Shown in pieces: positions 1 to 64,000 of a stretch of DNA of 64,000 nt. Below the pieces are notes generated by a model. The model was not told where the DNA came from. It did not search any database and was given only the letters and a program-made list of their open reading frames with translations. Within the stretch, counting starts at the first letter, position 1, and every line of letters starts with the position of its first letter. The stretch lies in assembly GCF_000725345.1 (NCBI RefSeq), contig NZ_CP008852.1, positions 3,588,001 to 3,652,000 on the forward strand, in the 5' to 3' direction. This DNA is from Pelosinus sp. UFO1. Lineage in GTDB: Bacteria; Bacillota; Negativicutes; DSM-13327. Position numbers and translations under genes: made by a program.

Positions 1-92
1 TTTCTTACCATTTCACGGTTTAGTTCCAATGTCTCCGCAATCCCTCTTAGGGACAAGTTGGATTTTTCCATCAGAAGCTTTATCAGTATGGT
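1..92 (-). pseudogene. REP-associated transposase (TnpAREP) C-terminal remnant, family A
   Basis: Read on the minus strand, this stretch encodes a helix-turn-helix-like C-terminus containing MEKSNLSLRGIAETLELN followed by REMVRK. The same peptide is encoded by the repeats near 2.9, 25.3 and 27.7 kb. The copy near 27.7 kb continues upstream into a decayed YIHQNPVK-type motif typical of Y1 (IS200-like) REP-associated transposases. Only the 3' end is present, so it is a relic. It lies just downstream of the radical SAM gene's stop codon. Confidence 0.6.
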
Positions 93-107
93 AATTTTTA
101 TAGTATA

Positions 108-791
108 TCATAAAATATTATTTGAAATTTCCTCAAATCTTTCATCAGTTATACCAAGTTTTTTCTTAAATCTTTCATCTTCCATTCTTGCCATAATTAT
201 CTTGCTGGGAGATATTTCCTTGATAATATTTTTTATCTTCTGAATTGATTCGTCATCATCGTTATAGCCCTTAATGATAGTAACTTCAAATATAAACTTC
301 CCTTTATATTGTTTATTAAAGGAAACCATATTTGAAATGTATTCTACTAACGTATACCCTTTAATCGGTCTTTGGAATTTTTGAAAATCTTCTTCTGTTA
401 TTACTTTTATCTCTCCAACAACCTCATCACATTTATTAGCAATTTTTATATATTCATCTCTTCCTAGTAAATATCCATTAGAAAGCAGCCTTACAGGTAA
501 GCCTTTGCCTTTGATAAAGTCAACAATATCACCAATTTTATCATTTATTAAGGCTTCTCCTTTTGAGTTAATAAAGATTAATTCTGCTTTTGTATTTTCT
601 ATCATGCGTTCTAGTTCAATCAATGAACTATCCATTTTACCAAATGACTTTTGGGTATCTACCTTATTTTGCGACCTTCCAATAGGACAAAATATGCAGT
701 CAAAGTTACAATACTTTTCTAGAAGTATATTAACTTCCAGTACCCTTCTTCCATCTTCAATATAAATATCTTTATAACTGAAACCACCCAT
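108..791 (-). CDS. Radical SAM protein behind a ykkC-family riboswitch
   Basis: A 227-residue protein with the radical SAM iron-sulfur triad C28-x3-C32-x2-C35, followed by a partial TIM-barrel fold. The family binds a [4Fe-4S] cluster and S-adenosylmethionine and generates a 5'-deoxyadenosyl radical; the substrate cannot be told from sequence. The chosen ATG has AGGAGG 8 nt upstream; a GTG one codon earlier is the alternative. The 5' leader holds a ykkC-type aptamer with a terminator hairpin, so expression probably responds to a small ligand. A transposase relic begins 16 nt past the stop codon, so the C-terminus may have been shortened. No partner gene lies in the same transcript. Radical SAM membership is secure, the function unknown. 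Confidence 0.8.
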   Translation of the reverse strand: MGGFSYKDIYIEDGRRVLEVNILLEKYCNFDCIFCPIGRSQNKVDTQKSFGKMDSSLIELERMIENTKAELIFINSKGEALINDKIGDIVDFIKGKGLPVRLLSNGYLLGRDEYIKIANKCDEVVGEIKVITEEDFQKFQRPIKGYTLVEYISNMVSFNKQYKGKFIFEVTIIKGYNDDDESIQKIKNIIKEISPSKIIMARMEDERFKKKLGITDERFEEISNNIL

Positions 792-817
792 CACCTTATC
801 CTCCTCAAGAATAAAAT

Positions 818-861
818 AAAAAAAAGCCCAAAAGATATTATTAAATATCTCCCAGGCTTTT
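818..861 (-). terminator. Intrinsic terminator of the riboswitch expression platform
   Basis: On the minus strand, AAAGCCTGGGAGATAT pairs with a downstream arm ending ATATCTTTTGGGCTTT and is followed by a run of T. The left arm overlaps the 3' strand of the aptamer, the classic arrangement in which ligand binding sequesters the terminator arm. Confidence 0.75.
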
Positions 862-933
862 ATCCTTCCGTGTACACAGTTAACTGTGTGTTTTCTCTCG
901 GACCTGCCAGTTACAAACTGCGGAACCCTAGAA
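846..933 (-). promoter_or_regulatory. ykkC-family riboswitch (guanidine-I or related subtype)
   Basis: The minus strand carries the three conserved blocks of the ykkC motif in order: TCTAGGGTTCCG, GGTCCGAGAG, and ACGGAAGGATAAAAGCC then TGGGAGA. The middle arm is a short stem, ACACAGTTAACTGTGT. Known ykkC classes sense guanidine (subtype 1) or ppGpp, PRPP or nucleotides (subtypes 2a-c). The subtype cannot be fixed by eye. Guanidine-I normally precedes transporters or guanidine carboxylase, so a radical SAM target is unusual. Confidence 0.8.
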
Positions 934-1017
934 AACTTAAATATATAATTAAATTACGATTTACAAATCTAAAATCGCAACTCAATTCTAGCATAACGTT
1001 AAGATTAAATCAACCAG

Positions 1018-1062
1018 AATCAAGGGGGCGGTTCCTTTGAGTCATGCATGACAGGAGTTCGA
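1018..1062 (+). repeat. Partial family C repeat (5' segment)
   Basis: Begins with the GGCGGTTCCTTTGAGTCA block that opens the family C elements and continues ATGCATGACAGGAGTTCG, a tail shared with the partial copies near 3.2 and 25.6 kb. The hairpin half is missing. Confidence 0.5.
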
Positions 1063-1089
1063 CAATCATGAGCAAGGCGGTATTTTTTT

Positions 1090-1131
1090 TGTGGATAAAA
1101 TTGTGAATAACTTGTGGATTGGTGTGGATAA
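1090..1131 (-). promoter_or_regulatory. Cluster of DnaA-box-like 9-mers
   Basis: On the minus strand there are two perfect TTATCCACA boxes (1123-1131 and 1090-1098), one TTATTCACA that fits the looser TTATNCACA consensus (1102-1110) and one degenerate box (1113-1121). All four share orientation and are spaced 10-12 bp apart. This is a textbook pattern for DnaA binding, but no dnaA, dnaN or AT-rich unwinding element is visible nearby, so a secondary DnaA-titrating or regulatory site is more likely than oriC. Confidence 0.55.
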
Positions 1132-1166
1132 GTCCATTTTATAATAGTTGAGAAGCATATAAAACG

Positions 1167-1203
1167 AAAAAACTCCCTAAGCAATTAAGCTAGGGAGTTT
1201 TTA
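1167..1203. terminator. Bidirectional hairpin terminator
   Basis: AAAAACTCCCTA pairs with TAGGGAGTTTTT around a short loop, with A- and T-runs on the two sides. It separates the DnaA-box cluster from the Spo0E-like gene. Confidence 0.7.
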
Positions 1204-1274
1204 TTTACCAGCATTTACACGCCATAACTTTCTTCCTTCGCGGCAAGCTAGAATAAACGCGAAGGAGAATAAAA

Positions 1275-1445
1275 ATGTCTGATTTAACTAGCTTGCAGGA
1301 AATGATTGAGAAGCTACGCACTGAACTATACAAGATATCGCAAGAGAAACTATTAACCGATCCGGAGGTTGTCAGGGCAAGTCAGATGCTTGATGTGTTG
1401 TTAGTGGAATATCAGAAGTTGTTGAGAGATAAAAGTGATAAATAA
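1275..1445 (+). CDS. Spo0E-family aspartyl-phosphate phosphatase (sporulation regulator)
   Basis: A 56-residue protein with the Spo0E family pattern: an amphipathic first helix with EKLRTELYK, a short turn TDPEVV, then a second helix carrying the signature SQMLD (SQxLD) and ending VEYQKLL. Family members are small helical hairpins that dephosphorylate the aspartyl phosphate of Spo0A and so delay sporulation. The start follows GAAGGAGAATAAAA. The gene stands alone between two terminator-like hairpins. Recognition rests on the SQxLD motif, size and helix pattern. It implies an endospore-forming host. Confidence 0.85.
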   Translation: MSDLTSLQEMIEKLRTELYKISQEKLLTDPEVVRASQMLDVLLVEYQKLLRDKSDK

Positions 1446-1475
1446 AAAGTCCTCCCCTTTCAGTAAAGGACTTTA
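1446..1475. terminator. Hairpin between the spo0E-like and mini-membrane genes
   Basis: AAAGTCCT pairs with AGGACTTT around a 13-nt loop just after the spo0E-like stop codon, where the convergent mini-gene also ends. It can serve both directions, although the T-runs are short. Confidence 0.5.
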
Positions 1476-1476
1476 A

Positions 1477-1575
1477 CTATTCCTTTAATAATTCGTTTAT
1501 TTTGTATAAATATAATAGTAACCCTATAGCCAGTATTATATGAAACATGTTAGATAGCCAATGTCCAAAAAACAT
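1477..1575 (-). CDS. Putative 32-residue single-span membrane protein
   Basis: An ATG preceded by AAGGAGATGATACT opens a 32-codon frame. Its product has a hydrophobic core of about 16 residues (MFHIILAIGLLLYLY) flanked by a short polar N-terminus and the charged tail KINELLKE. This is the layout of a single-pass membrane micropeptide. The strong ribosome binding site and convergent placement next to a terminator favour a real gene, but length alone gives little statistical support. Function unknown. Confidence 0.45.
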   Translation of the reverse strand: MFFGHWLSNMFHIILAIGLLLYLYKINELLKE

Positions 1576-1726
1576 AGTATCATCTCCTTGCTAAATACGA
1601 TAACGTACGGGAATCTATATAAAATATCGACATAGTCGTGAAGCTGTGTATAGGCGGAATTATTAACCGCTATATCGATCTGTTATTTCATATTATAGAC
1701 AAAACATATGACAAGGATATGACAAA

Positions 1727-1765
1727 ATAAAAAACCGCCTCACCCGAAGGCAAGACGGCTAAACA
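1727..1765 (-). terminator. Minus-strand hairpin with T-run
   Basis: On the minus strand AGCCGTCTTGCC, loop TTCG, GGTGAGGCGGTT then TTTTATTTT. The stem uses several G-U pairs. Upstream on the minus strand are only the MITE and the DUF362 stub, so it may have terminated the lost DUF362 gene. Confidence 0.6.
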
Positions 1766-1812
1766 TAAATTTATTGTGGCAACCGATTAAACATGCTTAC
1801 CAAAAAAATCAT

Positions 1813-1977
1813 GTCAAGGGGACAGGTCCTTTGACACTTGGACGGAGACGCAGGGACGGTGGTTGTGTCTTATTAACTAAATCCTTTTATTTGCTCCAGT
1901 TACCCTAATTATCGTATAAACTAACCTTCTTAGCATACGGCAAGACACTACCACCGTCCCCGTGTCTTATCATTTGG
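1813..1977. repeat. MITE-like element, family E, copy 1
   Basis: Contains GACGCAGGGACGGTGGTTGT near one end and ACTACCACCGTCCCCGTGTC near the other, forming imperfect terminal inverted repeats around about 85 bp, preceded by the family A 3' tail GGGGACAGGTCCTTTGACAC. An almost identical copy lies at 3675-3840. This copy interrupts a DUF362 reading frame. It encodes no protein. Confidence 0.7.
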
Positions 1978-2070
1978 GTAGTTACACAAAAGCGCTTCGT
2001 TAACGCCTTTTTCTACGTCTTCATAATTATAGTCATAACTATCTACTTTGACTGCTGCTACTTTTTCCAT
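1948..2070 (-). pseudogene. DUF362 family protein, 5' stub
   Basis: A start codon behind GCGAGG opens a frame beginning MEKVAAVKVDSYDYN and continuing EDVEKGVNEALL. This closely resembles the N-terminus of DUF362 proteins (about 300-380 residues, often with ferredoxin-like clusters). After about 34 codons the frame runs into the MITE-like element and stops. The rest of the gene is absent, so this is a truncated relic. Confidence 0.55.
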
Positions 2071-2177
2071 ATTTAGTACCTCGCAATTATTACTTATAAG
2101 TTATTTGGATATTAGAAATAAGTTGCTGTCATTTTAAAGAGAACCACTATTAGCATTCACGATATACAAAATAACCA

Positions 2178-2678
2178 TTACACTTCAATATGGTTCGTTA
2201 CTTGTTTATTTATTAACTCATTAATCTCGCTAAGATGTAATTTTAAATGTCTTAGATAGTCTATAATCATTACTTTTAACGACACACGTTCGTTGAGTGC
2301 AGTAATCCACTCATTGTCTAATTTATCCATATTAACATTATTAATCACATGAACAATATGGAGATTAAAATATTTCCATAATTGAACTAAATCATACCAA
2401 TTTTCTGTTTGATAATTCTGAATCTCAACCCATCTATCATTATTGCCAAGATTTGCGTAATCCGGATAAATCAAAGGACTAGGTTGATATTGTAAATGAA
2501 TTATCCGATGTATATTGTTAGAAGCTGAGTCAACCATATGTCCAACAGTCTCCTTGATTGTCCAGCATTCATTATTTAGTCTAAACATTATTACATCTGC
2601 GGAAAGAGCCAAAAATTTTGGTTCCCATTCTTCAATCAAACTTAAGATTTCTTGGTTATTATTCGTAAATTCACTCAT
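2178..2678 (-). CDS. DinB-like four-helix-bundle protein (putative metal-dependent enzyme)
   Basis: A 166-residue protein of the DinB/YfiT superfamily. Helix one carries the GHMVDSASN motif and the C-terminal helix the LRHLKLHLSEI motif; both hold the histidines that usually bind Zn or Ni. Relatives include bacillithiol or mycothiol transferases and maleylpyruvate isomerase, but most are uncharacterised and DNA-damage involvement is not general. The start follows AAAGGAG with 8 nt spacing. It stands alone between the DUF362 stub and a repeat cluster. Family assignment is good, substrate unknown. Confidence 0.75.
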   Translation of the reverse strand: MSEFTNNNQEILSLIEEWEPKFLALSADVIMFRLNNECWTIKETVGHMVDSASNNIHRIIHLQYQPSPLIYPDYANLGNNDRWVEIQNYQTENWYDLVQLWKYFNLHIVHVINNVNMDKLDNEWITALNERVSLKVMIIDYLRHLKLHLSEINELINKQVTNHIEV

Positions 2679-2901
2679 GCTCTAATCTCCTTTATCAGCT
2701 TTTCTAAAGATCGTCCCACCGTTCAAGATTTACTTTTTATTTAATAGTCACACCATTACACGTAGTGTTTAATATACGAAATTCAATCGTTTTGCGATAA
2801 TTAATGTCTATCAATTATATTGCATTCCCAGATACACATTATTGGCTTCCCTATTATAAGTTATTTTGACAATACAGCGAATAGAACCTCTATGATGTCA
2901 T

Positions 2902-3200
2902 GATGTCAAGGGGGCAGGTCCCTTGATACTTGCACCTTTCTTACCATTTCACGGTTTAGTTCCAATGTCTCCGCAATCCCTCTTAAGGACAAGTTGTAAA
3001 ATTCGCGGGGACGGTTCTTTTGATTCACTCCCCTCTTTTTGTCTCATGTCATAAGTAAATGATCATAAACTTCTCTTCGAAAAATGGTGTCCCATATTTC
3101 TATCCTATTTTCCATTAAAATACAAAACTCCTGCAAGGCTAAGCCGTTTTGCAGGAGTTCGTCGTATATATTGTTTTTTGATCAGCTCTAATTATTGTCT
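2902..3200. repeat. Composite repeat: family A tail joined to family C element
   Basis: 2902-2996 is the family A transposase 3' end (minus strand, same HTH peptide). From 2998 it continues as a full family C element: GGGGACGGTTCTTTTGATTC, about 110 bp of shared spacer, then the hairpin AAACTCCTGCAAGGC / GTTTTGCAGGAGTT and a T-rich tail. The two families abut with no unique DNA, so one probably landed in the other. Confidence 0.75.
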
Positions 3201-3369
3201 ATTCCTCGATTCTCATTGCATGACAGGGGTTCGGCACCCCCACGACACCCTGCGACACCCCTATTTTTAAGAGTCAGCAAGAGCGGTATTAGAAGTTGTC
3301 AAAAAAGCAACATCCCCATGAGTTCCCCTAGTCCGATCCCGAATGCCATAGTAATGAAAATCTATAAAG
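3201..3369. other. Intergenic remnant downstream of the thioredoxin-like gene
   Basis: Holds the GCATGACAGGGGTTCGGCAC tail seen in partial family C copies. On the minus strand there is a 16-codon hydrophobic frame reading MAFGIGLGELMGMLLF that ends TGA, possibly the last piece of a lost membrane protein. No complete gene is visible. Confidence 0.35.
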
Positions 3370-3639
3370 TTAAATATCTGTTTTAATGGCTTCTTCAAAC
3401 ACTTTACGTACAATATCTTTAGTAGTGCCACCTTCAAAAATTTTACGCTTTTCTACATAATAAGTTGGAACATAATAATAATCGTATTGCTTTGCAATTG
3501 CAGGAGTCTTCTCTTCATCAATGATTTCCACTTTAATATCTTTATATTTCGGATTCTCTTGCTTTACTTCATCAATCCAATCAATTGCTCTTTTACAATG
3601 TGGGCACCAATCTGTTATAAGCACAATAATATTTTTCAT
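3370..3639 (-). CDS. Thioredoxin/glutaredoxin-like protein
   Basis: An 89-residue single-domain thioredoxin fold: beta strand IIVLIT, then the redox pair C12-P-H-C15, the helix RAIDWIDEV, and the cis-proline loop YVPT (P58). The CPHC motif resembles DsbA and some glutaredoxins. There is no signal peptide, so it should act in the cytoplasm as a dithiol-disulfide reductase or glutaredoxin substitute. The start has GAAGGTGG 7 nt upstream. It is monocistronic, with a MITE-like element immediately upstream that may carry or disturb its promoter. Confidence 0.8.
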   Translation of the reverse strand: MKNIIVLITDWCPHCKRAIDWIDEVKQENPKYKDIKVEIIDEEKTPAIAKQYDYYYVPTYYVEKRKIFEGGTTKDIVRKVFEEAIKTDI

Positions 3640-3674
3640 AAGTCTACCACCTTTCTTCTAATTGCATTATTAAT

Positions 3675-3840
3675 ATGTCAAGGGGACAGGTCCTTTGACA
3701 CTTGGACGGAGACGCAGGGACGGTGGTTGTGTCTTATTAACTAAATCCCTTTATTTGCTCCAGTTACCCTAATTATCGTATAGACTAACCTTCTTAGCAT
3801 ACGGCAAGACACTACCACCGTCCCCATGTCTTATCATTGG
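3675..3840. repeat. MITE-like element, family E, copy 2
   Basis: Nearly identical to the copy at 1813-1977: the family A tail GGGGACAGGTCCTTTGACAC, inverted ends around ACGGTGGTTGTGTC and GACACTACCACCGTCC, and the same spacer with only a few substitutions. It lies 35 bp upstream of the thioredoxin-like start codon. Confidence 0.7.
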
Positions 3841-4325
3841 CAATGGATTCGAACTGGTAGATACTTATATTATAGCCTAAAACCGGACCGATCATGAAAA
3901 GATGTGGGCCGATTTACATCTTGTTTTTTATATTTTTCGTGAACAACCAACGGAGGGTGTTTACACATTTACCCTTTTCCACCCCCTCCGAGCATATTCT
4001 ACATACATCTTTGACTTTTCTCTAAATATAAAATTACAAAGTTTATTATATACTTCTATTAGGATATATTTCTAATTGTGTTTCTTCGATAATATATTCC
4101 CCATCATTATTATCAAATGATCTTAAGAATATGTAATGCTTTAAAAGTTGCACCTGATTACTTATATCAGGATGAGTTATCTTTTAACCCATTAATATTA
4201 AGGATCTTGTTCATTTACTCGAGAAAGCTGGAAGTATGATATAATTTACCATTATGGTTATAATACGAAATACAGACTACGCGCTGGTAATGAGTATTAT
4301 TTATAAATTATGCAGGAGGAGCAGA
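3841..4325. other. Gene-free stretch with possible fragments
   Basis: Two weak traces are visible. On the minus strand, 4046-4183 is an open frame of 45 codons without a start that ends EETQLEIYPNRSI. On the plus strand, the 24 codons from 4254 read MVIIRNTDYALVMSIIYKL, vaguely like an Rrf2-type N-terminus fused in frame to the next gene. Neither is convincing and no regulatory element stands out. Confidence 0.3.
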
Positions 4326-4712
4326 ATGATTGATAAATTTGGAAAAGTAATGATTTACGTTAAAGACCCCAGAGCTGCCGCAGATTTTTGGATAGATAAG
4401 ATAGGTTTTACCAAGATTAAGGTTAATACGCATGAAACAGGTATTCTTTCAGTTGAGCTTACCCCAAACAGCACGTCCGACGCAAGCATTGTTTTGTTTG
4501 ATAGAAGTATTGTTGAAAAAATGTCGCCAGAGCTTAATTTGGGTACGCCATCTATTTTATTTTCTAGTTATGATATAAGGGATATGCGAAACAGGCTTAT
4601 TAATAATGGTGTAAATGTGGGTGAAGTTATGGATATGGGGGATTCATTAACTTTCAATTTTTCAGACATTGAAGGTAACTACTTTGCAGTACAAGAAATA
4701 AGAAGAAGTTAG
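4326..4712 (+). CDS. VOC-family (glyoxalase/bleomycin-resistance-like) protein
   Basis: A 128-residue protein with the vicinal-oxygen-chelate layout of two beta-alpha-beta-beta-beta modules: VMIYVKDPRAAADFWIDKIG opens the first module and the C-terminal FSDIEGNYFAVQE closes the second, as in YdfR/YaeR-like members. Family members bind a divalent metal and act as lyases, dioxygenases or antibiotic-binding proteins; the role here is unknown. The internal ATG is preferred over an upstream one because GCAGGAGGAGCAG precedes it directly. It is a single gene followed by a family C repeat. Confidence 0.8.
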   Translation: MIDKFGKVMIYVKDPRAAADFWIDKIGFTKIKVNTHETGILSVELTPNSTSDASIVLFDRSIVEKMSPELNLGTPSILFSSYDIRDMRNRLINNGVNVGEVMDMGDSLTFNFSDIEGNYFAVQEIRRS

Positions 4713-4737
4713 GTAGCTTGATTGCATATGGCACAGG

Positions 4738-4930
4738 AAATCGCGGGGACGGTTCTTTTGAGTCACTCACGTTTTCTCATCTCACATCATCAATATATAA
4801 TCATAAACTTTTCTTTGAAACGCAGTATCCCACACTTCTATTCTATTTACCATTAAAATACAAAACCCCTGCAAGGCTAAGCTGCTTTACAGGAGTTTGT
4901 CGTATCTATTGATTTTTTGATTAGCTCTTT
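4738..4930 (+). repeat. Family C hairpin element
   Basis: Full-length copy: opening GGGGACGGTTCTTTTGAGTC, shared spacer, then CCCCTGCAAGGC / GCTTTACAGGAG and a T-rich tail ending TTGATTTTTTGATTAGCTC. One stem pair is lost relative to the consensus. It follows the VOC gene and could act as its terminator. Confidence 0.75.
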
Positions 4931-5098
4931 TTCTTCGAAGTCTACAATGGCTAAATTATGCAGTTTGAGATTAATCGGGGACCTCTGTAACAGGTATAAC
5001 TGCGAAACTTTTGATAGGTCATGAGTCAATGAACCGTCACCTGACTCACTATCGTTTCTTCTCATCTCTTTAAACACAATTGGTCATTTCCTCCTCCT

Positions 5099-5749
5099 TT
5101 AGCATGGGAAAAGCAACTCCAACAAATGGATGCCCTGTTTTCCTCCCATCGTAATTGCTTCTCTACAGAATTTACAATAACATGCAACTTTTTCTGTCTG
5201 GAATTGTGTACAGTGCTTTTGAAAATATGTTATCTGCTCCTCTGGGGGGCAGGGGGTAAACATATGCGCCCCTTCCTCTACATAGCGTTTGGGGGCCAGT
5301 TTGGCATTGCTCGGTGTACAGGAAGCTAATAGATTCACACCACAGAATTTGGTCTTTTCAAAGTTTTCATCCAGTTCTACATACTTAATATTCATTTTTT
5401 TTAAAAGAGAACGTACAGTATCTTGAAGCTGTCGTTTCTCAAAAGCAACCCAGCAATCCTGAATCGTTATTATCTCGCTATGATAATCGGGAAATGGAAA
5501 ATCAGCATCATTGTCGATCAAATCCCAGACAAACTCAATATTTCCAGCCTGTGAGCTTTCTTCCATTATAGCGGCACAATTATTACAGACAACAATCGCG
5601 CTATCCTGAACAGTTAGCTTTTGATACTCCGTACGACAACACCCGATTGAATCAATATTATATCTATCCCTCATGTAAATACGCAATTTTTCACTTGCGT
5701 GTGTATAAGTAGCTTTTGCCTTACAGCTTGGAAAAAAGAATTTTGTCAT
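5099..5749 (-). CDS. Cysteine-rich CCG-type putative Fe-S protein
   Basis: A 216-residue protein. The N-terminal half has the spacing C9-x27-C37C38-x16-CNNC, a compact version of the CCG domain found in HdrB, GlpC and LutA-like proteins, where two such motifs bind noncubane or [4Fe-4S] clusters. The C-terminal half has further cysteines ending CYCKFC, suggesting a degenerate second unit. There is no signal peptide. The start follows AGAGGTG. No redox partner lies adjacent, so it may be an electron-transfer subunit of a dispersed system or a free-standing disulfide reductase-like protein. Function unknown. Confidence 0.5.
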   Translation of the reverse strand: MTKFFFPSCKAKATYTHASEKLRIYMRDRYNIDSIGCCRTEYQKLTVQDSAIVVCNNCAAIMEESSQAGNIEFVWDLIDNDADFPFPDYHSEIITIQDCWVAFEKRQLQDTVRSLLKKMNIKYVELDENFEKTKFCGVNLLASCTPSNAKLAPKRYVEEGAHMFTPCPPEEQITYFQKHCTQFQTEKVACYCKFCREAITMGGKQGIHLLELLFPC

Positions 5750-5865
5750 TTAAATCACCTCTTATATTCTACAATATTATTACAACATTCTTAACAACTC
5801 AATTTGTTCTCCAGATGGCCCTATAAAAAATCAAATTTCACAGCCGCAAAAATAAATGGGACAAG

Positions 5866-5985
5866 GGGACAGGTTCTCTGTCCCACTAAATCCTATCAAT
5901 CACACTTTTAGATATCTTGTTATCCTTGCCAGTTGCCTTATTGTAACACCTTGCATGTCTTTTATTTTTTATCACATCAATAACC
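5866..5985 (-). repeat. Family B repeat (transposase C-terminal remnant)
   Basis: Contains GGGGACAGGTTCTCTGTCCC followed by the conserved CCTATCAATCACACTTTTAG block. Other copies show that this block encodes, on the minus strand, the HTH peptide GVTIRQLTRITGISKSVIDR of a second REP-associated transposase. It sits between two minus-strand genes. Confidence 0.65.
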
Positions 5986-6039
5986 TGTCGTAAGTAATTC
6001 TTGGTATATAAAAAGCAAAGGAACCGTCCCAACGCTTCT

Positions 6040-7164
6040 CTAAAAAATCATCTCTCCTGGTTTATAGCCGTCAGGCAATTCTTCTTCACTTAAAAATTTG
6101 AAATTATCATCACGCAGTATTGGTAAAAATACTTCGTATGGAATCCTGGAAAACTCACCGGCATAATTACTGGCTCCGAACCATTTTCCCTCTTTGCTGC
6201 TCAAATTTAAATCTCTAGCAAATTTTGTATAGTTTGAGCAATCATGTACTACTAAATCCCACTTATCTTCATCGGCTATTTTCATGAATTTCAGAGTTAA
6301 TTCCCTACTCCAACTTGGAGATATATAGCCATGTCTGGAAATATACATGTTTTCCCCATAATAATTGTCTATGTTATTTTCATTTAAATGTAATTCTGCA
6401 CAATTGATAAAATCGAGTTTTGTCTCTAAGATTGCTTGCTTTTTCTTAAAAAAAGCTTCGAAAAACTCAGGAGTCATTGGAGTTTCAATACCTACATTTT
6501 TAATATATTTTTTCGCTATTCCAATATTTTCAATAACTTTGTCTGAACACTTAGAAGCACCCAGGTTGAAACGTATCTCGTTAAGACCGGCTTCACCTAA
6601 TGCTTTCAATGTCTCTTCCGTAGCTAAAGTACCATTTGTATATAGATGTTGATAAATTTGAGCATCACTAAATTTCTTTATTACCGAATAGTATTTTTCA
6701 ATTTCCATGAATGGCTCCAAATAAACGTAGGAAATGCCAGTGGGTTTCTGGTGGATGGAAAGAAGTAAATCAATATCCTTCTCATAAAATTTTGTTCCTC
6801 CAATTTCCCACATGCCTTCGCCAACTGGAGGAATATCTTCTAGTTCTCCATAATTATAACAGAACTTACACTCTATGTTACATTTGTTCGTTTTCCTAAC
6901 TGCACTCAAACCAGTGCCTAACAAACAAGAACGACAGCCTTTTGGGTATTTACTTTCATTTCCCACAAAAAAAGTTCTATTCTCCAAAGTTTTTAAACTT
7001 CTAATTTCCGACATTAACGTATCATTTCTATGATCGATCGCTGCCTCAATTTGCGCAAAGGTAGCGTAAATGATTTCTTGTTGTTTTATCATAAGTTCCT
7101 CTTCCTCAGGCAATAGCGAAAAAAATTCAAACCATATCAACGCATCTTTCTTTGAAATTTTCAT
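6040..7164 (-). CDS. Radical SAM protein (uncharacterised subfamily)
   Basis: A 374-residue protein. An N-terminal helical region of about 80 residues precedes CRSCLLG and then the radical SAM triad in CNIECKFC, followed by a partial TIM barrel with the glycine-rich and strand motifs of MoaA/PflA-like enzymes. The extra cysteine pair just before the core could bind an auxiliary cluster. The start follows GAGGAGG with 7 nt spacing. The gene is monocistronic, and an imperfect inverted repeat lies in its upstream region. Substrate cannot be assigned. Confidence 0.75.
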   Translation of the reverse strand: MKISKKDALIWFEFFSLLPEEEELMIKQQEIIYATFAQIEAAIDHRNDTLMSEIRSLKTLENRTFFVGNESKYPKGCRSCLLGTGLSAVRKTNKCNIECKFCYNYGELEDIPPVGEGMWEIGGTKFYEKDIDLLLSIHQKPTGISYVYLEPFMEIEKYYSVIKKFSDAQIYQHLYTNGTLATEETLKALGEAGLNEIRFNLGASKCSDKVIENIGIAKKYIKNVGIETPMTPEFFEAFFKKKQAILETKLDFINCAELHLNENNIDNYYGENMYISRHGYISPSWSRELTLKFMKIADEDKWDLVVHDCSNYTKFARDLNLSSKEGKWFGASNYAGEFSRIPYEVFLPILRDDNFKFLSEEELPDGYKPGEMIF

Positions 7165-7190
7165 AATGTATCCTCCTCTAATTAACCGTT

Positions 7191-7259
7191 AGTATAAAAT
7201 TTTTTACACTTTTTTTAGATTTTCTCTTTATATATCAAAGGGTGTAGAGTTTTTTATAC
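7191..7259. promoter_or_regulatory. Imperfect inverted repeat in a divergent intergenic region
   Basis: GTATAAAATTTTTTACAC at 7191-7208 and GTGTAGAGTTTTTTATAC at 7242-7259 are inverted copies matching at 14 of 18 positions. They lie between the minus-strand radical SAM gene and a plus-strand frame that has an extended -10 promoter (TGGTATAAT, 7282-7290). They may be operator half-sites or the end of a lost mobile element. Confidence 0.4.
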
Positions 7260-7336
7260 AAAAAAAAATAATGATCCCCTTTTTTGGTATAATTGAGTTC
7301 ACTTACAACACAAAACTATCTAAAAGGAGAGTGTCA

Positions 7337-7489
7337 TTGTTGAACGCAATTATATCATTTTTATTCTTATATAATCAATATTTATTAAAACAGATAGATC
7401 AGCTACTTTTAGAACTCTTCAATGAAACCAATATATATAGGAAGCAAGGGGACGGTTCTCTTGCTCCAAAATTGAATTATACCTCTTAA
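7337..7489 (+). pseudogene. Truncated frame, origin unknown (possibly a transposase N-terminus)
   Basis: A TTG start behind AAAGGAG, downstream of an extended -10 promoter, opens a frame reading LNAIISFLFLYNQYLLKQID and LLLELFNETN. It then runs into a GGGGACGGTTCTCTTGCTCC repeat and ends. The promoter and ribosome binding site suggest the start of a real gene cut by the repeat. The hydrophobic, Leu-rich N-terminus does not allow confident identification. Confidence 0.3.
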
Positions 7490-7527
7490 AAATAAAAGCA
7501 GCAGCGGAACCGTCCCACTGCTTCTTC
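7443..7527. repeat. REP-like inverted element
   Basis: GCAAGGGGACGGTTCTCTTG at one end and GGAACCGTCCCACTGCTTC at the other form an imperfect inverted pair around about 45 bp. The unit truncates the preceding frame. Confidence 0.5.
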
Positions 7528-7565
7528 TGTATTATCGGCGTAGTATTTCTAATCATTGATCAGTT

Positions 7566-7690
7566 TTATAGCGGACTTAGCTTGGATTGCGAACGCTGGC
7601 TGCGCTTAAAAGTAAGAAAGGCAACAAGCCACGGCATCTTTCCTAATGATTGAATTTGTTCAGATCCCGCAAACAACATCCCTGTCTCCG
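7566..7690 (-). pseudogene. C-terminal fragment of an unidentified protein
   Basis: An open frame without a start codon reads DNTETGMLFAGSEQIQSLGK and then PWLVAFLTFKRSQ before stopping. It is preceded by an in-frame stop and a hairpin repeat. The codon pattern looks protein-like, but the parent family is not recognised. Confidence 0.3.
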
Positions 7691-7721
7691 TGTTATCTTA
7701 AAGCTTTATTGACTCTTAAAA

Positions 7722-7800
7722 TACAAACTTCCTGCAAGTTCTCTGTCGAGCTCTTGCAGGAAGCTATTATTCTTCGGTAACCACTATGCAGCGATTCACT
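7722..7800. repeat. Hairpin repeat, family G, copy 1
   Basis: AAACTTCCTGCAAG, loop, CTTGCAGGAAGC, followed by CCACTATGCAGCGATTCAC. It matches the copy at 8815-8895 and resembles a variant of the family C hairpin. The two copies bracket the SDR gene in the same orientation. Confidence 0.65.
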
Positions 7801-7871
7801 ATATTTGTTTTTGGGTCAATGCTCTTTTTTCGTATTTACTTTTCAAAATTCATGGAGCATAGAGCATTTGT

Positions 7872-8630
7872 TTAATAAGCAGTCCAGCCTGCATCTGCTA
7901 TAACGACTGTACCGTTAACAAAACTAGAATCATCTGAAGCAAGGAATAAAGCAACTCTAGCAATTTCTTCTGATTCACCCATTCTTGGACTTAAACTTAT
8001 CCCCGCCATTGCTCTTCCCCTACCAAATTCATGTGGTTTACTTATTGTAGTACTAATATTTGTATTTACACTACCAGGAGCAATTGCATTACAACGGACC
8101 CCTAATGTTGCATATTGGAATCCTACGTTCTTAGTTAATCCAATAACTGCATGTTTTGCGGCTGTATATGCTGCACCTGCTCTTGAACCCATTAAACCTC
8201 CTGCCGAAGCAATATTGACTATAACTCCACTTCCTTGTCCTGTAAATATAGGAAGTGCCTTTCTTATGGCACGCATTGGTCCAGTTGTATTGATTGCAAA
8301 AACTCGTTCCCATAACTCATCAGTTACATCTGCAGCTGGAACAAAATTATCCATAATACCGGCATTGTTAACTAAAATATCTAATGTTCCATAAGTATTA
8401 ACAGCTGTATCAATTAAATTCTGAATATCTTCTTCTTTTGTAACGTTTACTAGTACAGCAGTAGCAATCCCTCCGTTTGATTCAATTTCAGCTACAGTTG
8501 CTTTTGCTGCATCTAAATTTATATCAGACACAACCACTTTAGCTCCTTCTTTAGCATATAGAATTGCTATTGCCTTACCCATTCCAGAGGAAGCCCCTGT
8601 TACTACTGCATTTTTACCTTTAAGTCTCAT
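7872..8630 (-). CDS. Short-chain dehydrogenase/reductase (SDR)
   Basis: A 252-residue classical SDR. The Rossmann nucleotide-binding motif TGASSGMGKAI lies near residue 12, NNAG near residue 89, the catalytic Ser in NIASAGG, and YTAAK contains the catalytic Tyr and Lys. The acidic residue after strand beta-2 (VVSDIN) favours NAD(H). The product would oxidise or reduce a small alcohol or ketone; the substrate is unknown. The start follows GGAGGG and overlaps the stop of a short upstream frame (TAATG), which suggests translational coupling to a partner that is now broken. Hairpin repeats flank it on both sides. Confidence 0.9.
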   Translation of the reverse strand: MRLKGKNAVVTGASSGMGKAIAILYAKEGAKVVVSDINLDAAKATVAEIESNGGIATAVLVNVTKEEDIQNLIDTAVNTYGTLDILVNNAGIMDNFVPAADVTDELWERVFAINTTGPMRAIRKALPIFTGQGSGVIVNIASAGGLMGSRAGAAYTAAKHAVIGLTKNVGFQYATLGVRCNAIAPGSVNTNISTTISKPHEFGRGRAMAGISLSPRMGESEEIARVALFLASDDSSFVNGTVVIADAGWTAY

Positions 8631-8766
8631 TATAATACCCTCCGTTTTAAAGGTTCATCAATTGGTTGGAATCGTTTTACATCTGGTACTCCAGCTACCC
8701 AACCATGTATAAATAAAACAGTCTTTTTACTTTTTTGGCTAAAGCTGAGATAACCTCTAATTTCAT
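8630..8766 (-). pseudogene. Broken frame coupled to the SDR gene
   Basis: The minus strand starts MKLEVISALAKK and, after a one-base shift, continues SKKTVLFIHGWVAGVPDVKR and FQPIDEPLKRRVL. The stop codon overlaps the SDR start as TAATG. The short frameshifted remnant looks like the residue of a gene once co-transcribed with the SDR. Family not identified; the LFIHGW string recalls alpha/beta hydrolases but is not sufficient. Confidence 0.3.
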
Positions 8767-8814
8767 ACTACTATCTTTCCTATTACTCTTTGTGACTATT
8801 CTTATTAACGTAAC

Positions 8815-8895
8815 TTAAAACACAAGCTTCCTGCAAGTTCTCTGTCGAGATCTTGCAGGAAGCTTGTGTTGTCCGGTGACTGCTATGCAGCGAAT
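8815..8895. repeat. Hairpin repeat, family G, copy 2
   Basis: ACACAAGCTTCCTGCAAG pairs with CTTGCAGGAAGCTTGTGT, an 18-bp perfect stem around TTCTCTGTCGAGAT, followed by CTGCTATGCAGCGAAT. Same layout as copy 1 but with a longer perfect stem. Confidence 0.7.
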
Positions 8896-8936
8896 ACCTT
8901 ATCTAATGGATTGCCAGTCTACTTCTTTAAACCCAA

Positions 8937-9075
8937 ATGTCAAGGGGACAGGTCCTTTGACACTTGCACCTTTCTTACCACAGAAGCTTTATCAGTTCCT
9001 CTCTTAGCGATTTATTGCCTACACTTCTCATTATTTAGTGAAATAAATTATGTTACCTCTTCTGTACCATAGGAG
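8937..9075 (-). pseudogene. Family A transposase remnant with internal deletion
   Basis: Starts with the GGGGACAGGTCCTTTGACAC tail and the first HTH codons, then jumps directly to the upstream CAGAAGCTTTATCAGTTCCT segment. About 50 bp of the HTH coding sequence seen in other copies is deleted. Confidence 0.6.
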
Positions 9076-9135
9076 ACAGTCATAAAAAGTGACCTAGATT
9101 TCCGCCTTCAGAAATCTAGGTCACTTCAAGTCTCC
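9072..9135. repeat. Long two-part perfect hairpin
   Basis: A 16-bp perfect stem (AAGTGACCTAGATTTC with its complement, 8-nt loop) is nested inside a second 6-bp stem (GGAGAC/GTCTCC). There is no T-run on either strand, so it is not an ordinary terminator. It could be a structured RNA or a mobile-element end. Confidence 0.6.
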
Positions 9136-9162
9136 ATATATAAACACGATCGGTAAAGCAAG

Positions 9163-9210
9163 AAAAAACTACTTACGTTATTTTTTTAAAAAATGGGTAG
9201 TTTTTTCTCA
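9163..9210 (-). terminator. Terminator of the secretin gene
   Basis: AGAAAAAACTAC pairs with GTAGTTTTTTCT just past the secretin stop. The A/T-rich arms give a U-run in the minus-strand transcript. Confidence 0.6.
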
Positions 9211-9217
9211 TTTAAAA

Positions 9218-10219
9218 TTACGGACCGTCTAGAATCTTCGGGGTAATGAATATCATTAACTCTGTCTCCCGTTTCTCAATACTCGTTGATTTGAACAAAT
9301 TTCCAATAATCGGTATATCACCTAACAAAGGAACCTTTGTTACATTTTTCCGATCTTCCCTCTGGATTAATCCACCGATCACAATTGTTTCGCCATTTTT
9401 GACGCGTAGCGTAGTTTCAGCTTGCCTAGTGCGGATACTCGGGTTATTGCCAGCAGTAGCAATATTAGTACTAACCTCTGGTAGTAGCTTCGTTGTGATG
9501 ATTCCGTCTTCATTCACCCACGGTGTTACTTCCAATTTGATACCTACATCAATATAGTTGACAGCTATCTGCTGTACTCCATTTTCTAGATATTTTGTCT
9601 CGACAGGCAGGCGATCTCCAATCAGAATGCGGGCTGTTTGTCCATCCAAAGTCGCCACCCGAGGATTCGCTAAGATTTTTGCATTTTCGGTATTCACCAT
9701 TGCATCAATGCTGGCCCGGTAGTTGGTGCTGGAGCCTTGTGGTCCTACAGGAATAACACCCACCATTTCATTGCCCAAAGAGGTCGGAAAATTGCCCCAT
9801 TCCCACCGAACCCCTAAATGCTTCAAGTCGCTCTTGCTTATTTCAACGACTTCCGCTTCAAACATTACTTGCTTCTGCGGTATGTCAAGCTCGCTAAGTA
9901 CGTCTTTAACCATGCTATACTCATCTTCATTACCCATTAGTACCAAAGAATTGTGAGCTGAATCAATCCGTATCCTGTTTTCCGGTAGAATCGTGCCAAG
10001 TGTGGATTTCATTTGGTCTGCTTTTAAATATTTCAATTTAATAATGAGAGGCTTGAAGGATCCGGAACTGTCTTGGCTTACAGACTCTAAAGTCGGTAAT
10101 GCGTCTTGAGTGCCTGTGCTTTGGAGGCTGGATGCAGCAGTATAACCGATCGATCCGCTGCTAAGGTAGAATAAGACTAGCGATACGGCAACACAAAATC
10201 TGATTTTTTTATAATGCAT
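9218..10219 (-). CDS. Secretin-domain outer-membrane protein (GspD/PilQ-like)
   Basis: A 333-residue protein with an N-terminal signal peptide (hydrophobic stretch VAVSLVLFYLSSGS), a short N-domain of the NolW/secretin_N type (residues about 57-115: LIIKLKYLKADQM to VLSELDIP) and a secretin barrel domain (about 120-330). The barrel carries the signature VPLLGDIPIIGNLF and ends ELMIFITPKIL. Secretins form large outer-membrane channels for type II secretion, type IV pili or phage export. This one is short and has no pilus or secretion genes beside it, so its machine must be encoded elsewhere or it works alone. It supports a diderm envelope. RBS AAGGGG; monocistronic. Confidence 0.9.
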   Translation of the reverse strand: MHYKKIRFCVAVSLVLFYLSSGSIGYTAASSLQSTGTQDALPTLESVSQDSSGSFKPLIIKLKYLKADQMKSTLGTILPENRIRIDSAHNSLVLMGNEDEYSMVKDVLSELDIPQKQVMFEAEVVEISKSDLKHLGVRWEWGNFPTSLGNEMVGVIPVGPQGSSTNYRASIDAMVNTENAKILANPRVATLDGQTARILIGDRLPVETKYLENGVQQIAVNYIDVGIKLEVTPWVNEDGIITTKLLPEVSTNIATAGNNPSIRTRQAETTLRVKNGETIVIGGLIQREDRKNVTKVPLLGDIPIIGNLFKSTSIEKRETELMIFITPKILDGP

Positions 10220-10596
10220 GATTAACCCCTTTACTTCCCGATTAAGTACTAACTAGATATAGCGAGTCGAGACCTAAAATCTAATTATGATTTTTTCATT
10301 TTATTTTATTTTATTTTATGTTAACTTAAACTCGCTTTTATTTTAGCATAATTGTTATGATTTTGCGCTAAAATTTCATTAAATAATCTTTGTTGTTTTT
10401 TACCAACGAAGTATTATGTGCAGAGAATAACCCCTTATATTTACAACATTTCATCATATTTCCATGTATCTAAACACATAAAATCAAAGCATTAATAGTG
10501 GTATCATTTTCCTATATAAAAATCACATTTCACTGCTCAGCCACCCTATAGTTATGTTAAGTTATTGAGAAAATTTCAATAAAACCTAATGTAAAA

Positions 10597-10629
10597 ATCC
10601 CTGTACCAGTTCAAAATTGGTACAGGGAT
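10597..10629. terminator. Perfect hairpin with a short U-run on the minus strand
   Basis: ATCCCTGTACCA pairs with TGGTACAGGGAT; the minus strand continues TTTTTAC. No gene is seen that it would terminate. Confidence 0.5.
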
Positions 10630-10918
10630 CTTCATAACTTGCAAGATGAAAGACATATTTACTTATTGATTTTGATTAACCCCTTCAGACCACTTTATAG
10701 TAAATCTTCTGAGGTTTGGCAGAAGCCACGAGGACGGTGGTTCTGTCTTGAATACTGTTTTTATCTATTTGTTTTTTATTGCGAATTGGTTCTACAATTT
10801 CCATATAGCACCTCTACCGTTAAATGTAATATATTGTAATACATTCGACGTAAATGGTCTGTATGGAAATAAGTTGAATTTTTATACAAAGCCTTATACA
10901 GTCTATATCGTGGACATC

Positions 10919-10955
10919 TCCCCAAAGTAACACAAGTACATTCTGTTACTTTGGG
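10919..10955. repeat. Hairpin upstream of the CPBP protease gene
   Basis: CCCAAAGTAACA pairs perfectly with TGTTACTTTGGG around an 11-nt loop. There is no T-run. It lies about 95 bp upstream of the protease start and could be an operator or leader structure. Confidence 0.45.
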
Positions 10956-11048
10956 AAAGTTCTAAAATATTGATTTTATAAGCTCCTGTTCTTCATTTTA
11001 CTTTTTATGGTATTATAGGATTGTTATTGAAAAGGGGGATTGCGCGCT

Positions 11049-11729
11049 ATGCAAAATGTATTACATGCTGTTGGTTATAAACAAAAAAAAGAAACTTTAA
11101 GCCTAGCAATGTATATTATTGCGTTCTTCACAGTTTGGTCATTATATGTCCTTGTTGCCCAAAATTTCTTGGGACAAAATTATCCATTGTTATTTAAAAT
11201 TTTGAGCTTAGGTCCTGCAAAATTAATAATTTGGACGTTACCTGTTTTATTGTATTTAAAACATTATGATAATGTTAACCCTCTAATTTTTCTAAGATTA
11301 ACAGATAATATGAAAATGGGTGTAAAGTACATAATAATCGTAAGCTGTTTCTATTTACTCATAGGATTAGTTCAACAATATCTTCTTTCAAAGCACCTAG
11401 GCTTCCATCCAAATTTAAATATAAATGATTGGGTTAATGGAATAATACTGGCTGGTTTTACCGAGGAAATACTATTTAGAGGGTTTATTCTACAAAAATT
11501 AGGCGCATTATTATCATTCTGGAAAGCAAACTTTATTACTGCTTTGCTGTTCTTATTCATACACTTCCCTGGGTGGATTCATCACGGAAAGTTTACTTTT
11601 CTAAATATCGATATTGTCGGCATTTTTGTTTTGGGACTAATAGTAGGCTACGTTTTTAGAAAATCTAATTCATTAGGAGCTTGTATACTCATTCATTCAA
11701 TTAATAATTTTTTGTCGTTTTCTTTATAG
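11049..11729 (+). CDS. CPBP-family intramembrane metalloprotease
   Basis: A 226-residue polytopic membrane protein with about six to seven hydrophobic segments. It has the CPBP (Abi/CAAX) motifs: TEEILFRG with the paired glutamates and arginine, a following LFIHFP histidine, and HSINN in the last helix. These residues form the intramembrane active site related to Rce1. Bacterial members are linked to bacteriocin self-immunity or peptide processing; the role here is unknown. The ATG is preferred over a TTG three codons earlier because AAAGGGGG lies 10 nt upstream. Single gene, no peptide or bacteriocin gene adjacent. Confidence 0.85.
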   Translation: MQNVLHAVGYKQKKETLSLAMYIIAFFTVWSLYVLVAQNFLGQNYPLLFKILSLGPAKLIIWTLPVLLYLKHYDNVNPLIFLRLTDNMKMGVKYIIIVSCFYLLIGLVQQYLLSKHLGFHPNLNINDWVNGIILAGFTEEILFRGFILQKLGALLSFWKANFITALLFLFIHFPGWIHHGKFTFLNIDIVGIFVLGLIVGYVFRKSNSLGACILIHSINNFLSFSL

Positions 11730-11855
11730 ATGAAACATTCTTGATTGATAAGTTAGTTTTTTTGCCTGAAGAGTTGTTAAAACTAAGCAGGAAAAATCCT
11801 TTTACCATAGTATTTAAATATCACTAATAAGTTACTACAGTAAGGAGGAATTATA

Positions 11856-12119
11856 ATGCCACAAATGATAATATACGACTTACATGAGAAGTCCGAAGCA
11901 AACCATAGTAAAATAACTCACGAGATTGAAATACTCCCTAAAGCTTGTAAATTAGCAGACTCATGTTGGATAGTCTCATCATTAGACACTTGCGAAACTC
12001 TATGTGATAACCTACTGAAATCGTTACAACCTAATGATAGAATAGTTGTTAGTGATATAGGTTCAACCTATTGGTATAACGTAGTTTGTGGTGATGAAAA
12101 ACTTATAGATGTTTTATGA
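11856..12119 (+). CDS. Small conserved-looking protein, possible ferredoxin-like (Cas2/SinR-like) fold
   Basis: An 87-residue protein with a strong ribosome binding site (TAAGGAGGAATTATA). The predicted order is strand (QMIIYDLH), helix, strand (DSCWIVSS), helix (CETLCDNLLKSL) and strand (DRIVVSDIG), a beta-alpha-beta-beta-alpha-beta arrangement like that of Cas2 and SinR-like proteins. No CRISPR repeat or cas gene is nearby, so a role in adaptation is unlikely. It could be a stand-alone member of that fold, some of which act as toxins or antitoxins. Fold assignment is by eye only. Confidence 0.55.
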   Translation: MPQMIIYDLHEKSEANHSKITHEIEILPKACKLADSCWIVSSLDTCETLCDNLLKSLQPNDRIVVSDIGSTYWYNVVCGDEKLIDVL

Positions 12120-12143
12120 CCTGGTTATAGTTACTACTTATGT

Positions 12144-12510
12144 TGGGACAAGGGGACAGGTTCTCTGTCCCAATAAATCTATCAATCACAATACTCACGG
12201 GGACGGTTCTATTGAGTACCTATTTTCTGTATCATGTACGCGATACATAATGAAAGGCCTATCTTTGAAAAGCAAATCCCATATTTCTATCCTATTTACC
12301 ATTAAAATACAAAACTCCTGCAAGGCTAGGCTGCTTTGCAGGAGTTTTCGTATATATTGTTTTTTCTTATTCGGAGTCTATAATGGCCATATTTAGTGAG
12401 ACAAAGGAACCGCGTCAGATCCTTTATTATCGAGCTTTATCAAAATATTAGTAATTACACTTATCTATTTTCTAAGTAAATATTAGTTCTATGACATGCC
12501 ATCAGTGGCA
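12144..12510. repeat. Family B trace plus long repeat unit (copy 1 of about 310 bp)
   Basis: 12144-12191 is the family B core GGGGACAGGTTCTCTGTCCC. From about 12195 there is a family C element with hairpin (12302-12350) continuing into about 150 bp of AT-rich sequence with GGAACCGCGTCAGATCC and CTATGACATGCCATCA. The whole 310-bp unit recurs almost unchanged at 33003-33308. Confidence 0.75.
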
Positions 12511-12550
12511 TGTAAATCAAAGTAACATCCTTACATTATTTTAAGCATAG

Positions 12551-12720
12551 CTAGGAATAGCCTATGGACAAAAAGACAGGTCGATTCTCACATTGTGCTT
12601 TCTGAAAAGCTTCTGCTCCCCATGGATACCAGTCTACTGGATTATTGGCATGCTGGAGTAACTATGGACTCTTCTCATGGATCAAACGATTAGGTTTATT
12701 GGTATTACGACTAGTAACAT
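12551..12720 (-). pseudogene. DUF255/YyaL thioredoxin-domain protein, broken N-terminal fragment
   Basis: The minus strand reads NKPNRLIHEKSP, stop, [19 protein letters not shown], then [17 protein letters not shown], stop. This is the highly conserved N-terminus of DUF255 (YyaL/spermatogenesis-associated 20) proteins, which normally continue with CHWCHVM and about 600 residues. A TAG replaces the Tyr of SPYLLQHA, a base is missing just after the ATG, and everything after GYS is gone. It is a clear pseudogene next to a repeat copy. Confidence 0.75.
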
Positions 12721-12918
12721 AATTTCCCTCCCCCCTTTACTACACACTCTATGTGTATCGAGGGGTGTTAAAGAGTGAAAAGAAAACATATGAAATCCCC
12801 CTGATTTGTTTCTGAATTGTACAAATTACAACTCCCCTTGCCAAATCACATTTTTGTCTAGATTTACATATTATGATATTGAATATGCCAATTTGAATAG
12901 GAGAGAGGTTTTATATAT

Positions 12919-13770
12919 ATGGCTATCTCAGGCATAGAGAATATTTTTAATAGTAAAGATGCGATATTGCTTGCAGCTATGAGCTATCAGACATATCCAT
13001 TCTTTCTAGTGGGAGAGCTTGTCTTACCAAAAGGTTTTGAACTTCGATATACTATTCGTGCTTTTGCCAATGTAGAGAATCCTAAGGAAGAAGTATTTGG
13101 TTTCATTGCAGAGTCAAAACATAATATCTTTATAGCGTTTAGGGGATACGCCTCATATCCTGCAGACCTTATTGCAGCGTATGACATACTTCAAGTACCA
13201 TATCCTTTCGTTAGAAATGGGGGAAAAACCTCACGTGGATTTACATGTATTTATCAATCAACAAGAAACAAATTAATCAGAGAATTAAATAAACTATCTA
13301 CAACAAAAAGACTATTTATTACTGGTCATAACTACGGAGGAGCTTTGGCAATTTTGGCTGCCTTAGATATTGCATTGAACACCGGGTTTGAGAATCCTAT
13401 CTTGTATACCTATGGTAGTGCGCGTGTTGGAGACCCTGACTTTGCTTTCCGGTTCAACCAAGTGGTAAAAAACAGCATACGAATTGTTAATATTCATGAC
13501 TCTTATCCTACTTTCCCAGCTCAAGAGTATCCGCCTCCTTTTACAGCGGAAGGATTATATTATCGCCATGTCAAAACAAAGTATCCGATCTCTTTTCAAC
13601 TGAACGATACGCCACGTAATGATGGGATTGGCTGCTATTTTAAAAACCTCAGCAAAATGAATCCTGATTTTGCTAAAGCCTTATGCCATGAAAATCCGGG
13701 TTTTTGTCCCGATACAGGAACGTGTTTTCCGTTTCAAGGAACATGCAAATGTCCGATGCCTTGTAAATAA
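12919..13770 (+). CDS. Class-3 lipase-like protein lacking the catalytic serine (paralogue 1)
   Basis: A 283-residue alpha/beta-hydrolase of the lipase class 3 type. The nucleophile elbow reads G136-H-N138-Y-G140, so the catalytic Ser is replaced by Asn. The oxyanion region FRGT of relatives reads FRGY here. The later elements YGSARVGD, the Asp in HDSYPT and the His in YRHV remain. It should not hydrolyse esters in the usual way and may be a binding pseudoenzyme. The C-terminus is Cys-rich (FCPDTGTCFPFQGTC). No signal peptide is seen. RBS GGAGAGAGG. It is 16 nt upstream of an intact paralogue and is followed by an arylsulfotransferase-like gene. Confidence 0.85.
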   Translation: MAISGIENIFNSKDAILLAAMSYQTYPFFLVGELVLPKGFELRYTIRAFANVENPKEEVFGFIAESKHNIFIAFRGYASYPADLIAAYDILQVPYPFVRNGGKTSRGFTCIYQSTRNKLIRELNKLSTTKRLFITGHNYGGALAILAALDIALNTGFENPILYTYGSARVGDPDFAFRFNQVVKNSIRIVNIHDSYPTFPAQEYPPPFTAEGLYYRHVKTKYPISFQLNDTPRNDGIGCYFKNLSKMNPDFAKALCHENPGFCPDTGTCFPFQGTCKCPMPCK

Positions 13771-13786
13771 GAGAGGAGCTGCATTT

Positions 13787-14632
13787 ATGGATATCTCATG
13801 CGTAGAGGATATTTTTAATAGTGAAGATGCGATATTACTTGCGGCAATGTGCCATCAGGCAAATCTACTTTTTGAAGAAGAAGAGCTTATCTTACCAAAG
13901 GGCTTTAAACTTCGATATATCATTCGTGCCCTTGCTGGCGTTGAGGATCCGGTAGTAGAAGTATTTGGTTTTATTGCAGAGTCACGCGATGAAATAGTTA
14001 TAGCTTTTAGAGGAACCGATTCATTTAGGGACAATGAGTCAGATCAGGACCTATATCAAGTACCATATCCTTTTGTCAGAAATATGGGAAAAACGCATCG
14101 TGGATTTACATGCATTTATCAATCAACAAGAGATGAATTAATCAGAAAATTAATCAAACTATCTATAACAAAAAGACTATTAATTGCCGGTTACAGTTTA
14201 GGAGGACCTTTGGCAGTGTTAGCGGCTCTAGATATTGCAGTGAACACCGGGTTTAAAAATCCTATCGTGTATACTTATGGATCCCCGCGTACCGGAGACC
14301 CCGACTTTGCTTCCCAGTTCAACCAAGTAGTAAAAAATAGTATTCGCATTTTCAATGTCCATGACGTTATTCCTACTTTGCCGGCTCAAGCGTATCCACC
14401 TCCGTTTACAGAGGAAGGATTATGCTATCGACATGTAAACATTAAGTATCCACTCTCTTTTCAACTCAATAGTTTAGCCCGTAATCATTATATTAGCTGC
14501 TATTTTAATACTCTTAGCCAAAAGAATCCTGATTTTTCCAGAGTATTATGCTGTGAAAACCCAAGGTTTTGTCCCGATACGGGGTTATGTATTCCGTTTA
14601 AAGGAATATGCAGTGAGAATAGCTCAATTTAA
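13787..14632 (+). CDS. Class-3 lipase family protein (paralogue 2, intact triad)
   Basis: A 281-residue paralogue of the preceding gene. It has the class-3 lipase features: FRGT oxyanion motif near residue 74, the elbow G135-Y-S137-L-G139, the YGSPRTGD strand, catalytic Asp in HDVIPTLP and His in YRHV. It would hydrolyse lipid or other esters. The Cys-rich tail (FCPDTGLCIPFKGIC) is shared with paralogue 1 and looks disulfide-capable, yet no signal peptide is visible. The ATG behind GAGAGGAGCTGCATTT is the start; a longer frame extends upstream only through the neighbour's coding region. Likely co-transcribed with both neighbours. Confidence 0.9.
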   Translation: MDISCVEDIFNSEDAILLAAMCHQANLLFEEEELILPKGFKLRYIIRALAGVEDPVVEVFGFIAESRDEIVIAFRGTDSFRDNESDQDLYQVPYPFVRNMGKTHRGFTCIYQSTRDELIRKLIKLSITKRLLIAGYSLGGPLAVLAALDIAVNTGFKNPIVYTYGSPRTGDPDFASQFNQVVKNSIRIFNVHDVIPTLPAQAYPPPFTEEGLCYRHVNIKYPLSFQLNSLARNHYISCYFNTLSQKNPDFSRVLCCENPRFCPDTGLCIPFKGICSENSSI

Positions 14633-14709
14633 AATGAGGGGACATGCTTGTATACATCATGACAAAGAACTTGATTGGTTACCATTTATAACGATAATAG
14701 GATATGACA

Positions 14710-16227
14710 ATGGGGATGGATAAATCGAGAATACCATCACACACATCCACAAATAATGCAAGCCCACAAGTGTGGAGCTTCGTTTCTGCCCCCGCCTTGC
14801 ATCCTATGAAGGTTACAGTAAATGTGAATAAACCAGGAACAGCTTCCGGCTTACTATTCGTTGCACCATATACTTCGTATGAGTCAACTATGATTGGGCA
14901 AACAGGCGCACTGATCATGGATCAGGCTGGTAACCCAGTCTGGTTTAGACCGCTCGATAGTATATATAAACAAAATACGGACTTTAGAGTACAATCCTAC
15001 AAAGGAAAACCAGTTCTTACCATGTGGCAAGGAACGATATCAGGAACTCAGTCTGCAAATCCTAATCTTCCAGCAGGGGATCCTGAGCCTGGTTCTTATT
15101 TCCAAATCATAAATCAGAATTATAAAGTTATTAAGAAACTTACTGCCCAAAAGGGGTTCACTGCTGATGTTCACGAGTTTACTATTACAAAACAAAATAC
15201 TGCTTTATTTACTGCTGTGAAACAAGTGCCGGCAGATCTAACACCGTATGGGGGTCCAGAAGATGGATATTTTGATAATTACTCCATTCAAGAAGTCGAT
15301 CTCAAAACAGGCCAGCTTCTTTTCTTTTGGAATGTACTTGCTCATGTTGATCCGGCCGACTCGATGTTACCCGCGTCATCTGCAACAAGTTCGAATAATA
15401 TTTGGGACTGTTTCCACGTGAATTCAGTTGAAGAGGGGCCAAACAATACACTCCTAATTAGCATGCGTAACATGTGGGCCATTTATAATATTGACAAAGA
15501 AACGGGAAATATAAATTGGCAACTTGGTGGAAAGCAAAGTGATTTTACTTTTGGTCCAAAAGCTACATTTTCTTGGCAACATAATGCGCGTTATAGACCT
15601 GGAACTAGGATAAGTATGTTTGATGATGCTTGTTGTGCTTCTTCAAGCTCTCCGCCTGAGGGCCAAGCACATGGTTTAATCCTTCAGCTCAATTTCCAAA
15701 ACATGACTGCAAATGTAGATCGAACATATTATCATGATCCAACGCTATATGTTGCAAGTCAAGGAAATGTTCAAAAACTATCTAATGGAAATCAATTCGT
15801 TGGATGGGGACAGGAACCATATCTTTCTGAATTTGCAAATGCCGGTAATACCGCAGAAGATCCTTCATTGAATTTTTTATATGATATGCAGTTTCCTAAT
15901 CAAAATATTTCTTATAGGGCGTTTAAGAATAAATGGGTAGGTTTGCCGTGTTATCCACCCAGTATTGCTGTAGATCTATCATGTGAAGATACGGCGATTG
16001 TTTATGCGTCATGGAACGGTTCAACTGAAACTGTCGCTTGGCAGGTACTAGCTGGTCCAACACCTAATAGATTGTCAGTGGTGGTAAATAGCACCCCTCG
16101 CATCGGATTTGAGACAGATATTTGTGTTAATTCAGATGGGCCATATTTTCAGGTCAATGCATTGAATTATTGTGGTGAAGTTATTGGTACGTCAGGGATT
16201 GCTTACTTGTGTGAACGGCAGTGTTAA
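14710..16227 (+). CDS. Arylsulfotransferase (ASST)-like protein
   Basis: A protein of about 505 residues resembling the Arylsulfotran_2 group: repeated beta-propeller blades and the motif NNIWDCFHVNSVEE, which contains the conserved His, then WQLGGKQSDF and WQHNAR, ending in an immunoglobulin-like, Cys-containing C-terminal region (about 410-505). PAPS-independent arylsulfotransferases move sulfate between phenols, usually in the periplasm. No signal peptide is visible here. The ATG at 14710 has AGGA at a good distance; another ATG lies two codons upstream. It probably shares a transcript with the lipases about 80 bp upstream. Enzyme activity is inferred. Confidence 0.75.
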   Translation: MGMDKSRIPSHTSTNNASPQVWSFVSAPALHPMKVTVNVNKPGTASGLLFVAPYTSYESTMIGQTGALIMDQAGNPVWFRPLDSIYKQNTDFRVQSYKGKPVLTMWQGTISGTQSANPNLPAGDPEPGSYFQIINQNYKVIKKLTAQKGFTADVHEFTITKQNTALFTAVKQVPADLTPYGGPEDGYFDNYSIQEVDLKTGQLLFFWNVLAHVDPADSMLPASSATSSNNIWDCFHVNSVEEGPNNTLLISMRNMWAIYNIDKETGNINWQLGGKQSDFTFGPKATFSWQHNARYRPGTRISMFDDACCASSSSPPEGQAHGLILQLNFQNMTANVDRTYYHDPTLYVASQGNVQKLSNGNQFVGWGQEPYLSEFANAGNTAEDPSLNFLYDMQFPNQNISYRAFKNKWVGLPCYPPSIAVDLSCEDTAIVYASWNGSTETVAWQVLAGPTPNRLSVVVNSTPRIGFETDICVNSDGPYFQVNALNYCGEVIGTSGIAYLCERQC

Positions 16228-16625
16228 AATCCTCAATAACGGCACTAAAAAATTCCCCACTTTCGGCATAAAATCTCTCCTTGAAGGAAAGATTTTCTCA
16301 GTAGTTTGGCTATCTCCTGCACCTTGCCAATTGTTCCCGCCGCACAATTTCTGCCTGCTTAACAATCGACCGCAATAAAAACAAAACCGAAGCCATTTAT
16401 TTAAGCTTCGGATATTTTGATTATTAGCATTTTGATGGGCTGCTTCCTTAGCTTTTATTTCTTCTTCTATTGCTTGTTCTCCACTCCTAATAGCTCCCCC
16501 TTACCATAGAACCAACTTCACCCATAATCACGTCACTCCAATGTCCTATTTAAGAACTATTTACAAAATTGATTTACATGAACATGGCACGACATGTTCA
16601 TTACAGAGTGTCAAAATCAAGGTTT
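16228..16625. other. Convergent intergenic region
   Basis: About 400 bp between the ends of convergent transcripts. It contains a minus-strand terminator (16387-16412) and a 7-bp perfect inverted pair GAACATG/CATGTTC near 16580. A minus-strand frame with a zinc-ribbon-like string was examined and rejected. Confidence 0.5.
16387..16412 (-). terminator. Terminator of the pfkB-glycosyltransferase transcript
   Basis: CCGAAGC pairs with GCTTCGG; on the minus strand the stem is followed by TTTTGTTTTT. It lies about 215 bp beyond the glycosyltransferase stop. Confidence 0.6.
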
Positions 16626-17813
16626 TCATTGAAGAACCGCCTCTCGGGCAACGAGTTTTTCTGCTAGTGAAGCAGCTACCTCGGCACCGCCATATTTTTC
16701 CCCTAGGGACTTTAGTTTTTGGGCTTGTTCTCGATAGCTAGGATCAGTTACTATGGCATGGACTGCATCAGCCAACATTTGCGGGGTTAGCGTCTTCTTG
16801 TCCAGAACAATTCCCGCACCGCTTTGTGCCAGCACGGCTGCGTTATCCTCCTGCTCACCTATGGAAGGTATTACCACCGCTGGTGTACCACAAGCCAAGC
16901 AAGTCATCAGTGTAGACGATCCACCGTGAAAAACAGTTACATCACTGGCCTTAATCATCTCAGTCCCCGGCACGAATCCTCGAATGGCAACATTGTTAGG
17001 TGGGTTGAATGATTTTATCTTGTCCGGCGATATAGCTATGCCCGTAGCGACAACTCCCGTCAACCATGGCAACATCTTTAGACTCTCTAGGACAAGCTGC
17101 AGGAACTGTTCACCAATAAGCGACGAACCACCTCCTATGGTCACATACACCATTGTTTTATTGCCAGCGCCGATATGTTTTTCCTTAAGTGTCTCCCGTG
17201 ACGGCATCTCGTTAGGGCTTTCGTTTAACAGTGGTCCTGTAAAATATATCTTATCTTGCAAGGCCTCATAATTCTCCCATTGATCCCCGAAGCTAACTCC
17301 GCCGCTTATTTCTGGCATCCCCTCAAGAATGATAAGATCCGCTGCCTCCTGCGAACTGTAAAGCTCGTCCTTTATGCCTTTCAGTCGCTGTGCAAACATA
17401 GCCAACGTCTTGGGACCGTGCGCTTGTAAAGCTACCAATAGGGAAGGAATGCCCAAACACTTTCCTATCTTTGAGCCGCTGATTGTGCCGCAAAGCAGAA
17501 GATCGGGCTGTTCGCGGGTAGCAGCCTTCGTTTCAATCTCACCAATTCTTGCTATCAACTGCTCCATCTTGTTGAACTGTTCTTCCTTGTGTCGCGAGTC
17601 GTTTGCTTGGTTGCCAAACGTATCGAATTGGGGCATATCGACGATTTCAATAACGTCAATACCAAAATCCTTAATAATGGGGATTAGTTGGTCACTAGCT
17701 AGAAATTTCACCTCATGCCCACGGCGTTGGAGAGCCTTAGCTATCGCTACCACGCGCATGGTCTGCCCCATGACCGTGCCCGTGCCCATCTGTGCTGTAC
17801 AGAGAACTTTCAT
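16626..17813 (-). CDS. UDP-glycosyltransferase-like protein (GT1/MGT family)
   Basis: A 395-residue GT-B enzyme. The N-terminal domain starts MKVLCTAQMGTGTVMGQTMR, a Rossmann strand with a glycine-rich loop. The C-terminal donor-binding domain has YVTIGGGSS, RGFVPGTEMI, VFHGGSSTLMTCLACGTPAV and a following Asp/Glu-rich segment, as in macrolide and other natural-product glycosyltransferases. It transfers a sugar from a nucleotide donor to a small acceptor; both are unknown. A good RBS (AAAGGAGG, 9 nt) lies inside the pfkB-like gene, so the two genes overlap by 77 bp out of frame and are likely translationally coupled. Confidence 0.85.
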   Translation of the reverse strand: MKVLCTAQMGTGTVMGQTMRVVAIAKALQRRGHEVKFLASDQLIPIIKDFGIDVIEIVDMPQFDTFGNQANDSRHKEEQFNKMEQLIARIGEIETKAATREQPDLLLCGTISGSKIGKCLGIPSLLVALQAHGPKTLAMFAQRLKGIKDELYSSQEAADLIILEGMPEISGGVSFGDQWENYEALQDKIYFTGPLLNESPNEMPSRETLKEKHIGAGNKTMVYVTIGGGSSLIGEQFLQLVLESLKMLPWLTGVVATGIAISPDKIKSFNPPNNVAIRGFVPGTEMIKASDVTVFHGGSSTLMTCLACGTPAVVIPSIGEQEDNAAVLAQSGAGIVLDKKTLTPQMLADAVHAIVTDPSYREQAQKLKSLGEKYGGAEVAASLAEKLVAREAVLQ

Positions 17814-18822
17814 ATATATGATCCTCCTTTATTTCGTGGACGACTAAATGCTCTTGGGTGAGAAACTCGTCAAGCATCGTATGGAGATAATCGCGATAGT
17901 GCTGGTTAACCACACCACGCACTTCAGTCTTTGATGGAAATTCGTTAATGCCGGAAAGTGACGCCTTTATTGAGCCGAAAGTATTGCCTAGTACTACGGC
18001 TAATAACGGATTATGCAGCTTTGCATAAGAATATATGAATCCTGCTGAAGCTGAGTCACCACACCCTACGGTATCTACTATCTTTCCAATATCCATCACC
18101 GGGACGTTTGCCCAAAATATCCGATCCTTTCGTCGCCAAGCAATTAAGGAGGATTGATCACCGAAAGTGATCCAACATGCGGATAATCCCATACTTACCA
18201 TGGCAGCTGAGTAATGTGCATAATCTTCATGTTTTTCCAACAAACGTCCCGCAGCCCACTGCGCCTCCTTGTCATTCATCTTCAAAAAGTCAATGTTTTC
18301 CAGCCACTCTTCAGCGTGTTCCCAGTCTTTCTTGTAGCGGTTACCGTTTTTATCAAGACCAGTTATCAGCCCGTGAACATCCAGAAAGATCTTTGCCCGA
18401 GAAGTTTCGCGAAATTTTCTTATACAATCAAGGGGTATATCAGTTTCGTTCAGCGGCATCAATATAAGATAATCACAATCCGCCAGCAAATTCAGTTCTG
18501 CTGGCGAAACTGGTGTCATCGTGCGCATCTGATGGCTAATTCGTTCATGATCGTTAATAAGGCTTAGTTCGATTTTCGTCCCCTTTTTACTTAATGCATC
18601 AAAAATAGGCATTCTGATATTTGGATGCTCAAGCAACTCGCGGGCTTCATCTATATCCTCCGGGGATAAATGGGATAGACATACGACACAGTCGGTCGTT
18701 CCCTCCAATAACTTTGCAAGTGCTGATACAGTATAAGCAACAGCCCCTAATTTACTTACCACCTTACCATCTGGTGATACCATCCGGTCTCTCGATATCG
18801 GCCCTACAATGCCAACCTTCAT
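17737..18822 (-). CDS. PfkB-family carbohydrate/nucleoside kinase with His-rich tail
   Basis: A 361-residue ribokinase-like kinase. It starts MKVGIVGPISRDRM, has a substrate-lid region, and the PfkB signature DTVGCGDSASAGF near residue 263 with the catalytic Asp and anion hole. It phosphorylates a sugar, nucleoside or related alcohol using ATP. The C-terminus extends beyond the usual fold into a Gly-His stretch, DGHGHGHGADHARG, encoded in the region that overlaps the start of the glycosyltransferase gene. The RBS is AGGGAATAAG. With the downstream glycosyltransferase it could make or modify a glycosylated metabolite. Confidence 0.8.
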   Translation of the reverse strand: MKVGIVGPISRDRMVSPDGKVVSKLGAVAYTVSALAKLLEGTTDCVVCLSHLSPEDIDEARELLEHPNIRMPIFDALSKKGTKIELSLINDHERISHQMRTMTPVSPAELNLLADCDYLILMPLNETDIPLDCIRKFRETSRAKIFLDVHGLITGLDKNGNRYKKDWEHAEEWLENIDFLKMNDKEAQWAAGRLLEKHEDYAHYSAAMVSMGLSACWITFGDQSSLIAWRRKDRIFWANVPVMDIGKIVDTVGCGDSASAGFIYSYAKLHNPLLAVVLGNTFGSIKASLSGINEFPSKTEVRGVVNQHYRDYLHTMLDEFLTQEHLVVHEIKEDHIYESSLYSTDGHGHGHGADHARGSDS

Positions 18823-19266
18823 CTTATTCCCTGCCTAAATAGATATAATCGTATTATTTCCCAAAAATCAATAATCAAACATTAATTATCGTGTCCTTCC
18901 TGAGGTTGAGTTCTTTAATAAAATTATGGGAATCTCAGCTTAATATTCTAGTAAAGATAGGGGTATCTTTGACTGTGTACGATTTTCGCACCAGAACGTT
19001 TTTTTTTAATATAGACTTTTTCAGTGGTTTCGAACCATCCCACTGTGTCTTCTTTTATTAAAATGAAAACTATTCAGCATACTATTGACCCATCTTACCC
19101 ATAATATTCTTAATGATAACGGAAGCCAGCATAAGTTCGATCTTTTCTTCATTAGTAAAGGAATCAATACTTTTAGTTAGCTGTTGCTTAGAAGCCACTA
19201 GTTCGGCCGAAAGTTGCATTATACCGATATATATCCAACTTTTACCATTAAAAGGGATGGACTCTT
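18823..19266. other. Divergent intergenic region between pfkB-like and ABC exporter genes
   Basis: About 440 bp holding promoters for both directions. The only reading frame of note is the 45-codon minus-strand frame at 19082-19219. A short TGGTTTCGAACCATCCCACTG hairpin-like trace lies near 19025. No regulator gene is adjacent. Confidence 0.4.
19082..19219 (-). CDS. Possible 45-residue protein or C-terminal fragment
   Basis: The frame encodes MQLSAELVASKQQLTKSIDS then FTNEEKIELMLASVIIKNI, a plausible amphipathic helical pair. The ribosome binding site is weak, so it may be the surviving C-terminus of a lost helical protein or regulator rather than a gene. No family recognised. Confidence 0.3.
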   Translation of the reverse strand: MQLSAELVASKQQLTKSIDSFTNEEKIELMLASVIIKNIMGKMGQ

Positions 19267-20997
19267 ATGAAATTATTTTTACGCTATATAAAACCTTATA
19301 GAATTTCAGTAATCATTCTATTGATATTTCTGGGGGGGCAGTCCGCCTGTGAAATCATGATTCCAACCTTGCTGGCCACCATGATCAATGATGGTGTTTC
19401 CTCTGGCAATCAATACCTTATTATGACGATAGGACTGCAAATGGTATTGGCGGCCGTTGTAGCTATATTATGTGCTATTGCGGCTAGCTATTTGGCTGCC
19501 AGAACATCTACAAAACTCAGCGCAGGCCTGAGGGAACAGGTCTTTTTTAAGGTGGAAGACTTTTCCCTGCATGAGGTAGACCAAATTGGAACTTCCTCAC
19601 TGATTACAAGAACCACCAATGATATTATGCAAATACAAACCTTTATGACCTTTTTAATGAGAATTGGCGTATTTGCTCCGCTCATGACAATCAGCGGAAT
19701 TGTAATGGCGGTTATTACCGGACGCAACCTTGCGCTTACTTTGCTAGTAGTCGTTCCTGTCATGAGTATAGCTATTGTTTTAATTATTGCAAAGTCATCG
19801 AAATATTTTAAAAGTATGCAGAAAAAAATTGATGCCATTAATCGAGTATTACGCGAAAACCTGATTGGCATAAAGGTTATCCGTGCTTTTAAACGCAGTG
19901 GGTACGAAATCAAACGTTTTGACGCGGTGAATGAAGATTACACGCAGACCTCCATCACTGCACTGCAGCTGATGAGCACCCTGGTCCCTACGGTTACAAT
20001 CATCATGAATCTAACCACCATTGCAATCATTTATCTTGGTGGGAAAATGGTGTATGGAGGAACCATGAATGTTGGAAATCTTGTCGCATATGTGCAGTAT
20101 ATTACCCAGATTCTGATGTCCATTATGATGATTTCCATGATTTTTATCATGTATCCCAGGGCTGCCACCTCCTCTGAAAGAATAGCGGAGGTGCTGGACA
20201 TGAAACTTGCAGTCACAAATCCGGGTAAACTTGTCAAAGAATCCAGAGTTACAGGCACGGTCGAATTTAGAAATGTTTCCTTCAATTATCCAAATGCGGA
20301 TGATCCTGTGCTAAAAAACATTTCCTTTCAGGCGAATCCCAATGAAACCGTTGCGATTATCGGCAGCACCGGTAGCGGAAAATCCACCATCGCCAATTTG
20401 ATTCTCCGTTTTTACGATGTAACAGAAGGCGAAATATTGGTGGATGGTATTAATATTAAGGAATTTGATTTGCATACGCTTCGGAATAAAATCGGTTATG
20501 TTCCACAAAAGGGTGTTTTGTTTACCGGAACCATTGCGGAAAATCTTCGGTTCGGCAGACAGGATGCCAGTATAGAGGAAGTACGACACGCGGCTGAGGT
20601 AGCACAGGCCATGGAATTTGTGCAGGACAAGGAAAATCAATTCGATTCCATGATCTCCCAGGGTGGCGCAAATGTGTCAGGTGGGCAGAAGCAGCGTCTG
20701 GCCATTGCGCGGGCGTTAATTAAAAAGCCCGAAATCTATGTTTTTGATGACAGTTTTTCTGCACTGGATTATAAAACAGATGTTACGCTTCGCAAAGCGT
20801 TGAAAAAAGAAACGGTGGATGCCACGGTGATTATTGTGGCACAGCGTGTCAGTACCATCATGGATGCGAATAAGATTATTGTTCTGGATAACGGGATGAT
20901 TTCGGATATTGGTACTCATAAAGAACTATTAAATAGGTGCCGCGTATATCAGGAGATTGTTGAATCACAATTTAAAAAGGGAGAGCTTGGAGCATGA
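19267..20997 (+). CDS. ABC exporter half-transporter, degenerate-site subunit
   Basis: A 576-residue type I ABC exporter: a six-helix membrane domain (residues about 15-300) and an ATPase domain with Walker A GSTGSGKST, signature VSGGQKQR and Walker B VFDDS. Asp stands where the catalytic Glu normally follows, the mark of the degenerate ATP site in heterodimers such as BmrC/BmrD, LmrC/LmrD and TM287/288. The partner gene overlaps by 4 bp (ATGA). The pair exports drugs, lipids or peptides in an ATP-driven cycle. Start behind AAAAGGGATGG. No adjacent regulator; function beyond export is unknown. Confidence 0.9.
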   Translation: MKLFLRYIKPYRISVIILLIFLGGQSACEIMIPTLLATMINDGVSSGNQYLIMTIGLQMVLAAVVAILCAIAASYLAARTSTKLSAGLREQVFFKVEDFSLHEVDQIGTSSLITRTTNDIMQIQTFMTFLMRIGVFAPLMTISGIVMAVITGRNLALTLLVVVPVMSIAIVLIIAKSSKYFKSMQKKIDAINRVLRENLIGIKVIRAFKRSGYEIKRFDAVNEDYTQTSITALQLMSTLVPTVTIIMNLTTIAIIYLGGKMVYGGTMNVGNLVAYVQYITQILMSIMMISMIFIMYPRAATSSERIAEVLDMKLAVTNPGKLVKESRVTGTVEFRNVSFNYPNADDPVLKNISFQANPNETVAIIGSTGSGKSTIANLILRFYDVTEGEILVDGINIKEFDLHTLRNKIGYVPQKGVLFTGTIAENLRFGRQDASIEEVRHAAEVAQAMEFVQDKENQFDSMISQGGANVSGGQKQRLAIARALIKKPEIYVFDDSFSALDYKTDVTLRKALKKETVDATVIIVAQRVSTIMDANKIIVLDNGMISDIGTHKELLNRCRVYQEIVESQFKKGELGA

Positions 20998-22817
20998 GTA
21001 AGCATAATGACAGCAATTCAACACATTGCGGCCCTTCCTTTGGTTCGGAAAAGGCTAAAAATTTCAGTTCTTCCGCCAAGCGCTTAATTGGCTATTTATC
21101 CAAATTCAAAAGGCAATTTATTATGGTTTTGATTATGGTGATTTTAAGTACTGCATTCACAGTGACAGCACCGGAAATTCTTGGTAAAGTAACGACAGCA
21201 CTTTATCATGGAGTATCCACAGGGGTGTTTGACTGGTCTTACATCCTCCGTATTTTAAAACTGCTTGCTCTGATTTATGTCTTATCACAGGTGTTCCAGT
21301 TTGTGCAGAACTTCTTTATGGCAGAGATTACAGCGCGCACAATATATAATCTTAGAAATGATATTGACCAAAAGATCAATAAGCTACCTCTGAAATATCT
21401 GGACAGTAAAAGCCACGGTGAGATTTTAAGCCGCGTCACAAACGACATCGAAACCATCAACTCAACCATGCAGCATAGTTTAAACCAAATTCTTACCTCC
21501 CTTGCAACTGTATTGGGCATTTTGATGATGATGTTCAGTATTAACATATGGATGTCGCTCATTGCGATTGTTGTGATTCCTTTATCTCTTTTGACATCAG
21601 CAGGTGTCATCAAAGGTTCACAGAAGTATTTCGGCAGACAGCAAGCCGCCATCGGTGAAATCAACGGCCATATCGAAGAGATGTACACAGGTCACAACAT
21701 TATCAAAACCTTTAACTATGAGGAAAAATCAAAGGAGCGGTTTTCAGACATTAACAATAAAATCTATGAAAACGCGTGGCGCGCGGAGTTCTTCTCTGGA
21801 ACAATGATGCCAATGGTTTCGTTTTTCGGGAATGTTGGCTATGCCCTAATTGCCGTCGTCGGCTGTATTCTTGTAATACAGGGAAAAATACAGGTCGGGC
21901 AAATTCAGTCGTTCACCCAGTACACGAAGCAGTTTATGCAGCCTTTAAGCACCATATCCAATCTAGCCGGCACACTGCAGTCCACTATTGCTGCTGCCGA
22001 AAGGGTTTTTGCAATTTTGGATGAGGAAGAAGAGCTTCCGGACAACCTGAATGCTACGCTGAATAATAACATTCAAGGCAATGTTTCTATAGAAAATATC
22101 AGCTTTGGTTACTCAAAAGACCAGACTCTGATCAGAAATCTTACTATCGACGTAAAGAGCGGACAGACGGTTGCCGTGGTCGGTCCCACAGGCGCTGGCA
22201 AAACAACGCTGATTAATTTGCTAATGAGGTTCTACGATGTGGACAGCGGTAGTATCAAGGTGGACGGAGTTGATATAAGGGATATGAGGCGGGATGATTT
22301 GTATACGATTTTTGGAATGGTCCTACAGGATACTTGGCTGTTTCACGGTACAGTTGAAGAAAATCTGGTCTACGGCAAAGAGGGTGCGACTCATGAAGAA
22401 GTGGTCGATGCTGTCAAAACTGCTTATGCCCACCACTTTATTAAAACCCTTCCCGGCGGTTACAACATGATGCTAAACGAAGAGGCAAATAATATATCAC
22501 AAGGTCAAAAGCAGCTATTAACCATTGCACGGGCTATTATTGCCGATCCCCAAATTTTGATTTTAGATGAAGCTACAAGCTCTGTCGATACCCGGACGGA
22601 GGTACTCATTCAAAAAGCTATGAACAAGCTTATGAAGGGAAGAACCAGCTTTGTAATTGCGCACCGCCTATCTACCATTCGCGATGCGGACATCATTTTG
22701 GTTATGAACCACGGCGATGTAATCGAGCAGGGAAGTCACGAAGAATTAATGGCAAAAGGAGGATTTTACCAAAACCTTTACAACAGCCAATTTGAAAATG
22801 ATGAGGTCGTTGCATAA
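20994..22817 (+). CDS. ABC exporter half-transporter, catalytic subunit
   Basis: A 607-residue partner of the preceding gene. The N-terminal 25 residues are polar and Ser/His-rich, followed by the six-helix membrane domain and an ATPase with Walker A GPTGAGKTT, signature NISQGQKQ and a canonical Walker B with glutamate (ILILDEATSSVD). The signature change from LSGGQ to ISQGQ is common in this subunit. It supplies the consensus ATP site's catalytic Glu, complementing the degenerate subunit. Its start overlaps the upstream stop as ATGA, which indicates coupled translation. Confidence 0.9.
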   Translation: MSKHNDSNSTHCGPSFGSEKAKNFSSSAKRLIGYLSKFKRQFIMVLIMVILSTAFTVTAPEILGKVTTALYHGVSTGVFDWSYILRILKLLALIYVLSQVFQFVQNFFMAEITARTIYNLRNDIDQKINKLPLKYLDSKSHGEILSRVTNDIETINSTMQHSLNQILTSLATVLGILMMMFSINIWMSLIAIVVIPLSLLTSAGVIKGSQKYFGRQQAAIGEINGHIEEMYTGHNIIKTFNYEEKSKERFSDINNKIYENAWRAEFFSGTMMPMVSFFGNVGYALIAVVGCILVIQGKIQVGQIQSFTQYTKQFMQPLSTISNLAGTLQSTIAAAERVFAILDEEEELPDNLNATLNNNIQGNVSIENISFGYSKDQTLIRNLTIDVKSGQTVAVVGPTGAGKTTLINLLMRFYDVDSGSIKVDGVDIRDMRRDDLYTIFGMVLQDTWLFHGTVEENLVYGKEGATHEEVVDAVKTAYAHHFIKTLPGGYNMMLNEEANNISQGQKQLLTIARAIIADPQILILDEATSSVDTRTEVLIQKAMNKLMKGRTSFVIAHRLSTIRDADIILVMNHGDVIEQGSHEELMAKGGFYQNLYNSQFENDEVVA

Positions 22818-22974
22818 AGAGAAATGTCCTTGCAGAGTGCCAAATCATAAATATGAAAAACACGAGATCAGCTAACTAAACACTGAATATTTCTACAAAA
22901 GACAAGATGTTCGATTCCAATCATGTTTTAGGCAGCCTTTTTCCTGATAAGCTCAACCTACTCATCAGATGTAA

Positions 22975-23085
22975 TCAAGATTTTACCATTAAAATACAAA
23001 ACTCCTGCAAGGCTAGTTGCTTTGCAGGAGTTTGTCATTATATATTGGTTATTGGTCAGCTATTCTTATTCGGAGTCTACAATGT
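22975..23085 (+). repeat. Family C element, 3' half
   Basis: AAACTCCTGCAAGGCTAG pairs across to CTTTGCAGGAGTTTG, followed by the tail TATTCTTATTCGGAGTCTAC shared with the copies at 12.3 and 33.1 kb. The 5' GGGGACGG block is missing. It lies downstream of the ABC exporter pair. Confidence 0.65.
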
Positions 23086-23215
23086 TTTTTTGTCTTTTAT
23101 TTAACGGCGAGCCGAACCAGTCCAAATCCACCCATTTTATCTTTATATCTGCATATCACCACTTACGCAAATTACAAATCAATCCAATGACGTTTAAGAT
23201 TTACTCTACGAATTA

Positions 23216-23578
23216 TTATTTCGCTAATAATTGAGCAACTAATGCTTTATTGCTTTCTACACAATTACCGCAACCAGTGCCAACTTTCGTAACAACTTGT
23301 ACCTCTTCGAATGACTTTGCACCATTTTTGATAGCATTCACTAAATCTTGTGCAGTAACTTTAAAACATCCACATACTACTTGATTTTCATCGATTTTTT
23401 TTCTTAATAATAGTTCATCAACTAATGTTTTATTGTTTTCTACACAATTACCACAACCAGTACCAACTTTAGTAGCAGCTTGCACATCTTCAAATGACTT
23501 AGCACCATTTTTGATAGCATTATTTAAATCTTGTACAGTAACATTAAAACATCCACATACTACTTTGTTATTATCCAT
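23216..23578 (-). CDS. Tandem BFD-like [2Fe-2S] protein
   Basis: A 120-residue protein built from two nearly identical domains of about 57 residues (residues 1-58 and 60-118). Each has the bacterioferritin-associated-ferredoxin pattern: CGCF near the start and GTGCGNC about 32 residues later, giving four cysteines per domain for a [2Fe-2S] cluster. Single domains of this type occur in Bfd, NifU central domains and NirB. A free-standing double copy suggests electron storage or transfer. The internal ATG behind AGGGAGAAAATAG is chosen over a longer frame. Last gene of a MarR-controlled operon. Confidence 0.85.
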   Translation of the reverse strand: MDNNKVVCGCFNVTVQDLNNAIKNGAKSFEDVQAATKVGTGCGNCVENNKTLVDELLLRKKIDENQVVCGCFKVTAQDLVNAIKNGAKSFEEVQVVTKVGTGCGNCVESNKALVAQLLAK

Positions 23579-23696
23579 TCTATTTTCTCCCTTAAGTTTT
23601 TTTATTTTTGAAATTATTGTTTTTATCATCTTTTCTATTTCCTTCATTATGTGTAATTTATTTAGAATTTTGTATGCTAATTAAACTTCAACTTTA

Positions 23697-23885
23697 TTAA
23701 ATATTATTTAAACTTTGCAGCAAATTCTCTACATTAATTCCATGAACTCTAGCAGCTTCTTCTATACTCTCTTTTTGAGATGCAGGACATCCAATACAGC
23801 CCATACCAAAACTCATTAATATTTCTATTGCTTTAGGCCCCATATCTACGATATCCTTTATCATTGTTTTTCCATCAACTTTCAT
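23697..23885 (-). CDS. DUF1858-domain protein with redox CxxC
   Basis: A 62-residue protein with the DUF1858 pattern: TMIKDIVDMGPKAIEILMSF, then the pair C30-I-G-C33 in GMGCIGCPASQKESIEEAA and a C-terminal helix. This domain is often found beside hybrid-cluster proteins and other anaerobic nitrosative- or oxidative-stress genes, where its disulfide is thought to act in redox relay. RBS AAAGGAG. Second gene of the operon, 15 nt after the upstream stop. Confidence 0.85.
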   Translation of the reverse strand: MKVDGKTMIKDIVDMGPKAIEILMSFGMGCIGCPASQKESIEEAARVHGINVENLLQSLNNI

Positions 23886-23900
23886 ACGTACACTCCTTTA

Positions 23901-24485
23901 TTAATTATAATCCCTGTTTAGCTCAAACCAATTTTCCCAAGGTCCAATTAATTTTTCATGGGGTTCAATACACCCCCTCCTGTATGGAAAACTATCCTTT
24001 TTATAAAGACCTCTTTCCTTTAATCCTGCTAGTATGCTATTCATTCTCATATTTCTTTCTTCAATGGATTGACTATAAATTAGTATAACCCTGTCACAAT
24101 CTATTTCGCCTCTTAAATATCGGTCTGGTTTTGCATCTTCTGGTATCGTATGACTAATTCCAGTACCTAATCTTTCGCCTCTTTCAGAATAATACAAGGA
24201 TTTATTTCTCATCATCTTTCCACTTAGAGTATGATCTTTATCTGCTTCTTCCAATAAGAATATTAGAGTTTCATCTAAGTCTGTCAAGTTATCTTCCCAT
24301 ATTTCGAATTTCCAACAATTTATGCATTCATTGTTTGGTGTCTCTTCTGTTTTAAGCTTGTGATAACATCTAGAGCACTTATTACCCCAATCTTCTCCAT
24401 ATCCAAAGTAAACCCAATGGTTATCTTTTGAGAAAGGTACTCTTTTTTTAAGCTTATTAAACTTATCCATTGTATCTTTTCCCAT
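23901..24485 (-). CDS. Uncharacterised zinc-ribbon-type protein leading a redox operon
   Basis: A 194-residue protein of unknown family. Near the N-terminus two pairs, CSRCYHK and CINCW, are spaced like a zinc ribbon or rubredoxin-like knuckle. The central part is acidic and helical (DLDETLIFLLEEAD), and the C-terminal part has many charged and aromatic residues with a lone Cys in RRGCIEPHE. No signal peptide or membrane span. The ATG behind GAAGGAG is preferred to one eight codons upstream. It is the first gene of a three-gene operon with DUF1858 and double-BFD genes, so a redox or metal role is inferred from context. Confidence 0.6.
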   Translation of the reverse strand: MGKDTMDKFNKLKKRVPFSKDNHWVYFGYGEDWGNKCSRCYHKLKTEETPNNECINCWKFEIWEDNLTDLDETLIFLLEEADKDHTLSGKMMRNKSLYYSERGERLGTGISHTIPEDAKPDRYLRGEIDCDRVILIYSQSIEERNMRMNSILAGLKERGLYKKDSFPYRRGCIEPHEKLIGPWENWFELNRDYN

Positions 24486-24608
24486 TATTATCTCCTTCAA
24501 GTAATTCAACTACTAATTTATATTTCTCTTGATAGTTGAGTTGATTTTTTTCGTTAATCTCTCCCAAAATTGGGACACGATGTTCTTTTTCATATTGTTT
24601 CTAAAACA

Positions 24609-24628
24609 ATATTACTAATTAGTGATAT
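24609..24628. promoter_or_regulatory. Palindromic operator, site 1 (redox operon promoter)
   Basis: ATATTACTAATTAGTGATAT, an almost perfect dyad centred on ACTAATTAGT. The same 19-mer occurs inverted upstream of marR. It lies about 124-143 bp upstream of the first redox gene. Confidence 0.7.
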
Positions 24629-24664
24629 TTGTGTTAATAAAAAGGCTGCTTGCCAACCTTTCCA

Positions 24665-25111
24665 TTAAGTTCTATTCATTTTTTTGAAAAGGTAACTTAA
24701 ATGTTCCTTTTCCTGCGTATCTAAATTATCTAGCAATCCATCCAAATCATTTAAATGCTCAGGAAAAATCGTTTCAATTAATTCTTCTCCTCTTTTAGTT
24801 AATTGCACCAAATAAGCTCTTTTATCGGCAGGATCGGTATGGCGGGTAATCCACCCCTCTTGCTCTAAATTTTTAATAACTACAGTCATATTTCCACTTG
24901 TGGACAGCGTTCTATCAATTATTTCTCCAATATTCATATCACCTAAATGATATAATGCTTCCATAACACCAAATTGCGGCATGGTAATATTATAACTGGC
25001 TATTAATTTTTGTGTACTCCTGTGTATTCTAAAGTAAGAACGATAGAGTCCAATGACGACATTTAAGTTCAATCGATTCTTCATTCCATAATCTTTACTA
25101 TTGTTGTTCAT
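24665..25111 (-). CDS. MarR-family transcriptional regulator
   Basis: A 148-residue winged-helix protein. The helix-turn-helix MNIGEIIDRTLSTSGNMTVV and the wing TDPADKRAYLVQLTKRG are typical of MarR, with dimerisation helices at both ends. MarR proteins are dimeric repressors released by phenolics, metals or thiol oxidation; this one has no cysteine, so thiol sensing by the protein itself is unlikely. Two copies of a palindrome, one 10-29 bp before this start and one before the redox operon, point to autoregulation plus control of those genes. No clear RBS precedes the chosen ATG; an internal ATG at codon 10 is an alternative. Confidence 0.88.
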   Translation of the reverse strand: MNNNSKDYGMKNRLNLNVVIGLYRSYFRIHRSTQKLIASYNITMPQFGVMEALYHLGDMNIGEIIDRTLSTSGNMTVVIKNLEQEGWITRHTDPADKRAYLVQLTKRGEELIETIFPEHLNDLDGLLDNLDTQEKEHLSYLFKKMNRT

Positions 25112-25120
25112 GGCTATAAT

Positions 25121-25140
25121 TTATCACTAATTAGTAATAT
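25121..25140. promoter_or_regulatory. Palindromic operator, site 2 (marR autoregulation)
   Basis: TTATCACTAATTAGTAATAT, the reverse complement of site 1 over 19 positions, placed 10-29 bp before the marR start codon where it would block transcription initiation. Confidence 0.7.
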
Positions 25141-25222
25141 TGTCAAGTATTAAAATTGTATTGTCTGTTGCATAATCAAATCTCATTGTCGTCACTCCCA
25201 ATTTTTCATCCTCAATCCCCAA

Positions 25223-25548
25223 AATGTCAAGGGGACAGGTCCTTTGACACTTGCACCTTTCTTACCATTTCACGGTTTAGTTCCAATGTCTCCGCAATCC
25301 CTCTAAAAGACAAGTTGGATTTTTCCATCAGAAGCTTTATCAGTTCTCAAATCATTGATTCCTATTCCTTTTTCAGCCAAATACCTATTTATATATTCAG
25401 TCACATTTAACTGATCTATTTCCTTCTCTTCACGGACATCCAGAAAAGTTCCCTCACTAAACTCACTATTGAACCTTACAAACTCTATTAAGGCTTTTTC
25501 ATTAAAGTTCGAAACCCAATACTTCCCTTGTATCCGTCAAATTTCTTC
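25223..25548 (-). pseudogene. Family A REP-associated transposase remnant (long copy)
   Basis: On the minus strand this copy retains more of the gene: fragments GMGRNLTDTREVLG, FNEKALIEFVRFNSEFSEG, TFLDVREEKEIDQLNVTEYI and NRYLAEKGIGINDL precede the HTH peptide MEKSNLSFRGIAETLELN. Frameshifts and small deletions separate the pieces. It defines the middle and end of the family A transposase. Confidence 0.7.
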
Positions 25549-25872
25549 CCATGCCTATACAGAATCAAGGGGACGGTTCTTTTGAGTCATGCATGACAGG
25601 AGTTCGACACGGCGAGGCGTGACCTTGCAAATCCACCATACTATTTAATACACTCATTCATTAATTCATTTAGCACCATCTGAAAGAACTATCTACAAAT
25701 AAGTCAAATCTGGCCCCATTGCTTCTTCTGGAACCATTAACAATTATGAACGCCACCATTTCTCTGACTGAATGATATATATGGCCATCCAAACTATAAA
25801 CAAGCATTACAACCATTACACTTTTTGGTAATAAAATAACGAGATGTCTCGCTCACTCTTTCGTCCTCCTAA
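25549..25872. other. Partial family C repeat and gene-free DNA
   Basis: 25563-25605 repeats GGGGACGGTTCTTTTGAGTC and the ATGACAGGAGTTCGACAC tail. The rest has only short interrupted frames on the minus strand (for example one containing MVVMLVYSLDGHIYH) with no recognisable family. Confidence 0.4.
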
Positions 25873-26607
25873 TCACAAGTTGTCGGCACCAATATATTGC
25901 GCCAAACCGTCAGTGGATATTCGTAAGGGTGCATTGTTTAGCTTGAAGTTAGGCATGCGAAGCGCTTCACCATGTTCGCACATGTTTACTTCAAGCGGGT
26001 GTAATATACCTCGTTGAACAATGGAGACCTTACCGGTTTCCTCAGAAACAACAATAGCGAGGGCGTCGGTGCGTTCACTAATACCAAGAGCTGCCCGATG
26101 ACGAGTTCCAATTTTTCTGCCTTCTTTGGTGTGTCTTTTAGCAGATAGTGGAAGCACACAGCCAGCTGAAACTATTTGCCCATCTTTTATGATTACCGCA
26201 CCATCGTGCAAAGGATTGCCAGGATAGAAGATTGTTTCAAGGAGCGGTGCTGACACGCGCGCCCCAATAAGGGAGCCTGTGGTAATGCAGGCATCAACAT
26301 ATTCGCTTAAACTATCACTTTGCTCTATGATAATCAGTGCTCCATGACCGCTAATAGACAAGGCTGTGAGCGCCGTTGATATATCTTCTATTCCTTCCAC
26401 TGTAGGGAAGAGCGAGGACTGAAAGTGATAGAGGGAGGCCATAGCATCTAACTCTAAAGCAAGATCTTTGATGCTTGTTATCTCACAAAGCAGACATTTT
26501 TCTCCGTCATCAAGCGATTTTACTATCTGTTCGCTTTTATGCCAGACTTCTTCCAGTTTGCCACGAATGACCCGCTTCATCTGGTTGTCTAGCTGGCAAA
26601 GTGTCAT
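25873..26607 (-). CDS. Diadenylate cyclase (DAC domain; CdaS-like)
   Basis: A 244-residue soluble protein. An N-terminal helical segment of about 75 residues precedes a DisA_N domain carrying both catalytic motifs: DGAVII and GTRHRAALG. It condenses two ATP to c-di-AMP. There are no membrane helices (unlike CdaA) and no DNA-binding RuvA-like domain (unlike DisA). The helical N-terminus matches CdaS, the sporulation-associated class autoinhibited by its N-terminal helices. An extra tail of about 35 residues follows the usual end. Start at the ATG behind GAGGTGG; a longer frame starts 13 codons earlier. Monocistronic. Confidence 0.85.
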   Translation of the reverse strand: MTLCQLDNQMKRVIRGKLEEVWHKSEQIVKSLDDGEKCLLCEITSIKDLALELDAMASLYHFQSSLFPTVEGIEDISTALTALSISGHGALIIIEQSDSLSEYVDACITTGSLIGARVSAPLLETIFYPGNPLHDGAVIIKDGQIVSAGCVLPLSAKRHTKEGRKIGTRHRAALGISERTDALAIVVSEETGKVSIVQRGILHPLEVNMCEHGEALRMPNFKLNNAPLRISTDGLAQYIGADNL

Positions 26608-26702
26608 ATGAACCACCTCATGATTATTCTCCCAAGATAAATTCAAACTATACTTGCTAAAATCTTTCTAGGGAATTTGCTAGAACCGAATAAAAATCAT
26701 AA

Positions 26703-26815
26703 GAATCGAGGGGACGTTTCTTTTGAGTCATACCCTTTTCTCATTTCATATCATCAATATATTGGGACAGGGGACAGGTTCTCTGTCCCACTAGATCCGA
26801 TCATTAGACAATAAC
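26703..26815. repeat. Partial family C element joined to family B core
   Basis: GGGGACGTTTCTTTTGAGTC and the following spacer run to CATCATCAATATA, then switch directly to the family B block GGGGACAGGTTCTCTGTCCC. The hairpin of family C is absent, indicating that B replaced it. Confidence 0.6.
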
Positions 26816-26878
26816 CATATAGCCTGTAGTTAATTATCCGTTTATAAATTCCCAACATTTAATCTTGCAAATAGAAAA

Positions 26879-26899
26879 GCCAGCATGTAACTGCTGGCA
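26879..26899 (-). terminator. Terminator downstream of the thioesterase
   Basis: GCCAGCA pairs with TGCTGGC around TGTAAC; the minus strand continues TTTTCTATTT. Confidence 0.6.
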
Positions 26900-27019
26900 T
26901 ATCACCGAAATTTATCAGTCTCATCTTACCATTTACATTTTACAACGCCAAATCTTTTAACCTCGTAAACTGATTTAATAGATGCTTCTTCCCATTTAAC
27001 CTTCACCTGACTCGTTGTT

Positions 27020-27430
27020 TTATCTTTCCACTGTCTCAATTTTTTCTCTTATCTCATTTGGAATAATGAGTTTGGCATTATTATTGAAATCAAAAAAAAC
27101 TATAATGTCTTGAGCCTCTGCGGAAATTTCATTTTGTTCATTATAAATTATATGCTTAATTCCAAAACTTGTATTTTTAATAAACTCAACTTTTGAATAG
27201 ATCGATACTTGTCCAGGATAAAATAGCGGTTTACGAAATTGACAAGTTGTAGAAACTAATATTGGACCCTTTTTAGTTTCTGACTGTAATTGCATTAAGC
27301 CAATAGTCTCCAGATAATTAACTCTTGCAGATTGGATATATTTTGAGATCGCTACATTGTTTACATGTTCAAAAAGATCGATTTCACTCCAGTCAATACG
27401 AAGTTCTAGTTTTGTTGAAAAATCATTCAT
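27020..27430 (-). CDS. Acyl-CoA thioesterase, 4-hydroxybenzoyl-CoA thioesterase type
   Basis: A 136-residue single hot-dog domain protein. The motif DWSEIDLFEHVNN, with the Asp and the HVNN turn at the start of the central helix, is characteristic of the YbgC/4HBT group. These enzymes hydrolyse acyl- or aroyl-CoA thioesters. The start follows TAGGAG with 7 nt spacing. Beyond the stop there is a 34-codon open stretch without a start, then a terminator. Single gene; natural substrate unknown. Confidence 0.85.
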   Translation of the reverse strand: MNDFSTKLELRIDWSEIDLFEHVNNVAISKYIQSARVNYLETIGLMQLQSETKKGPILVSTTCQFRKPLFYPGQVSIYSKVEFIKNTSFGIKHIIYNEQNEISAEAQDIIVFFDFNNNAKLIIPNEIREKIETVER

Positions 27431-27617
27431 TTAATTACTCCTATCTTTCTTGTTTTAAATCTCTTTGATTTGTGGAAATCTTGTGACTGATCTATAGAAT
27501 TAAATTGTGCCAATTGACCGAGGGATATACTTTTTCTGCGAATTTTATCAAAATATAAGATTCTATATCGAAATATTTAAATCCTTCTGAAGTATTTAAA
27601 TAACCGGAATGTCAAAA

Positions 27618-27935
27618 ATGTCAAGGGGACAGGTCCTTTGACACTTGCACCTTTCTTACCATTTCACGGTTTAGTTCCAATGTCTCCGCAATCCCTCTTA
27701 GGGACGAGTTGGATTTTTCCATCAGAAGCTTTATCAGTTCCTCTCTTAGCGATTTATTGGATTGAACCTTACAAACTCTATTAAGGCTTTTTCATTAAAG
27801 TTCGAAAGAATACCCAATACTTCCCTTGTATCCGTCAGGTTTCTTCCCATGCCTATATAATCCCTATAGCTACTCCACTTATATCCATCAACTGTTCCAA
27901 TACCAGGTTTTACAGGATTCTGATGTACGCATCAT
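27618..27935 (-). pseudogene. Family A REP-associated transposase remnant (carries the conserved core motif)
   Basis: The minus strand encodes, in pieces, a YIHQNPVKPG-like motif (with a one-base loss), GTVDGYKWSSYRDYIGMGRN, LTDTREVLGILSNFNEKAL, then after a deletion NKSLREELIKLLMEKSN and the HTH RGIAETLELNREMVRK. The NPVKAG and WSSY strings are hallmarks of Y1 REP-associated transposases. This copy therefore identifies the whole repeat family. Confidence 0.75.
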
Positions 27936-27956
27936 TTTCACCTTTAGTATGTAAAA

Positions 27957-27990
27957 AAAAGTATCAGCATTACGCTAATACTTATCATAT
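27957..27990 (-). terminator. Terminator of the DJ-1/PfpI gene
   Basis: AAGTATTAGC and GCTGATACTT form a stem on the minus strand followed by eight T residues, about 80 bp past the DJ-1/PfpI stop. Confidence 0.7.
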
Positions 27991-28066
27991 TTTATCTTTT
28001 GGAATTACTTAATTTTAAATTATAAAATGTAAAATAAGTAAATTTATTGATAAGTCGCTAAAATCC

Positions 28067-28696
28067 CTATCCAAGAGATTGCATTAGTTTATAAAAGTAC
28101 TGAGGATCTTGTATTTTATGAAGCTGATACCAACAATCTAAGGTCTCATCTGAAAATACATCAAGTCGCTTAAAAACTTGATACGCTAGCTCTATCGGTG
28201 CTATACCACTGGCAGTAATGAGATCACCATCGGTAACTGCACTTTGAAATTGAAAGTTCTCTTCCCCATGATAATTGGGGCATTCCTTCTTGAGATATGC
28301 AAAATCATTACTAGTGTGCCGATATGTATCTAAAATTCCGACTGACGCAAGTGCCATAGTAGCACCACAGATGGCGGCAACAGGAATACCTTTATCTAAA
28401 CAATCTTTTGCCTTTTCCAATATCGAAGCATGCCGTGAATCCATCCACGTTTCACCGCCAGGTAGTAGTAGAAGAGCACAATCCTGAGTATTAATTTCTT
28501 CTATACTTAAATCAGGTATGATTCGCAGCCCTCCCATGGTTGTAATCGGTTCCTTACTTAAACTAACGGTTTTAATCGTAAATGCTGGTATCCCTTTTTT
28601 AAAAAACCGTCCGGTTTTCAATTCAGCGGTTATATAGCCCCATTCCCAATCCGCCATTGTATTTAGAACATACATAAATATAGTATTTTTACTCAT
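28067..28696 (-). CDS. DJ-1/PfpI-family protein
   Basis: A 209-residue class I glutamine-amidotransferase-like protein. The nucleophile elbow reads AAICGATMAL with the conserved Cys, preceded by LLLLPGGETW, which supplies the nearby acidic residue. Relatives include YdeA/YoaZ-like proteins with glyoxalase, protease or chaperone activities; which applies here cannot be told. The start is the ATG behind GGGAGGT; an upstream alternative adds eight codons. The PNPOx-like gene lies about 70 bp upstream on the same strand and may share its transcript. Confidence 0.85.
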   Translation of the reverse strand: MSKNTIFMYVLNTMADWEWGYITAELKTGRFFKKGIPAFTIKTVSLSKEPITTMGGLRIIPDLSIEEINTQDCALLLLPGGETWMDSRHASILEKAKDCLDKGIPVAAICGATMALASVGILDTYRHTSNDFAYLKKECPNYHGEENFQFQSAVTDGDLITASGIAPIELAYQVFKRLDVFSDETLDCWYQLHKIQDPQYFYKLMQSLG

Positions 28697-28765
28697 TGTA
28701 TTACCTCCCATAACTACCACCCCACTCTTATTGTATTTTTTCGTAAATTCATTAGGTACATATTA

Positions 28766-29242
28766 TCAATTATCATACTGCTCCCCATGATAATATTCTC
28801 TGACTGCTCTACGCTCAGCTACATATATATAATCCCGACACGGCTTGGAGTCAACATATTTCCACATAGTAATCTTTACTGGTTGCACCTTCATAAACAC
28901 TTGTTCCTCTAACCCCTGCCAGCGTTCATATGATTTTTTGTGATGTACACAATAAATTTTACGAATTTTTTCATTTTCCCGGCTTGCCACTTGTCCTTTT
29001 GATTCAGCTTTACCCTCAATTTGTACGTTATGGTAACACATCGCTATATTGGGATTTATAAGGATCTGTTTATACTTATCCAACAACGTTTCCGTCTGAA
29101 AATAAATGTTTAATCCATCATTCACTATACTCATAGAACGCGCTGTTACCCGGTTATCTGCTGAGGTTGCCAATACCCAGTACTTATTGCTCCCTAATAC
29201 ATCCAATATTTCCTGTTCCAACTGCTCATAATTAAGATCCAT
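28766..29242 (-). CDS. Pyridoxamine 5'-phosphate oxidase-like flavoprotein
   Basis: A 158-residue split-barrel protein of the PNPOx-like superfamily. The N-terminal strand pair YWVLATSADNRVTARSMS is the typical flavin-binding opening, and the middle has the NIAMCYHNVQIEGKAE strand turn. Members bind FMN or F420, or act as general stress proteins. The C-terminal WKYVDSKPCRDYIYV is seen in Firmicute members. RBS AAGGAGG. Probably transcribed with the DJ-1/PfpI gene. Confidence 0.8.
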   Translation of the reverse strand: MDLNYEQLEQEILDVLGSNKYWVLATSADNRVTARSMSIVNDGLNIYFQTETLLDKYKQILINPNIAMCYHNVQIEGKAESKGQVASRENEKIRKIYCVHHKKSYERWQGLEEQVFMKVQPVKITMWKYVDSKPCRDYIYVAERRAVREYYHGEQYDN

Positions 29243-29374
29243 AAGCTTCCTCCTTCTAGCATGGCTTTACATACATATAAGAACATTTGTTCTGAATACT
29301 GTATCAAAAATATAAATTATAGTCAACACTTACAAAAAAGTGTTACTTTTACGGACGTGCCACCAGGGTCACTT

Positions 29375-29402
29375 AAAAAATACAAAACTCCTGCAAGACT
29401 AA
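29375..29402 (+). repeat. Fragment of the family C hairpin
   Basis: AAATACAAAACTCCTGCAAG, the left arm only; the right arm and tail are missing. Confidence 0.5.
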
Positions 29403-29486
29403 AATAATTACAACCTACCGCTCACATTGTCCTAAATGGATAATTATGCTAAAATAGAGAAAAAGTTATTTGGAGGGTTATACATT

Positions 29487-29921
29487 ATGGGCCACATAAT
29501 TAAATTTTGTTTAGCCTCATTCGTATTCGTCTTCTTCTCAATAACCGCGTTGACCTCAGTTCAAGCTGCATCTCAGGCTACACTGCAAGTAAAAACTGAA
29601 ATTAGCAACTCTAATTTTTGGGATTGCACTTTTATCAAAGAAACTATCCCTAGCAAGCCATCAACTGTTAATGTTGAATGGAGTCTTGGTAATAATGGTA
29701 GTAATCCAAAAGATGCGACCATTATCTCAGCAGGAAAGACTTCAGGTCAAGTAGCTATCGTATCTGCAAAAGGAGAATTAGTAAACCTTAGTATTTGTGT
29801 AAGAAACGCTAAGAATCAGATTTTAGGTAAATGGGGTATGCAAGTTACTAATAAGGGACAAACTGAAAGCGTTACGATTTCACTTCCTGAAACGATAGAA
29901 CCATTGTTTAACAACAACTAA
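29487..29921 (+). CDS. Small secreted protein of unknown function
   Basis: A 144-residue protein with a clear signal peptide (MGHIIKFC, hydrophobic FVFVFFSITAL, cleavage near VQAA-SQ). The mature part is Ser/Asn-rich and beta-prone with two cysteines (WDCTF and LSICVRNA) and resembles an immunoglobulin-like domain. It should be exported to the periplasm or surface. The ATG behind GGAGGG with 9 nt spacing is preferred to one 17 codons upstream because it directly precedes the signal peptide. Single gene with its own terminator. Confidence 0.7.
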   Translation: MGHIIKFCLASFVFVFFSITALTSVQAASQATLQVKTEISNSNFWDCTFIKETIPSKPSTVNVEWSLGNNGSNPKDATIISAGKTSGQVAIVSAKGELVNLSICVRNAKNQILGKWGMQVTNKGQTESVTISLPETIEPLFNNN

Positions 29922-29995
29922 TATTTAATAAATCTTAGGGATGCGCCACTGTTTTATCATCTTTTATATCATTTAAATCTACCGTAATAATGGGA

Positions 29996-30039
29996 AACTC
30001 CATTAAAAATTCTTATTAGAATTCTTAACGGAGTTTTTT
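29996..30039 (+). terminator. Intrinsic terminator of the secreted-protein gene
   Basis: AACTCCATTAAAAATTC pairs with GAATTCTTAACGGAGTT and is followed by TTTT. Confidence 0.75.
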
Positions 30040-30079
30040 CACACCCTGCAGAAAGTGGCCCCTTCGCGGGTCAGCAGCG

Positions 30080-30358
30080 CTATTTGTCGTCGCGGTAAAC
30101 CACGCCGTCCTTCATAACGAAGTTAACTTTCTCGGTAACGGAAATGTCTTCAAACGGGTTTCCAGGCATAGCGACCAAATCAGCCCGCTTGCCGACAATG
30201 ATACTGCCGGTATTCAGCTCAAGCATCTCCGCCGCCACCGACGTCCCCGCTTTCAGCACCCGTAGTGGCGTAATCCCGTTACGAACCATTTCGGAAAACT
30301 CCGTCGCCCCGTTTACGAAGTATGTCATGGGGACGGGGTTATTGACACCAACCTTCAA
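30080..30358 (-). pseudogene. Amidohydrolase C-terminal fragment
   Basis: Ninety-two codons matching the end of imidazolonepropionase-like amidohydrolases: GATEFSEMVRNGITPLRVLK, then GSIIVGKRADLVAMPGNPFE and the terminal strand VNFVMKDGVVYRD. The metal-binding N-terminal barrel (about 300 residues) is absent. The frame starts inside a REP-like sequence, CAATAACCCCGTCCCCATG. Base composition is clearly more GC-rich than the neighbours, suggesting the parent gene was acquired from elsewhere before being cut. Confidence 0.7.
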
Positions 30359-30443
30359 ACTGGTTGAATTGTCGACACCCCCTATTGTCCATTAATTCTT
30401 TTACTCTTCCACTTTTGGGGGAGATTATCCAATTACTATATCG

Positions 30444-31031
30444 CTATTCATTCCAGTATTTTTTCTTATCATCCTCAGTTATTTTACGAATCACCTTACA
30501 AGGATTTCCCGCTGCGATTACTCCAGAAGGAATATCTTTATTTACTACACTGCCAGCTCCAATTACAACATTATCACCAATAGTAACTCCTGGCAAAACT
30601 GCTACATGTGCACCAATCCATACATTACTTCCTATGATGATTGGATATGCATATTCTAATCCTTGATTTCTCTGTTCACTATCAAGTGGATGCCCTGCTG
30701 TATAAAAACCACAATTAGGAGCTATAAATACGTTATCTCCAAAAGTTACTTTTGCTCCATCTAAGATTATACAGTTATGATTAGCATAAAAATTTTCACC
30801 AATTTCAACATTATATCCGTAATCACACCAGAAAGGTTGTTCAATTAAGAACCTTCCTTTTGTCTTTCTTATTATTTTTTTTATTAGTGCTATACGTGTT
30901 TCTATCATAGAAGGGTGTAACCCATTATATTGAAAACACAAGTCTTGGCATAATGTTCTTTCTTCAATCAAAGATGTATCATTGTTTGCATCATACAAGT
31001 AACCTTTTTGTGCCTTTTCTTTCTCTGTCAT
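30444..31031 (-). CDS. Maltose/galactoside O-acetyltransferase-like (LbH fold)
   Basis: A 195-residue left-handed beta-helix acetyltransferase. An N-terminal Mac domain (residues about 5-58, with KAQKGYLYDANND) precedes hexapeptide repeats (VEIGENFYANHNCIILDGA to VVIGAGSVV). The catalytic His is in FYTAGHPLD and the C-terminal IAAGNPCKVIRKI is typical of Maa/LacA. It acetylates sugars with acetyl-CoA. RBS AAAGGAG. Monocistronic. Confidence 0.9.
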   Translation of the reverse strand: MTEKEKAQKGYLYDANNDTSLIEERTLCQDLCFQYNGLHPSMIETRIALIKKIIRKTKGRFLIEQPFWCDYGYNVEIGENFYANHNCIILDGAKVTFGDNVFIAPNCGFYTAGHPLDSEQRNQGLEYAYPIIIGSNVWIGAHVAVLPGVTIGDNVVIGAGSVVNKDIPSGVIAAGNPCKVIRKITEDDKKKYWNE

Positions 31032-31061
31032 AACTATCTCCTTTAACTATTAAATACGGGG

Positions 31062-31125
31062 ACAAGGGGACAGGTTCTCTGTCCCACTAGATCCTATCAA
31101 TCACACTTTTAGATATTCCTGTTAT
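31062..31125 (-). repeat. Family B repeat
   Basis: GGGGACAGGTTCTCTGTCCC followed by CCTATCAATCACACTTTTAG, the minus-strand 3' end of the second transposase family, cut after about 60 bp. It lies between the acetyltransferase gene and the small Cys-rich gene. Confidence 0.65.
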
Positions 31126-31132
31126 CCTGGCT

Positions 31133-31309
31133 TTATTTATTGTAGAATTCATGAAATGGAGTTTCAGGACGATTACCGCAAAATGGGCAGCCTGCATCTC
31201 CACAACTATGACCTGCCCATTCATTACAGTTGGGACAGAAATTATAGTCGTATTTATCAAAAAATACTAGAGAATAATTGCCTGAGTCACTCTCCTCTTT
31301 TCGTCTCAT
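31133..31309 (-). CDS. Small zinc-ribbon-like protein
   Basis: A 58-residue protein with FCPNCNEWAGHSC followed by GDAGCPFCGN, giving CxxC and CxxxxCxxC metal-binding pairs. Such short zinc ribbons occur as stand-alone small proteins of unknown role. The chosen ATG lies just after GGGAGGG; another ATG four codons upstream lacks a ribosome binding site. A family B repeat directly follows its stop and a family C fragment directly precedes its start, so part of its regulatory region may be lost. Confidence 0.5.
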   Translation of the reverse strand: MRRKEESDSGNYSLVFFDKYDYNFCPNCNEWAGHSCGDAGCPFCGNRPETPFHEFYNK

Positions 31310-31325
31310 AAACCCTCCCATGTTT

Positions 31326-31368
31326 TATACTATTTACCATTAAAATACAAAACTCCTGTAAGGCTAGG
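31326..31368 (+). repeat. Fragment of the family C element
   Basis: CTATTTACCATTAAAATACA and AACTCCTGTAAGGCTAGG match the left part of the hairpin; the right arm is gone. Confidence 0.55.
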
Positions 31369-31496
31369 TTGGCAGGGAATGTCACAGACCAGCTAATCAA
31401 AGTCAAGTCCTAAATGCGAATAAAGAACGAAATAAAAAAGTGTATAGCAAATAAGCCTTTCTCACAAGCAAACATTATCTGACGAGGAACGCTATG

Positions 31497-32795
31497 TTAG
31501 CAGGCATCAGGCACCTTCTTTTCCAAAAAGCGTAAGTGAGGGTATACGCAAATAAGCGCGATAATTGTAATTAACCCCACTATCATCATAAATAGACCAA
31601 TTCCCCTTCCTTGCCCAATTCCGATAACCGTTCCCACATTATTTGCTAGAAGTCCTCCTGGAAGAAGTAATGGCTTAAAAACATAATCAGCCAACGGTCC
31701 AGAAATAAAATATGCAACCCCTGATGCGGCCCAATTAAACATACGACGAACAGCGAAGATTCTTCCCTGAAAACTCGGTAAAGTCTTTTTCTGAAAAATC
31801 GTTCGACTTCCACTGATTATAAATGGCAAGGAAAAGAAGGCCAAGAAAGCCATCATTGTTATCGTTGGCACTGACGTGCTTGAGCCCCCAATCAAGATAG
31901 ACACTCCAAAAATCATACTAGCAATAAATGCGTTACGAAAGTCTTGCTTTAAACCACCCCAAGTGCTAATTAACAAGCTACTAATCAGCATCCCACTACC
32001 GCCAATGGACATCACCATACCAAGCGTTTCCACCGGTGCCATTGACAATATTAATGGAGTAATCAAGACACTGAGAGATGCTATCGCAAAATAAATAATT
32101 GCGACGAAAAAGATGAGCCAGAGTAACCCTGGTCGTTCAGTGAGATAGTTCCATCCATTAGCTACATCGTTGAGCAACGAAGACTGGTCCGACCCTGGAG
32201 GACGTTCCGTCAGTTTAGGAATTCGCACAAAGAGCAACATAGCAAGTGCGAAAATGTATGTACAAAAGTCAATTAAAATTACTGGTTCTATCCCTACGCT
32301 TCCAACTAAAACACCAGCTACGACTGGTGGCAAAATTTGTGATATAGCTACTGAAATCTGATCCATTCCGTTGGCTCGGCCCAATTGTTCTTTTGGTATC
32401 AGCATAGTAAAAGAAGCCTGATATGCCGACAATCGGAAGGTACTGAAAATCGATATAATCATCATAATGATGTAAATATGCCATATTTTTAGCACGTTGT
32501 TATGTAACAACAGGATAATAGCCAGTGTACCCAGACAAGCGCCAAAATCACTCACAATTATTAATAAGCGCCTATCCCAACGATCACTTAATGCGCCTAC
32601 AATAGGAGAAAAAACAATCCCCGGTAACGCCGCAGACAATGCAATTAAAGAAAACTCTGTTACAGACCCGGTATTTTGATATACCCACACCCCTAATGCA
32701 AAGCCAGTTAAGCCCGATCCCATAAATGAAATCATTTCTCCAAACCACAGGAGAGTAAAATGCAAGAAACCGCCTTTTGGTAAAACTTGTTCCAT
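31497..32795 (-). CDS. MFS transporter (MFS_3, macrolide/enterobactin efflux type)
   Basis: A 432-residue membrane protein with about 12 hydrophobic segments. The loop motif LSDRWDRRLLIIVSD after helix 2 and SFMGSGLTGFALGVWVYQ in helix 1 are typical of the MFS_3 group (EntS, MefA and related drug or siderophore exporters). It would use the proton gradient to export a small molecule. The ATG behind AAAGGAGTGG is chosen over a start 16 codons earlier. Single gene with no regulator adjacent. Confidence 0.85.
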   Translation of the reverse strand: MEQVLPKGGFLHFTLLWFGEMISFMGSGLTGFALGVWVYQNTGSVTEFSLIALSAALPGIVFSPIVGALSDRWDRRLLIIVSDFGACLGTLAIILLLHNNVLKIWHIYIIMMIISIFSTFRLSAYQASFTMLIPKEQLGRANGMDQISVAISQILPPVVAGVLVGSVGIEPVILIDFCTYIFALAMLLFVRIPKLTERPPGSDQSSLLNDVANGWNYLTERPGLLWLIFFVAIIYFAIASLSVLITPLILSMAPVETLGMVMSIGGSGMLISSLLISTWGGLKQDFRNAFIASMIFGVSILIGGSSTSVPTITMMAFLAFFSLPFIISGSRTIFQKKTLPSFQGRIFAVRRMFNWAASGVAYFISGPLADYVFKPLLLPGGLLANNVGTVIGIGQGRGIGLFMMIVGLITIIALICVYPHLRFLEKKVPDAC

Positions 32796-33002
32796 TCTAA
32801 CAACCACTCCTTTCACTATGCACCTCAAACAGACAAATCTCAATTCTAAAATGCATCAAAATATTTTAACAAACATAAATACGCCTTAGAGCTGTTCCTT
32901 TTCGATAAGATATTGGGGTATTTAAACTCAACAGAATTCCCTTTTTTTCTATTCCACAGCTTTCCAAAATTCTTATGGCAAATTTATCTTGCCACAAAAA
33001 AA

Positions 33003-33308
33003 TTCACGGGGACGGTTCTTTTGAGTACCTATCTTCTGTCTCATGTATGTTTATACGTAATGAGAAGCTTTTCTTTGAAAAACAATATCCCATATCCTAT
33101 CCCATTTACCATTAAAATACAAAACTCCTGCAAGGCTGATTTGCAGGAGTTGTCGTATATATTGTTTTTTCTTATTCGGAGTCTATAATGGCCATATTTA
33201 GTGAGACAAAGGAACCGCGTCAGATCCTTTATTATCGAGCTTTATCAAAATATTAGTAATTACACTTATCTATTCTCTAAGTAAATATTAGTTCTATGAC
33301 ATGCCATC
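33003..33308 (+). repeat. Long repeat unit, copy 2 of about 310 bp (family C plus tail)
   Basis: Family C opening GGGGACGGTTCTTTTGAGTA, hairpin CTCCTGCAAGGCTGATTTGCAGGAG with a shortened loop, then the GGAACCGCGTCAGATCC tail ending CTATGACATGCCATCA. It is near-identical to 12197-12510, indicating recent copying of the whole unit. Confidence 0.75.
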
Positions 33309-33388
33309 AATGAGATGTTCGCATATAACCTTTTCCAACGCGTCTCCTTCATATCGCAGCTCAAAAGAAATATGCCTTCTTTTTTAGC

Positions 33389-34291
33389 TTATTTTATATA
33401 CTCAGTACTAACCAGAATATCTGATATGATATCGGTTGGTATAACGAATTGTACAATTCCCATATATCCTGGGGAAACCTCGTATTTGTCAAATGAAATT
33501 ACCAGCTTACCTTCTGAGTTAATATAGAAGCTTTGCTCCTTTGAAATTTTTTCAAATAACTTCATATTCCCTTTCTGCTCGATCCCTGCAACCCAATAAA
33601 ACTTATTGTTATCCGCTTTATTCTGTTCTATCATTTGCTTTTTAATATTTTCACTTATAACTTCAACATACCTATCGTCTTTAAATAAGCTTGGTAAAGT
33701 AATCAGGATTCCGTTTTTCTTATCTACGGTATCATACTTCATTTTTGTTGATGAAGATCCCACAGTATTCACTACATAACGCCCTATAGAAAGAATTCTG
33801 TCAGTATCGGTCTTCACCTCATAACCGCTATTTACGCCTAAATGACCGCCACCGTTTTTCTTCAAATTTTCCATATCAACCGTAAACTGTTCATATAACT
33901 TTTTGTTTTCAGCAAGATATTTTTCATTCAAGCTGTTTTCCAGGTTTTTGTTTTCTAAACCCTGTACGGCAGGTACTTTTATATTCGTATTATAGGTATC
34001 TTCGTTTACAGTAAATTCTCTAAAAGTTATAACTTTTACAATGCTACCTACAACTGGTACTTTTGTTATTGCTGCTGCAAAAGCCGGGCTAGTATTAACC
34101 CCTACAGTAAGTACGACAAATGCTGCGGCTATTGAAGCGACTGCTCTTTTTATTCTTTTAAAGTTATTATTTCTCATACTGCTATTAATTTCGTTATTTT
34201 TTAAGGCTTTTCTTACAACAAAGTCCAATTCCGAAGGAATAGGTGCGTTCATGTATTCCTTTTTCAGCATTTCCAATTTTTTATCCATCAC
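33389..34291 (-). CDS. rsiV: RsiV-like anti-sigma factor
   Basis: A 300-residue single-pass membrane protein: a short cytoplasmic anti-sigma region (residues 1-45), one membrane helix (about 48-72, AVASIAAAFVVLTVGV), and an extracytoplasmic DUF4163/DUF3298 domain ending in GYMGIVQFVIPTDIISDIL. In Bacillus and Clostridioides, RsiV binds lysozyme directly, is cleaved by signal peptidase and RasP, and frees SigV. The adjacent ECF sigma gene lies 18 nt upstream. The start is GTG at good distance from AAGGAGG, with ATG as next codon. Symbol given by homology and context. Confidence 0.8.
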   Translation of the reverse strand: MMDKKLEMLKKEYMNAPIPSELDFVVRKALKNNEINSSMRNNNFKRIKRAVASIAAAFVVLTVGVNTSPAFAAAITKVPVVGSIVKVITFREFTVNEDTYNTNIKVPAVQGLENKNLENSLNEKYLAENKKLYEQFTVDMENLKKNGGGHLGVNSGYEVKTDTDRILSIGRYVVNTVGSSSTKMKYDTVDKKNGILITLPSLFKDDRYVEVISENIKKQMIEQNKADNNKFYWVAGIEQKGNMKLFEKISKEQSFYINSEGKLVISFDKYEVSPGYMGIVQFVIPTDIISDILVSTEYIK

Positions 34292-34309
34292 AAATGGCTC
34301 CTCCTTACT

Positions 34310-34795
34310 CTAATCATTCATTTCAATACGTAACATTTTTAGTGATTTGTATAAGCGTGTTTTTATTGTATTAACATTTTCATCTAAAACAACCGCAATT
34401 TCTTCTATTTTTAAATCCTCAAAAAACCTAAGTACTACTACACTACGGTATTGAACGGGTAAATTATCTAATGCTTTTTGAAGATCTATGTCCTCACAAT
34501 TATCAAATGTACCTGAATCAAAACCTAATAAAACTTCATCGTCTACTACAACTAGCTTCTTCCGTTTTCGAAGTAAATCCAATGAAGTGTTTACTAAAAT
34601 TTTATAAAACCAAGTTTTAAAATAGCCAGGATTTTTGAGAGTATCAACAGTTGAAATGGCTTTATAAATAGATTCCTGGACAACATCCAAAGCATCGTCA
34701 ACATTTTTAACGTAACTTAAAGCAAGCCGATAGTGGTTCTCCTTATTTTCCATAACGTAATCTACGAATTGTTTTTCTATATTGCATTTCCCCAT
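34310..34795 (-). CDS. sigV: ECF RNA polymerase sigma factor, SigV-like
   Basis: A 161-residue ECF sigma factor. Region 2 has YRLALSYVKNVDDALDVVQE then WFYKILVNTSLDLLRKR; region 4 has LPVQYRSVVVLRFFEDLKIE then NTIKTRLYKSLKML. The region 2 string closely matches SigV of Bacillus, and the next gene is its anti-sigma RsiV. It would direct lysozyme-resistance genes. The ATG is chosen over a GTG two codons upstream that is nearer GGAGC. An ECF-type promoter lies upstream, suggesting autoregulation. Confidence 0.85.
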   Translation of the reverse strand: MGKCNIEKQFVDYVMENKENHYRLALSYVKNVDDALDVVQESIYKAISTVDTLKNPGYFKTWFYKILVNTSLDLLRKRKKLVVVDDEVLLGFDSGTFDNCEDIDLQKALDNLPVQYRSVVVLRFFEDLKIEEIAVVLDENVNTIKTRLYKSLKMLRIEMND

Positions 34796-34833
34796 TAGCA
34801 CGAATAGCTCCTTTCTTTGCTTTACACTATATA

Positions 34834-34861
34834 GACGCTGACGATACACAAAAAGTTTGCA
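34834..34861 (-). promoter_or_regulatory. Candidate ECF (SigV) autoregulatory promoter
   Basis: On the minus strand TGCAAAC and CGTC are separated by 17 bp, matching the AAC -35 and CGTC -10 pattern of ECF sigma promoters, about 40 bp upstream of the sigma gene start. Confidence 0.6.
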
Positions 34862-35020
34862 CCATATATGGATTTTGTAATAAAATCTTTCCAACCTATT
34901 CTGAGAACATTGCTGTTCTTTTAAAGGGCATCTAGGCGAATCTGCAAGTAATCTGATGTGTAATTATAATCGACTACTTTTGACACGGTCTGCCGTCACC
35001 ATGCTTTAGGACAAACACCA

Positions 35021-35060
35021 GTTTATATTATAGCTATATCGTTTATACTATAGCCATAAA
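35021..35060 (+). promoter_or_regulatory. Tandem 20-bp direct repeats before the oleate hydratase gene
   Basis: GTTTATATTATAGCTATATC and GTTTATACTATAGCCATAAA are two direct units with a 20-bp period (about two helical turns), ending 20 bp before the start codon. They overlap TATACT-like -10 sequences and could be an activator or repressor site. Confidence 0.5.
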
Positions 35061-35080
35061 AATCTTGGGAGGTTCCAGCT

Positions 35081-36856
35081 ATGTATTACTCAAATGGTAA
35101 TTATGAAGCATTTGCCCGCCCGGAAAAGCCTAAGGGAGTTGATAACAAATCAGCTTATCTTGTGGGCAGCGGTCTTGCTTCACTAGCAGCAGCATGTTTT
35201 CTCGTTCGAGACGGACAAATGAAAGGCGAGCACATCCATATTCTTGAGGAAACGGGCATTGTCGGAGGCGCCTGTGACGGTATTAAAGATATACAAAAAG
35301 GCTTTATCATCCGTGGTGGCCGTGAAATGGAAAACCATTTTGAATGCCTCTGGGATTTATTCCGCTCCATCCCTTCAATTGAAACCGAGGGCATCTCAGT
35401 GCTTGATGAATTTTACTGGCTTAACAAGCGTGACCCTAATTATTCCCTAATGCGAGCCTCTATAAATCGAGGAGAGGATGCACATACCGACGGAAAATTT
35501 GCACTATCCGAAAAAGCATCAATGGACATTCTCAAACTGTTTATAACAAGAGATGAACTTCTATACGACAAGACCATTGATGATTTTTTTGACGATGAGT
35601 TTTATTCTTCAAACTTCTGGCTCTACTGGCAGACTATGTTTGCCTTTCAAAAATGGCACAGCGCGCTCGAAATGAAACTCTACCTCCAACGCTTTATCCA
35701 TCACATTGGTGGTCTTCCTGATTTCTCCGCACTAAAATTCACCAAATACAATCAGTATGAATCACTGATTCTGCCATTGGTAAAATATCTGGAAGCTCAT
35801 AATGTGAACTTTCAGTATGATACACAGGTTACTAACGTTATCTTTGACATAACGGGTAGAGAAAAGGTTGCAAGACAACTTGTCTACCGGCATGCAGGTA
35901 AGGAAGAAATCATTGACCTAACGGAAGATGATCTAGTATTTGTTACAAATGGCAGTTGTACGGAAAATTCTACGCTCAGCGATGACGATCATGCACCCAT
36001 ACTGGATACCAATCCTGGCGAGGGCGGCTGCTGGCATCTCTGGAAGAACATCGCCAACCAGGATCCGTCCTTTGGTCGCCCAGAAAAATTCTGTACCAAT
36101 ATAAAAGCGACCAACTGGGAATCAGCTACCGTCACTACTCTTGATGAAAGGATTCCACAGTATATTAAAAAAATGTCTAAGCGTGATCCCTTCTCAGGAA
36201 GAGTTGTTACCGGCGGCATTATTACTGTCAAGGATTCTAAGTGGCTCATGAGTTATACGGTTAATCGCCAGCCTCATTTCAAGGAACAGCCAAAAGACCA
36301 ACTGGTGGTATGGATTTATGGGCTTTATACAAATGCTCCCGGCAACTTTGTTAAAAAGCCCATGAAGGAATGCACGGGTAGGGAAATTGTAGAGGAATGG
36401 CTCTACCACATGGGCGTACCAGAAACAGAAATTCACGAAATGGCAGGAACTGGCGCGCACTGCATTCCTTGTATGATGCCATATATCACCGCATTCTTTA
36501 TGCCAAGAACGGAAGGTGATCGTCCCAAAGTCGTTCCCGATGGCTGCGTTAACTTTGCATTTATCGGCCAGTTTGCCGATACTGTCCGGGACACGGTCTT
36601 CACAACAGAGTATTCGGTCAGAACGGCAATGGAGGCAGTTTATACCCTGCTTGATGTTGACCGCGGAGTTCCAGAAGTGTTCGCCTCCTGCTACGATATT
36701 AGAGTATTGCTTGATTCTACAGCAAAAATGCTAGATGGGAAAAAACTTACCGATATCAAACTGCCTTTTATTGCAAGTTTAGTGGAAAAGAAAGCGCTCA
36801 AAATGATTTCTGGAACGGTTATGGAGGAATTACTGGAAAAATATAAGCTTATTTAA
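35081..36856 (+). CDS. ohyA: Oleate hydratase (myosin-cross-reactive antigen family)
   Basis: A 591-residue FAD protein of the MCRA family. The dinucleotide-binding motif [17 protein letters not shown] lies near residue 30, followed by [15 protein letters not shown] and RGGREME, then conserved [15 protein letters not shown] near the C-terminus. The enzyme adds water to the cis-9 double bond of unsaturated fatty acids to give 10-hydroxy acids (EC 4.2.1.53), a detoxification route for free fatty acids. RBS GGGAGG. It stands alone with a strong terminator and a tandem-repeat promoter region. Confidence 0.93.
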
Positions 36857-36860
36857 GATA

Positions 36861-36904
36861 AAGTGAGAGCAACGAGTAGCTCACTCGTTGCTCTCACTTT
36901 TCTT
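36861..36904 (+). terminator. Strong terminator of the oleate hydratase gene
   Basis: AAGTGAGAGCAACGAGT pairs perfectly with ACTCGTTGCTCTCACTTT and is followed by TCTTCTTTTT, 5 bp past the stop. Confidence 0.85.
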
Positions 36905-36957
36905 CTTTTTTACGTCTAAACATATACGTACATGTTTACCATTTAAAATTTAGCCTG

Positions 36958-37338
36958 TTAACATTTTAATTCCATGTGCAAAATTGGATAAGGTTTCCCT
37001 GTCCCATCAAATTCAGACCGATTTACGATATGAAAGCCCATGTGCTTATAAAAGCCAACCGCCTGAGCATTCTGCTCATTAACATCTACCCGTTTCACTT
37101 TTTGCTGCTCTATCCCATACATAAGCAACTCTTTGCCTATACCCTTGCCCCGCGATTCAGGATTAATAAACAGCATTTCAAGGTTATTATCCGCTATGCC
37201 CATAAATCCAGTAATTTCAAGGTTACTATCTTTGTGACAAAATAAATTCACCTGATGAAAATATTCGGTCAAGATTAATGGTTTATAAAATTGAATATCT
37301 TCTTCCTTGAGGAAATCATGTGTTGCCCGAACCGAATA
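36958..37338 (-). pseudogene. GNAT acetyltransferase, 5'-truncated
   Basis: The open frame encodes the GNAT core: YSVRATHDFLKEEDIQFYKP, FMGIADNNLEMLFINPESRG, the acetyl-CoA loop RGKGIGKELLMYGIE, and ERNAQAVGFYKHMGF-like C-terminal elements. The N-terminal strand and helix (about 20 residues) are absent: a TAA, the stop of the upstream ABC1/UbiB gene, directly precedes YSVRATH. A TTG at codon 23 of the frame is the only near start. Likely an inactive stub or, less likely, a shortened protein expressed by readthrough. Confidence 0.7.
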
Positions 37339-39006
37339 TTACAGATTACCTGACCGAATAATAGCATAAAGCAACCAAAAAAATATTACCATTGCAATTC
37401 CAAAGCCAATTTCTAGAATCGGAATTGGCCACAGCAACGAAGATTGTCCGGCAATACTTAAACTGACAATGATACTAGCCATAAAAATACTAAGTGCCAG
37501 CAAAATAATACTGAAAGACACTCGATTACTAATACGATCTTGTGTTTTCAAAATATGTTCCATCTCTGGAATAGCAATATCTAAACGCAATCGCCCATGC
37601 CTGACAACAGCACTGAATTCTTTAAACTGCTGAGGAAAACTAACGAAAAGTTCACTGAAGTCGTTAATATTTCGCCAGAATTTTTTGGTCATAGTTTTGG
37701 GATGTAGGCGTTCCATTACTATTTTTTTCCCGAATGGCTCGGCAATATCGAAAATACTCAAATGGGGATCTAGTTTTTCAACGATACCCTCCATCGTAAG
37801 TAATGCCTTTCCTACTAATACCATATCGGCAGGAATTTTTATTTTGTGTTTCAGAGCCACTGCAAAAATATTATTCACGGCTTCACCAATACTAACTTGA
37901 CTTAACGGGACTCCGTAGTATTTTTCGACTAGTAGTTCTATATCGTCCCTGAGCTTAAGTTTGTTGGCATACTCGGAGACAATTCCCATGCGATAAATCG
38001 TTTTGGCTATCTCGTCTGAGTCTTGGTGCATTAAGCCGATTACTAATGAAGATAGATTATATTTCATTTCAGAGTTGAGATGCCCAACCATTCCAAAATC
38101 CAGAAAAGCAATGGTTTCTCCTGGCAACACCAGCACATTCCCAGGATGAGGATCACCATGAAAGAATCCTTCCATAAAAATTTGCTGAAAAATCTCTTTG
38201 GCAAAGCGCTCCGCTAACAGAGAAATGTTATATCCCTGCTGTTCTAACTTTTCTTTATTACTTATTTTTATCCCCTCGATATATTCTGCCGTTAACACCT
38301 TTGAACTCGAATAATCGCGATAGACTTTGGGAACGCAAATCACAGGATTATTTATACACTGTTTTGAGATTTTCTCGGCATTACGGGATTCATTCGTATA
38401 GTCAAGTTCACTACTGAGAGCTTTCGAAAACTCATCGATCATATCTACTAGTTGATACGTTTTTGCCCAATGAAAGCGACGTTCGGCCAAGTTAGCCAGT
38501 TCGTAAAGAATTTCCAAATCGGTTTTGATAACAGTAGCGATATCAGGACGCTGAATTTTCACCGCAACTTTTTCTCCTGTTTTTAAAACTGCCTGGTGAA
38601 CTTGTCCAATAGAAGCTGCCGCCAGCGGCCCTGGCTCAAAATGCTGAAAGATTTCTTCCAGCGTTCTCCCTAACTCTTCTTGAATCACAGAATGTACTTC
38701 GATAAAAGAGAAGCTGGGCACTTTATCCTGCAATTTTTCTAATTCGCCAATAATCCCTGGCGGAAGAAGATCTGGGCGCGTACTGGCAATCTGGCCTAGT
38801 TTCACATAGGTTGGCCCTAATTGTTGAAGAACCAACCTGATTCGTTCACCTATGCCACCTGATTTTTTTACCGTTCTTACACGCTGGTAATAGGGAACCT
38901 TCTGGATTAAACCCATCTCTTCCACAATATAGTCAAATCCTTGACTTAGTAGCGCAACAGCAATTTCACGATACCGATTAATATGGCGCACTCTTCTTGC
39001 AAACAT
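37339..39006 (-). CDS. ABC1/UbiB/ADCK-family atypical kinase
   Basis: A 555-residue protein. The ABC1 domain (residues about 60-430) has the KxGQ motif KLGQIAS, the Ala-rich loop PLAAASIGQVHQA, the invariant Lys in VKIQRP, catalytic FHGDPHPGN and metal-binding DFGMVG. Two C-terminal membrane helices (about 500-550) follow. UbiB/ADCK proteins support quinone or other lipid metabolism and transport. The start is the ATG behind GAGGAGGG; a longer frame starts 11 codons earlier. Monocistronic. No ubiquinone or menaquinone genes nearby. Confidence 0.9.
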   Translation of the reverse strand: MFARRVRHINRYREIAVALLSQGFDYIVEEMGLIQKVPYYQRVRTVKKSGGIGERIRLVLQQLGPTYVKLGQIASTRPDLLPPGIIGELEKLQDKVPSFSFIEVHSVIQEELGRTLEEIFQHFEPGPLAAASIGQVHQAVLKTGEKVAVKIQRPDIATVIKTDLEILYELANLAERRFHWAKTYQLVDMIDEFSKALSSELDYTNESRNAEKISKQCINNPVICVPKVYRDYSSSKVLTAEYIEGIKISNKEKLEQQGYNISLLAERFAKEIFQQIFMEGFFHGDPHPGNVLVLPGETIAFLDFGMVGHLNSEMKYNLSSLVIGLMHQDSDEIAKTIYRMGIVSEYANKLKLRDDIELLVEKYYGVPLSQVSIGEAVNNIFAVALKHKIKIPADMVLVGKALLTMEGIVEKLDPHLSIFDIAEPFGKKIVMERLHPKTMTKKFWRNINDFSELFVSFPQQFKEFSAVVRHGRLRLDIAIPEMEHILKTQDRISNRVSFSIILLALSIFMASIIVSLSIAGQSSLLWPIPILEIGFGIAMVIFFWLLYAIIRSGNL

Positions 39007-39445
39007 GAATACCCTCCTCAACAGTGTCCCCTGTTGCACACCACTCTAAATTCAAAATTCTTATTTTGTAGAATATTCCCTCTTATAACCATGGATATGC
39101 TTTTTTTCGCATATCCATGGTTATTTCAGTATAAAGATCTACTTCCAGGCAGGCATATTAAAACAGTAAAAAATATCTTTTTTACAATTGCAAAAATAGC
39201 AATACCAATCCATTTTAGCTCTGGCTGATAAAGTACAGAATGGATTTTCCCGTTAGTAACATAGAATCGATGATACGGTTTGGAGTGGACCCCAAACCGT
39301 ATCATGATTCTACAAAGGAATTTTTCAGAATAGTTATTAATGAAGTAGAACCCGAGAATCTTGGAATTTCTGGTGATACATTATTAATGTTATACCACCG
39401 CTGCTTCTGATTGAGACACTTGGGGACGTTCCTATTTTGTCACTC
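39007..39445. other. Intergenic region with two perfect hairpins and a repeat
   Basis: Holds AACCATGGATATGC with its complement (39087-39122), ATGATACGGTTTGG with its complement (39270-39305), and a family D repeat GACACTTGGGGACGTTCC (39410-39445). A 46-codon plus-strand frame from 39270 (MIRFGVDPKPYHDSTKEF) lacks a ribosome binding site and is not called. Confidence 0.45.
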
Positions 39446-39511
39446 GCTGATTTCTTCCATGTTTCCCTTGATTATTTAGTTGGACGGTCTAATGATACTA
39501 ATAAAACATGA
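39446..39511 (+). pseudogene. XRE-family regulator, C-terminal HTH fragment
   Basis: Immediately after the family D repeat the frame reads ADFFHVSLDYLVGRSNDTNK then stop. This matches the recognition helix and end of Cro/CI-type HTH domains (consensus FNVSLDYLLGRTD). Everything upstream is replaced by the repeat. A terminator follows directly. Confidence 0.65.
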
Positions 39512-39558
39512 ACCTGAAAGATTGAGACAAAATCTCGTTCTTTCAGGTTCATCTTTTA
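39508..39558 (+). terminator. Terminator after the XRE fragment
   Basis: ATGAACCTGAAAGA pairs with TCTTTCAGGTTCAT, with an inner GAGA/TCTC stem, followed by CTTTTATT. Confidence 0.75.
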
Positions 39559-39635
39559 TTAAATGTTAAATTTTCTGTTTCTATGTATTATGAGAAACAG
39601 GATCTCAGCTGGTCATTTGTATCAAGCTAAATCGT

Positions 39636-40118
39636 TTAGAACCGTTCCAATGTTTTTGCCAGATATAATCGTAATACTTTCACTACTAACTCATGATCGT
39701 CTTTTTGCGGCAAGCCTGATACCGATATTGTGCCGACTGCGCCTACACCTTTAATGATAAGCGGAAAAGCGCCTCCGTGGGACGCAAATTCCCTCGCCGA
39801 TATGAAATATTTTTCTTCAATTGTTTGTCCCAAACTGCGCAGATAACTCCCCATATAATAGGAACTATGGCCAAACCGATTAACAACATTGTTTTTGCGG
39901 CGAAGCCACTCGGCATTATCAATTGAAGTCCTCGTCATTGCGTGATGAAAGAGGCATTGCTGATTGCGGGTAATATCAATAGTTACAGCCCACCCTGACT
40001 GTTTTGCAGCCTCAACCAGCATTTGGCCGATTTCCAATGCTGTATCATTAGAAAAAGCAGAAAATTGCAGTTCTTCTTCTTCCCGCAGCAAGCGGGCTAG
40101 TTGTTCGGTGCTCTCCAT
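39636..40118 (-). CDS. UPF0303/GlcG-HbpS-like (haem-degrading domain) protein
   Basis: A 160-residue protein of the PF03928 type: AKQSGWAVTIDITRNQQCLF in the first half and FPLIIKGVGAVGTISVSGLP near the end. Family members include HbpS, GlcG and the yeast YBR137W group; several bind haem or small cofactors and many accompany sugar or glycolate oxidation genes. It is the last gene of the sugar operon, 22 nt after the dehydrogenase stop, with RBS GAGGATG. Its role in the pathway is unknown. Confidence 0.75.
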   Translation of the reverse strand: MESTEQLARLLREEEELQFSAFSNDTALEIGQMLVEAAKQSGWAVTIDITRNQQCLFHHAMTRTSIDNAEWLRRKNNVVNRFGHSSYYMGSYLRSLGQTIEEKYFISAREFASHGGAFPLIIKGVGAVGTISVSGLPQKDDHELVVKVLRLYLAKTLERF

Positions 40119-40140
40119 TTATTTCATCATCCTCTATTTC

Positions 40141-41181
40141 TCAAGGTATAGTTATGGTACGTTGTTCCTGGTGGCTTTGCATTGCATATTCAATCATGCG
40201 GATGGTATCTCTGGCTTGTTCAGGCAAAACCGGCACAGGTTTTGCAGATTGAATGGCGGCTACCAATTCTTCATAAAAAACCTCATACCCTCCGGGCAAA
40301 GTTTCAATCGTCCCTGTCAACGCTAATCCGCCAAGTGCCGTTCTCAATTGTCCAAAGTTTTCCCGCTGATCAAGACCCCATGTTGGATCACCGGGCCTTA
40401 CGCCCCGGCAAAGCTGCTCTTCCTGCGGATCCAAACCGTCTTTAACAAAACTTCCTTTATCGCCATGCAAAGTAAAGCGAGCTCCAGCTTTACATGCCAG
40501 CGAACCGGAATGAAGGATAACTCTTAACTCCGGATACCCCAGTACTAAGTGAAAGTAATCGGTAGCCTGAGCGCCTTCCCGCTCATTTCGTAAATCGGCA
40601 TATACGGTTTTAGGTTTACCAAACAAAGCCAGCACCTGATCAATAAGATGTGCACCAAGATCATACAGAATTCCAGAGCCGGGCAGGTCTTTTTCCCGCC
40701 AGCGCTGCCGGACTTCGGGCCGGAACCGGTCAAAATGAGCTTCATAGGTGGACACTTTACCCAGCACATTAGTTGCCAGCAATTTTTTTACAGTAAGAAA
40801 ATCGCCATCCCAGCGGCGGTTTTGGTAAACCGTCAATAACACCTTTTTTTCATGGGCTAGCGCAATAAGCTCGTCTGCCTCCCAGGCGGCAACCGTAAAT
40901 GGTTTTTCCACCACAACATGCTTGCCAGCCGTTAAAGCCTGTTTCGTAAAATCATAGTGAGTTGTATTAGGAGTGCTGATTACGACAAGATCAATTTCTT
41001 TGCACGCCAAAAGGCTGCCAATATCCGGCAAGACCTTCACACAAGGGTAATCCCGCTTCACCTTGCCCTCATCGGATGAAACGACAGCCGTTAACTGTAA
41101 TCCATCTATTTTGATAATGATAGGCGCGTGAAATACCGAACCAGACATACCATAACCTACTAAGCCAACATTAATTGTCAT
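40141..41181 (-). CDS. Gfo/Idh/MocA-family dehydrogenase (IolX/YdgJ-like)
   Basis: A 346-residue NAD(P)-dependent oxidoreductase. The Rossmann motif GYGMSGSVFHAPII is near residue 9, the EKPF motif with catalytic Lys in VVVEKPFTV, and a C-terminal dehydrogenase domain with DLGAHLIDQVL, whose His takes part in catalysis. The start GYGMSGxxFH is typical of scyllo-inositol and related dehydrogenases. It oxidises a ring or sugar hydroxyl. RBS AAGGAGG. A gap of about 220 bp separates it from the next dehydrogenase upstream, so it may have its own promoter. Confidence 0.85.
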   Translation of the reverse strand: MTINVGLVGYGMSGSVFHAPIIIKIDGLQLTAVVSSDEGKVKRDYPCVKVLPDIGSLLACKEIDLVVISTPNTTHYDFTKQALTAGKHVVVEKPFTVAAWEADELIALAHEKKVLLTVYQNRRWDGDFLTVKKLLATNVLGKVSTYEAHFDRFRPEVRQRWREKDLPGSGILYDLGAHLIDQVLALFGKPKTVYADLRNEREGAQATDYFHLVLGYPELRVILHSGSLACKAGARFTLHGDKGSFVKDGLDPQEEQLCRGVRPGDPTWGLDQRENFGQLRTALGGLALTGTIETLPGGYEVFYEELVAAIQSAKPVPVLPEQARDTIRMIEYAMQSHQEQRTITIP

Positions 41182-41400
41182 GATTATCTCCTCCTTATAT
41201 GTTATACCTTACTGCCGTAAACAAAGTCGATGGGGCACAGGCTATTTAATTCAGATGCTCATACATTGTCCGTGTTTTTGCTTAGTATGCGCAGCTCATT
41301 CGGTACAACTCAATATAATTCTCTCAGCGAAGAATAGACTAGTTCACAACGTAAGCAGCCGTAAACCAGCCTATTCAAAAAAGATCGAAGTATTTGTAAG

Positions 41401-42549
41401 TTACAGCCACCTTTGTTCCCGTGCAGACTTCACGATTTTCTCACACAGCATAAGTTCTCGTTGACCGGACTCAAAAGTAGCAAACTCCGGTTTTATTGCA
41501 TGCCCCTGGATTTTTGCCTGAATACACTCATATACCTTTTTAAACATTTGTTTGGAGGTATCAGGATATCCTTCATTATGACCGCCCGGAAAACTTACAA
41601 CATCTCTTGCGTATTGATGCAGCAGCGAAGGGTCTTTCAGCAAAATTTCATTATTACCGTCACGTCGGCCCTGCCAAAGTTCATTTGGCCGTTCTGAATC
41701 CCAGGCAACAGCTTTCTTTGCACCATAAATCTCAAAGAACAGGCGATTTTTTCGCCCTGCGGCAACCTGATTGATTGTTACAGAACCGTGTGCGCCATTA
41801 TTAAAGTGCAGCAAAACGCTCGCATAATCTTCTGTATCAATGGGAACATCCTCATAATCAGAAGACGCTAGCACCTTGCTGCCATAAGTCTCCACAGCCT
41901 TTAGCGGCTTCTTGCGGATGGGGTGAAAAATGGCAAAGTCGGCACAAACTTGTTCTACTTGAATACCTGTAACAAACTCCACCAAATCCAGCCAATGCGA
42001 GCCAATATCGGCAACTGCGCGCGAATCGCCGCTGAATTTCGGGTCTAACCTCCAGTTATAATCGGTATCATAAAACAGCCAGTCCTGCTGATAAGACCCG
42101 TTTACCGCCAAAATCTCTCCCAGTTCTCCGTTTTCTATCATTTGTTTTACTTGATGCATGAGCGGGTAAAAACGCAAATTATAGTGTACCGCATGCACCA
42201 AATTGCTCTTTTGGGCAAGCTCAGTCAGCTCCTCCGCCTCAGCGCTGTTTAGCGCCAGCGGTTTTTCACAAATGACGTGTTTTCCTGCCAGCAGCGCCTC
42301 TTTAGCAATGGGAAAATGCAGATGATTTGGCGTACAAATATGGACGACCTCTATATCCTTATCTGCTAATAACTCTTTGTAATCTCCATAATATCTTGGC
42401 ACATAGAGTTCTTCGGCTTTTTTTTGGGCTACTTCCGCGCAGTAATCAGCAATTGCCAAAACGTCAACACACCCCAGCCTTCTTAGTGCCTCAATGTGCG
42501 CTGGCCCAATAAACCCTGTTCCAATAATGCCAGAACGTATTTTTTCCAT
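41401..42549 (-). CDS. Gfo/Idh/MocA-family dehydrogenase
   Basis: A 382-residue oxidoreductase. The Rossmann motif GTGFIGPAHIEAL lies near residue 10, CEKPLALN holds the catalytic Lys, and DIGSHWLDLVEFV contains the catalytic His region. The C-terminal domain is longer than that of the neighbouring paralogue, like those acting on sugar acids or glucosides. It may carry out the first or last oxidation of the imported sugar. RBS ACAGGAGG. It follows the TIM-barrel gene by 26 nt in the operon. Confidence 0.88.
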   Translation of the reverse strand: MEKIRSGIIGTGFIGPAHIEALRRLGCVDVLAIADYCAEVAQKKAEELYVPRYYGDYKELLADKDIEVVHICTPNHLHFPIAKEALLAGKHVICEKPLALNSAEAEELTELAQKSNLVHAVHYNLRFYPLMHQVKQMIENGELGEILAVNGSYQQDWLFYDTDYNWRLDPKFSGDSRAVADIGSHWLDLVEFVTGIQVEQVCADFAIFHPIRKKPLKAVETYGSKVLASSDYEDVPIDTEDYASVLLHFNNGAHGSVTINQVAAGRKNRLFFEIYGAKKAVAWDSERPNELWQGRRDGNNEILLKDPSLLHQYARDVVSFPGGHNEGYPDTSKQMFKKVYECIQAKIQGHAIKPEFATFESGQRELMLCEKIVKSAREQRWL

Positions 42550-42575
42550 TTTTTATGCCTCCTGTAGAGTGTCTC

Positions 42576-43490
42576 CTAAACAATAAATGGACTAATATGT
42601 CTTTTACTAAGAATAATGGCTTGTTCTTTCAAGGCAAAAGTCTCTTCAAAGGCTTTATCTTCCACCTCAATGCAAGCCGCCCCCTGATAGCCGATATCTG
42701 TTAAGGCCGAGATAAATTCACTCCAATTGATTTGTCCAAGTCCAGGGATTTTGGGCGATATATATTCCAGCGGTCTTGCCATACTGCCCACTTCATTTAG
42801 CTTGTCTTTATACACTTTCATGTCTTTGATATGAACATGATAAATTCTATCTTTAAATTCATAAATAGGTTTAATATAGTCCATATTCTGCCACAGGAAA
42901 TGGGAGGGATCATAATTCAATCCAAAGTTTTTGCTGGGAATAATCTCAAATAACTTGCGCCAGATAACCGGAGTTGTCGCTAAATTCTTACCGCCTGGCC
43001 ATTCATCATTGGTAAAATACATGGGGCAGTTTTCTATTATGACATTTACGTTTTGCTGCTCAGCATATTCGATGAGCGGTGTCCATACCGCTTTAAATAA
43101 TTTAAGATTTTCTTCAACATTTTTAAACTGGTCACGGCCGATAAACGTACTGTAATTTTTTATTTGCAGCTTACCTGCAGCCTTTATTCCGGCTTTGATA
43201 TGCTGAATATAAAACGCACGTTTTTCCAAATCAGGATCAAGGGGATTGGGATAATACCCCAGAGCAGATATTTCTATACCCTGGCTCTTGCAATAGTCCA
43301 ATATATATTCTGCCCTTTTGTCATCAACAGCTGCCACATCAACATGCGTAACCCCAGCATATCTTCTCTCAGCCTGGCCAGGCGGCCAGCATGCCAATTC
43401 GATACAGGAAAACCCCTTTTGCGCAGCAAAAGCGATTACTTCTTCAAAATTTAAATCACTTAGTATCGCACTCACTAAGCCAAGCTTCAT
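42576..43490 (-). CDS. Sugar phosphate isomerase/epimerase-like TIM barrel
   Basis: A 304-residue AP-endonuclease-2-type TIM barrel as in IolE, IolH and YcjR. Metal-binding residues are seen in FSCIELACWP (Glu), VIIENCP (Glu), NYDPSHFLW (Asp, His), HVHIKD (His) and ACIEVED (Glu). It could epimerise, isomerise or dehydrate a keto-sugar made by the dehydrogenases. RBS AAGGAGC. It lies between the ABC permease and the dehydrogenases with tight spacing, so it belongs to the same operon. Confidence 0.85.
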   Translation of the reverse strand: MKLGLVSAILSDLNFEEVIAFAAQKGFSCIELACWPPGQAERRYAGVTHVDVAAVDDKRAEYILDYCKSQGIEISALGYYPNPLDPDLEKRAFYIQHIKAGIKAAGKLQIKNYSTFIGRDQFKNVEENLKLFKAVWTPLIEYAEQQNVNVIIENCPMYFTNDEWPGGKNLATTPVIWRKLFEIIPSKNFGLNYDPSHFLWQNMDYIKPIYEFKDRIYHVHIKDMKVYKDKLNEVGSMARPLEYISPKIPGLGQINWSEFISALTDIGYQGAACIEVEDKAFEETFALKEQAIILSKRHISPFIV

Positions 43491-43521
43491 ATTAACAGCT
43501 CCTTCTTTCGGAAATTTTGAT

Positions 43522-44481
43522 TTAGTCCTTCTTTTGCATTAAAACGGCAACTAGAATTATAAGCCCCTTGCACATCCCCTGCAGATACGGCGAAACATTC
43601 ATGAGATTGAGCATATTGTTAATAATGCCTAATATTAATACTCCCAAAAAGGTTCCCACAATAGTTCCTTTTCCGCCAGACATCCGCGTACCGCCGATAA
43701 TTACCGCGGCAATAGCATCCATCTCATAACCATATCCGGAAGCAGCTGAGGAAATCGAATTTAACCGGGATGACTCAACAATCGACGCAAGACCCACCGT
43801 CAAACCGCATATTATATACGTAAAACATTTTACAACATTTACATTAATTGCCGATAACCTAGCCGCATTTTCATTACTGCCGATTGCGTAGATATATCTG
43901 CCATAACGTGTTTTCTGCGTAAATAGATACATTAAAATGGTAATTGCCAGAAAAAAATACGCCGGATAAGAAATACCCATGAGTTCATCATTCGCAATGC
44001 TTATATACCCGACTACTTTTCCGCTAATATTGCCGCCGTTATTTATATACAACGCCAAAGACCGTGCAGAAGCATACACACCCAAAGTGGCAATAAACGG
44101 TGGTACTTTGCCTTTGGTAATTAAAACTCCGTTAATGAGTCCGCTAAAAGCGGCAAAGGCTAAGCCAACAAGAACCGCCACTATAACACTGCCTGTTGAG
44201 TTTAATACTTTAATTGTCACAATCCCGGTTAAGGCCAAAACGGAACCGACAGAAAGATCGATCCCGCTTGATAATATAACCAGTGTCATGCCCATGGAGA
44301 TTATGCCAATTACCGAAACCTGCCTGGCAATATTCATTAAATTGGTCGATGTAAAAAACAAATCATTAGCAAAAATAGCCATAATGGTAATAACAAGAAA
44401 AGCAAAAAAAACACTAAAGTCTGTCCAAATAGTCGTTATCTTTTGATGAATGGTGTTTTCACTTATCGTTTTCTCCAGCAT
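43522..44481 (-). CDS. Sugar ABC transporter permease (RbsC-like)
   Basis: A 319-residue polytopic protein with eight to ten hydrophobic segments. The motif GIDLSVGSVLALTG and the EAA-like AIAAVIIGGTRMSGGKGTI loop are characteristic of the CUT2 ribose/xylose permease family (BPD_transp_2). It forms the membrane channel with the ATPase and binding protein encoded upstream. The ATG at 44481 lies 8 nt from AAGGG; a GTG three codons earlier is possible. Imported sugar not identified. Confidence 0.9.
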   Translation of the reverse strand: MLEKTISENTIHQKITTIWTDFSVFFAFLVITIMAIFANDLFFTSTNLMNIARQVSVIGIISMGMTLVILSSGIDLSVGSVLALTGIVTIKVLNSTGSVIVAVLVGLAFAAFSGLINGVLITKGKVPPFIATLGVYASARSLALYINNGGNISGKVVGYISIANDELMGISYPAYFFLAITILMYLFTQKTRYGRYIYAIGSNENAARLSAINVNVVKCFTYIICGLTVGLASIVESSRLNSISSAASGYGYEMDAIAAVIIGGTRMSGGKGTIVGTFLGVLILGIINNMLNLMNVSPYLQGMCKGLIILVAVLMQKKD

Positions 44482-44525
44482 ATGCCCCACCCTTATCTAT
44501 AAAATAACTAAATTGTACCATTTGC

Positions 44526-46019
44526 TCATTTTACTCCGGTTGAAAGCATCATGATTTGTTCCTCACCCATCTCGTTTCTGTCTAATTCACCTCTTATTTC
44601 ACCATGATACATAACAAAGACCCTGTCACATACTTTCATAATCTCAGGCAGCTCGGCAGAAAGAACGATAATGCCTTTTCCAGCTCTTGCAAGTTTAACA
44701 ATCATTTGATATATTTCGCTTTTTGCGCCAATATCGACACCTTGGGTTGGGTTATCCAAAATAATAATATCAGCGCCGACTTCTATCCACTTGCCGAGAA
44801 TTACCTTCTGCTGATTGCCTCCGCTCAAACTGGTTATTGGCGCATTAATATCACTGACTTTAATATTGAGCTGCTTTACATATTCCTTACACTTTTCTTT
44901 CTCCCGCTTTTCATTAATAAGGCCGTGTTCTATCACTTTACCAAGACTAGAAATGGTCAGATTTTGCATAACACTTAAATCTTTAATAATTGCATTTTCT
45001 TTGCGATTTCTTGGTACTAACCCTATCCCGGCTGCCAGCGCCTCTCCCGGTGACTTGATATGCTTTTCCTGTCCCTTGACAAATACCTGCCCTGAATCAG
45101 GCACGCTGCAGCCAAAAATACATTCAAAAAGCTCACTTCGCCCATCGCCCAGCAGTCCAGTAAAGCCGATAATTTCGCCTTTTTGTAGCATAAAATTGAT
45201 ATTTCTAAAAGACCGCTCCCGAGTTAGATTTTTTACCGCCAAAAGCGGCTCGCCAAGCTCGGCGGGAATATAATACTCCAAGTGCAAAACATCTTTGCCA
45301 ACCATCAATCTGGCGAGGTCTTCTTCACCGGCCATACATATAGCGCCATTGCCGGTAACAACCCCATCCCGCAGCACAGTGTAGGTATCACAAATCGTTA
45401 ATACTTCCTTGAGCTTGTGGGAAATAAAAATGATGCCAACGCCCGCTTTCTTCAGGGAACGCATAACGGAAAACAGTCTGTCAATTTCCTGTTCACTTAA
45501 AGAGGTAGTAGGCTCATCCATAATAATGATTTTCGCGTCGGCTAGCAAAGCTCTGGCAATTTCAACGGTTTGTTTGCGTGAATTATCCATGTCCTGAATA
45601 TATTCATGCGCCGAAATACTAGGATCTATTTTTTGTAAAACAGCTTTGGTTGCTTTAACCATGAACTTTTTATCCAATAAACCAAAACTAGTTTGTTTTT
45701 CCGTACCTAGAAACAGATTTTCATATACTTTTAAATCATTGATTAGATTAAGTTCTTGATGAATAAAGCTAATTCCTAAACGTTTTGCATCGGATGGCGA
45801 TGTAATTTCGGCTTTTTCTCCACCAATCGAAATATGCCCTTCATCTTTCTTTATAACGCCGCCTAATATGTTCATGAGCGTAGATTTCCCCGCACCATTT
45901 TCGCCTAGCAGCGCATGTATTTCCCCTTTTTTTAATTCAAGTGTAACCCCTTTTAGTACAGTTACCGTATTAAAAGCCTTTTTGATATTTCCCATTTGCA
46001 AAACTAAGCTATCATCCAT
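44526..46019 (-). CDS. Sugar ABC transporter ATPase, two-domain (RbsA-like)
   Basis: A 497-residue protein with two fused ABC domains, as in RbsA/MglA. The first has Walker A GENGAGKST, signature DNSRKQ in place of LSGGQ, and Walker B IIIMDEPTTSL. The second has a changed P-loop (GLLGDGRSE), signature LSGGNQQK and Walker B IIILDNPTQGVD. This asymmetry is normal for CUT2 ATPases. The ATG behind CAGGAGG is the start. A stem-loop separates it from the binding-protein gene upstream. Confidence 0.92.
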   Translation of the reverse strand: MDDSLVLQMGNIKKAFNTVTVLKGVTLELKKGEIHALLGENGAGKSTLMNILGGVIKKDEGHISIGGEKAEITSPSDAKRLGISFIHQELNLINDLKVYENLFLGTEKQTSFGLLDKKFMVKATKAVLQKIDPSISAHEYIQDMDNSRKQTVEIARALLADAKIIIMDEPTTSLSEQEIDRLFSVMRSLKKAGVGIIFISHKLKEVLTICDTYTVLRDGVVTGNGAICMAGEEDLARLMVGKDVLHLEYYIPAELGEPLLAVKNLTRERSFRNINFMLQKGEIIGFTGLLGDGRSELFECIFGCSVPDSGQVFVKGQEKHIKSPGEALAAGIGLVPRNRKENAIIKDLSVMQNLTISSLGKVIEHGLINEKREKEKCKEYVKQLNIKVSDINAPITSLSGGNQQKVILGKWIEVGADIIILDNPTQGVDIGAKSEIYQMIVKLARAGKGIIVLSAELPEIMKVCDRVFVMYHGEIRGELDRNEMGEEQIMMLSTGVK

Positions 46020-46044
46020 ATACAATCCTCCTGCAATTGCTAAA

Positions 46045-46074
46045 CTAAGAGCAGCCGCCGCTGGCCGCTCTTAG
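46045..46074 (-). promoter_or_regulatory. Intercistronic stem-loop between binding-protein and ATPase genes
   Basis: CTAAGAGCGGCC and GGCTGCTCTTAG form a 12-bp stem with one G-U pair and a 6-nt loop, without a T-run. In sugar ABC operons such structures protect the 5' part of the mRNA and raise binding-protein levels; that role here is inferred. Confidence 0.6.
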
Positions 46075-46088
46075 TGCAGAGACAATAA

Positions 46089-47066
46089 CTAGTAATTGGC
46101 ATTCTCATTATAGAATTTAGCAACATTATCCTTGGTAACCGTATCGGCAGGTATGATTATATCTTTTTGTTTTGGCATATTGCCTTTTAATATTTCAGCA
46201 GCTGCCTTTACACAATCTTTCACCATCAACGGCGAATATAAGAACGTGGCCACCTCAATACCTTTTTGTCCCTTAATAACCTCATAGTATTCCTTATTTC
46301 CACCTGTGCCTGTCAAGACTTTAATGTCGGTCCGTTTGGCTTCTTGTATTGCTTTCAGCACGCCCAAAGCCATTTCATCGTCCTGCGTATAAATTGCGTC
46401 AATCTTGGGCTGAGCCTGCAAAATATTTTGCGCTACAGAATACGCTTTTTCTTTCTGAAAATCTCCCGGCTGGCTGGCTACAATATTAATTCCGCTATAG
46501 GAGGCTTTTATGGTTTCCTCAAAACCCTCTGTTCTAAGGGTAGTAACAGAACAGGGAACGCCTTGGATATCTACGACATTGCCCTTGCCGCCTAATTTTT
46601 CCGCGATATATTTAGCTGCATTTATCCCAACGCCTTTATTGTCGCCTTTAATCAATAAAGTGTAATCGCCGCTTTCAATTTCTCTATCAAAAATAATCAG
46701 CGGAATGTTAGCTTCTTTAACCTTTTTGGCTATCGGCGTTAATGCTGCCGAGTCGACAGGATTCATAATAATGACAGAAACCTTTTGTGCAATAAGACTT
46801 TCAATGTCACTAACTTGCTTATTGGGATTATCCGCGGCCAAAATCTTGTATTTGACCCCTAATGCCTTGGCCTCATCTTCCGCGTTTTTTGCAATCGCGC
46901 CTGTCCAGCCATGGTCAGCCGCCGGCAGCGACATGCCGATTACTTGTTCCCTTTTCTCAGATGATGCCTGTTTTTGATTACCCTGACCACTGTTACCGCA
47001 TCCGACAGTCAGAAGCACAGCTAAGCATATTGCCAATACCATCATAATCTGATTGCCTTTTTTCAT
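46089..47066 (-). CDS. Sugar-binding lipoprotein of ABC transporter (RbsB-like)
   Basis: A 325-residue periplasmic-binding protein of the Peripla_BP_4 type. A lipoprotein signal peptide ends in LLTVGC with the lipidated C23. The mature protein has VIGMSLPAADHGWTGAIAKN, SVIIMNPVDSAALTPI, a hinge QDDEMALGVLKAIQ and GTGGNKEY, typical of CUT2 binding proteins. It captures the sugar for the RbsAC-type transporter. RBS GGAGGG. A palindromic operator lies about 90 bp upstream. First gene of the transport operon. Confidence 0.92.
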   Translation of the reverse strand: MKKGNQIMMVLAICLAVLLTVGCGNSGQGNQKQASSEKREQVIGMSLPAADHGWTGAIAKNAEDEAKALGVKYKILAADNPNKQVSDIESLIAQKVSVIIMNPVDSAALTPIAKKVKEANIPLIIFDREIESGDYTLLIKGDNKGVGINAAKYIAEKLGGKGNVVDIQGVPCSVTTLRTEGFEETIKASYSGINIVASQPGDFQKEKAYSVAQNILQAQPKIDAIYTQDDEMALGVLKAIQEAKRTDIKVLTGTGGNKEYYEVIKGQKGIEVATFLYSPLMVKDCVKAAAEILKGNMPKQKDIIIPADTVTKDNVAKFYNENANY

Positions 47067-47152
47067 TTTTACCCTCCTAATTCTAATAAATTGCTATATA
47101 CTATTGAATTTCTCAATATTATAGCCACTATTTTGGTCTACCTGCACACTTC

Positions 47153-47166
47153 TGTAATCGATTACA
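47153..47166. promoter_or_regulatory. LacI-family/cre-like palindromic operator, site 1
   Basis: TGTAATCGATTACA, a perfect 14-bp palindrome with a central CG, upstream of the binding-protein gene. It fits LacI-family operators and also the CcpA cre consensus. An almost identical site lies upstream of the regulator gene. Confidence 0.75.
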
Positions 47167-47204
47167 TTTTGTAGAATAAAATTAACTCTCAGTTAGAACC
47201 CGGC

Positions 47205-48200
47205 CTATTTCATAGTAGATTCTCGTATAATTAATTCATGCTCAAGATAGATAGCCGTTGTGTCTACCGTTTGTCCTTGCATTTGTTTGATGAGTAAATT
47301 CATTGCCACACAGCCAATATCATACTGCGGCTGAAAAATAGTGGTCAGAGAAGGATTGGACATCGCGGCAAAGCTAATATCATCAAATCCCACAACTGCG
47401 ATATCTTCGGGAATACTGAGTCCGCTTTCCTTTATCCTGCGCATGGCGCCTATGGCAACAACATCTGACAAGGCAAATATCGCAGTGGGACGATCTTTCC
47501 TTTCTAAAAAAGGCTGCATAATCCGATAACCACTTTTAAAGTCATAATCATCCACATATTGAATTAAACTAGCATCAAAAGTTATGTCTGCTGCTTTGAG
47601 AGCCTCTTTATATCCTTCAATTCGCTGCGTCGTAGAAATAAATCGATTCTTACAGCTAATTAGGCCAATTCTTTTATGACCCATTCGAATTAGATGATTG
47701 ACCGCCTTCACCGCCGCAACAAAGTTATCAATAGAAACATGTACGCCTTTGACTCCTTCAATATATTCACAGCACTGAATAACAGGGAATTTTTCCACTA
47801 AATCGGTGAGTTCTTCTACACTAAGCTCAGGCCCCATCATGATGACGCCATCCGATAAGCGGTTTTTTAATATCTCCAGATAATCCTTTTCCCTGTTCAC
47901 GTCAGAATCAGTATTGCACAACATAACATTAAATCCATTTTTCCTGGCTATGTCCTCAATCCCGCGAACGATATTTGTGTAAAACGGATTTGATATTGTC
48001 GGCAATAACACTAAAATCCGCCTGGCCTCCAACCGCCGCAAATTTCGTCCCAATAAGTTGGGCTGATAATTTAGTGTATTGATAACCTGTAATACCTTTT
48101 CCCGTGTTTTTGGCGCCACCGCTGAACTATTATTTATTACTCGTGAAACGCTAGCTACCGAGACCCCTGCCGTCTTCGCCACATCCTGAATTGTAATCAC
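47205..48200 (-). CDS. LacI-family transcriptional regulator
   Basis: A 331-residue regulator. The N-terminal HTH TIQDVAKTAGVSVASVSRVI with the hinge helix NYQPNLLGRNLRR is typical of LacI/RbsR, followed by a periplasmic-binding-like domain (about 60-325) that would bind the sugar or its derivative. GTG at 48200, 6 nt from GGGAGG, is the start; the longer frame upstream is not coding-like. Paired operators, one in its own leader and one before the transport operon, suggest it represses both. Confidence 0.9.
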   Translation of the reverse strand: MITIQDVAKTAGVSVASVSRVINNSSAVAPKTREKVLQVINTLNYQPNLLGRNLRRLEARRILVLLPTISNPFYTNIVRGIEDIARKNGFNVMLCNTDSDVNREKDYLEILKNRLSDGVIMMGPELSVEELTDLVEKFPVIQCCEYIEGVKGVHVSIDNFVAAVKAVNHLIRMGHKRIGLISCKNRFISTTQRIEGYKEALKAADITFDASLIQYVDDYDFKSGYRIMQPFLERKDRPTAIFALSDVVAIGAMRRIKESGLSIPEDIAVVGFDDISFAAMSNPSLTTIFQPQYDIGCVAMNLLIKQMQGQTVDTTAIYLEHELIIRESTMK

Positions 48201-48348
48201 AATAATCCTCCCAAAACCTGTATAAAAATTGCTGCTTTTATTATTATAGCAAGTAAACGGCAAAGTAATAGTATCATTTGTTGTATTACTTGACTTATTG
48301 ATGTAACGTATTAATAAAATTAAGATGTATTTCAGCAATAACCCTTTA

Positions 48349-48362
48349 TGTAACCGATTACA
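48349..48362. promoter_or_regulatory. LacI-family/cre-like operator, site 2
   Basis: TGTAACCGATTACA, one mismatch from the perfect palindrome at 47153, about 150 bp before the regulator's start codon. Confidence 0.7.
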
Positions 48363-48562
48363 TTTTTGATTATATCACTTTTTTCAGAAAATTCAATAGA
48401 TTTTCTATATACTTTTAAAAAAAACATGGCAATTCACCACTATTTACATATTTTATTCATCTCTTTTGCACAGGTTGACGTCCCCAATGTTTCTAAGGCA
48501 ACTAATTCCATCGTGTCTCGGTCTGCATAGCGAGCAAAAGAGTCAATCTACGTGGAAGAATC

Positions 48563-48792
48563 ACAGGGACGGTTCTTTTGAGTCATTCCCATCTTCTTAT
48601 CTCATGTATGGTTATACGTAATGAGAAGCTTTTCTTTGAAAACATATCCTATATTTCTATCCTATTTACCATTAAAATACAAAACTCCTGCAAGGCTAAG
48701 CTGCTTTGCAGGAGTTTGTCGTATATATTGTTTTTTGAGCAGCTCTAACTATTGTCTATTAAGACACTTGGGGACGTTCCTTTTTTGTCAGC
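48563..48792 (+). repeat. Family C element followed by family D repeat
   Basis: Opening GGGACGGTTCTTTTGAGTCA, hairpin AACTCCTGCAAGGC / GCTTTGCAGGAGTT (48679-48717) and a T-rich tail form a full family C copy. From 48762 the family D block GACACTTGGGGACGTTCC follows, the same block that cuts the XRE gene at 39.4 kb. Confidence 0.75.
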
Positions 48793-49032
48793 TTTTTGCT
48801 ATCACACCACGAGATATTCTGGTGCTAACAGATGTAATAAATAGGTTAACAAATAGGTCAATACGCTGGCCTAATAAACCCTTAAGTAAACCAAATTAAC
48901 AAATTCTACTAATTTATTTTTAATTAAAAGGCTATTTGAAAAATATAAACATAAAATTTTTTGTATAGAACATCAGATAATAAGGGGTTTGTTTATTAAA
49001 AATATAAAACAAATCAACCCATCAGATCAATC

Positions 49033-49046
49033 GGCATAGAATTTGC
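49033..49046 (+). promoter_or_regulatory. Candidate sigma-54 (-24/-12) promoter
   Basis: GGCATAGAATTTGC gives GG and GC separated by exactly 10 bp, close to the TGGCAC-N5-TTGCA consensus. It lies about 70 bp upstream of the YfcC-type carrier gene. No enhancer-binding regulator is encoded beside it. Confidence 0.5.
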
Positions 49047-49114
49047 ATATATTACCAATTAGAGATTGTATTTACATTTTAAGCAAAATATAGGATTATC
49101 GGGGAGGAATAAAA

Positions 49115-50623
49115 ATGAGTACAAAAAAAATAAGTTTTCCTACAGCTTTTACTGTTCTATTTATCGTTTTACTGTTTGCCGCTCTACTTACTTATGTGAT
49201 ACCAGCAGGTTCCTATTCAAAGCTAAAATACAATAGTAGTCAAAGTGTTTTTGTTGTGACGAAGCCTGATGCTTCAAAAATAGAATTACCAGGAACTCAA
49301 GATACCTTGAATCAGCTTACGATTAAAGTTAATTTAGAAAAATTCAAAGAAGGAAGCATTAGTAAAGCCGTCGCAATTCCAGGAACCTATGAAAGGGTGG
49401 AGCAAAATCCCCAAGGCATCGTTGATATTATCCAAGCACCGATAAAAGGCGTATATGGGACCATTGAAATTATTATGTTTTTATTTATAATTGGTGGCTG
49501 TATTGGTGTGCTAAATAGTAGTGGTGCTTTTGATGCAGGTATTGCCAGTCTGTCACGTATTACTAAGGGAAAAGAGTTTTTGTTAATTATTATCGTTACC
49601 GTATTGATATCCATAGGCGGAACTACTTTTGGCTTGGCAGAAGAAACAATTGCCTTATACCCGATACTGGTTCCTGTTTTTGTGGCAGCAGGTTATGATG
49701 CTATCGTATGCATTGCTACACTTTATATGGGATCTTGTATTGGCACCATGTTTTCCACGGTAAATCCTTTTTCATCTGTTATTGGTTCAAATGCAGCAGG
49801 AATAGCTTTCACCCAAGGTTTGCCAATGAGAACGGCAGGTTTAGTAATTGCTACAATCATTACGATTATGTATATTCTAAGTTATGGTAAAAAGATAAAA
49901 GAAGATCCAACCAAATCCTTAATCTATAGTCAAAAGGAAGAAATTGAAGAGCGCTTTTTAAAGAATTATAAAAATAAAGTAATTCCTGAATTTACTGTTA
50001 GACGTAAATTAATGTTAATTATCTTCACTTCTGCTTTTGTGATCATGACCTGGGGAGTTTCCACTCAGGAATGGTGGTTTACTGAAATGAGCACATTGTT
50101 TTTAGTGATTGGCATATTGCTGGGCGTAGTTTCGGGATCAGGAGAAAAAGAATTTGTTGGTAAATTTATTGCCGGTGCTGCTGATTTAGTCAGTGTTGCA
50201 TTAGTTGTTGGCGTGGCCAGGTCAATCAATTTGATTATGGAAAGTGGCATGATCTCTGATTCAATTCTTAATTATGCATCCAATGCCGTTCAAGGTATGA
50301 GTGCAGGTGTATTTATCATTGTAATGTATTTATTATTTATAATTCTTGGCTTTTTTATTCCATCCTCTTCCGGACTTGCAGTCTTATCCATACCTATTAT
50401 AGCCCCACTTGCTGATACTGTAGGCTTAGAAAGAGACACAATCATCAGTGCCTATCAATATGGGCAGGGATTAATATCATTTATCACTCCGACGGGACTT
50501 GTTTTAGCAACCTTAGCAATGGTGAATGTAACCTATGATAAATGGTTAAAATTTATTATGCCGTTAATGTGTTATATTACAATTTTTGCAGGAATTATGT
50601 TACTAATTCAAGCAGCATTTTAG
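49115..50623 (+). CDS. YfcC/DcuC-type anaerobic carrier
   Basis: A 502-residue membrane protein with about 12 hydrophobic segments and a large polar loop near residues 40-110. The string GGTTFGLAEETIALYPILVP and the C-terminal GFFIPSSSGLAVLSIPIIAP with SFITPTGLVLA are typical of the YfcC family (C4-dicarboxylate anaerobic carrier superfamily). Members move dicarboxylates, arginine/ornithine or related solutes; the substrate is not predictable. RBS GGGGAGG. A sigma-54-like promoter suggests control by carbon or nitrogen status. Monocistronic, with a bidirectional terminator. Confidence 0.85.
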   Translation: MSTKKISFPTAFTVLFIVLLFAALLTYVIPAGSYSKLKYNSSQSVFVVTKPDASKIELPGTQDTLNQLTIKVNLEKFKEGSISKAVAIPGTYERVEQNPQGIVDIIQAPIKGVYGTIEIIMFLFIIGGCIGVLNSSGAFDAGIASLSRITKGKEFLLIIIVTVLISIGGTTFGLAEETIALYPILVPVFVAAGYDAIVCIATLYMGSCIGTMFSTVNPFSSVIGSNAAGIAFTQGLPMRTAGLVIATIITIMYILSYGKKIKEDPTKSLIYSQKEEIEERFLKNYKNKVIPEFTVRRKLMLIIFTSAFVIMTWGVSTQEWWFTEMSTLFLVIGILLGVVSGSGEKEFVGKFIAGAADLVSVALVVGVARSINLIMESGMISDSILNYASNAVQGMSAGVFIIVMYLLFIILGFFIPSSSGLAVLSIPIIAPLADTVGLERDTIISAYQYGQGLISFITPTGLVLATLAMVNVTYDKWLKFIMPLMCYITIFAGIMLLIQAAF

Positions 50624-50646
50624 CAAGAATAATCCTATATAAGTAA

Positions 50647-50688
50647 CAAAAGACCACGTTCATCTGATTTGATGATGTGGTCTTTTGT
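50647..50688. terminator. Bidirectional terminator between convergent genes
   Basis: CAAAAGACCAC pairs with GTGGTCTTTTG, with A/T runs on both flanks, between the YfcC gene and the MFS gene. Confidence 0.8.
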
Positions 50689-50718
50689 TAATCGAATATT
50701 GAATTCAACAATTAATTT

Positions 50719-51909
50719 TTAAAGTTTTTCCCTAAGAGGTATAGTTAGTGGAATAGTAAAAAGCACTACTATCGCAACCATTATTACGACAGTTTTTATA
50801 CCGATTATGTCGCTTGCCATCCCATAAATTGAAGGAGATAATGCCCCTGCACCAATTGTTGCTGTATAGAATATTGCAAAAGCCTGTTTCCTACGTTCCT
50901 CAGAAACCAATTCAGGAACGCTCCCATACAGTACCGATGAGGTGCCATTTAAAGCCACCCCGAGAATCGGGGAAAGTAATATTGCATTATTTATGGAAAG
51001 ACTAATCATTCCCCATATACAAACAGCTGTAATGATTTCCGTAGTGATTACCGATCGTAGTATTCCGAATTTTGTAGCCAGCATACCACATACAAATTTC
51101 CCAACAGCCCCCCCTGCAAATACAAGAGAAAGTGCTATACCAATCGTCGAAACTTCTGCTCCTTTTTCCTGCAGTAAAAACGGAAAGAAGGTTAAAAAAC
51201 CCATCCGTGTTGCACTATCAATAACTCCTATCATTGACAATGACCAAAAGGCTTTATATTCCTTCCATATTAAAGAACTCATTGTGGGTTTTACGTGTTT
51301 ACTTTCGGTCTTAATTTGCTCTTGCTGAAGGTTTTTGCTATTTAGAAAAATAATAATCACTATTCCCATACCGACAATACCGAGTACACGACTTGCAACC
51401 GGCCAACTATATTGGCTAATTAAGAAAGCAGCTGCACTTGGCAAAACTAGTTTGCCCATGTCACCTGCGACATTAAAAGTACTCAGCGCTATTCTTCGTG
51501 CATTGGTATCTGTGTAGGCTTTGGAAATTAAGGAAGACGATAAAGGGTGCTGTACGCTAGAACCTAGTCCCCCAACTACAAGTAAACCGCCTAACAAAAT
51601 TGGGGTTGCCGACCACCCAAACAACCAAACGGAAATACTTGTAAGAACAGTTCCAAGTAACAACAATCTAATTTCGCCGATTCGGTAAGCAAGATTACTT
51701 GATGGCACTTGAAAACCTGCCATAGTCCCGGAAAAAATTGTTTTTAAAAAGCCAATTTCAGCAAAAGTTAACGAAAACTGAGCTTGCCAAATTGGAAAAA
51801 GAATGTACAACATATCAGTAAATCCATCATGTATAAAATGTGCTAAACTTCCAGTGAATAAGGCTTTTTTCTGTACTTTAAGCTGTTCGCTATCATATAA
51901 TTTATCCAT
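50719..51909 (-). CDS. MFS transporter (fosmidomycin-resistance-like)
   Basis: A 396-residue protein with about 12 hydrophobic segments. The opening LAHFIHDGFTDMLYILFPIW and SVQHPLSSSLISKAY in the first half match the fosmidomycin-resistance (Fsr) type group. It likely exports a small organic acid or drug. RBS GGGGAG. It starts 25 nt after the LysR stop on the same strand, so the regulator and transporter are probably co-transcribed. Confidence 0.8.
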   Translation of the reverse strand: MDKLYDSEQLKVQKKALFTGSLAHFIHDGFTDMLYILFPIWQAQFSLTFAEIGFLKTIFSGTMAGFQVPSSNLAYRIGEIRLLLLGTVLTSISVWLFGWSATPILLGGLLVVGGLGSSVQHPLSSSLISKAYTDTNARRIALSTFNVAGDMGKLVLPSAAAFLISQYSWPVASRVLGIVGMGIVIIIFLNSKNLQQEQIKTESKHVKPTMSSLIWKEYKAFWSLSMIGVIDSATRMGFLTFFPFLLQEKGAEVSTIGIALSLVFAGGAVGKFVCGMLATKFGILRSVITTEIITAVCIWGMISLSINNAILLSPILGVALNGTSSVLYGSVPELVSEERRKQAFAIFYTATIGAGALSPSIYGMASDIIGIKTVVIMVAIVVLFTIPLTIPLREKL

Positions 51910-51934
51910 TTACTCTCCCCTACAAAGATAGTAC

Positions 51935-52828
51935 CTACATGGATTGCAAGTATCCTGATAATTCACTATATATATTTGCATGTTCTGCAATCATGGCTAG
52001 TAAAGAACGCATTGCAATAGTAAATGTTTTTTCTCTATGGAATATCACAGAAAATACAATTTCCAATTTAGGTACATTATTAAACTCGATAAGTGTTCCA
52101 TCATCCAAACTGTTCCTAACCAATACTTCTGGCAATACACCTACTCCCAATCCATTTAGCACAGCCTGCCGAATTGCTTCAGAGTCACTGTACTCTAACA
52201 CAGGATTTATTCCATTTTCCCGTAACACCCTATCATATTTTGCCCGATAAATACTCCCTTGTTTTAGTGCGATAAAAGGCTGCTGCCAAATGTTATTGCC
52301 ATACTTCTTGATAAGGAGAGGGTGTGCGATCCATACTAGTCTTTCTACCGCAACATTAAATTGCAAAATTTGATTATCTGAAATTTTGTCGTGAACAAGT
52401 GCAAAATCAAAACTGTTATCTAATATCCCCCTAACTGTAATCGGTAGATTGAAACAATGTTCAATATGTACCGCTACATTAGGAACCTGCACTTGGAATT
52501 CCTGTAAAATAGGCGAAAGAGTATGCGCTGCAACTGCAGTGCCAAGACCTATTTTAATCGTTTTATCATATGAGAATTCTTGTAACACAGCCTGTGCTTC
52601 CCCATGTATTAACAATAGTTTCTCAGCATAGCCAATCAAACGTTTGCCCGCTTCTGTTATATATAATTTTTTTCCTACCCTCTCAAACAGCAAGACCCCA
52701 AAGTGTTCTTCCAGTGTTCTGATTTGGACCGTGACTGTAGGTTGACTAAAATTTAGTTTTTCCGCAGCTTGAGTTACATTGCCTAGCTTTGCAACTGAAA
52801 GAAACGTTTGTAGTAATCGTAAATCCAT
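51935..52828 (-). CDS. LysR-family transcriptional regulator
   Basis: A 297-residue LTTR: N-terminal winged helix LLQTFLSVAKLGNVTQAAEK followed by LNFSQPTVTVQIRTLEEHFG, then a substrate-binding domain (about 90-290). LTTRs bind an inducer and activate adjacent or divergent genes. Two candidate targets exist: the co-directional MFS gene and the divergent lrgAB pair, which in Staphylococcus and Bacillus relatives is controlled by the LysR protein CidR. A family C repeat has inserted between this gene and lrgAB. The ribosome binding site is weak. Confidence 0.9.
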   Translation of the reverse strand: MDLRLLQTFLSVAKLGNVTQAAEKLNFSQPTVTVQIRTLEEHFGVLLFERVGKKLYITEAGKRLIGYAEKLLLIHGEAQAVLQEFSYDKTIKIGLGTAVAAHTLSPILQEFQVQVPNVAVHIEHCFNLPITVRGILDNSFDFALVHDKISDNQILQFNVAVERLVWIAHPLLIKKYGNNIWQQPFIALKQGSIYRAKYDRVLRENGINPVLEYSDSEAIRQAVLNGLGVGVLPEVLVRNSLDDGTLIEFNNVPKLEIVFSVIFHREKTFTIAMRSLLAMIAEHANIYSELSGYLQSM

Positions 52829-53069
52829 TTAATTAACACATCCCACAATTTTACTCTTTTTATATTGTAGGACATTATTATATGACTGACAATTAAATAA
52901 ACTCCCACTTTTCGATTTTTCCTCCTCTTTAACAATAACTGTTCCATGGGAAAAAGGGAAATTGAATATATTGATTGAATCAATAGGATTTTCTAATTTA
53001 CGTTTTAATTATCCCAGACTCACCAAAAATACGGATTGTAAATGCGTATAATAACAACTCTAAAAATAA

Positions 53070-53232
53070 ATCGAGGGGACGGTTCTTTTGAGTCATTCCC
53101 TTTTTCTCATCTCACGTCATCAATATATATAATTAGAAGTTTCCTTTTTGAAAAGAATCCCTATTTCTACTCTGTTTACATTAAAATATAAAAGTCCTGC
53201 AAAACTACGCTGTTTTGCAGGACTTTCCGTTA
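53070..53232 (+). repeat. Family C element with compensated hairpin
   Basis: Opening GGGGACGGTTCTTTTGAGTC. The stem reads AAGTCCTGCAAAAC / GTTTTGCAGGACTT, where the usual C-G pair (AACTCC/GGAGTT) is inverted to G-C and inner pairs also change together. This covariation argues that the structure is maintained. It lies between the LysR gene and lrgAB. Confidence 0.75.
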
Positions 53233-53409
53233 TTGTATTTACCACTAAAATACAATACACCTGTAAGGTATTTCTACTCTTCATGGTTACTTACGAATAC
53301 TATTTATATTCAACTATATCTTTTAGGAATATTTCATATTAATATTATTCATTTTACACATGAAAAGCGAAAGGTATATACTAACCCTATGGCACGGAGG
53401 CGAAATAAG

Positions 53410-53772
53410 ATGTATATTTCAAAAATTGTTTTTCAAGTATTTATATTATTAGGTAGTTCCATATTGGGTAATAAGATAACCCAATTATTTCAATTACATG
53501 TACCCGGTAGCATGGTGGGGATTCTCCTTATCTTTCTTTTATTGGAGACTAAGATTATCCGTCTGGAATGGCTAGAAGCAGGCGCTAATATTTTAATCAC
53601 AGAATTAATCTTATTTTTTATACCATCAGCTGTTGGTGTGATCCAGTATCGGCAAATCATGCTGGACAATGGGATACGCTTTGGGTTTGTTATTTTTCTT
53701 AGCACTGTAACGGTGATGATATGTACAGGATTCTTAGTTGAATTTGTAAATAAAATAGGAAGGGGACGATAA
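53410..53772 (+). CDS. lrgA: LrgA/CidA-family membrane protein
   Basis: A 120-residue protein with four hydrophobic segments and the LrgA hallmark LHVPGSMVGILLIFLLLETK followed by WLEAGANILITELILFFIPS. These holin-like proteins form pairs with LrgB and are tied to cell lysis control or to pyruvate uptake in Bacillus (PftAB). The ATG behind GGAGG with 9 nt spacing is the start; longer frames run through the repeat. lrgB follows 2 nt downstream. Confidence 0.9.
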   Translation: MYISKIVFQVFILLGSSILGNKITQLFQLHVPGSMVGILLIFLLLETKIIRLEWLEAGANILITELILFFIPSAVGVIQYRQIMLDNGIRFGFVIFLSTVTVMICTGFLVEFVNKIGRGR

Positions 53773-53774
53773 GA

Positions 53775-54452
53775 ATGTTAGCGATTATTAGTTTCATGAT
53801 TACTATTTTTAGTTACTTAGGAGCAAAGTTCTTATATAAAAAAAATAAGTCAGTATTTTTATCACCATTAGTCACATGCCCCTTAGTTTTAATTATTTTA
53901 ATACTGTCCTTTCATGTTTCCTATGATGCCTATTATGCGGGTACTCAATGGATTACTCAAATGTTACAGCCAGCTATGGTTGCTTTTGCAGTCCCATTAT
54001 ATAAATATCGAGGATTGTTAAAAAAATATGGCTTAGAAATTAGTATTGGAGTTTTGGGTGGTTCTGTTACTGCCGTTTTATCTTCTATTATATATGGTAA
54101 GTGGTTTCATTTGACCCCTCAGCTTCTTGATAGTTTGGCACCGCGTTCCGTTACCACCCCAATTGCCATGGATATATCGCAAACGATTGGTGGTTTGCCG
54201 ACTATGACAGCTAGTTTCGTAATCATAACAGGTATTGTCGGACTTGTTGCTGGACCTTTTATTTTAAAATGGTGCCCGATACACCACCAGGTCAGTAAGG
54301 GTATGTTATTAGGTATGGGCGCACATGGCGCCGGCACGGCACAAGCATATGAAATTGGTTCTATCGAAGGGGCAATAGCCAGTTTGACGATGATTTTTGC
54401 CGGACTTATTACAATTATGCTAGCACCTATGTTAGTACCTATGATAATATAA
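53775..54452 (+). CDS. lrgB: LrgB/CidB-family membrane protein
   Basis: A 225-residue protein with about six hydrophobic segments. LAPRSVTTPIAMDISQTIGG and MGAHGAGTAQAYEIGSIEGA are the diagnostic LrgB motifs. With LrgA it forms the lytic-regulatory or pyruvate-transport complex. Its ribosome binding site, AGGGGACGATAAG, lies inside the end of lrgA, indicating coupled translation. Confidence 0.92.
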   Translation: MLAIISFMITIFSYLGAKFLYKKNKSVFLSPLVTCPLVLIILILSFHVSYDAYYAGTQWITQMLQPAMVAFAVPLYKYRGLLKKYGLEISIGVLGGSVTAVLSSIIYGKWFHLTPQLLDSLAPRSVTTPIAMDISQTIGGLPTMTASFVIITGIVGLVAGPFILKWCPIHHQVSKGMLLGMGAHGAGTAQAYEIGSIEGAIASLTMIFAGLITIMLAPMLVPMII

Positions 54453-54470
54453 GATGCAATTTTCAGTGGA

Positions 54471-54775
54471 GACAAGGGACAAGTTCTCTGTCCCCACTAG
54501 ATCCTATCAATCACACGTCTAGAATCACAAGGGGACGGTTCTTTTGAGTCACTCCCATCTTCTTCTCTCATGTACGCTATACGTAATTAGAAGCTTTCCT
54601 TTGAAAAACAATATCCCATATCCTATTTACCGTTAGAATACAAACTCCTGCAAGTCTAAGCTGCCTTGCAGGAGTTTGTCGTTATATATTGTTTTTTCTG
54701 GGACAAGGGGGCAATTTCTCTATCTCACTAGATCCTATCAATCACACTTTTAGATACTCCTATTTTCCTTGCTTA
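54471..54775. repeat. Repeat cluster B-C-B
   Basis: 54471-54518 is a family B core, 54526-54700 a full family C element with hairpin AAACTCCTGCAAGTC / GCCTTGCAGGAGTTT, and 54709-54772 a second family B core with GGGGGCAATTTCTCTATCTC. The nesting suggests that a family C element inserted into or between B copies. It separates lrgAB from the tct operon; no gene is seen up to 54877. Confidence 0.75.
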
Positions 54776-54877
54776 TTGTCATGATATGAATGTATCTTGT
54801 GCATCTATATTCTACAAAACAGGCTTAAAACCCTTGATCTTATTACCTTTTTCAGTTGTTCAGTAACCCCTACTTAA

Positions 54878-55894
54878 TTACTTTTTCTGTGATTTAATTT
54901 TATCTAAGACACCAGTTTCTTGTACTGTCTTAGTTAATTTTTCGCCATCATCCAACCATCTTTCTGCTGATTCCTTGGGATCTAAATATTTAACTTCAAG
55001 TCCTAAACTTTCAATATTTTTTTTGAAATCAGGGTCATTAATCATAGCTTTAAATCCATTGCTCAATTTGTTTTTTACCTCAATAGGTAGATCTTTAGGT
55101 GCAGCAATTCCAAACCAACCTCTATCAACAATATTCACTCCTTGCTCTTTAAAGGTAGGAACATTTGCAAAAACTGGATCAGTTGACCGCTGTCCACTTC
55201 CTATGGCTATTAATCTTACTATTCCACTTTTCATCTGTTCTTTTCCTAATGCTGCAGTAGTAACAGCAATTTGAGTATGACCACCAAGCAAACTAGCCAT
55301 TACTTCTGCTGCACTCTGGTAAGGAACTTGTTCAATCTGAATATTAGCATTTTCAGCAAAAGATTCTCCTACCACATGATTCATACTGCCAATGCCAGCG
55401 TGACCAAATTTAAGCTGCCCGGGATGCTGCTTGGCATATGCAATTAAGTCATTGAGGTTTTGCCAAGGTTGACTAGACAGAACTGCTATCATCTGTGGTG
55501 ATTCAGTAATTTGTGCAATAGGCTCTAGCGCAGTCGGATAATGGTATTTCGTCTGTCCGTATAATGGTTGTAATAATATTTCTGCTCCCGTAATACCAAG
55601 GGTATAGCCATCTGGAGCAGCACCAGCCAATTCATTCCAACCAAGAGCGCCCGCTGCACCGGGTTTATTAACAATAACCAAAGGTTGCCCTAAATATATC
55701 GGTGCTGACTTTTCCAGTAAGCGGGCTACTAGATCCGTGCCGCCTCCGACGCCAAAGGGGACAATGAGAGTGATAGGTTTGTCGGGGTATTTTTTAGTTG
55801 TAGTTACCGTCTTCTCTTGCATATTGTTACAACCTCCTAATATCAACATAGATAGTAAACATATGATAAGGAAAACCAAAGATTTTTTTTGCAT
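54878..55894 (-). CDS. Tripartite tricarboxylate transporter binding lipoprotein TctC (copy 1)
   Basis: A 338-residue Bug/TctC family binding protein. The lipoprotein signal ends in LILGGC with C22. The core has YPDKPITLIVPFGVGGGTDL, the conserved P-loop-like carboxylate-binding turn, and LVIVNKPGAAGALGWNELA. It captures a carboxylate such as citrate for TctAB. It is about 70% similar by eye to the neighbouring copy. RBS TAGGAG. Last gene of the operon, about 110 bp after the other tctC. Confidence 0.9.
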   Translation of the reverse strand: MQKKSLVFLIICLLSMLILGGCNNMQEKTVTTTKKYPDKPITLIVPFGVGGGTDLVARLLEKSAPIYLGQPLVIVNKPGAAGALGWNELAGAAPDGYTLGITGAEILLQPLYGQTKYHYPTALEPIAQITESPQMIAVLSSQPWQNLNDLIAYAKQHPGQLKFGHAGIGSMNHVVGESFAENANIQIEQVPYQSAAEVMASLLGGHTQIAVTTAALGKEQMKSGIVRLIAIGSGQRSTDPVFANVPTFKEQGVNIVDRGWFGIAAPKDLPIEVKNKLSNGFKAMINDPDFKKNIESLGLEVKYLDPKESAERWLDDGEKLTKTVQETGVLDKIKSQKK

Positions 55895-56002
55895 TCTATT
55901 CTCCTACCTTTCCTACTCAGGTTAAACGAATAACTTTTATGCTCATCCATTGTTAGGGAAGTAATTTATCGTTAGGCAATTAATAAAGCTAATAAGTTGA
56001 GA

Positions 56003-57025
56003 TCACTTCTTTTGACCCTTAATTTTGTCTAGAATTCCAGTTTCTTGAACTACCTTAGTTAATTGTTCGCTATCGTCTAACCATTTTTCTTTTAATTCCT
56101 TAGGACCTAAATAACTAATCTGAAGTCCTAATTGTTCTATACTTTTTTTGAATTCAGGATTATTTATCATAACTTGCAACCCGTCGACTAATTTGCCTTT
56201 TACCTCAGGTGGTAAGCCCTTAGGTGCAGCAATTGTATACCAATTATCGTATACAACATCGAAACCCTGCTCTTTAAACGTTGGTACAGTTGTATAAACA
56301 GGGTCGGTTAGTCGCTGTTTGCCCGATACTGCCAATGCCTTTAGCATGCCGCTTTTTGTATGTTCTTTAATGGATGCTGGATTAAGGAAAACGACTTGAA
56401 CATGTCCGCCCAGTAGACTTGCTGTTGCTTCTGCGCCACTTTGGAAAGGAACTTGTTCAAGATGAATATTGGCAATTTTAGCGAATGCTTCTCCAGCAAC
56501 ATGGCCTAAACCCCCTACACCTGTATGGCCAAACTTAATTTCTCCTGGATGCTCTCTAGCATACGCAATCAAATCATCAACATTTTGCCATGGCTGTTCC
56601 TTCTTCACAGCCATTACCATTGATAGACTGACAATTTGCGCAAGAGGTTCTAAGGCGGTTGGATAATGATATTTTGATGGGCCATACAGGGGTTGTAATA
56701 GTAGTTCAGTTCCCGCAATACCAATAGTATAGCCATCAGGTTTAGCACCAGACAATTCGTTCCATCCAAGGGTTCCTGATGCTCCAGGTTTATTGACAAT
56801 AACCAAGGATTGTCCTAAATAGGTAGGAGCTGATTTTTCCAGTAAACGTGCCACTAAATCTGTGCCACCCCCGATACCAAAGGGGACAATAAAAGTAATG
56901 GGTTTATTGGGGTATTTGTTGGCTGTAGTACCTGCTGATTTATCTTGCATAGTAGAACAACCTCCTAGCATGATCGATAGGATGAATAAACAGGCCGTCA
57001 GTGAAATCAATGTTTTTTTTTGCAT
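56003..57025 (-). CDS. Tripartite tricarboxylate transporter binding lipoprotein TctC (copy 2)
   Basis: A 340-residue paralogue of the preceding gene, with lipobox IMLGGC (C23), YPNKPITFIVPFGIGGGTDL and KPGASGTLGWNELSG. Two binding proteins beside one TctAB suggest that the transporter accepts two different carboxylates or that one copy serves as the sensor's partner. RBS AAGGGAGG, 33 nt from the tctA stop. Confidence 0.9.
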   Translation of the reverse strand: MQKKTLISLTACLFILSIMLGGCSTMQDKSAGTTANKYPNKPITFIVPFGIGGGTDLVARLLEKSAPTYLGQSLVIVNKPGASGTLGWNELSGAKPDGYTIGIAGTELLLQPLYGPSKYHYPTALEPLAQIVSLSMVMAVKKEQPWQNVDDLIAYAREHPGEIKFGHTGVGGLGHVAGEAFAKIANIHLEQVPFQSGAEATASLLGGHVQVVFLNPASIKEHTKSGMLKALAVSGKQRLTDPVYTTVPTFKEQGFDVVYDNWYTIAAPKGLPPEVKGKLVDGLQVMINNPEFKKSIEQLGLQISYLGPKELKEKWLDDSEQLTKVVQETGILDKIKGQKK

Positions 57026-57057
57026 TTGATTTGCCTCCCTTTATTCAATAAATCCTG

Positions 57058-58566
57058 CTAACAATTTACCTTCTCTTCAGCACAATTGATCTTAGTAAAC
57101 CACCTAACAATGTTATAAAATAGAGCAATCACCCCCAATGACAGTATAGTGGCTGAAATAGGGCGGGTAATCATTGCCCAGATGCTGCCGTTGCAAATAA
57201 TCAATCCTTGCGTTAAACCCCGCTCCAGTCCCGAGCCTAGTACTAAACCGATAAGCAGAGGACTTGGTTCAAATCCTGTCCGACGCAGTAAGAAGCCTAG
57301 GATACCGAAGATAACAACCCAGATCAAATCAAATATGCTATTATTGATGGAATAGGCGCCAGTCAGGGTGAGTGCGGCTACCATTGGCATGAGGATATGG
57401 AGTGGGGTTTTGAGTAATTGTACGAAAACACCAATCAAAGGCAAATTAATAATCAACAGCAGCACATTACCAATGTACATACTGGCAATAAGACCCCAAA
57501 ATAACGCAGGCTGCTCCGTTATGAGTCCTGGACCAGGGGTGATACCATGGATCATAAAACCACTGAGTAAAATAGCTGTTGCCCCGCAAAAGGGAAGTCC
57601 CAAGGATAATAGCGGAATCATTGTAGCTGAAATGGCCGAGTTATTGGCTGATTCAGGCCCAGCTACGCCTTCAATAGCGCCGCAGCCAAATTCATCAGGG
57701 TTTTTGCTGCATTTTTTTTCCAGGGCATAGGAAAGATAGCTGGATATGGTTGCAGCAGGACCGGGGAGTAAACCGACTAAAAATCCTACGCCCCCGCCGC
57801 GGAACATGGGAACAATAGAACGCCGCCATTCTTCTCTGGTAGGATATAAGTCTTTAAATTTTACTAATGGTATATCAGTGGCAGTATTTATTTGCGTCAT
57901 CGTAGTTAAAATTTCTCCGATACCGAACATTCCCATTGCCAAAATAGATAACTCAAACCCTCTGTCTAGTTCATCGATACCAAAGCTAAAGCGGCTGATG
58001 CCTGACAGGCTGTCTAGTCCGACGGTACTCAGCATCACACCAACAGCTGCCATTAAGGCGGATTTTAGTGTGGATGTACCAGTTAGCTTAGACAGAAAGA
58101 TCAATCCTACTAAGGAGATTGCAAAGTACTCTGGTGGTCCAAAAGCCAGCGCGGCTTGCGCTAAAGGAGGAGCTAGGAGAGTTAGCCCGACGATGCCGAT
58201 AGTACCTGCAACAAAAGAACCAATAGCCGAAACCGATAAGGCCGCTCCTGCCCGGCCTTTTTGTGCCATTGGGTAACCGTCCAGGCAGGTAACCACGGAG
58301 GCCGCTTCTCCTGGGACATTTATTAAGATTGAAGTGGTGGAGCCGCCATACTTCGAGCCATAATAGATTCCTGCAAACATAATCAGCGCTGCAGTGCTGT
58401 CCATACCATAACTGAAAGGCAGCAGCAGGGCAATGGCACTGACAGTATCAATCCCTGGAAGGACTCCTACCAGCGTACCGATAATAACGCCAATTGTGCA
58501 CGCCAATAAATTACCTGGAATGACACTGACCAAAAAGCCTTGCAGCAGCAGATTCAAGATGTCCAA
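57058..58566 (-). CDS. tctA: Tripartite tricarboxylate transporter large subunit TctA
   Basis: A 502-residue polytopic protein with about 11-12 hydrophobic segments. The family signature GVLPGIDTVSAIALLLPFSY, then IYYGSKYGGSTTSILINVPG and the repeat GLLPGPAATISSYLSYALEK, is unmistakable. It is the main permease of TctCBA, driven by ion gradients. It starts with TTG, 5-6 nt from GGGGGTG; no closer ATG is in frame. The gene lies between tctB and the two tctC genes. Confidence 0.93.
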   Translation of the reverse strand: MDILNLLLQGFLVSVIPGNLLACTIGVIIGTLVGVLPGIDTVSAIALLLPFSYGMDSTAALIMFAGIYYGSKYGGSTTSILINVPGEAASVVTCLDGYPMAQKGRAGAALSVSAIGSFVAGTIGIVGLTLLAPPLAQAALAFGPPEYFAISLVGLIFLSKLTGTSTLKSALMAAVGVMLSTVGLDSLSGISRFSFGIDELDRGFELSILAMGMFGIGEILTTMTQINTATDIPLVKFKDLYPTREEWRRSIVPMFRGGGVGFLVGLLPGPAATISSYLSYALEKKCSKNPDEFGCGAIEGVAGPESANNSAISATMIPLLSLGLPFCGATAILLSGFMIHGITPGPGLITEQPALFWGLIASMYIGNVLLLIINLPLIGVFVQLLKTPLHILMPMVAALTLTGAYSINNSIFDLIWVVIFGILGFLLRRTGFEPSPLLIGLVLGSGLERGLTQGLIICNGSIWAMITRPISATILSLGVIALFYNIVRWFTKINCAEEKVNC

Positions 58567-58585
58567 TGTTTCACCCCCTTTAATT

Positions 58586-59005
58586 TTATGGCAATGGAAT
58601 ACTTAAATAGTTGGCAAATATAAGATAAAAAATGGCAGAGCTGCTAAAGGAAACCAAAAGAGGCATAAGCCACCCCTCTGTATCGGCTACCTTAAATAAA
58701 TAAAATAAGAATATAAAAGTAGCTGCAAAGTACCCGATAATATTTAAAAATGAGACATAAAATAGCAGACCAATAATGATAAAAATAAACTTTGTCCAAT
58801 TAACCTTATCTAGTACTACCTTTTTGTTTGACCTCAATTGGTTGTAAAGCAGGATTAATGACAATAGCAAGGCTAAGATTCCAGATAAAGTTGGTAAAAA
58901 GCCAGATTTAGGCGAGTTTAAGGTACCAAAGGCAAATTGCTGTGCGAAAAATAAATAGCTACTGCTGCCAAGTAAAAAGAAGAAAGTTATTATTTTTTCA
59001 GCCAT
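58586..59005 (-). CDS. tctB: Tripartite tricarboxylate transporter small subunit TctB
   Basis: A 139-residue protein with four hydrophobic segments (SSYLFFAQQFAF, FLPTLSGILALLLSLILL, FIFIIIGLLFYVSFLNIIG, FSSSAIFYLIFANYLSIPLP), the TctB layout including the PKSGFLP motif. It partners with TctA. The ATG behind GAGGTG is the start; it begins 14 nt after the kinase stop, so the kinase and transporter genes are in one operon. Confidence 0.88.
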   Translation of the reverse strand: MAEKIITFFFLLGSSSYLFFAQQFAFGTLNSPKSGFLPTLSGILALLLSLILLYNQLRSNKKVVLDKVNWTKFIFIIIGLLFYVSFLNIIGYFAATFIFLFYLFKVADTEGWLMPLLVSFSSSAIFYLIFANYLSIPLP

Positions 59006-59019
59006 ATCAATCACCTCAA

Positions 59020-60495
59020 TTATAAAATTGTTTTTTGAATATCTTCGGAAGAAGGCACTGTTGTTAAGATCGTTGCATGAAAGCCTATAGTAAAGGTAGT
59101 ACCTTTCCCCAATTCACTTTCTACTATAATGGTTGCTGCATGACGCTGCACAATTCGATAACACACAGCTAATCCTAAGCCAGTGCCATTATCTTTCGTG
59201 GTAAAAAAGGGCGTACCAAGCTTTTCCTTATCTTCTAAAGGAATCCCAATTCCATGATCTTTTATGGCTAACAGTACTCTTTGTTCATCTTTTTCTGTGG
59301 TAATATGGATGAGACCACCTGTAGGCATAGCATCTATAGCATTTCGTATCATGTTTAAAATAAGTTGACGGATGCTATTCTGATCCATGAATATAGTAGG
59401 AATATCACCTAAGGACATTTCAATGTCACAATTATTGCGTAACGCATCGGCTTGCAGTAAGGGATGAATGTCCCGAATAAGATCATTTAAATTACCGTCG
59501 GTAAAGTTCATCACCTTGTTTTTAGCTAATGATAAGAATTCTGTAATAATGCTGTTGGCACGGTCTAATTCATCGATCATAAGAGAAATTTTTTCTTTGT
59601 GGCTAGTGAATTCTTGTTTAGCATTCATAAGTTGTAGCAACCCTCTTACCGTTGTCATGGGATTTCGTACCTCATGAGCAATGCCAGCTGCCATTTCACC
59701 AATGATATTCAATCTGTCCAGGCGGGTCATCTTTTCCGTTTGTTCACTAATATATTTAAGAATAGGGGTAAATTCAGTGATCTCACTATTAAAATCATAG
59801 GTTTGTCCGTCAAGTATTCTTTCAGCAAATAATTGAAGGTCTTTTTTTAATTGCACAAATAACTCGCGAAATACAATGATGCATATCAATAACATAGAAA
59901 AGACAGCTAAAAGGGTATTTACCATGCGCTTCCTAATGCCTGCATAAACGGCATCCTGGTTTATAGAGGCGAAAGCATGACCGATAATAAGGCCATTCTC
60001 TATAATGGGTCTAACGTAGATGACCTCATTTGCGCCATGCCACAAAATGGAGTTTTTCCTTTCAATTAACTGTTCTGTATTGACTTCACAATTTGGTTTA
60101 AACCTGCTGGGATCAACGCCAACCAGTAATGAGATATCAGCATTTGCACCAAGCGCGACAATACTTTCCTGCTGACTGGAATAATAACCAAATTTAATGA
60201 TATCTGTCGGCACGAGTATGTCATTTACAATGGGTTGGAGTTCTTGATTGATAGACAGAATTTGCCCCCGAAGACATTTATTGGCTGCGCCATGTCGATC
60301 AGCAATGTCAAGAAAAGAGCCAGGCGGCTTTTTTTTTACAAGAAAATCGGTAATAGACATGAGCCAATGGATATTCTTAGCATTTTCTTCTTGTAATAAC
60401 AGCCACTGGTTATGGGCAGTAACAGTAATCAGTAGTAATAGAACAACACCAATGATCTTAAAATTTAATTTTGTTGTTAAATTAAAATTTTTCAC
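59020..60495 (-). CDS. Membrane sensor histidine kinase heading the tct operon
   Basis: A 491-residue kinase. Two membrane helices (about 12-30 and 192-212) enclose an extracytoplasmic sensing domain of about 160 residues. The cytoplasmic part has the H-box HEVRNPMTTVRGLL, N-box MIRNAIDAMP, G1 DHGIGIP and G2 GTGLGLAVCYRI. The H-box type (HEVRNPMT) is that of Kin/NtrB-like kinases of sporeformers. It presumably senses the carboxylate or a binding protein. No response regulator gene is adjacent. The start is GTG, 8 nt from GAGGAGG. Confidence 0.88.
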   Translation of the reverse strand: MKNFNLTTKLNFKIIGVVLLLLITVTAHNQWLLLQEENAKNIHWLMSITDFLVKKKPPGSFLDIADRHGAANKCLRGQILSINQELQPIVNDILVPTDIIKFGYYSSQQESIVALGANADISLLVGVDPSRFKPNCEVNTEQLIERKNSILWHGANEVIYVRPIIENGLIIGHAFASINQDAVYAGIRKRMVNTLLAVFSMLLICIIVFRELFVQLKKDLQLFAERILDGQTYDFNSEITEFTPILKYISEQTEKMTRLDRLNIIGEMAAGIAHEVRNPMTTVRGLLQLMNAKQEFTSHKEKISLMIDELDRANSIITEFLSLAKNKVMNFTDGNLNDLIRDIHPLLQADALRNNCDIEMSLGDIPTIFMDQNSIRQLILNMIRNAIDAMPTGGLIHITTEKDEQRVLLAIKDHGIGIPLEDKEKLGTPFFTTKDNGTGLGLAVCYRIVQRHAATIIVESELGKGTTFTIGFHATILTTVPSSEDIQKTIL

Positions 60496-60859
60496 TGTTT
60501 CTACCTCCTCGTAGTAGTTTTACAACTATAATTTATTGTAAAATCATGTTATAATCATTTCCACGTTTTTCTAAAAATGTACAATATTTCTTATCCCTTA
60601 TTTTTACTTCGCCAATAAATGGCAAAAATCCTTTCCGGCATCAGGTATATTAACATTGACAATAAATAAGAAGAAAAAGCCTCAACTTTTACATCAAGGC
60701 ATATCTCTATTTCAAAAACTCAAGGGGATGGTTCTCTTACGATATTCTTTCTCCTATCCATTTCAAATACCTCATAAAATAAAAATACTATTTGTTAAAA
60801 TCAACAAATAGTATTTATGAGATATAGCCCGATTCTAGCATTTTGAATATTTTCAGTTT
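60496..60859. other. Upstream region of the kinase-tct operon
   Basis: About 360 bp holding the operon promoter, a short family C trace CAAGGGGATGGTTCTCTTAC (60721-60740) and the terminator of the convergent-side gene. No sigma-54 type promoter or clear operator was found. Confidence 0.4.
60783..60826 (-). terminator. Terminator of the secreted-protein gene at 60860
   Basis: AAATACTATTTGTT pairs perfectly with AACAAATAGTATTT; the minus strand continues TTATTTTATGAG. Confidence 0.7.
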
Positions 60860-61807
60860 TTACAACGAAGTCATAGCAACATCTTTTTCACTTTTTTTAG
60901 GAGTTGCCTTCCCTGCCGGTTTGAATTCTAATGCATTGTCTCGCACATCTTGAGGAATCTCTATAGGATCTACTTGATTATATTTTGAATACGTTATCTG
61001 CATATTCAATGTCGATTTTGTTAAAAAATCTTCGATTTTAGTCCTGTCCTTTGGATTACCTATGTCCAAAAACAATCCTGCCCCTTTTCGAATCGGTTCT
61101 GTCAAATCAATCTCTATTTCTTTTACCATCTTAGTCGCTTTATCAACTTTAACATTATATTTTATATCGCCAGCAGCTAACAACCCAAGTCGTCCTACCG
61201 CAGCCGCACTCAACATGTCCTTATCCTGCACATTATTTAGTTTGACAGCTGAACCTATAGCATCACTTATTTGCATACTATCCAAAGTTATTTCCATATA
61301 TTTATAGGATGGTGTTTCCTTTTTCAGCTTCACCGATTTCATTAACTGCAACATATTCATTCGAGCAGAGACCTTTTCATCCGCTGAAAGTTCTTTGTTC
61401 AAAGAAAGACCGATCGGCACAATCTGTTTGATCCATTTTTCGTTACTTAACGAATAAAGCACTAGATTGCCTTGGTTTTGTTCTATATACTGCTTTAGCA
61501 TCACTGTATTTTCTGTATTCTTTACATCACGATAGCAAATGTTTATATCTTGTTTGTAGCTCAGCGGTTTTTCCTGAACTTCCCCATCGATTGCAACTTT
61601 CACTTCTCCCATCGGGGTTTCAGCATTGATCGCCATGTCATAATGCAAGTTGTTTACATCCATCATATTTTTATATACATCGTTCAAATACGCCTTTTCC
61701 GGTGGCAGCTTTTCATCGGCAAAAGCAAACGAACTACTCATCGCCACAAACAACAATCCCCATACTAAAGTAACTCCCCAATTGATCTTTCGCAAAAATC
61801 CCATCAT
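60860..61807 (-). CDS. Secreted protein of unknown function (lipoprotein-carrier-like beta fold)
   Basis: A 315-residue protein with a signal peptide (WGVTLVWGLLFVAMSSSFAFA, cleaved near residue 30). The mature part has alternating strands and polar turns (LHYDMAINAETPMGEVKVAI, YSKYNQVDPIEIPQDVRD) recalling LolA/LppX or DUF6612 folds that bind lipids. It ends in a lysine-rich tail with no anchor. RBS GGGAG; two ATGs in tandem. Monocistronic. The family is suggested only by pattern. Confidence 0.65.
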   Translation of the reverse strand: MMGFLRKINWGVTLVWGLLFVAMSSSFAFADEKLPPEKAYLNDVYKNMMDVNNLHYDMAINAETPMGEVKVAIDGEVQEKPLSYKQDINICYRDVKNTENTVMLKQYIEQNQGNLVLYSLSNEKWIKQIVPIGLSLNKELSADEKVSARMNMLQLMKSVKLKKETPSYKYMEITLDSMQISDAIGSAVKLNNVQDKDMLSAAAVGRLGLLAAGDIKYNVKVDKATKMVKEIEIDLTEPIRKGAGLFLDIGNPKDRTKIEDFLTKSTLNMQITYSKYNQVDPIEIPQDVRDNALEFKPAGKATPKKSEKDVAMTSL

Positions 61808-61865
61808 CTAAATCAATCTCCCTTTTATAAATTCCGTGCATCCATGCATTTCCAGTATATATCTA

Positions 61866-62222
61866 TCATTTAAACATCATTTTTTCACCCTCATCAACTT
61901 TAAAAAGCCCAAGTCGCTCCACCTTGCAGATCCTCGTTGCAAAACTTTCATACCACAAGTCCAGACCAAGTTTTTGAGCTATTTTGTGCCGAGCATCATT
62001 CTTCCAGTTTTCAATAGCTTCTAATGATTCCCAATATGATACAGTTATACCTACGTCAGCAGCATCTCTGACACTTTCCGCCCCTAAAAAACCAGGCTGA
62101 CTAAATCCCCGTTCAACCATTTCATTAGCCATTTTATCGTACCCATTATCACCTTCAGTTCTTACCGAAGTAAATATTACCGCATAATAAGGCGGCTGAG
62201 GGGTTTTAGCTATTGCACTCAT
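61866..62222 (-). CDS. Antibiotic biosynthesis monooxygenase (ABM) domain protein
   Basis: A 118-residue dimeric ferredoxin-like fold protein of the YqjZ type. YYAVIFTSVRTEGDNGYDKM opens the first strand, the middle has QPGFLGAESVRDAADVGITV and the last part SYWESLEAIENWKNDARHKI, which is diagnostic (YW..L.ai..Wk.d..H). Members act as cofactor-free monooxygenases or haem-degrading enzymes, or have unknown roles. RBS CAGGAG. Single gene. Confidence 0.88.
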   Translation of the reverse strand: MSAIAKTPQPPYYAVIFTSVRTEGDNGYDKMANEMVERGFSQPGFLGAESVRDAADVGITVSYWESLEAIENWKNDARHKIAQKLGLDLWYESFATRICKVERLGLFKVDEGEKMMFK

Positions 62223-62265
62223 AGAATCGCTCCTGTCATTGTAATATTTTCAGTCTGTCTAGAAA

Positions 62266-62440
62266 CTCAAGAGGACGGTTCTTTCGAGTCACTCCCCTCT
62301 TTTTGTTTCATGTCATAATATACGTTCATAGACTTATCTTTGAAAAACCACTATTCCATATTTCTACTCTATTTACCATTAAAATACAAAACTCCTGCAA
62401 GGCTGGGCTGCTTTGCAGGAGTTCGTCGTATATATTTTTT
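62266..62440 (+). repeat. Family C element truncating a TPR gene
   Basis: Opening GGACGGTTCTTTCGAGTCAC, hairpin AACTCCTGCAAGGC / GCTTTGCAGGAGTT (62390-62424), and tail GTATATATTTTTTTGG, where the TPR frame begins at once. Confidence 0.75.
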
Positions 62441-62627
62441 TGGCAAAATAATTGTTGCCAATCCCAAGCAAGAAAGCGCATATTATCTTAAAGCAAAAGC
62501 ATTAATGGACCTTAAACGCACCCAAGAAGCCATTGCTGCTTTTCGCCAATACATCCAAATCGGAACAGACATAGAACGGATTAATGATGCTAAAGCCCAG
62601 CTCCTCAAACTTGGCGTCGAGCCTTGA
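62440..62627 (+). pseudogene. Tetratricopeptide-repeat protein, C-terminal fragment
   Basis: About 60 codons encode VANPKQESAYYLKAKALMDL, then KRTQEAIAAFRQYIQIGTDI and AKAQLLKLGVEP, a single TPR unit (YYLKAKALxxLxRxxEAIAAFxxY) plus capping helix. There is no start codon; the frame emerges from the tail of a family C repeat. It keeps its terminator, so the 5' part of the gene was lost when the repeat arrived. Confidence 0.75.
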
Positions 62628-62713
62628 TTATCAAAGCGGAACACACGGACAGGAACTCGTTTTCAAGAAATACATACATCTCCAATAAAAAGATATATAC
62701 CCAATTCTAAAAA

Positions 62714-62754
62714 TAAAAATCTCCGTAGGCATTATGTCTACGGAGTCTTATTTA
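62714..62754 (+). terminator. Terminator of the truncated TPR gene
   Basis: AATCTCCGTAG pairs with CTACGGAGTCTT and is followed by ATTT. Confidence 0.65.
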
Positions 62755-62990
62755 GGGACAAGAGGACAGGTTCTCTGTCCCACTAGATCCTATCAATCAC
62801 ACTTTTAGATATTCCTGTTATCCTTGTTAATTGCCTTATTGTAACACCTTACATGTCTTTCATTTTTCTTATCACACCATCTCGTTGTTCTCTTTGAAGT
62901 CTTTGCAATCCACTAATTGTAGCAATTCCCAATTCTTTCAAAGAATCCAAACCTGCATCACTTATTACAAGTAATACAGGATTTTACGCT
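62754..62990 (-). pseudogene. Family B REP-associated transposase remnant (longest copy)
   Basis: The minus strand encodes SDAGLDSLKELGIATISGLQ, RLQREQRDGVIRKMKDM, a stop, then the HTH GVTIRQLTRITGISKSVIDR and a final WDREPVP. It is the C-terminus of a second REP-associated Y1 transposase type and explains the short family B repeats elsewhere in the window, all of which are its 3' end. Confidence 0.65.
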
Positions 62991-63162
62991 ATTTTCCTCA
63001 GATTATCGCAAGCAAAAATGTTGTTTTATGGACATACCACGATACTTAACAAAACTCAAACATGAAAACTGTGCGCCAAATGAAACAAGAGTAAGACTAA
63101 TTAAATTAAGTAATTATTCCTCCCACGGATTAAAGACTAGTCAGATCCACATTGCTGACTAC

Positions 63163-63486
63163 TTAACTCATGTGTTGTTCTCCCCATTGAAACATGAGTT
63201 CCAATATTGGGATTAGTGTTTTTCCTTCCTCAGTCAGCCAATATTCAACTTTGGGAGGAATTTGATTGTATTGTTCTCTATGAATTATTTTGTTGTTTTC
63301 CAATTCTTTTAGTTGGTGGCTTAATGTTTTATGTGCAATCGGTTGTAATGTATCTTTCAATTTATTATATCGTATTACCTTAGCTTCATATATTTCCCAT
63401 AATATAATCCATTTCCATTTCCCTTCAAGAATAGACATTGTATGGTACATTGGGCACTTTTCGTATTTCTGGTTAAATTTTTCCAC
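63163..63486 (-). CDS. HxlR-family transcriptional regulator
   Basis: A 107-residue winged-helix protein with the HxlR pattern: CPMYHTMSILEGKWKWIILW, RYNKLKDTLQPIAHKTLSHQ, and LTEEGKTLIPIL. An N-terminal Cys near residue 11 is the usual redox-sensing position in this family (HypR, YodB, CatR). It starts at GTG behind AAGGAG. The divergent gene encodes a flavodoxin-like reductase, a typical HxlR target, with a palindrome between them. Confidence 0.9.
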   Translation of the reverse strand: MEKFNQKYEKCPMYHTMSILEGKWKWIILWEIYEAKVIRYNKLKDTLQPIAHKTLSHQLKELENNKIIHREQYNQIPPKVEYWLTEEGKTLIPILELMFQWGEQHMS

Positions 63487-63523
63487 GACATACTCCTTTT
63501 ACTCACCTTTGGGTTAGTATATA

Positions 63524-63533
63524 ACAAATTTGT
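63524..63533. promoter_or_regulatory. Palindrome in the hxlR-flavodoxin intergenic region
   Basis: ACAAATTTGT, a perfect 10-bp palindrome flanked by imperfect GTAT/ATAC arms (GTATATAACAAATTTGTG then CATAC). It is a candidate HxlR operator between the divergent starts. Confidence 0.55.
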
Positions 63534-63613
63534 GCATACTTACCCTATTTCCCATAATGATATATAATGCAGTACATAAAGTCAATTTCAAATATATTAA
63601 CGGAGGGGTATGT

Positions 63614-64000
63614 ATGAAAATTTTAGCAATTAACGGCAGTCCACGAGAAAACTGGAATACTGCAACCTTACTGAATAAAGCACTGGAGGGAGCAGCCTCA
63701 CAAGGCGCTGAAACCGAACTTATTCATCTTTATGATCTTAACTATAAAGGGTGTATTAGTTGTTTTGCCTGTAAACTAAAAGACGGAAAAAGTTACGGAA
63801 AATGCGCTTTTAAAGACGGCCTTACTCCTGTTCTGGAAAAAATTGAAAACGCTGATGCTATTATCCTGGGATCGCCTATTTACTTTGGTAATGTTACTGG
63901 TGCGATGAGATCGTTCATAGAACGGATGGCATTTCCATACGTAGTCTATGATGCAAACTATTCATCTCTTTTTAAGAAAAAGATACCGCTAGGTTTTATT
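63614..64000 (+). CDS. Flavodoxin-family NAD(P)H-dependent oxidoreductase (partial)
   Basis: The 5' 129 codons of an iron-sulfur flavoprotein/FMN reductase family gene, cut by the window end. It opens MKILAINGSPRENWNTATLL, the FMN phosphate-binding loop, has CISCFACKLKDGKSYGKCAF with several cysteines, and ADAIILGSPIYFGNVTGAMR, the second flavin loop. Such proteins reduce quinones, azo dyes or other electrophiles. RBS GGAGGGG. It is divergent from the HxlR regulator and probably induced by electrophilic or oxidative stress. Confidence 0.88.
   Translation, partial: MKILAINGSPRENWNTATLLNKALEGAASQGAETELIHLYDLNYKGCISCFACKLKDGKSYGKCAFKDGLTPVLEKIENADAIILGSPIYFGNVTGAMRSFIERMAFPYVVYDANYSSLFKKKIPLGFI

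Follow-up and report, generated by a model that had tools for sequence, protein, structure and literature searches.

What signal does a MarR-type regulator relay to a short cluster of small redox-protein genes, and by what route does it do so? This question is raised by a locus in a 64,000-nucleotide stretch of Pelosinus sp. UFO1 DNA (the whole of which we call the window), where an earlier note had proposed a MarR-controlled operon. To our knowledge, the sensing and detoxification of quinones and redox-cycling electrophiles in strict anaerobes are poorly known. The comparisons described here suggest that MarR probably shuts its own gene and the neighbouring redox-protection genes via two palindromes until a quinone-like toxicant appears. 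One of the controlled genes belongs to an unnamed protein family, and the switch is found across Clostridium. The Pelosinus host, an anaerobic soil bacterium, is able to reduce AQDS, an analogue of humic quinones (PMC6107796), and quinone exposure would therefore be natural for it.

Gene order and palindromes of the locus

On the minus strand, marR is followed by the gene of a 194-aa protein to which we give the working name ZnR, by a DUF1858 gene and by a gene for a tandem BFD-like [2Fe-2S] protein, BFD2 (Table 1). Profile comparisons bore out the earlier identification of marR, DUF1858 and a tandem BFD gene: the marR product exceeds the curated PF01047 cut-off of 24.6 bits and thus belongs to the MarR family, the DUF1858 protein scores 85.6 bits against TIGR03980 (cut-off 44.95) and 71.8 bits against PF08984, and BFD2, which has no full-length match among named equivalogs, scores 108.4 bits against PF04324 (cut-off 26) with two Fer2_BFD domains. 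Because of the alignment of its relatives and the lack of a Shine-Dalgarno sequence at 23647, BFD2 probably starts at 23629 rather than at 23647. The Shine-Dalgarno sequence of ZnR is AAGGAG, and the GC content of the cassette is about 31%, compared to 38% for the window.

Table 1. Features of the marR locus, in positions of the window.
Feature	Position	Strand	Remarks
Operator 1, in the marR promoter	25121..25140		20-bp palindrome, gene strand ATATTACTAATTAGTGATAA
Operator 2, ahead of the operon	24608..24629		22-bp palindrome AATATTACTAATTAGTGATATT, one mismatched pair
marR promoter TTGACA-N17-TAAATT	25118..25146	-	spacer filled by operator 1
Proposed operon promoter TTAACA-N17-TAATAT	24609..24637	-	-10 within operator 2
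marR, 148 aa	24665..25111	-	predicted MhqR-like winged-helix repressor, no cysteine; PF01047 54.9 bits
ZnR, 194 aa	23901..24485	-	without Pfam/NCBIfam model; two C-x2-C pairs
DUF1858/TIGR03980 redox-disulfide domain protein, 62 aa	23697..23885	-	CIGC motif
BFD2, tandem BFD-type [2Fe-2S] protein	23216..23647	-	PF04324, two stretches

Both palindromes (18-22 bp) are built on the core ACTAATTAGT. On the plus strand, the 18-bp near-palindromic dyads read TATTACTAATTAGTGATA in operator 2 (24610-24627) and TATCACTAATTAGTAATA in operator 1 (25122-25139) and are exact reverse complements of each other over 18 bp, in keeping with the inverted copies that the earlier note had described in the marR leader and before the operon. 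The -10 element of marR ends 6 nt ahead of the ATG. Promoter-like pairs in the AT-rich stretch around operator 2 are no rarer and no commoner than chance, and for this reason the second (operon) promoter is a proposal only. Two additional palindromes, TCCCAAAATTGGGA at 24562-24575, close to operator 2, and ATATTGTTT-CTA-AAACAATAT at 24592-24612, abutting it, were not seen in relatives.

A scan of the 5.1-Mb genome yielded no third site at two or fewer mismatches (every further match has 3, and a reversed control pattern gave 9+3 matches in the same scan), and on this basis a wider regulon in this genome was rejected. The bare 10-mer core occurs at five other places, and the four examined all lie within ORFs (diguanylate-cyclase-type, TypA-like, a transporter and a short 133-aa ORF) and lack palindromic flanks. 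A 3-mismatch site at 1,787,207 was discarded; it is located near uracil-DNA glycosylase-like and EVE-domain-like ORFs and has no redox operon beside it. In the literature the core sequence turned up in unrelated contexts only.

Conservation of MarR and its operator

A search with ZnR retrieved relatives in Clostridium, in Oceanirhabdus and in one MAG. An alignment of MarR sequences next served to screen the genomes of this family and of the window's own class. We compared 46 loci of the MarR clade, oriented on marR, which are not independent of one another as near-duplicates (C. zeae twice) and close relatives are included; a dyad was called at no more than one mismatch, and expectations were derived by shuffling these stretches under a first-order Markov model. 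The leader dyad is present in 45 of these 46 partly related loci (34 exact), versus 0.99 expected, and 43 have a second dyad no farther than 220 bp behind marR (39 exact), versus 1.7 expected, so that an origin of the dyads by chance is rejected and the proposed control by MarR via two dyads gains strong comparative support. At the second site, many relatives have two or three cores at a distance of 15 bp. At all loci but L108 (64%), MarR is only 38-49% identical to the window protein. One long-branch member of the clade (L084) is without either site, and in none of eleven weaker MarR matches (E 1e-17 to 1e-39) does a dyad occupy the leader position.

The leaders themselves revealed a common architecture. 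In 42 distinct leaders the tetramer TTGA always stands 11 bp ahead of the core, the following base is C in 97%, and the resulting promoter, TTGAC-N17-TATATT, has a 17-bp spacer that the operator fills and a TATATT-type -10 after it. The -10 ends 6-7 nt from the marR start codon in 40 of 45 loci, and a Shine-Dalgarno sequence is absent there (at most 3/6 matches in 40 of 45). By contrast, 41 of 42 first downstream genes have a Shine-Dalgarno sequence with at least 5/6 matches. Since the -10 lies so close to the ATG and no Shine-Dalgarno sequence precedes it, we predict a leaderless mRNA for marR.

On the basis of this comparison we strongly infer that MarR binds to the dyads, and repression through them is very probable. 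As judged by conservation, MarR and its operator are a unit behind which the genes are exchanged between loci; of the co-occurrence of gene set and dyad that the earlier note had set as a test, the MarR/operator part held, whereas the exact three-gene set did not. The module of the window and of Clostridium is a real, conserved regulatory unit, whose ligand and effector functions we infer. We found no literature on a clostridial MarR-pirin-nitroreductase regulon, and publications that mention clostridia too name MhqR in passing only; the MarR/operator pairing is conserved and apparently so far undescribed.

Comparison with MhqR

The nearest solved relative of the window MarR is 9qdr/9smz (E 5e-23), which represents the structures of S. 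aureus MhqR (SaMhqR), a thiol-free quinone sensor whose quinone pocket comprises F11, F39, E43 and H111 (PMC12893000). Conversely, the window MarR is its own genome's best match to SaMhqR, 47 bits ahead of the other MarRs. If the printed chain is taken to be shifted by three residues against the numbering of the paper, a shift which F39, E43 and H111 all fit, these three residues correspond to F47, E51 and H119 of the window protein and are invariant in all 46 MarRs, while F11 corresponds to V19 and is replaced by V/L/I in the clade (F in one of 46). Like the MhqR systems of S. aureus and B. subtilis (mhqRED; azoR2, mhqNOP), the window MarR combines a MarR fold and three of four pocket residues with the lack of a conserved cysteine: the window protein has none, as the earlier note had stated, and no alignment column holds cysteine in more than 24 of the 46 relatives. 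Moreover, its operator is a 9-9 bp palindrome without spacer inside a promoter, and the operon would be local and autoregulated, with quinone/nitro-reductase-type genes in relatives.

On the other hand, the sequence identity, operator and recognition loop that mark MhqR are all different here. The window MarR is 36% identical to SaMhqR, whereas MhqR homologues share more than 40% among themselves; the operator is of the type TATTACTAA-TTAGTAATA and not TATCTCGAA-ATCGAAATA (second half wTCGAnATA), with 6 of 9 half-site bases equal; and the loop reads L-S-T-S-G-N-M-T-V instead of L-I-A-S-S-S-I-S-Y. Within the clade the loop hardly varies from T-(S/G)-G-N-M-T-V (GN.TV in all 46), and its departure from that of SaMhqR is consistent with a different operator. 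The cargo also differs, with Fe-S, DUF1858 and pirin proteins in the place of MhqE/MhqD. Because the identity is 36% and operator and loop differ, the window MarR is, by its sequence, MhqR-like and not MhqR, and by analogy it probably works like MhqR. This nearest characterised regulator points to a quinone or aromatic ligand and not to NO, oxygen or metals.

Proposed switch and the genes behind it

We propose, at a probability of about 0.52, that the locus is an autoregulated local switch for quinone or aromatic-electrophile stress in an anaerobe. A MarR dimer would bind the 20-bp palindrome ATATTACTAATTAGTAATAT; operator 1, filling the -35/-10 spacer, would shut the marR promoter, and operator 2, which extends over the -10 as well as the spacer of the putative operon promoter, would shut the operon. 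A quinone-like ligand, for which the odds are about even, would enter the F47/E51/H119 pocket without thiol chemistry and disturb the recognition loop, such that DNA would be released as in S. aureus MhqR. The derepressed operon would then make Fe-S/dithiol redox proteins, with ZnR as a putative effector and with BFD2 and DUF1858, as we tentatively suggest, in the role of small electron or thiol carriers.

For the genes behind the switch, counting with a gap rule (which overlooks some genes) over the 46 loci gave pirin at 19 loci, tandem BFD at 16, a 143-aa cysteine-rich protein at 9, two nitroreductase groups at 9 and 8, DUF1858 at 5, an azo/quinone-reductase-type flavoprotein (Flavodoxin_2) at 5, and ZnR and a DsbA-like protein at 3 each. 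The 143-aa protein (CysR143; 5362-5793 at L014) has no Pfam family and lies behind the same operator at some nine loci. As the switch recurs in about 45 of the loci compared here, a function could be assigned to many unannotated MarR genes, and finding it would also inform the pirin, BFD2, DUF1858, CysR143 and ZnR genes behind MarR.

By their predicted families, the companion genes suggest that electrophiles of the quinone, nitro and azo types are reduced and removed; the chief competing reading is NO/hydroxylamine. MhqR regulons contain quinone reductases, nitroreductases and dioxygenases (PMC6798810), and the lack of all three in the window operon speaks against the quinone reading, as does the naming of DUF1858 for the hybrid cluster protein (Hcp), which leads to nitrogen-oxide chemistry. 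A nitrosative or hydroxylamine module, in which a reactive-nitrogen signal frees MarR and DUF1858 and BFD2 feed Hcp or aid Fe-S repair, nonetheless appears improbable. The window DUF1858 protein does match the hybrid-cluster-protein-associated domain TIGR03980 over its full length, above the cut-off and with its CxxC present, and C. folliculivorans and C. zeae both carry an Hcp gene behind ZnR. However, that gene lies 300-450 bp downstream and in these two sister loci only, no Hcp gene adjoins DUF1858 in the window, and most loci have pirin, nitroreductases and the flavoprotein as companions. The BFD domains resemble that of NirB, as they do those of Bfd, NifU and the CopZ N-terminus; BFD2 has two PF04324 domains with C-x-C...C-x2-C motifs and differs from these systems in being a stand-alone tandem that is not fused to an enzyme. 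Against a reactive-nitrogen signal, the MarR is without a metal, haem or cysteine sensor.

The switch might instead answer a general or unrelated aromatic ligand (a plant phenolic, an antibiotic or an endogenous metabolite), the redox genes being one exchangeable cargo, which we consider unlikely. The pocket type is common to salicylate and urate MarRs, its H and E residues occur also in MarRs with other ligands (PMC12893000), and the cargo differs between loci; yet this cargo consistently consists of redox enzymes or carriers, and among solved proteins a quinone sensor matches best. A metal relay, in which ZnR would carry the metal and BFD2/DUF1858 would assist in its delivery, is highly improbable, for although ZnR has cysteine pairs and BFD-type domains are also found in CopZ-like metallochaperone models, no metal transporter was recognised among the recurring operon genes, the third ZnR cysteine is not invariant and no metal-sensor residues are known in this MarR group. 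We favour quinone/electrophile defence over NO or a metal relay; of the redox-stress or metal-relay module suggested earlier, redox stress fits the companions, whereas the metal relay found no positive support.

The ZnR family

The earlier assignment of the first operon gene to no known family was confirmed, as ZnR matches no Pfam or NCBIfam model and no solved-protein sequence, but its description as a zinc-ribbon protein was not: no zinc-ribbon profile matches, and the third cysteine is serine at the MAG locus L019, so that the four cysteines are not invariant. From the sequence, the cysteine pairs are a C-x2-C...C-x2-C pattern and not a proven zinc ribbon, and the first pair falls on a low-confidence helix in AlphaFold2 models. 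When searched for directly, ZnR was present in only 5 of the 225 Clostridium-order genomes, always at a locus with a dyad; in the MAG it follows a nitroreductase, and the stretch examined there has no dyad. As far as these searches reach, ZnR is a rare family without Pfam model, confined to Clostridium relatives and one MAG, and none was found on plasmids, phages or viral contigs. Weak class-level matches (L012 and L013) are partial frames with stops and were taken as chance.

Two AlphaFold2 models of ZnR, both built on one set of seven sequences (pLDDT 67 and 68, pTM 0.72), had their best fold match in 8sap, the N-terminal domain of a class III lanthipeptide synthetase (Z 7.7/7.3, rmsd 3.7, 121 aligned), and both also had eIF4E, phosphothreonine-lyase-type proteins and BLES03 as weak neighbours. 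For the second model, nearly all matches down to Z 4.9 fall in the eIF4E/LanKC-lyase group, and unrelated ones begin at 4.2. With all Z below 8, the models tentatively resemble the eIF4E/LanKC-lyase fold; the matches to the lanthipeptide synthetase/eIF4E/BLES03 group are weak but repeated, whereas ZnR has no sequence match to this group, carries extra cysteine pairs and is modelled at moderate confidence. The model had no match in a viral fold library, and a search for Pfam Bles03 in the Clostridium relatives was uninformative, with no match but blank controls too. It is rather unlikely that these loci make up a large undescribed clostridial regulon with a leaderless, autoregulated MhqR-type sensor, an operator code of its own, a Fe-S-based quinone/electrophile defence specific to anaerobes and, in ZnR, a new family of eIF4E/lyase-like fold to which cysteine pairs have been added.

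Origin of the cassette

Neither the MarR nor the ZnR of the window was present in the congener genomes examined. In the MarR tree, the window and G096/L108, the second strong member found in its class, form a group separate from the Clostridiaceae loci (support 95/94), and the G096/L108 locus has both dyads, with pirin- and nitroreductase-group genes behind them. Conversely, the window ZnR is 81% identical to that of C. peptidivorans and BFD2 about 83-85%, values that exceed those between some Clostridium relatives. The simplest reading of these sequence relationships would be a mosaic cassette, in which Clostridium-type effectors lie behind a MarR of another lineage with the same operator.

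At the C. pascui locus L015 (4633-4990), the marR copy next to the ZnR operon has decayed, with an internal deletion and a stop, while its dyads persist; an intact marR is present elsewhere in that genome (L051). Finally, a REP-like repeat, GGGACGGTTCTTTTGA, is dispersed in the window at 3008, 4746, 25570, 26711, 33009, 48566, 53076 and 54532, with 28 loose matches in the window versus 8 expected.
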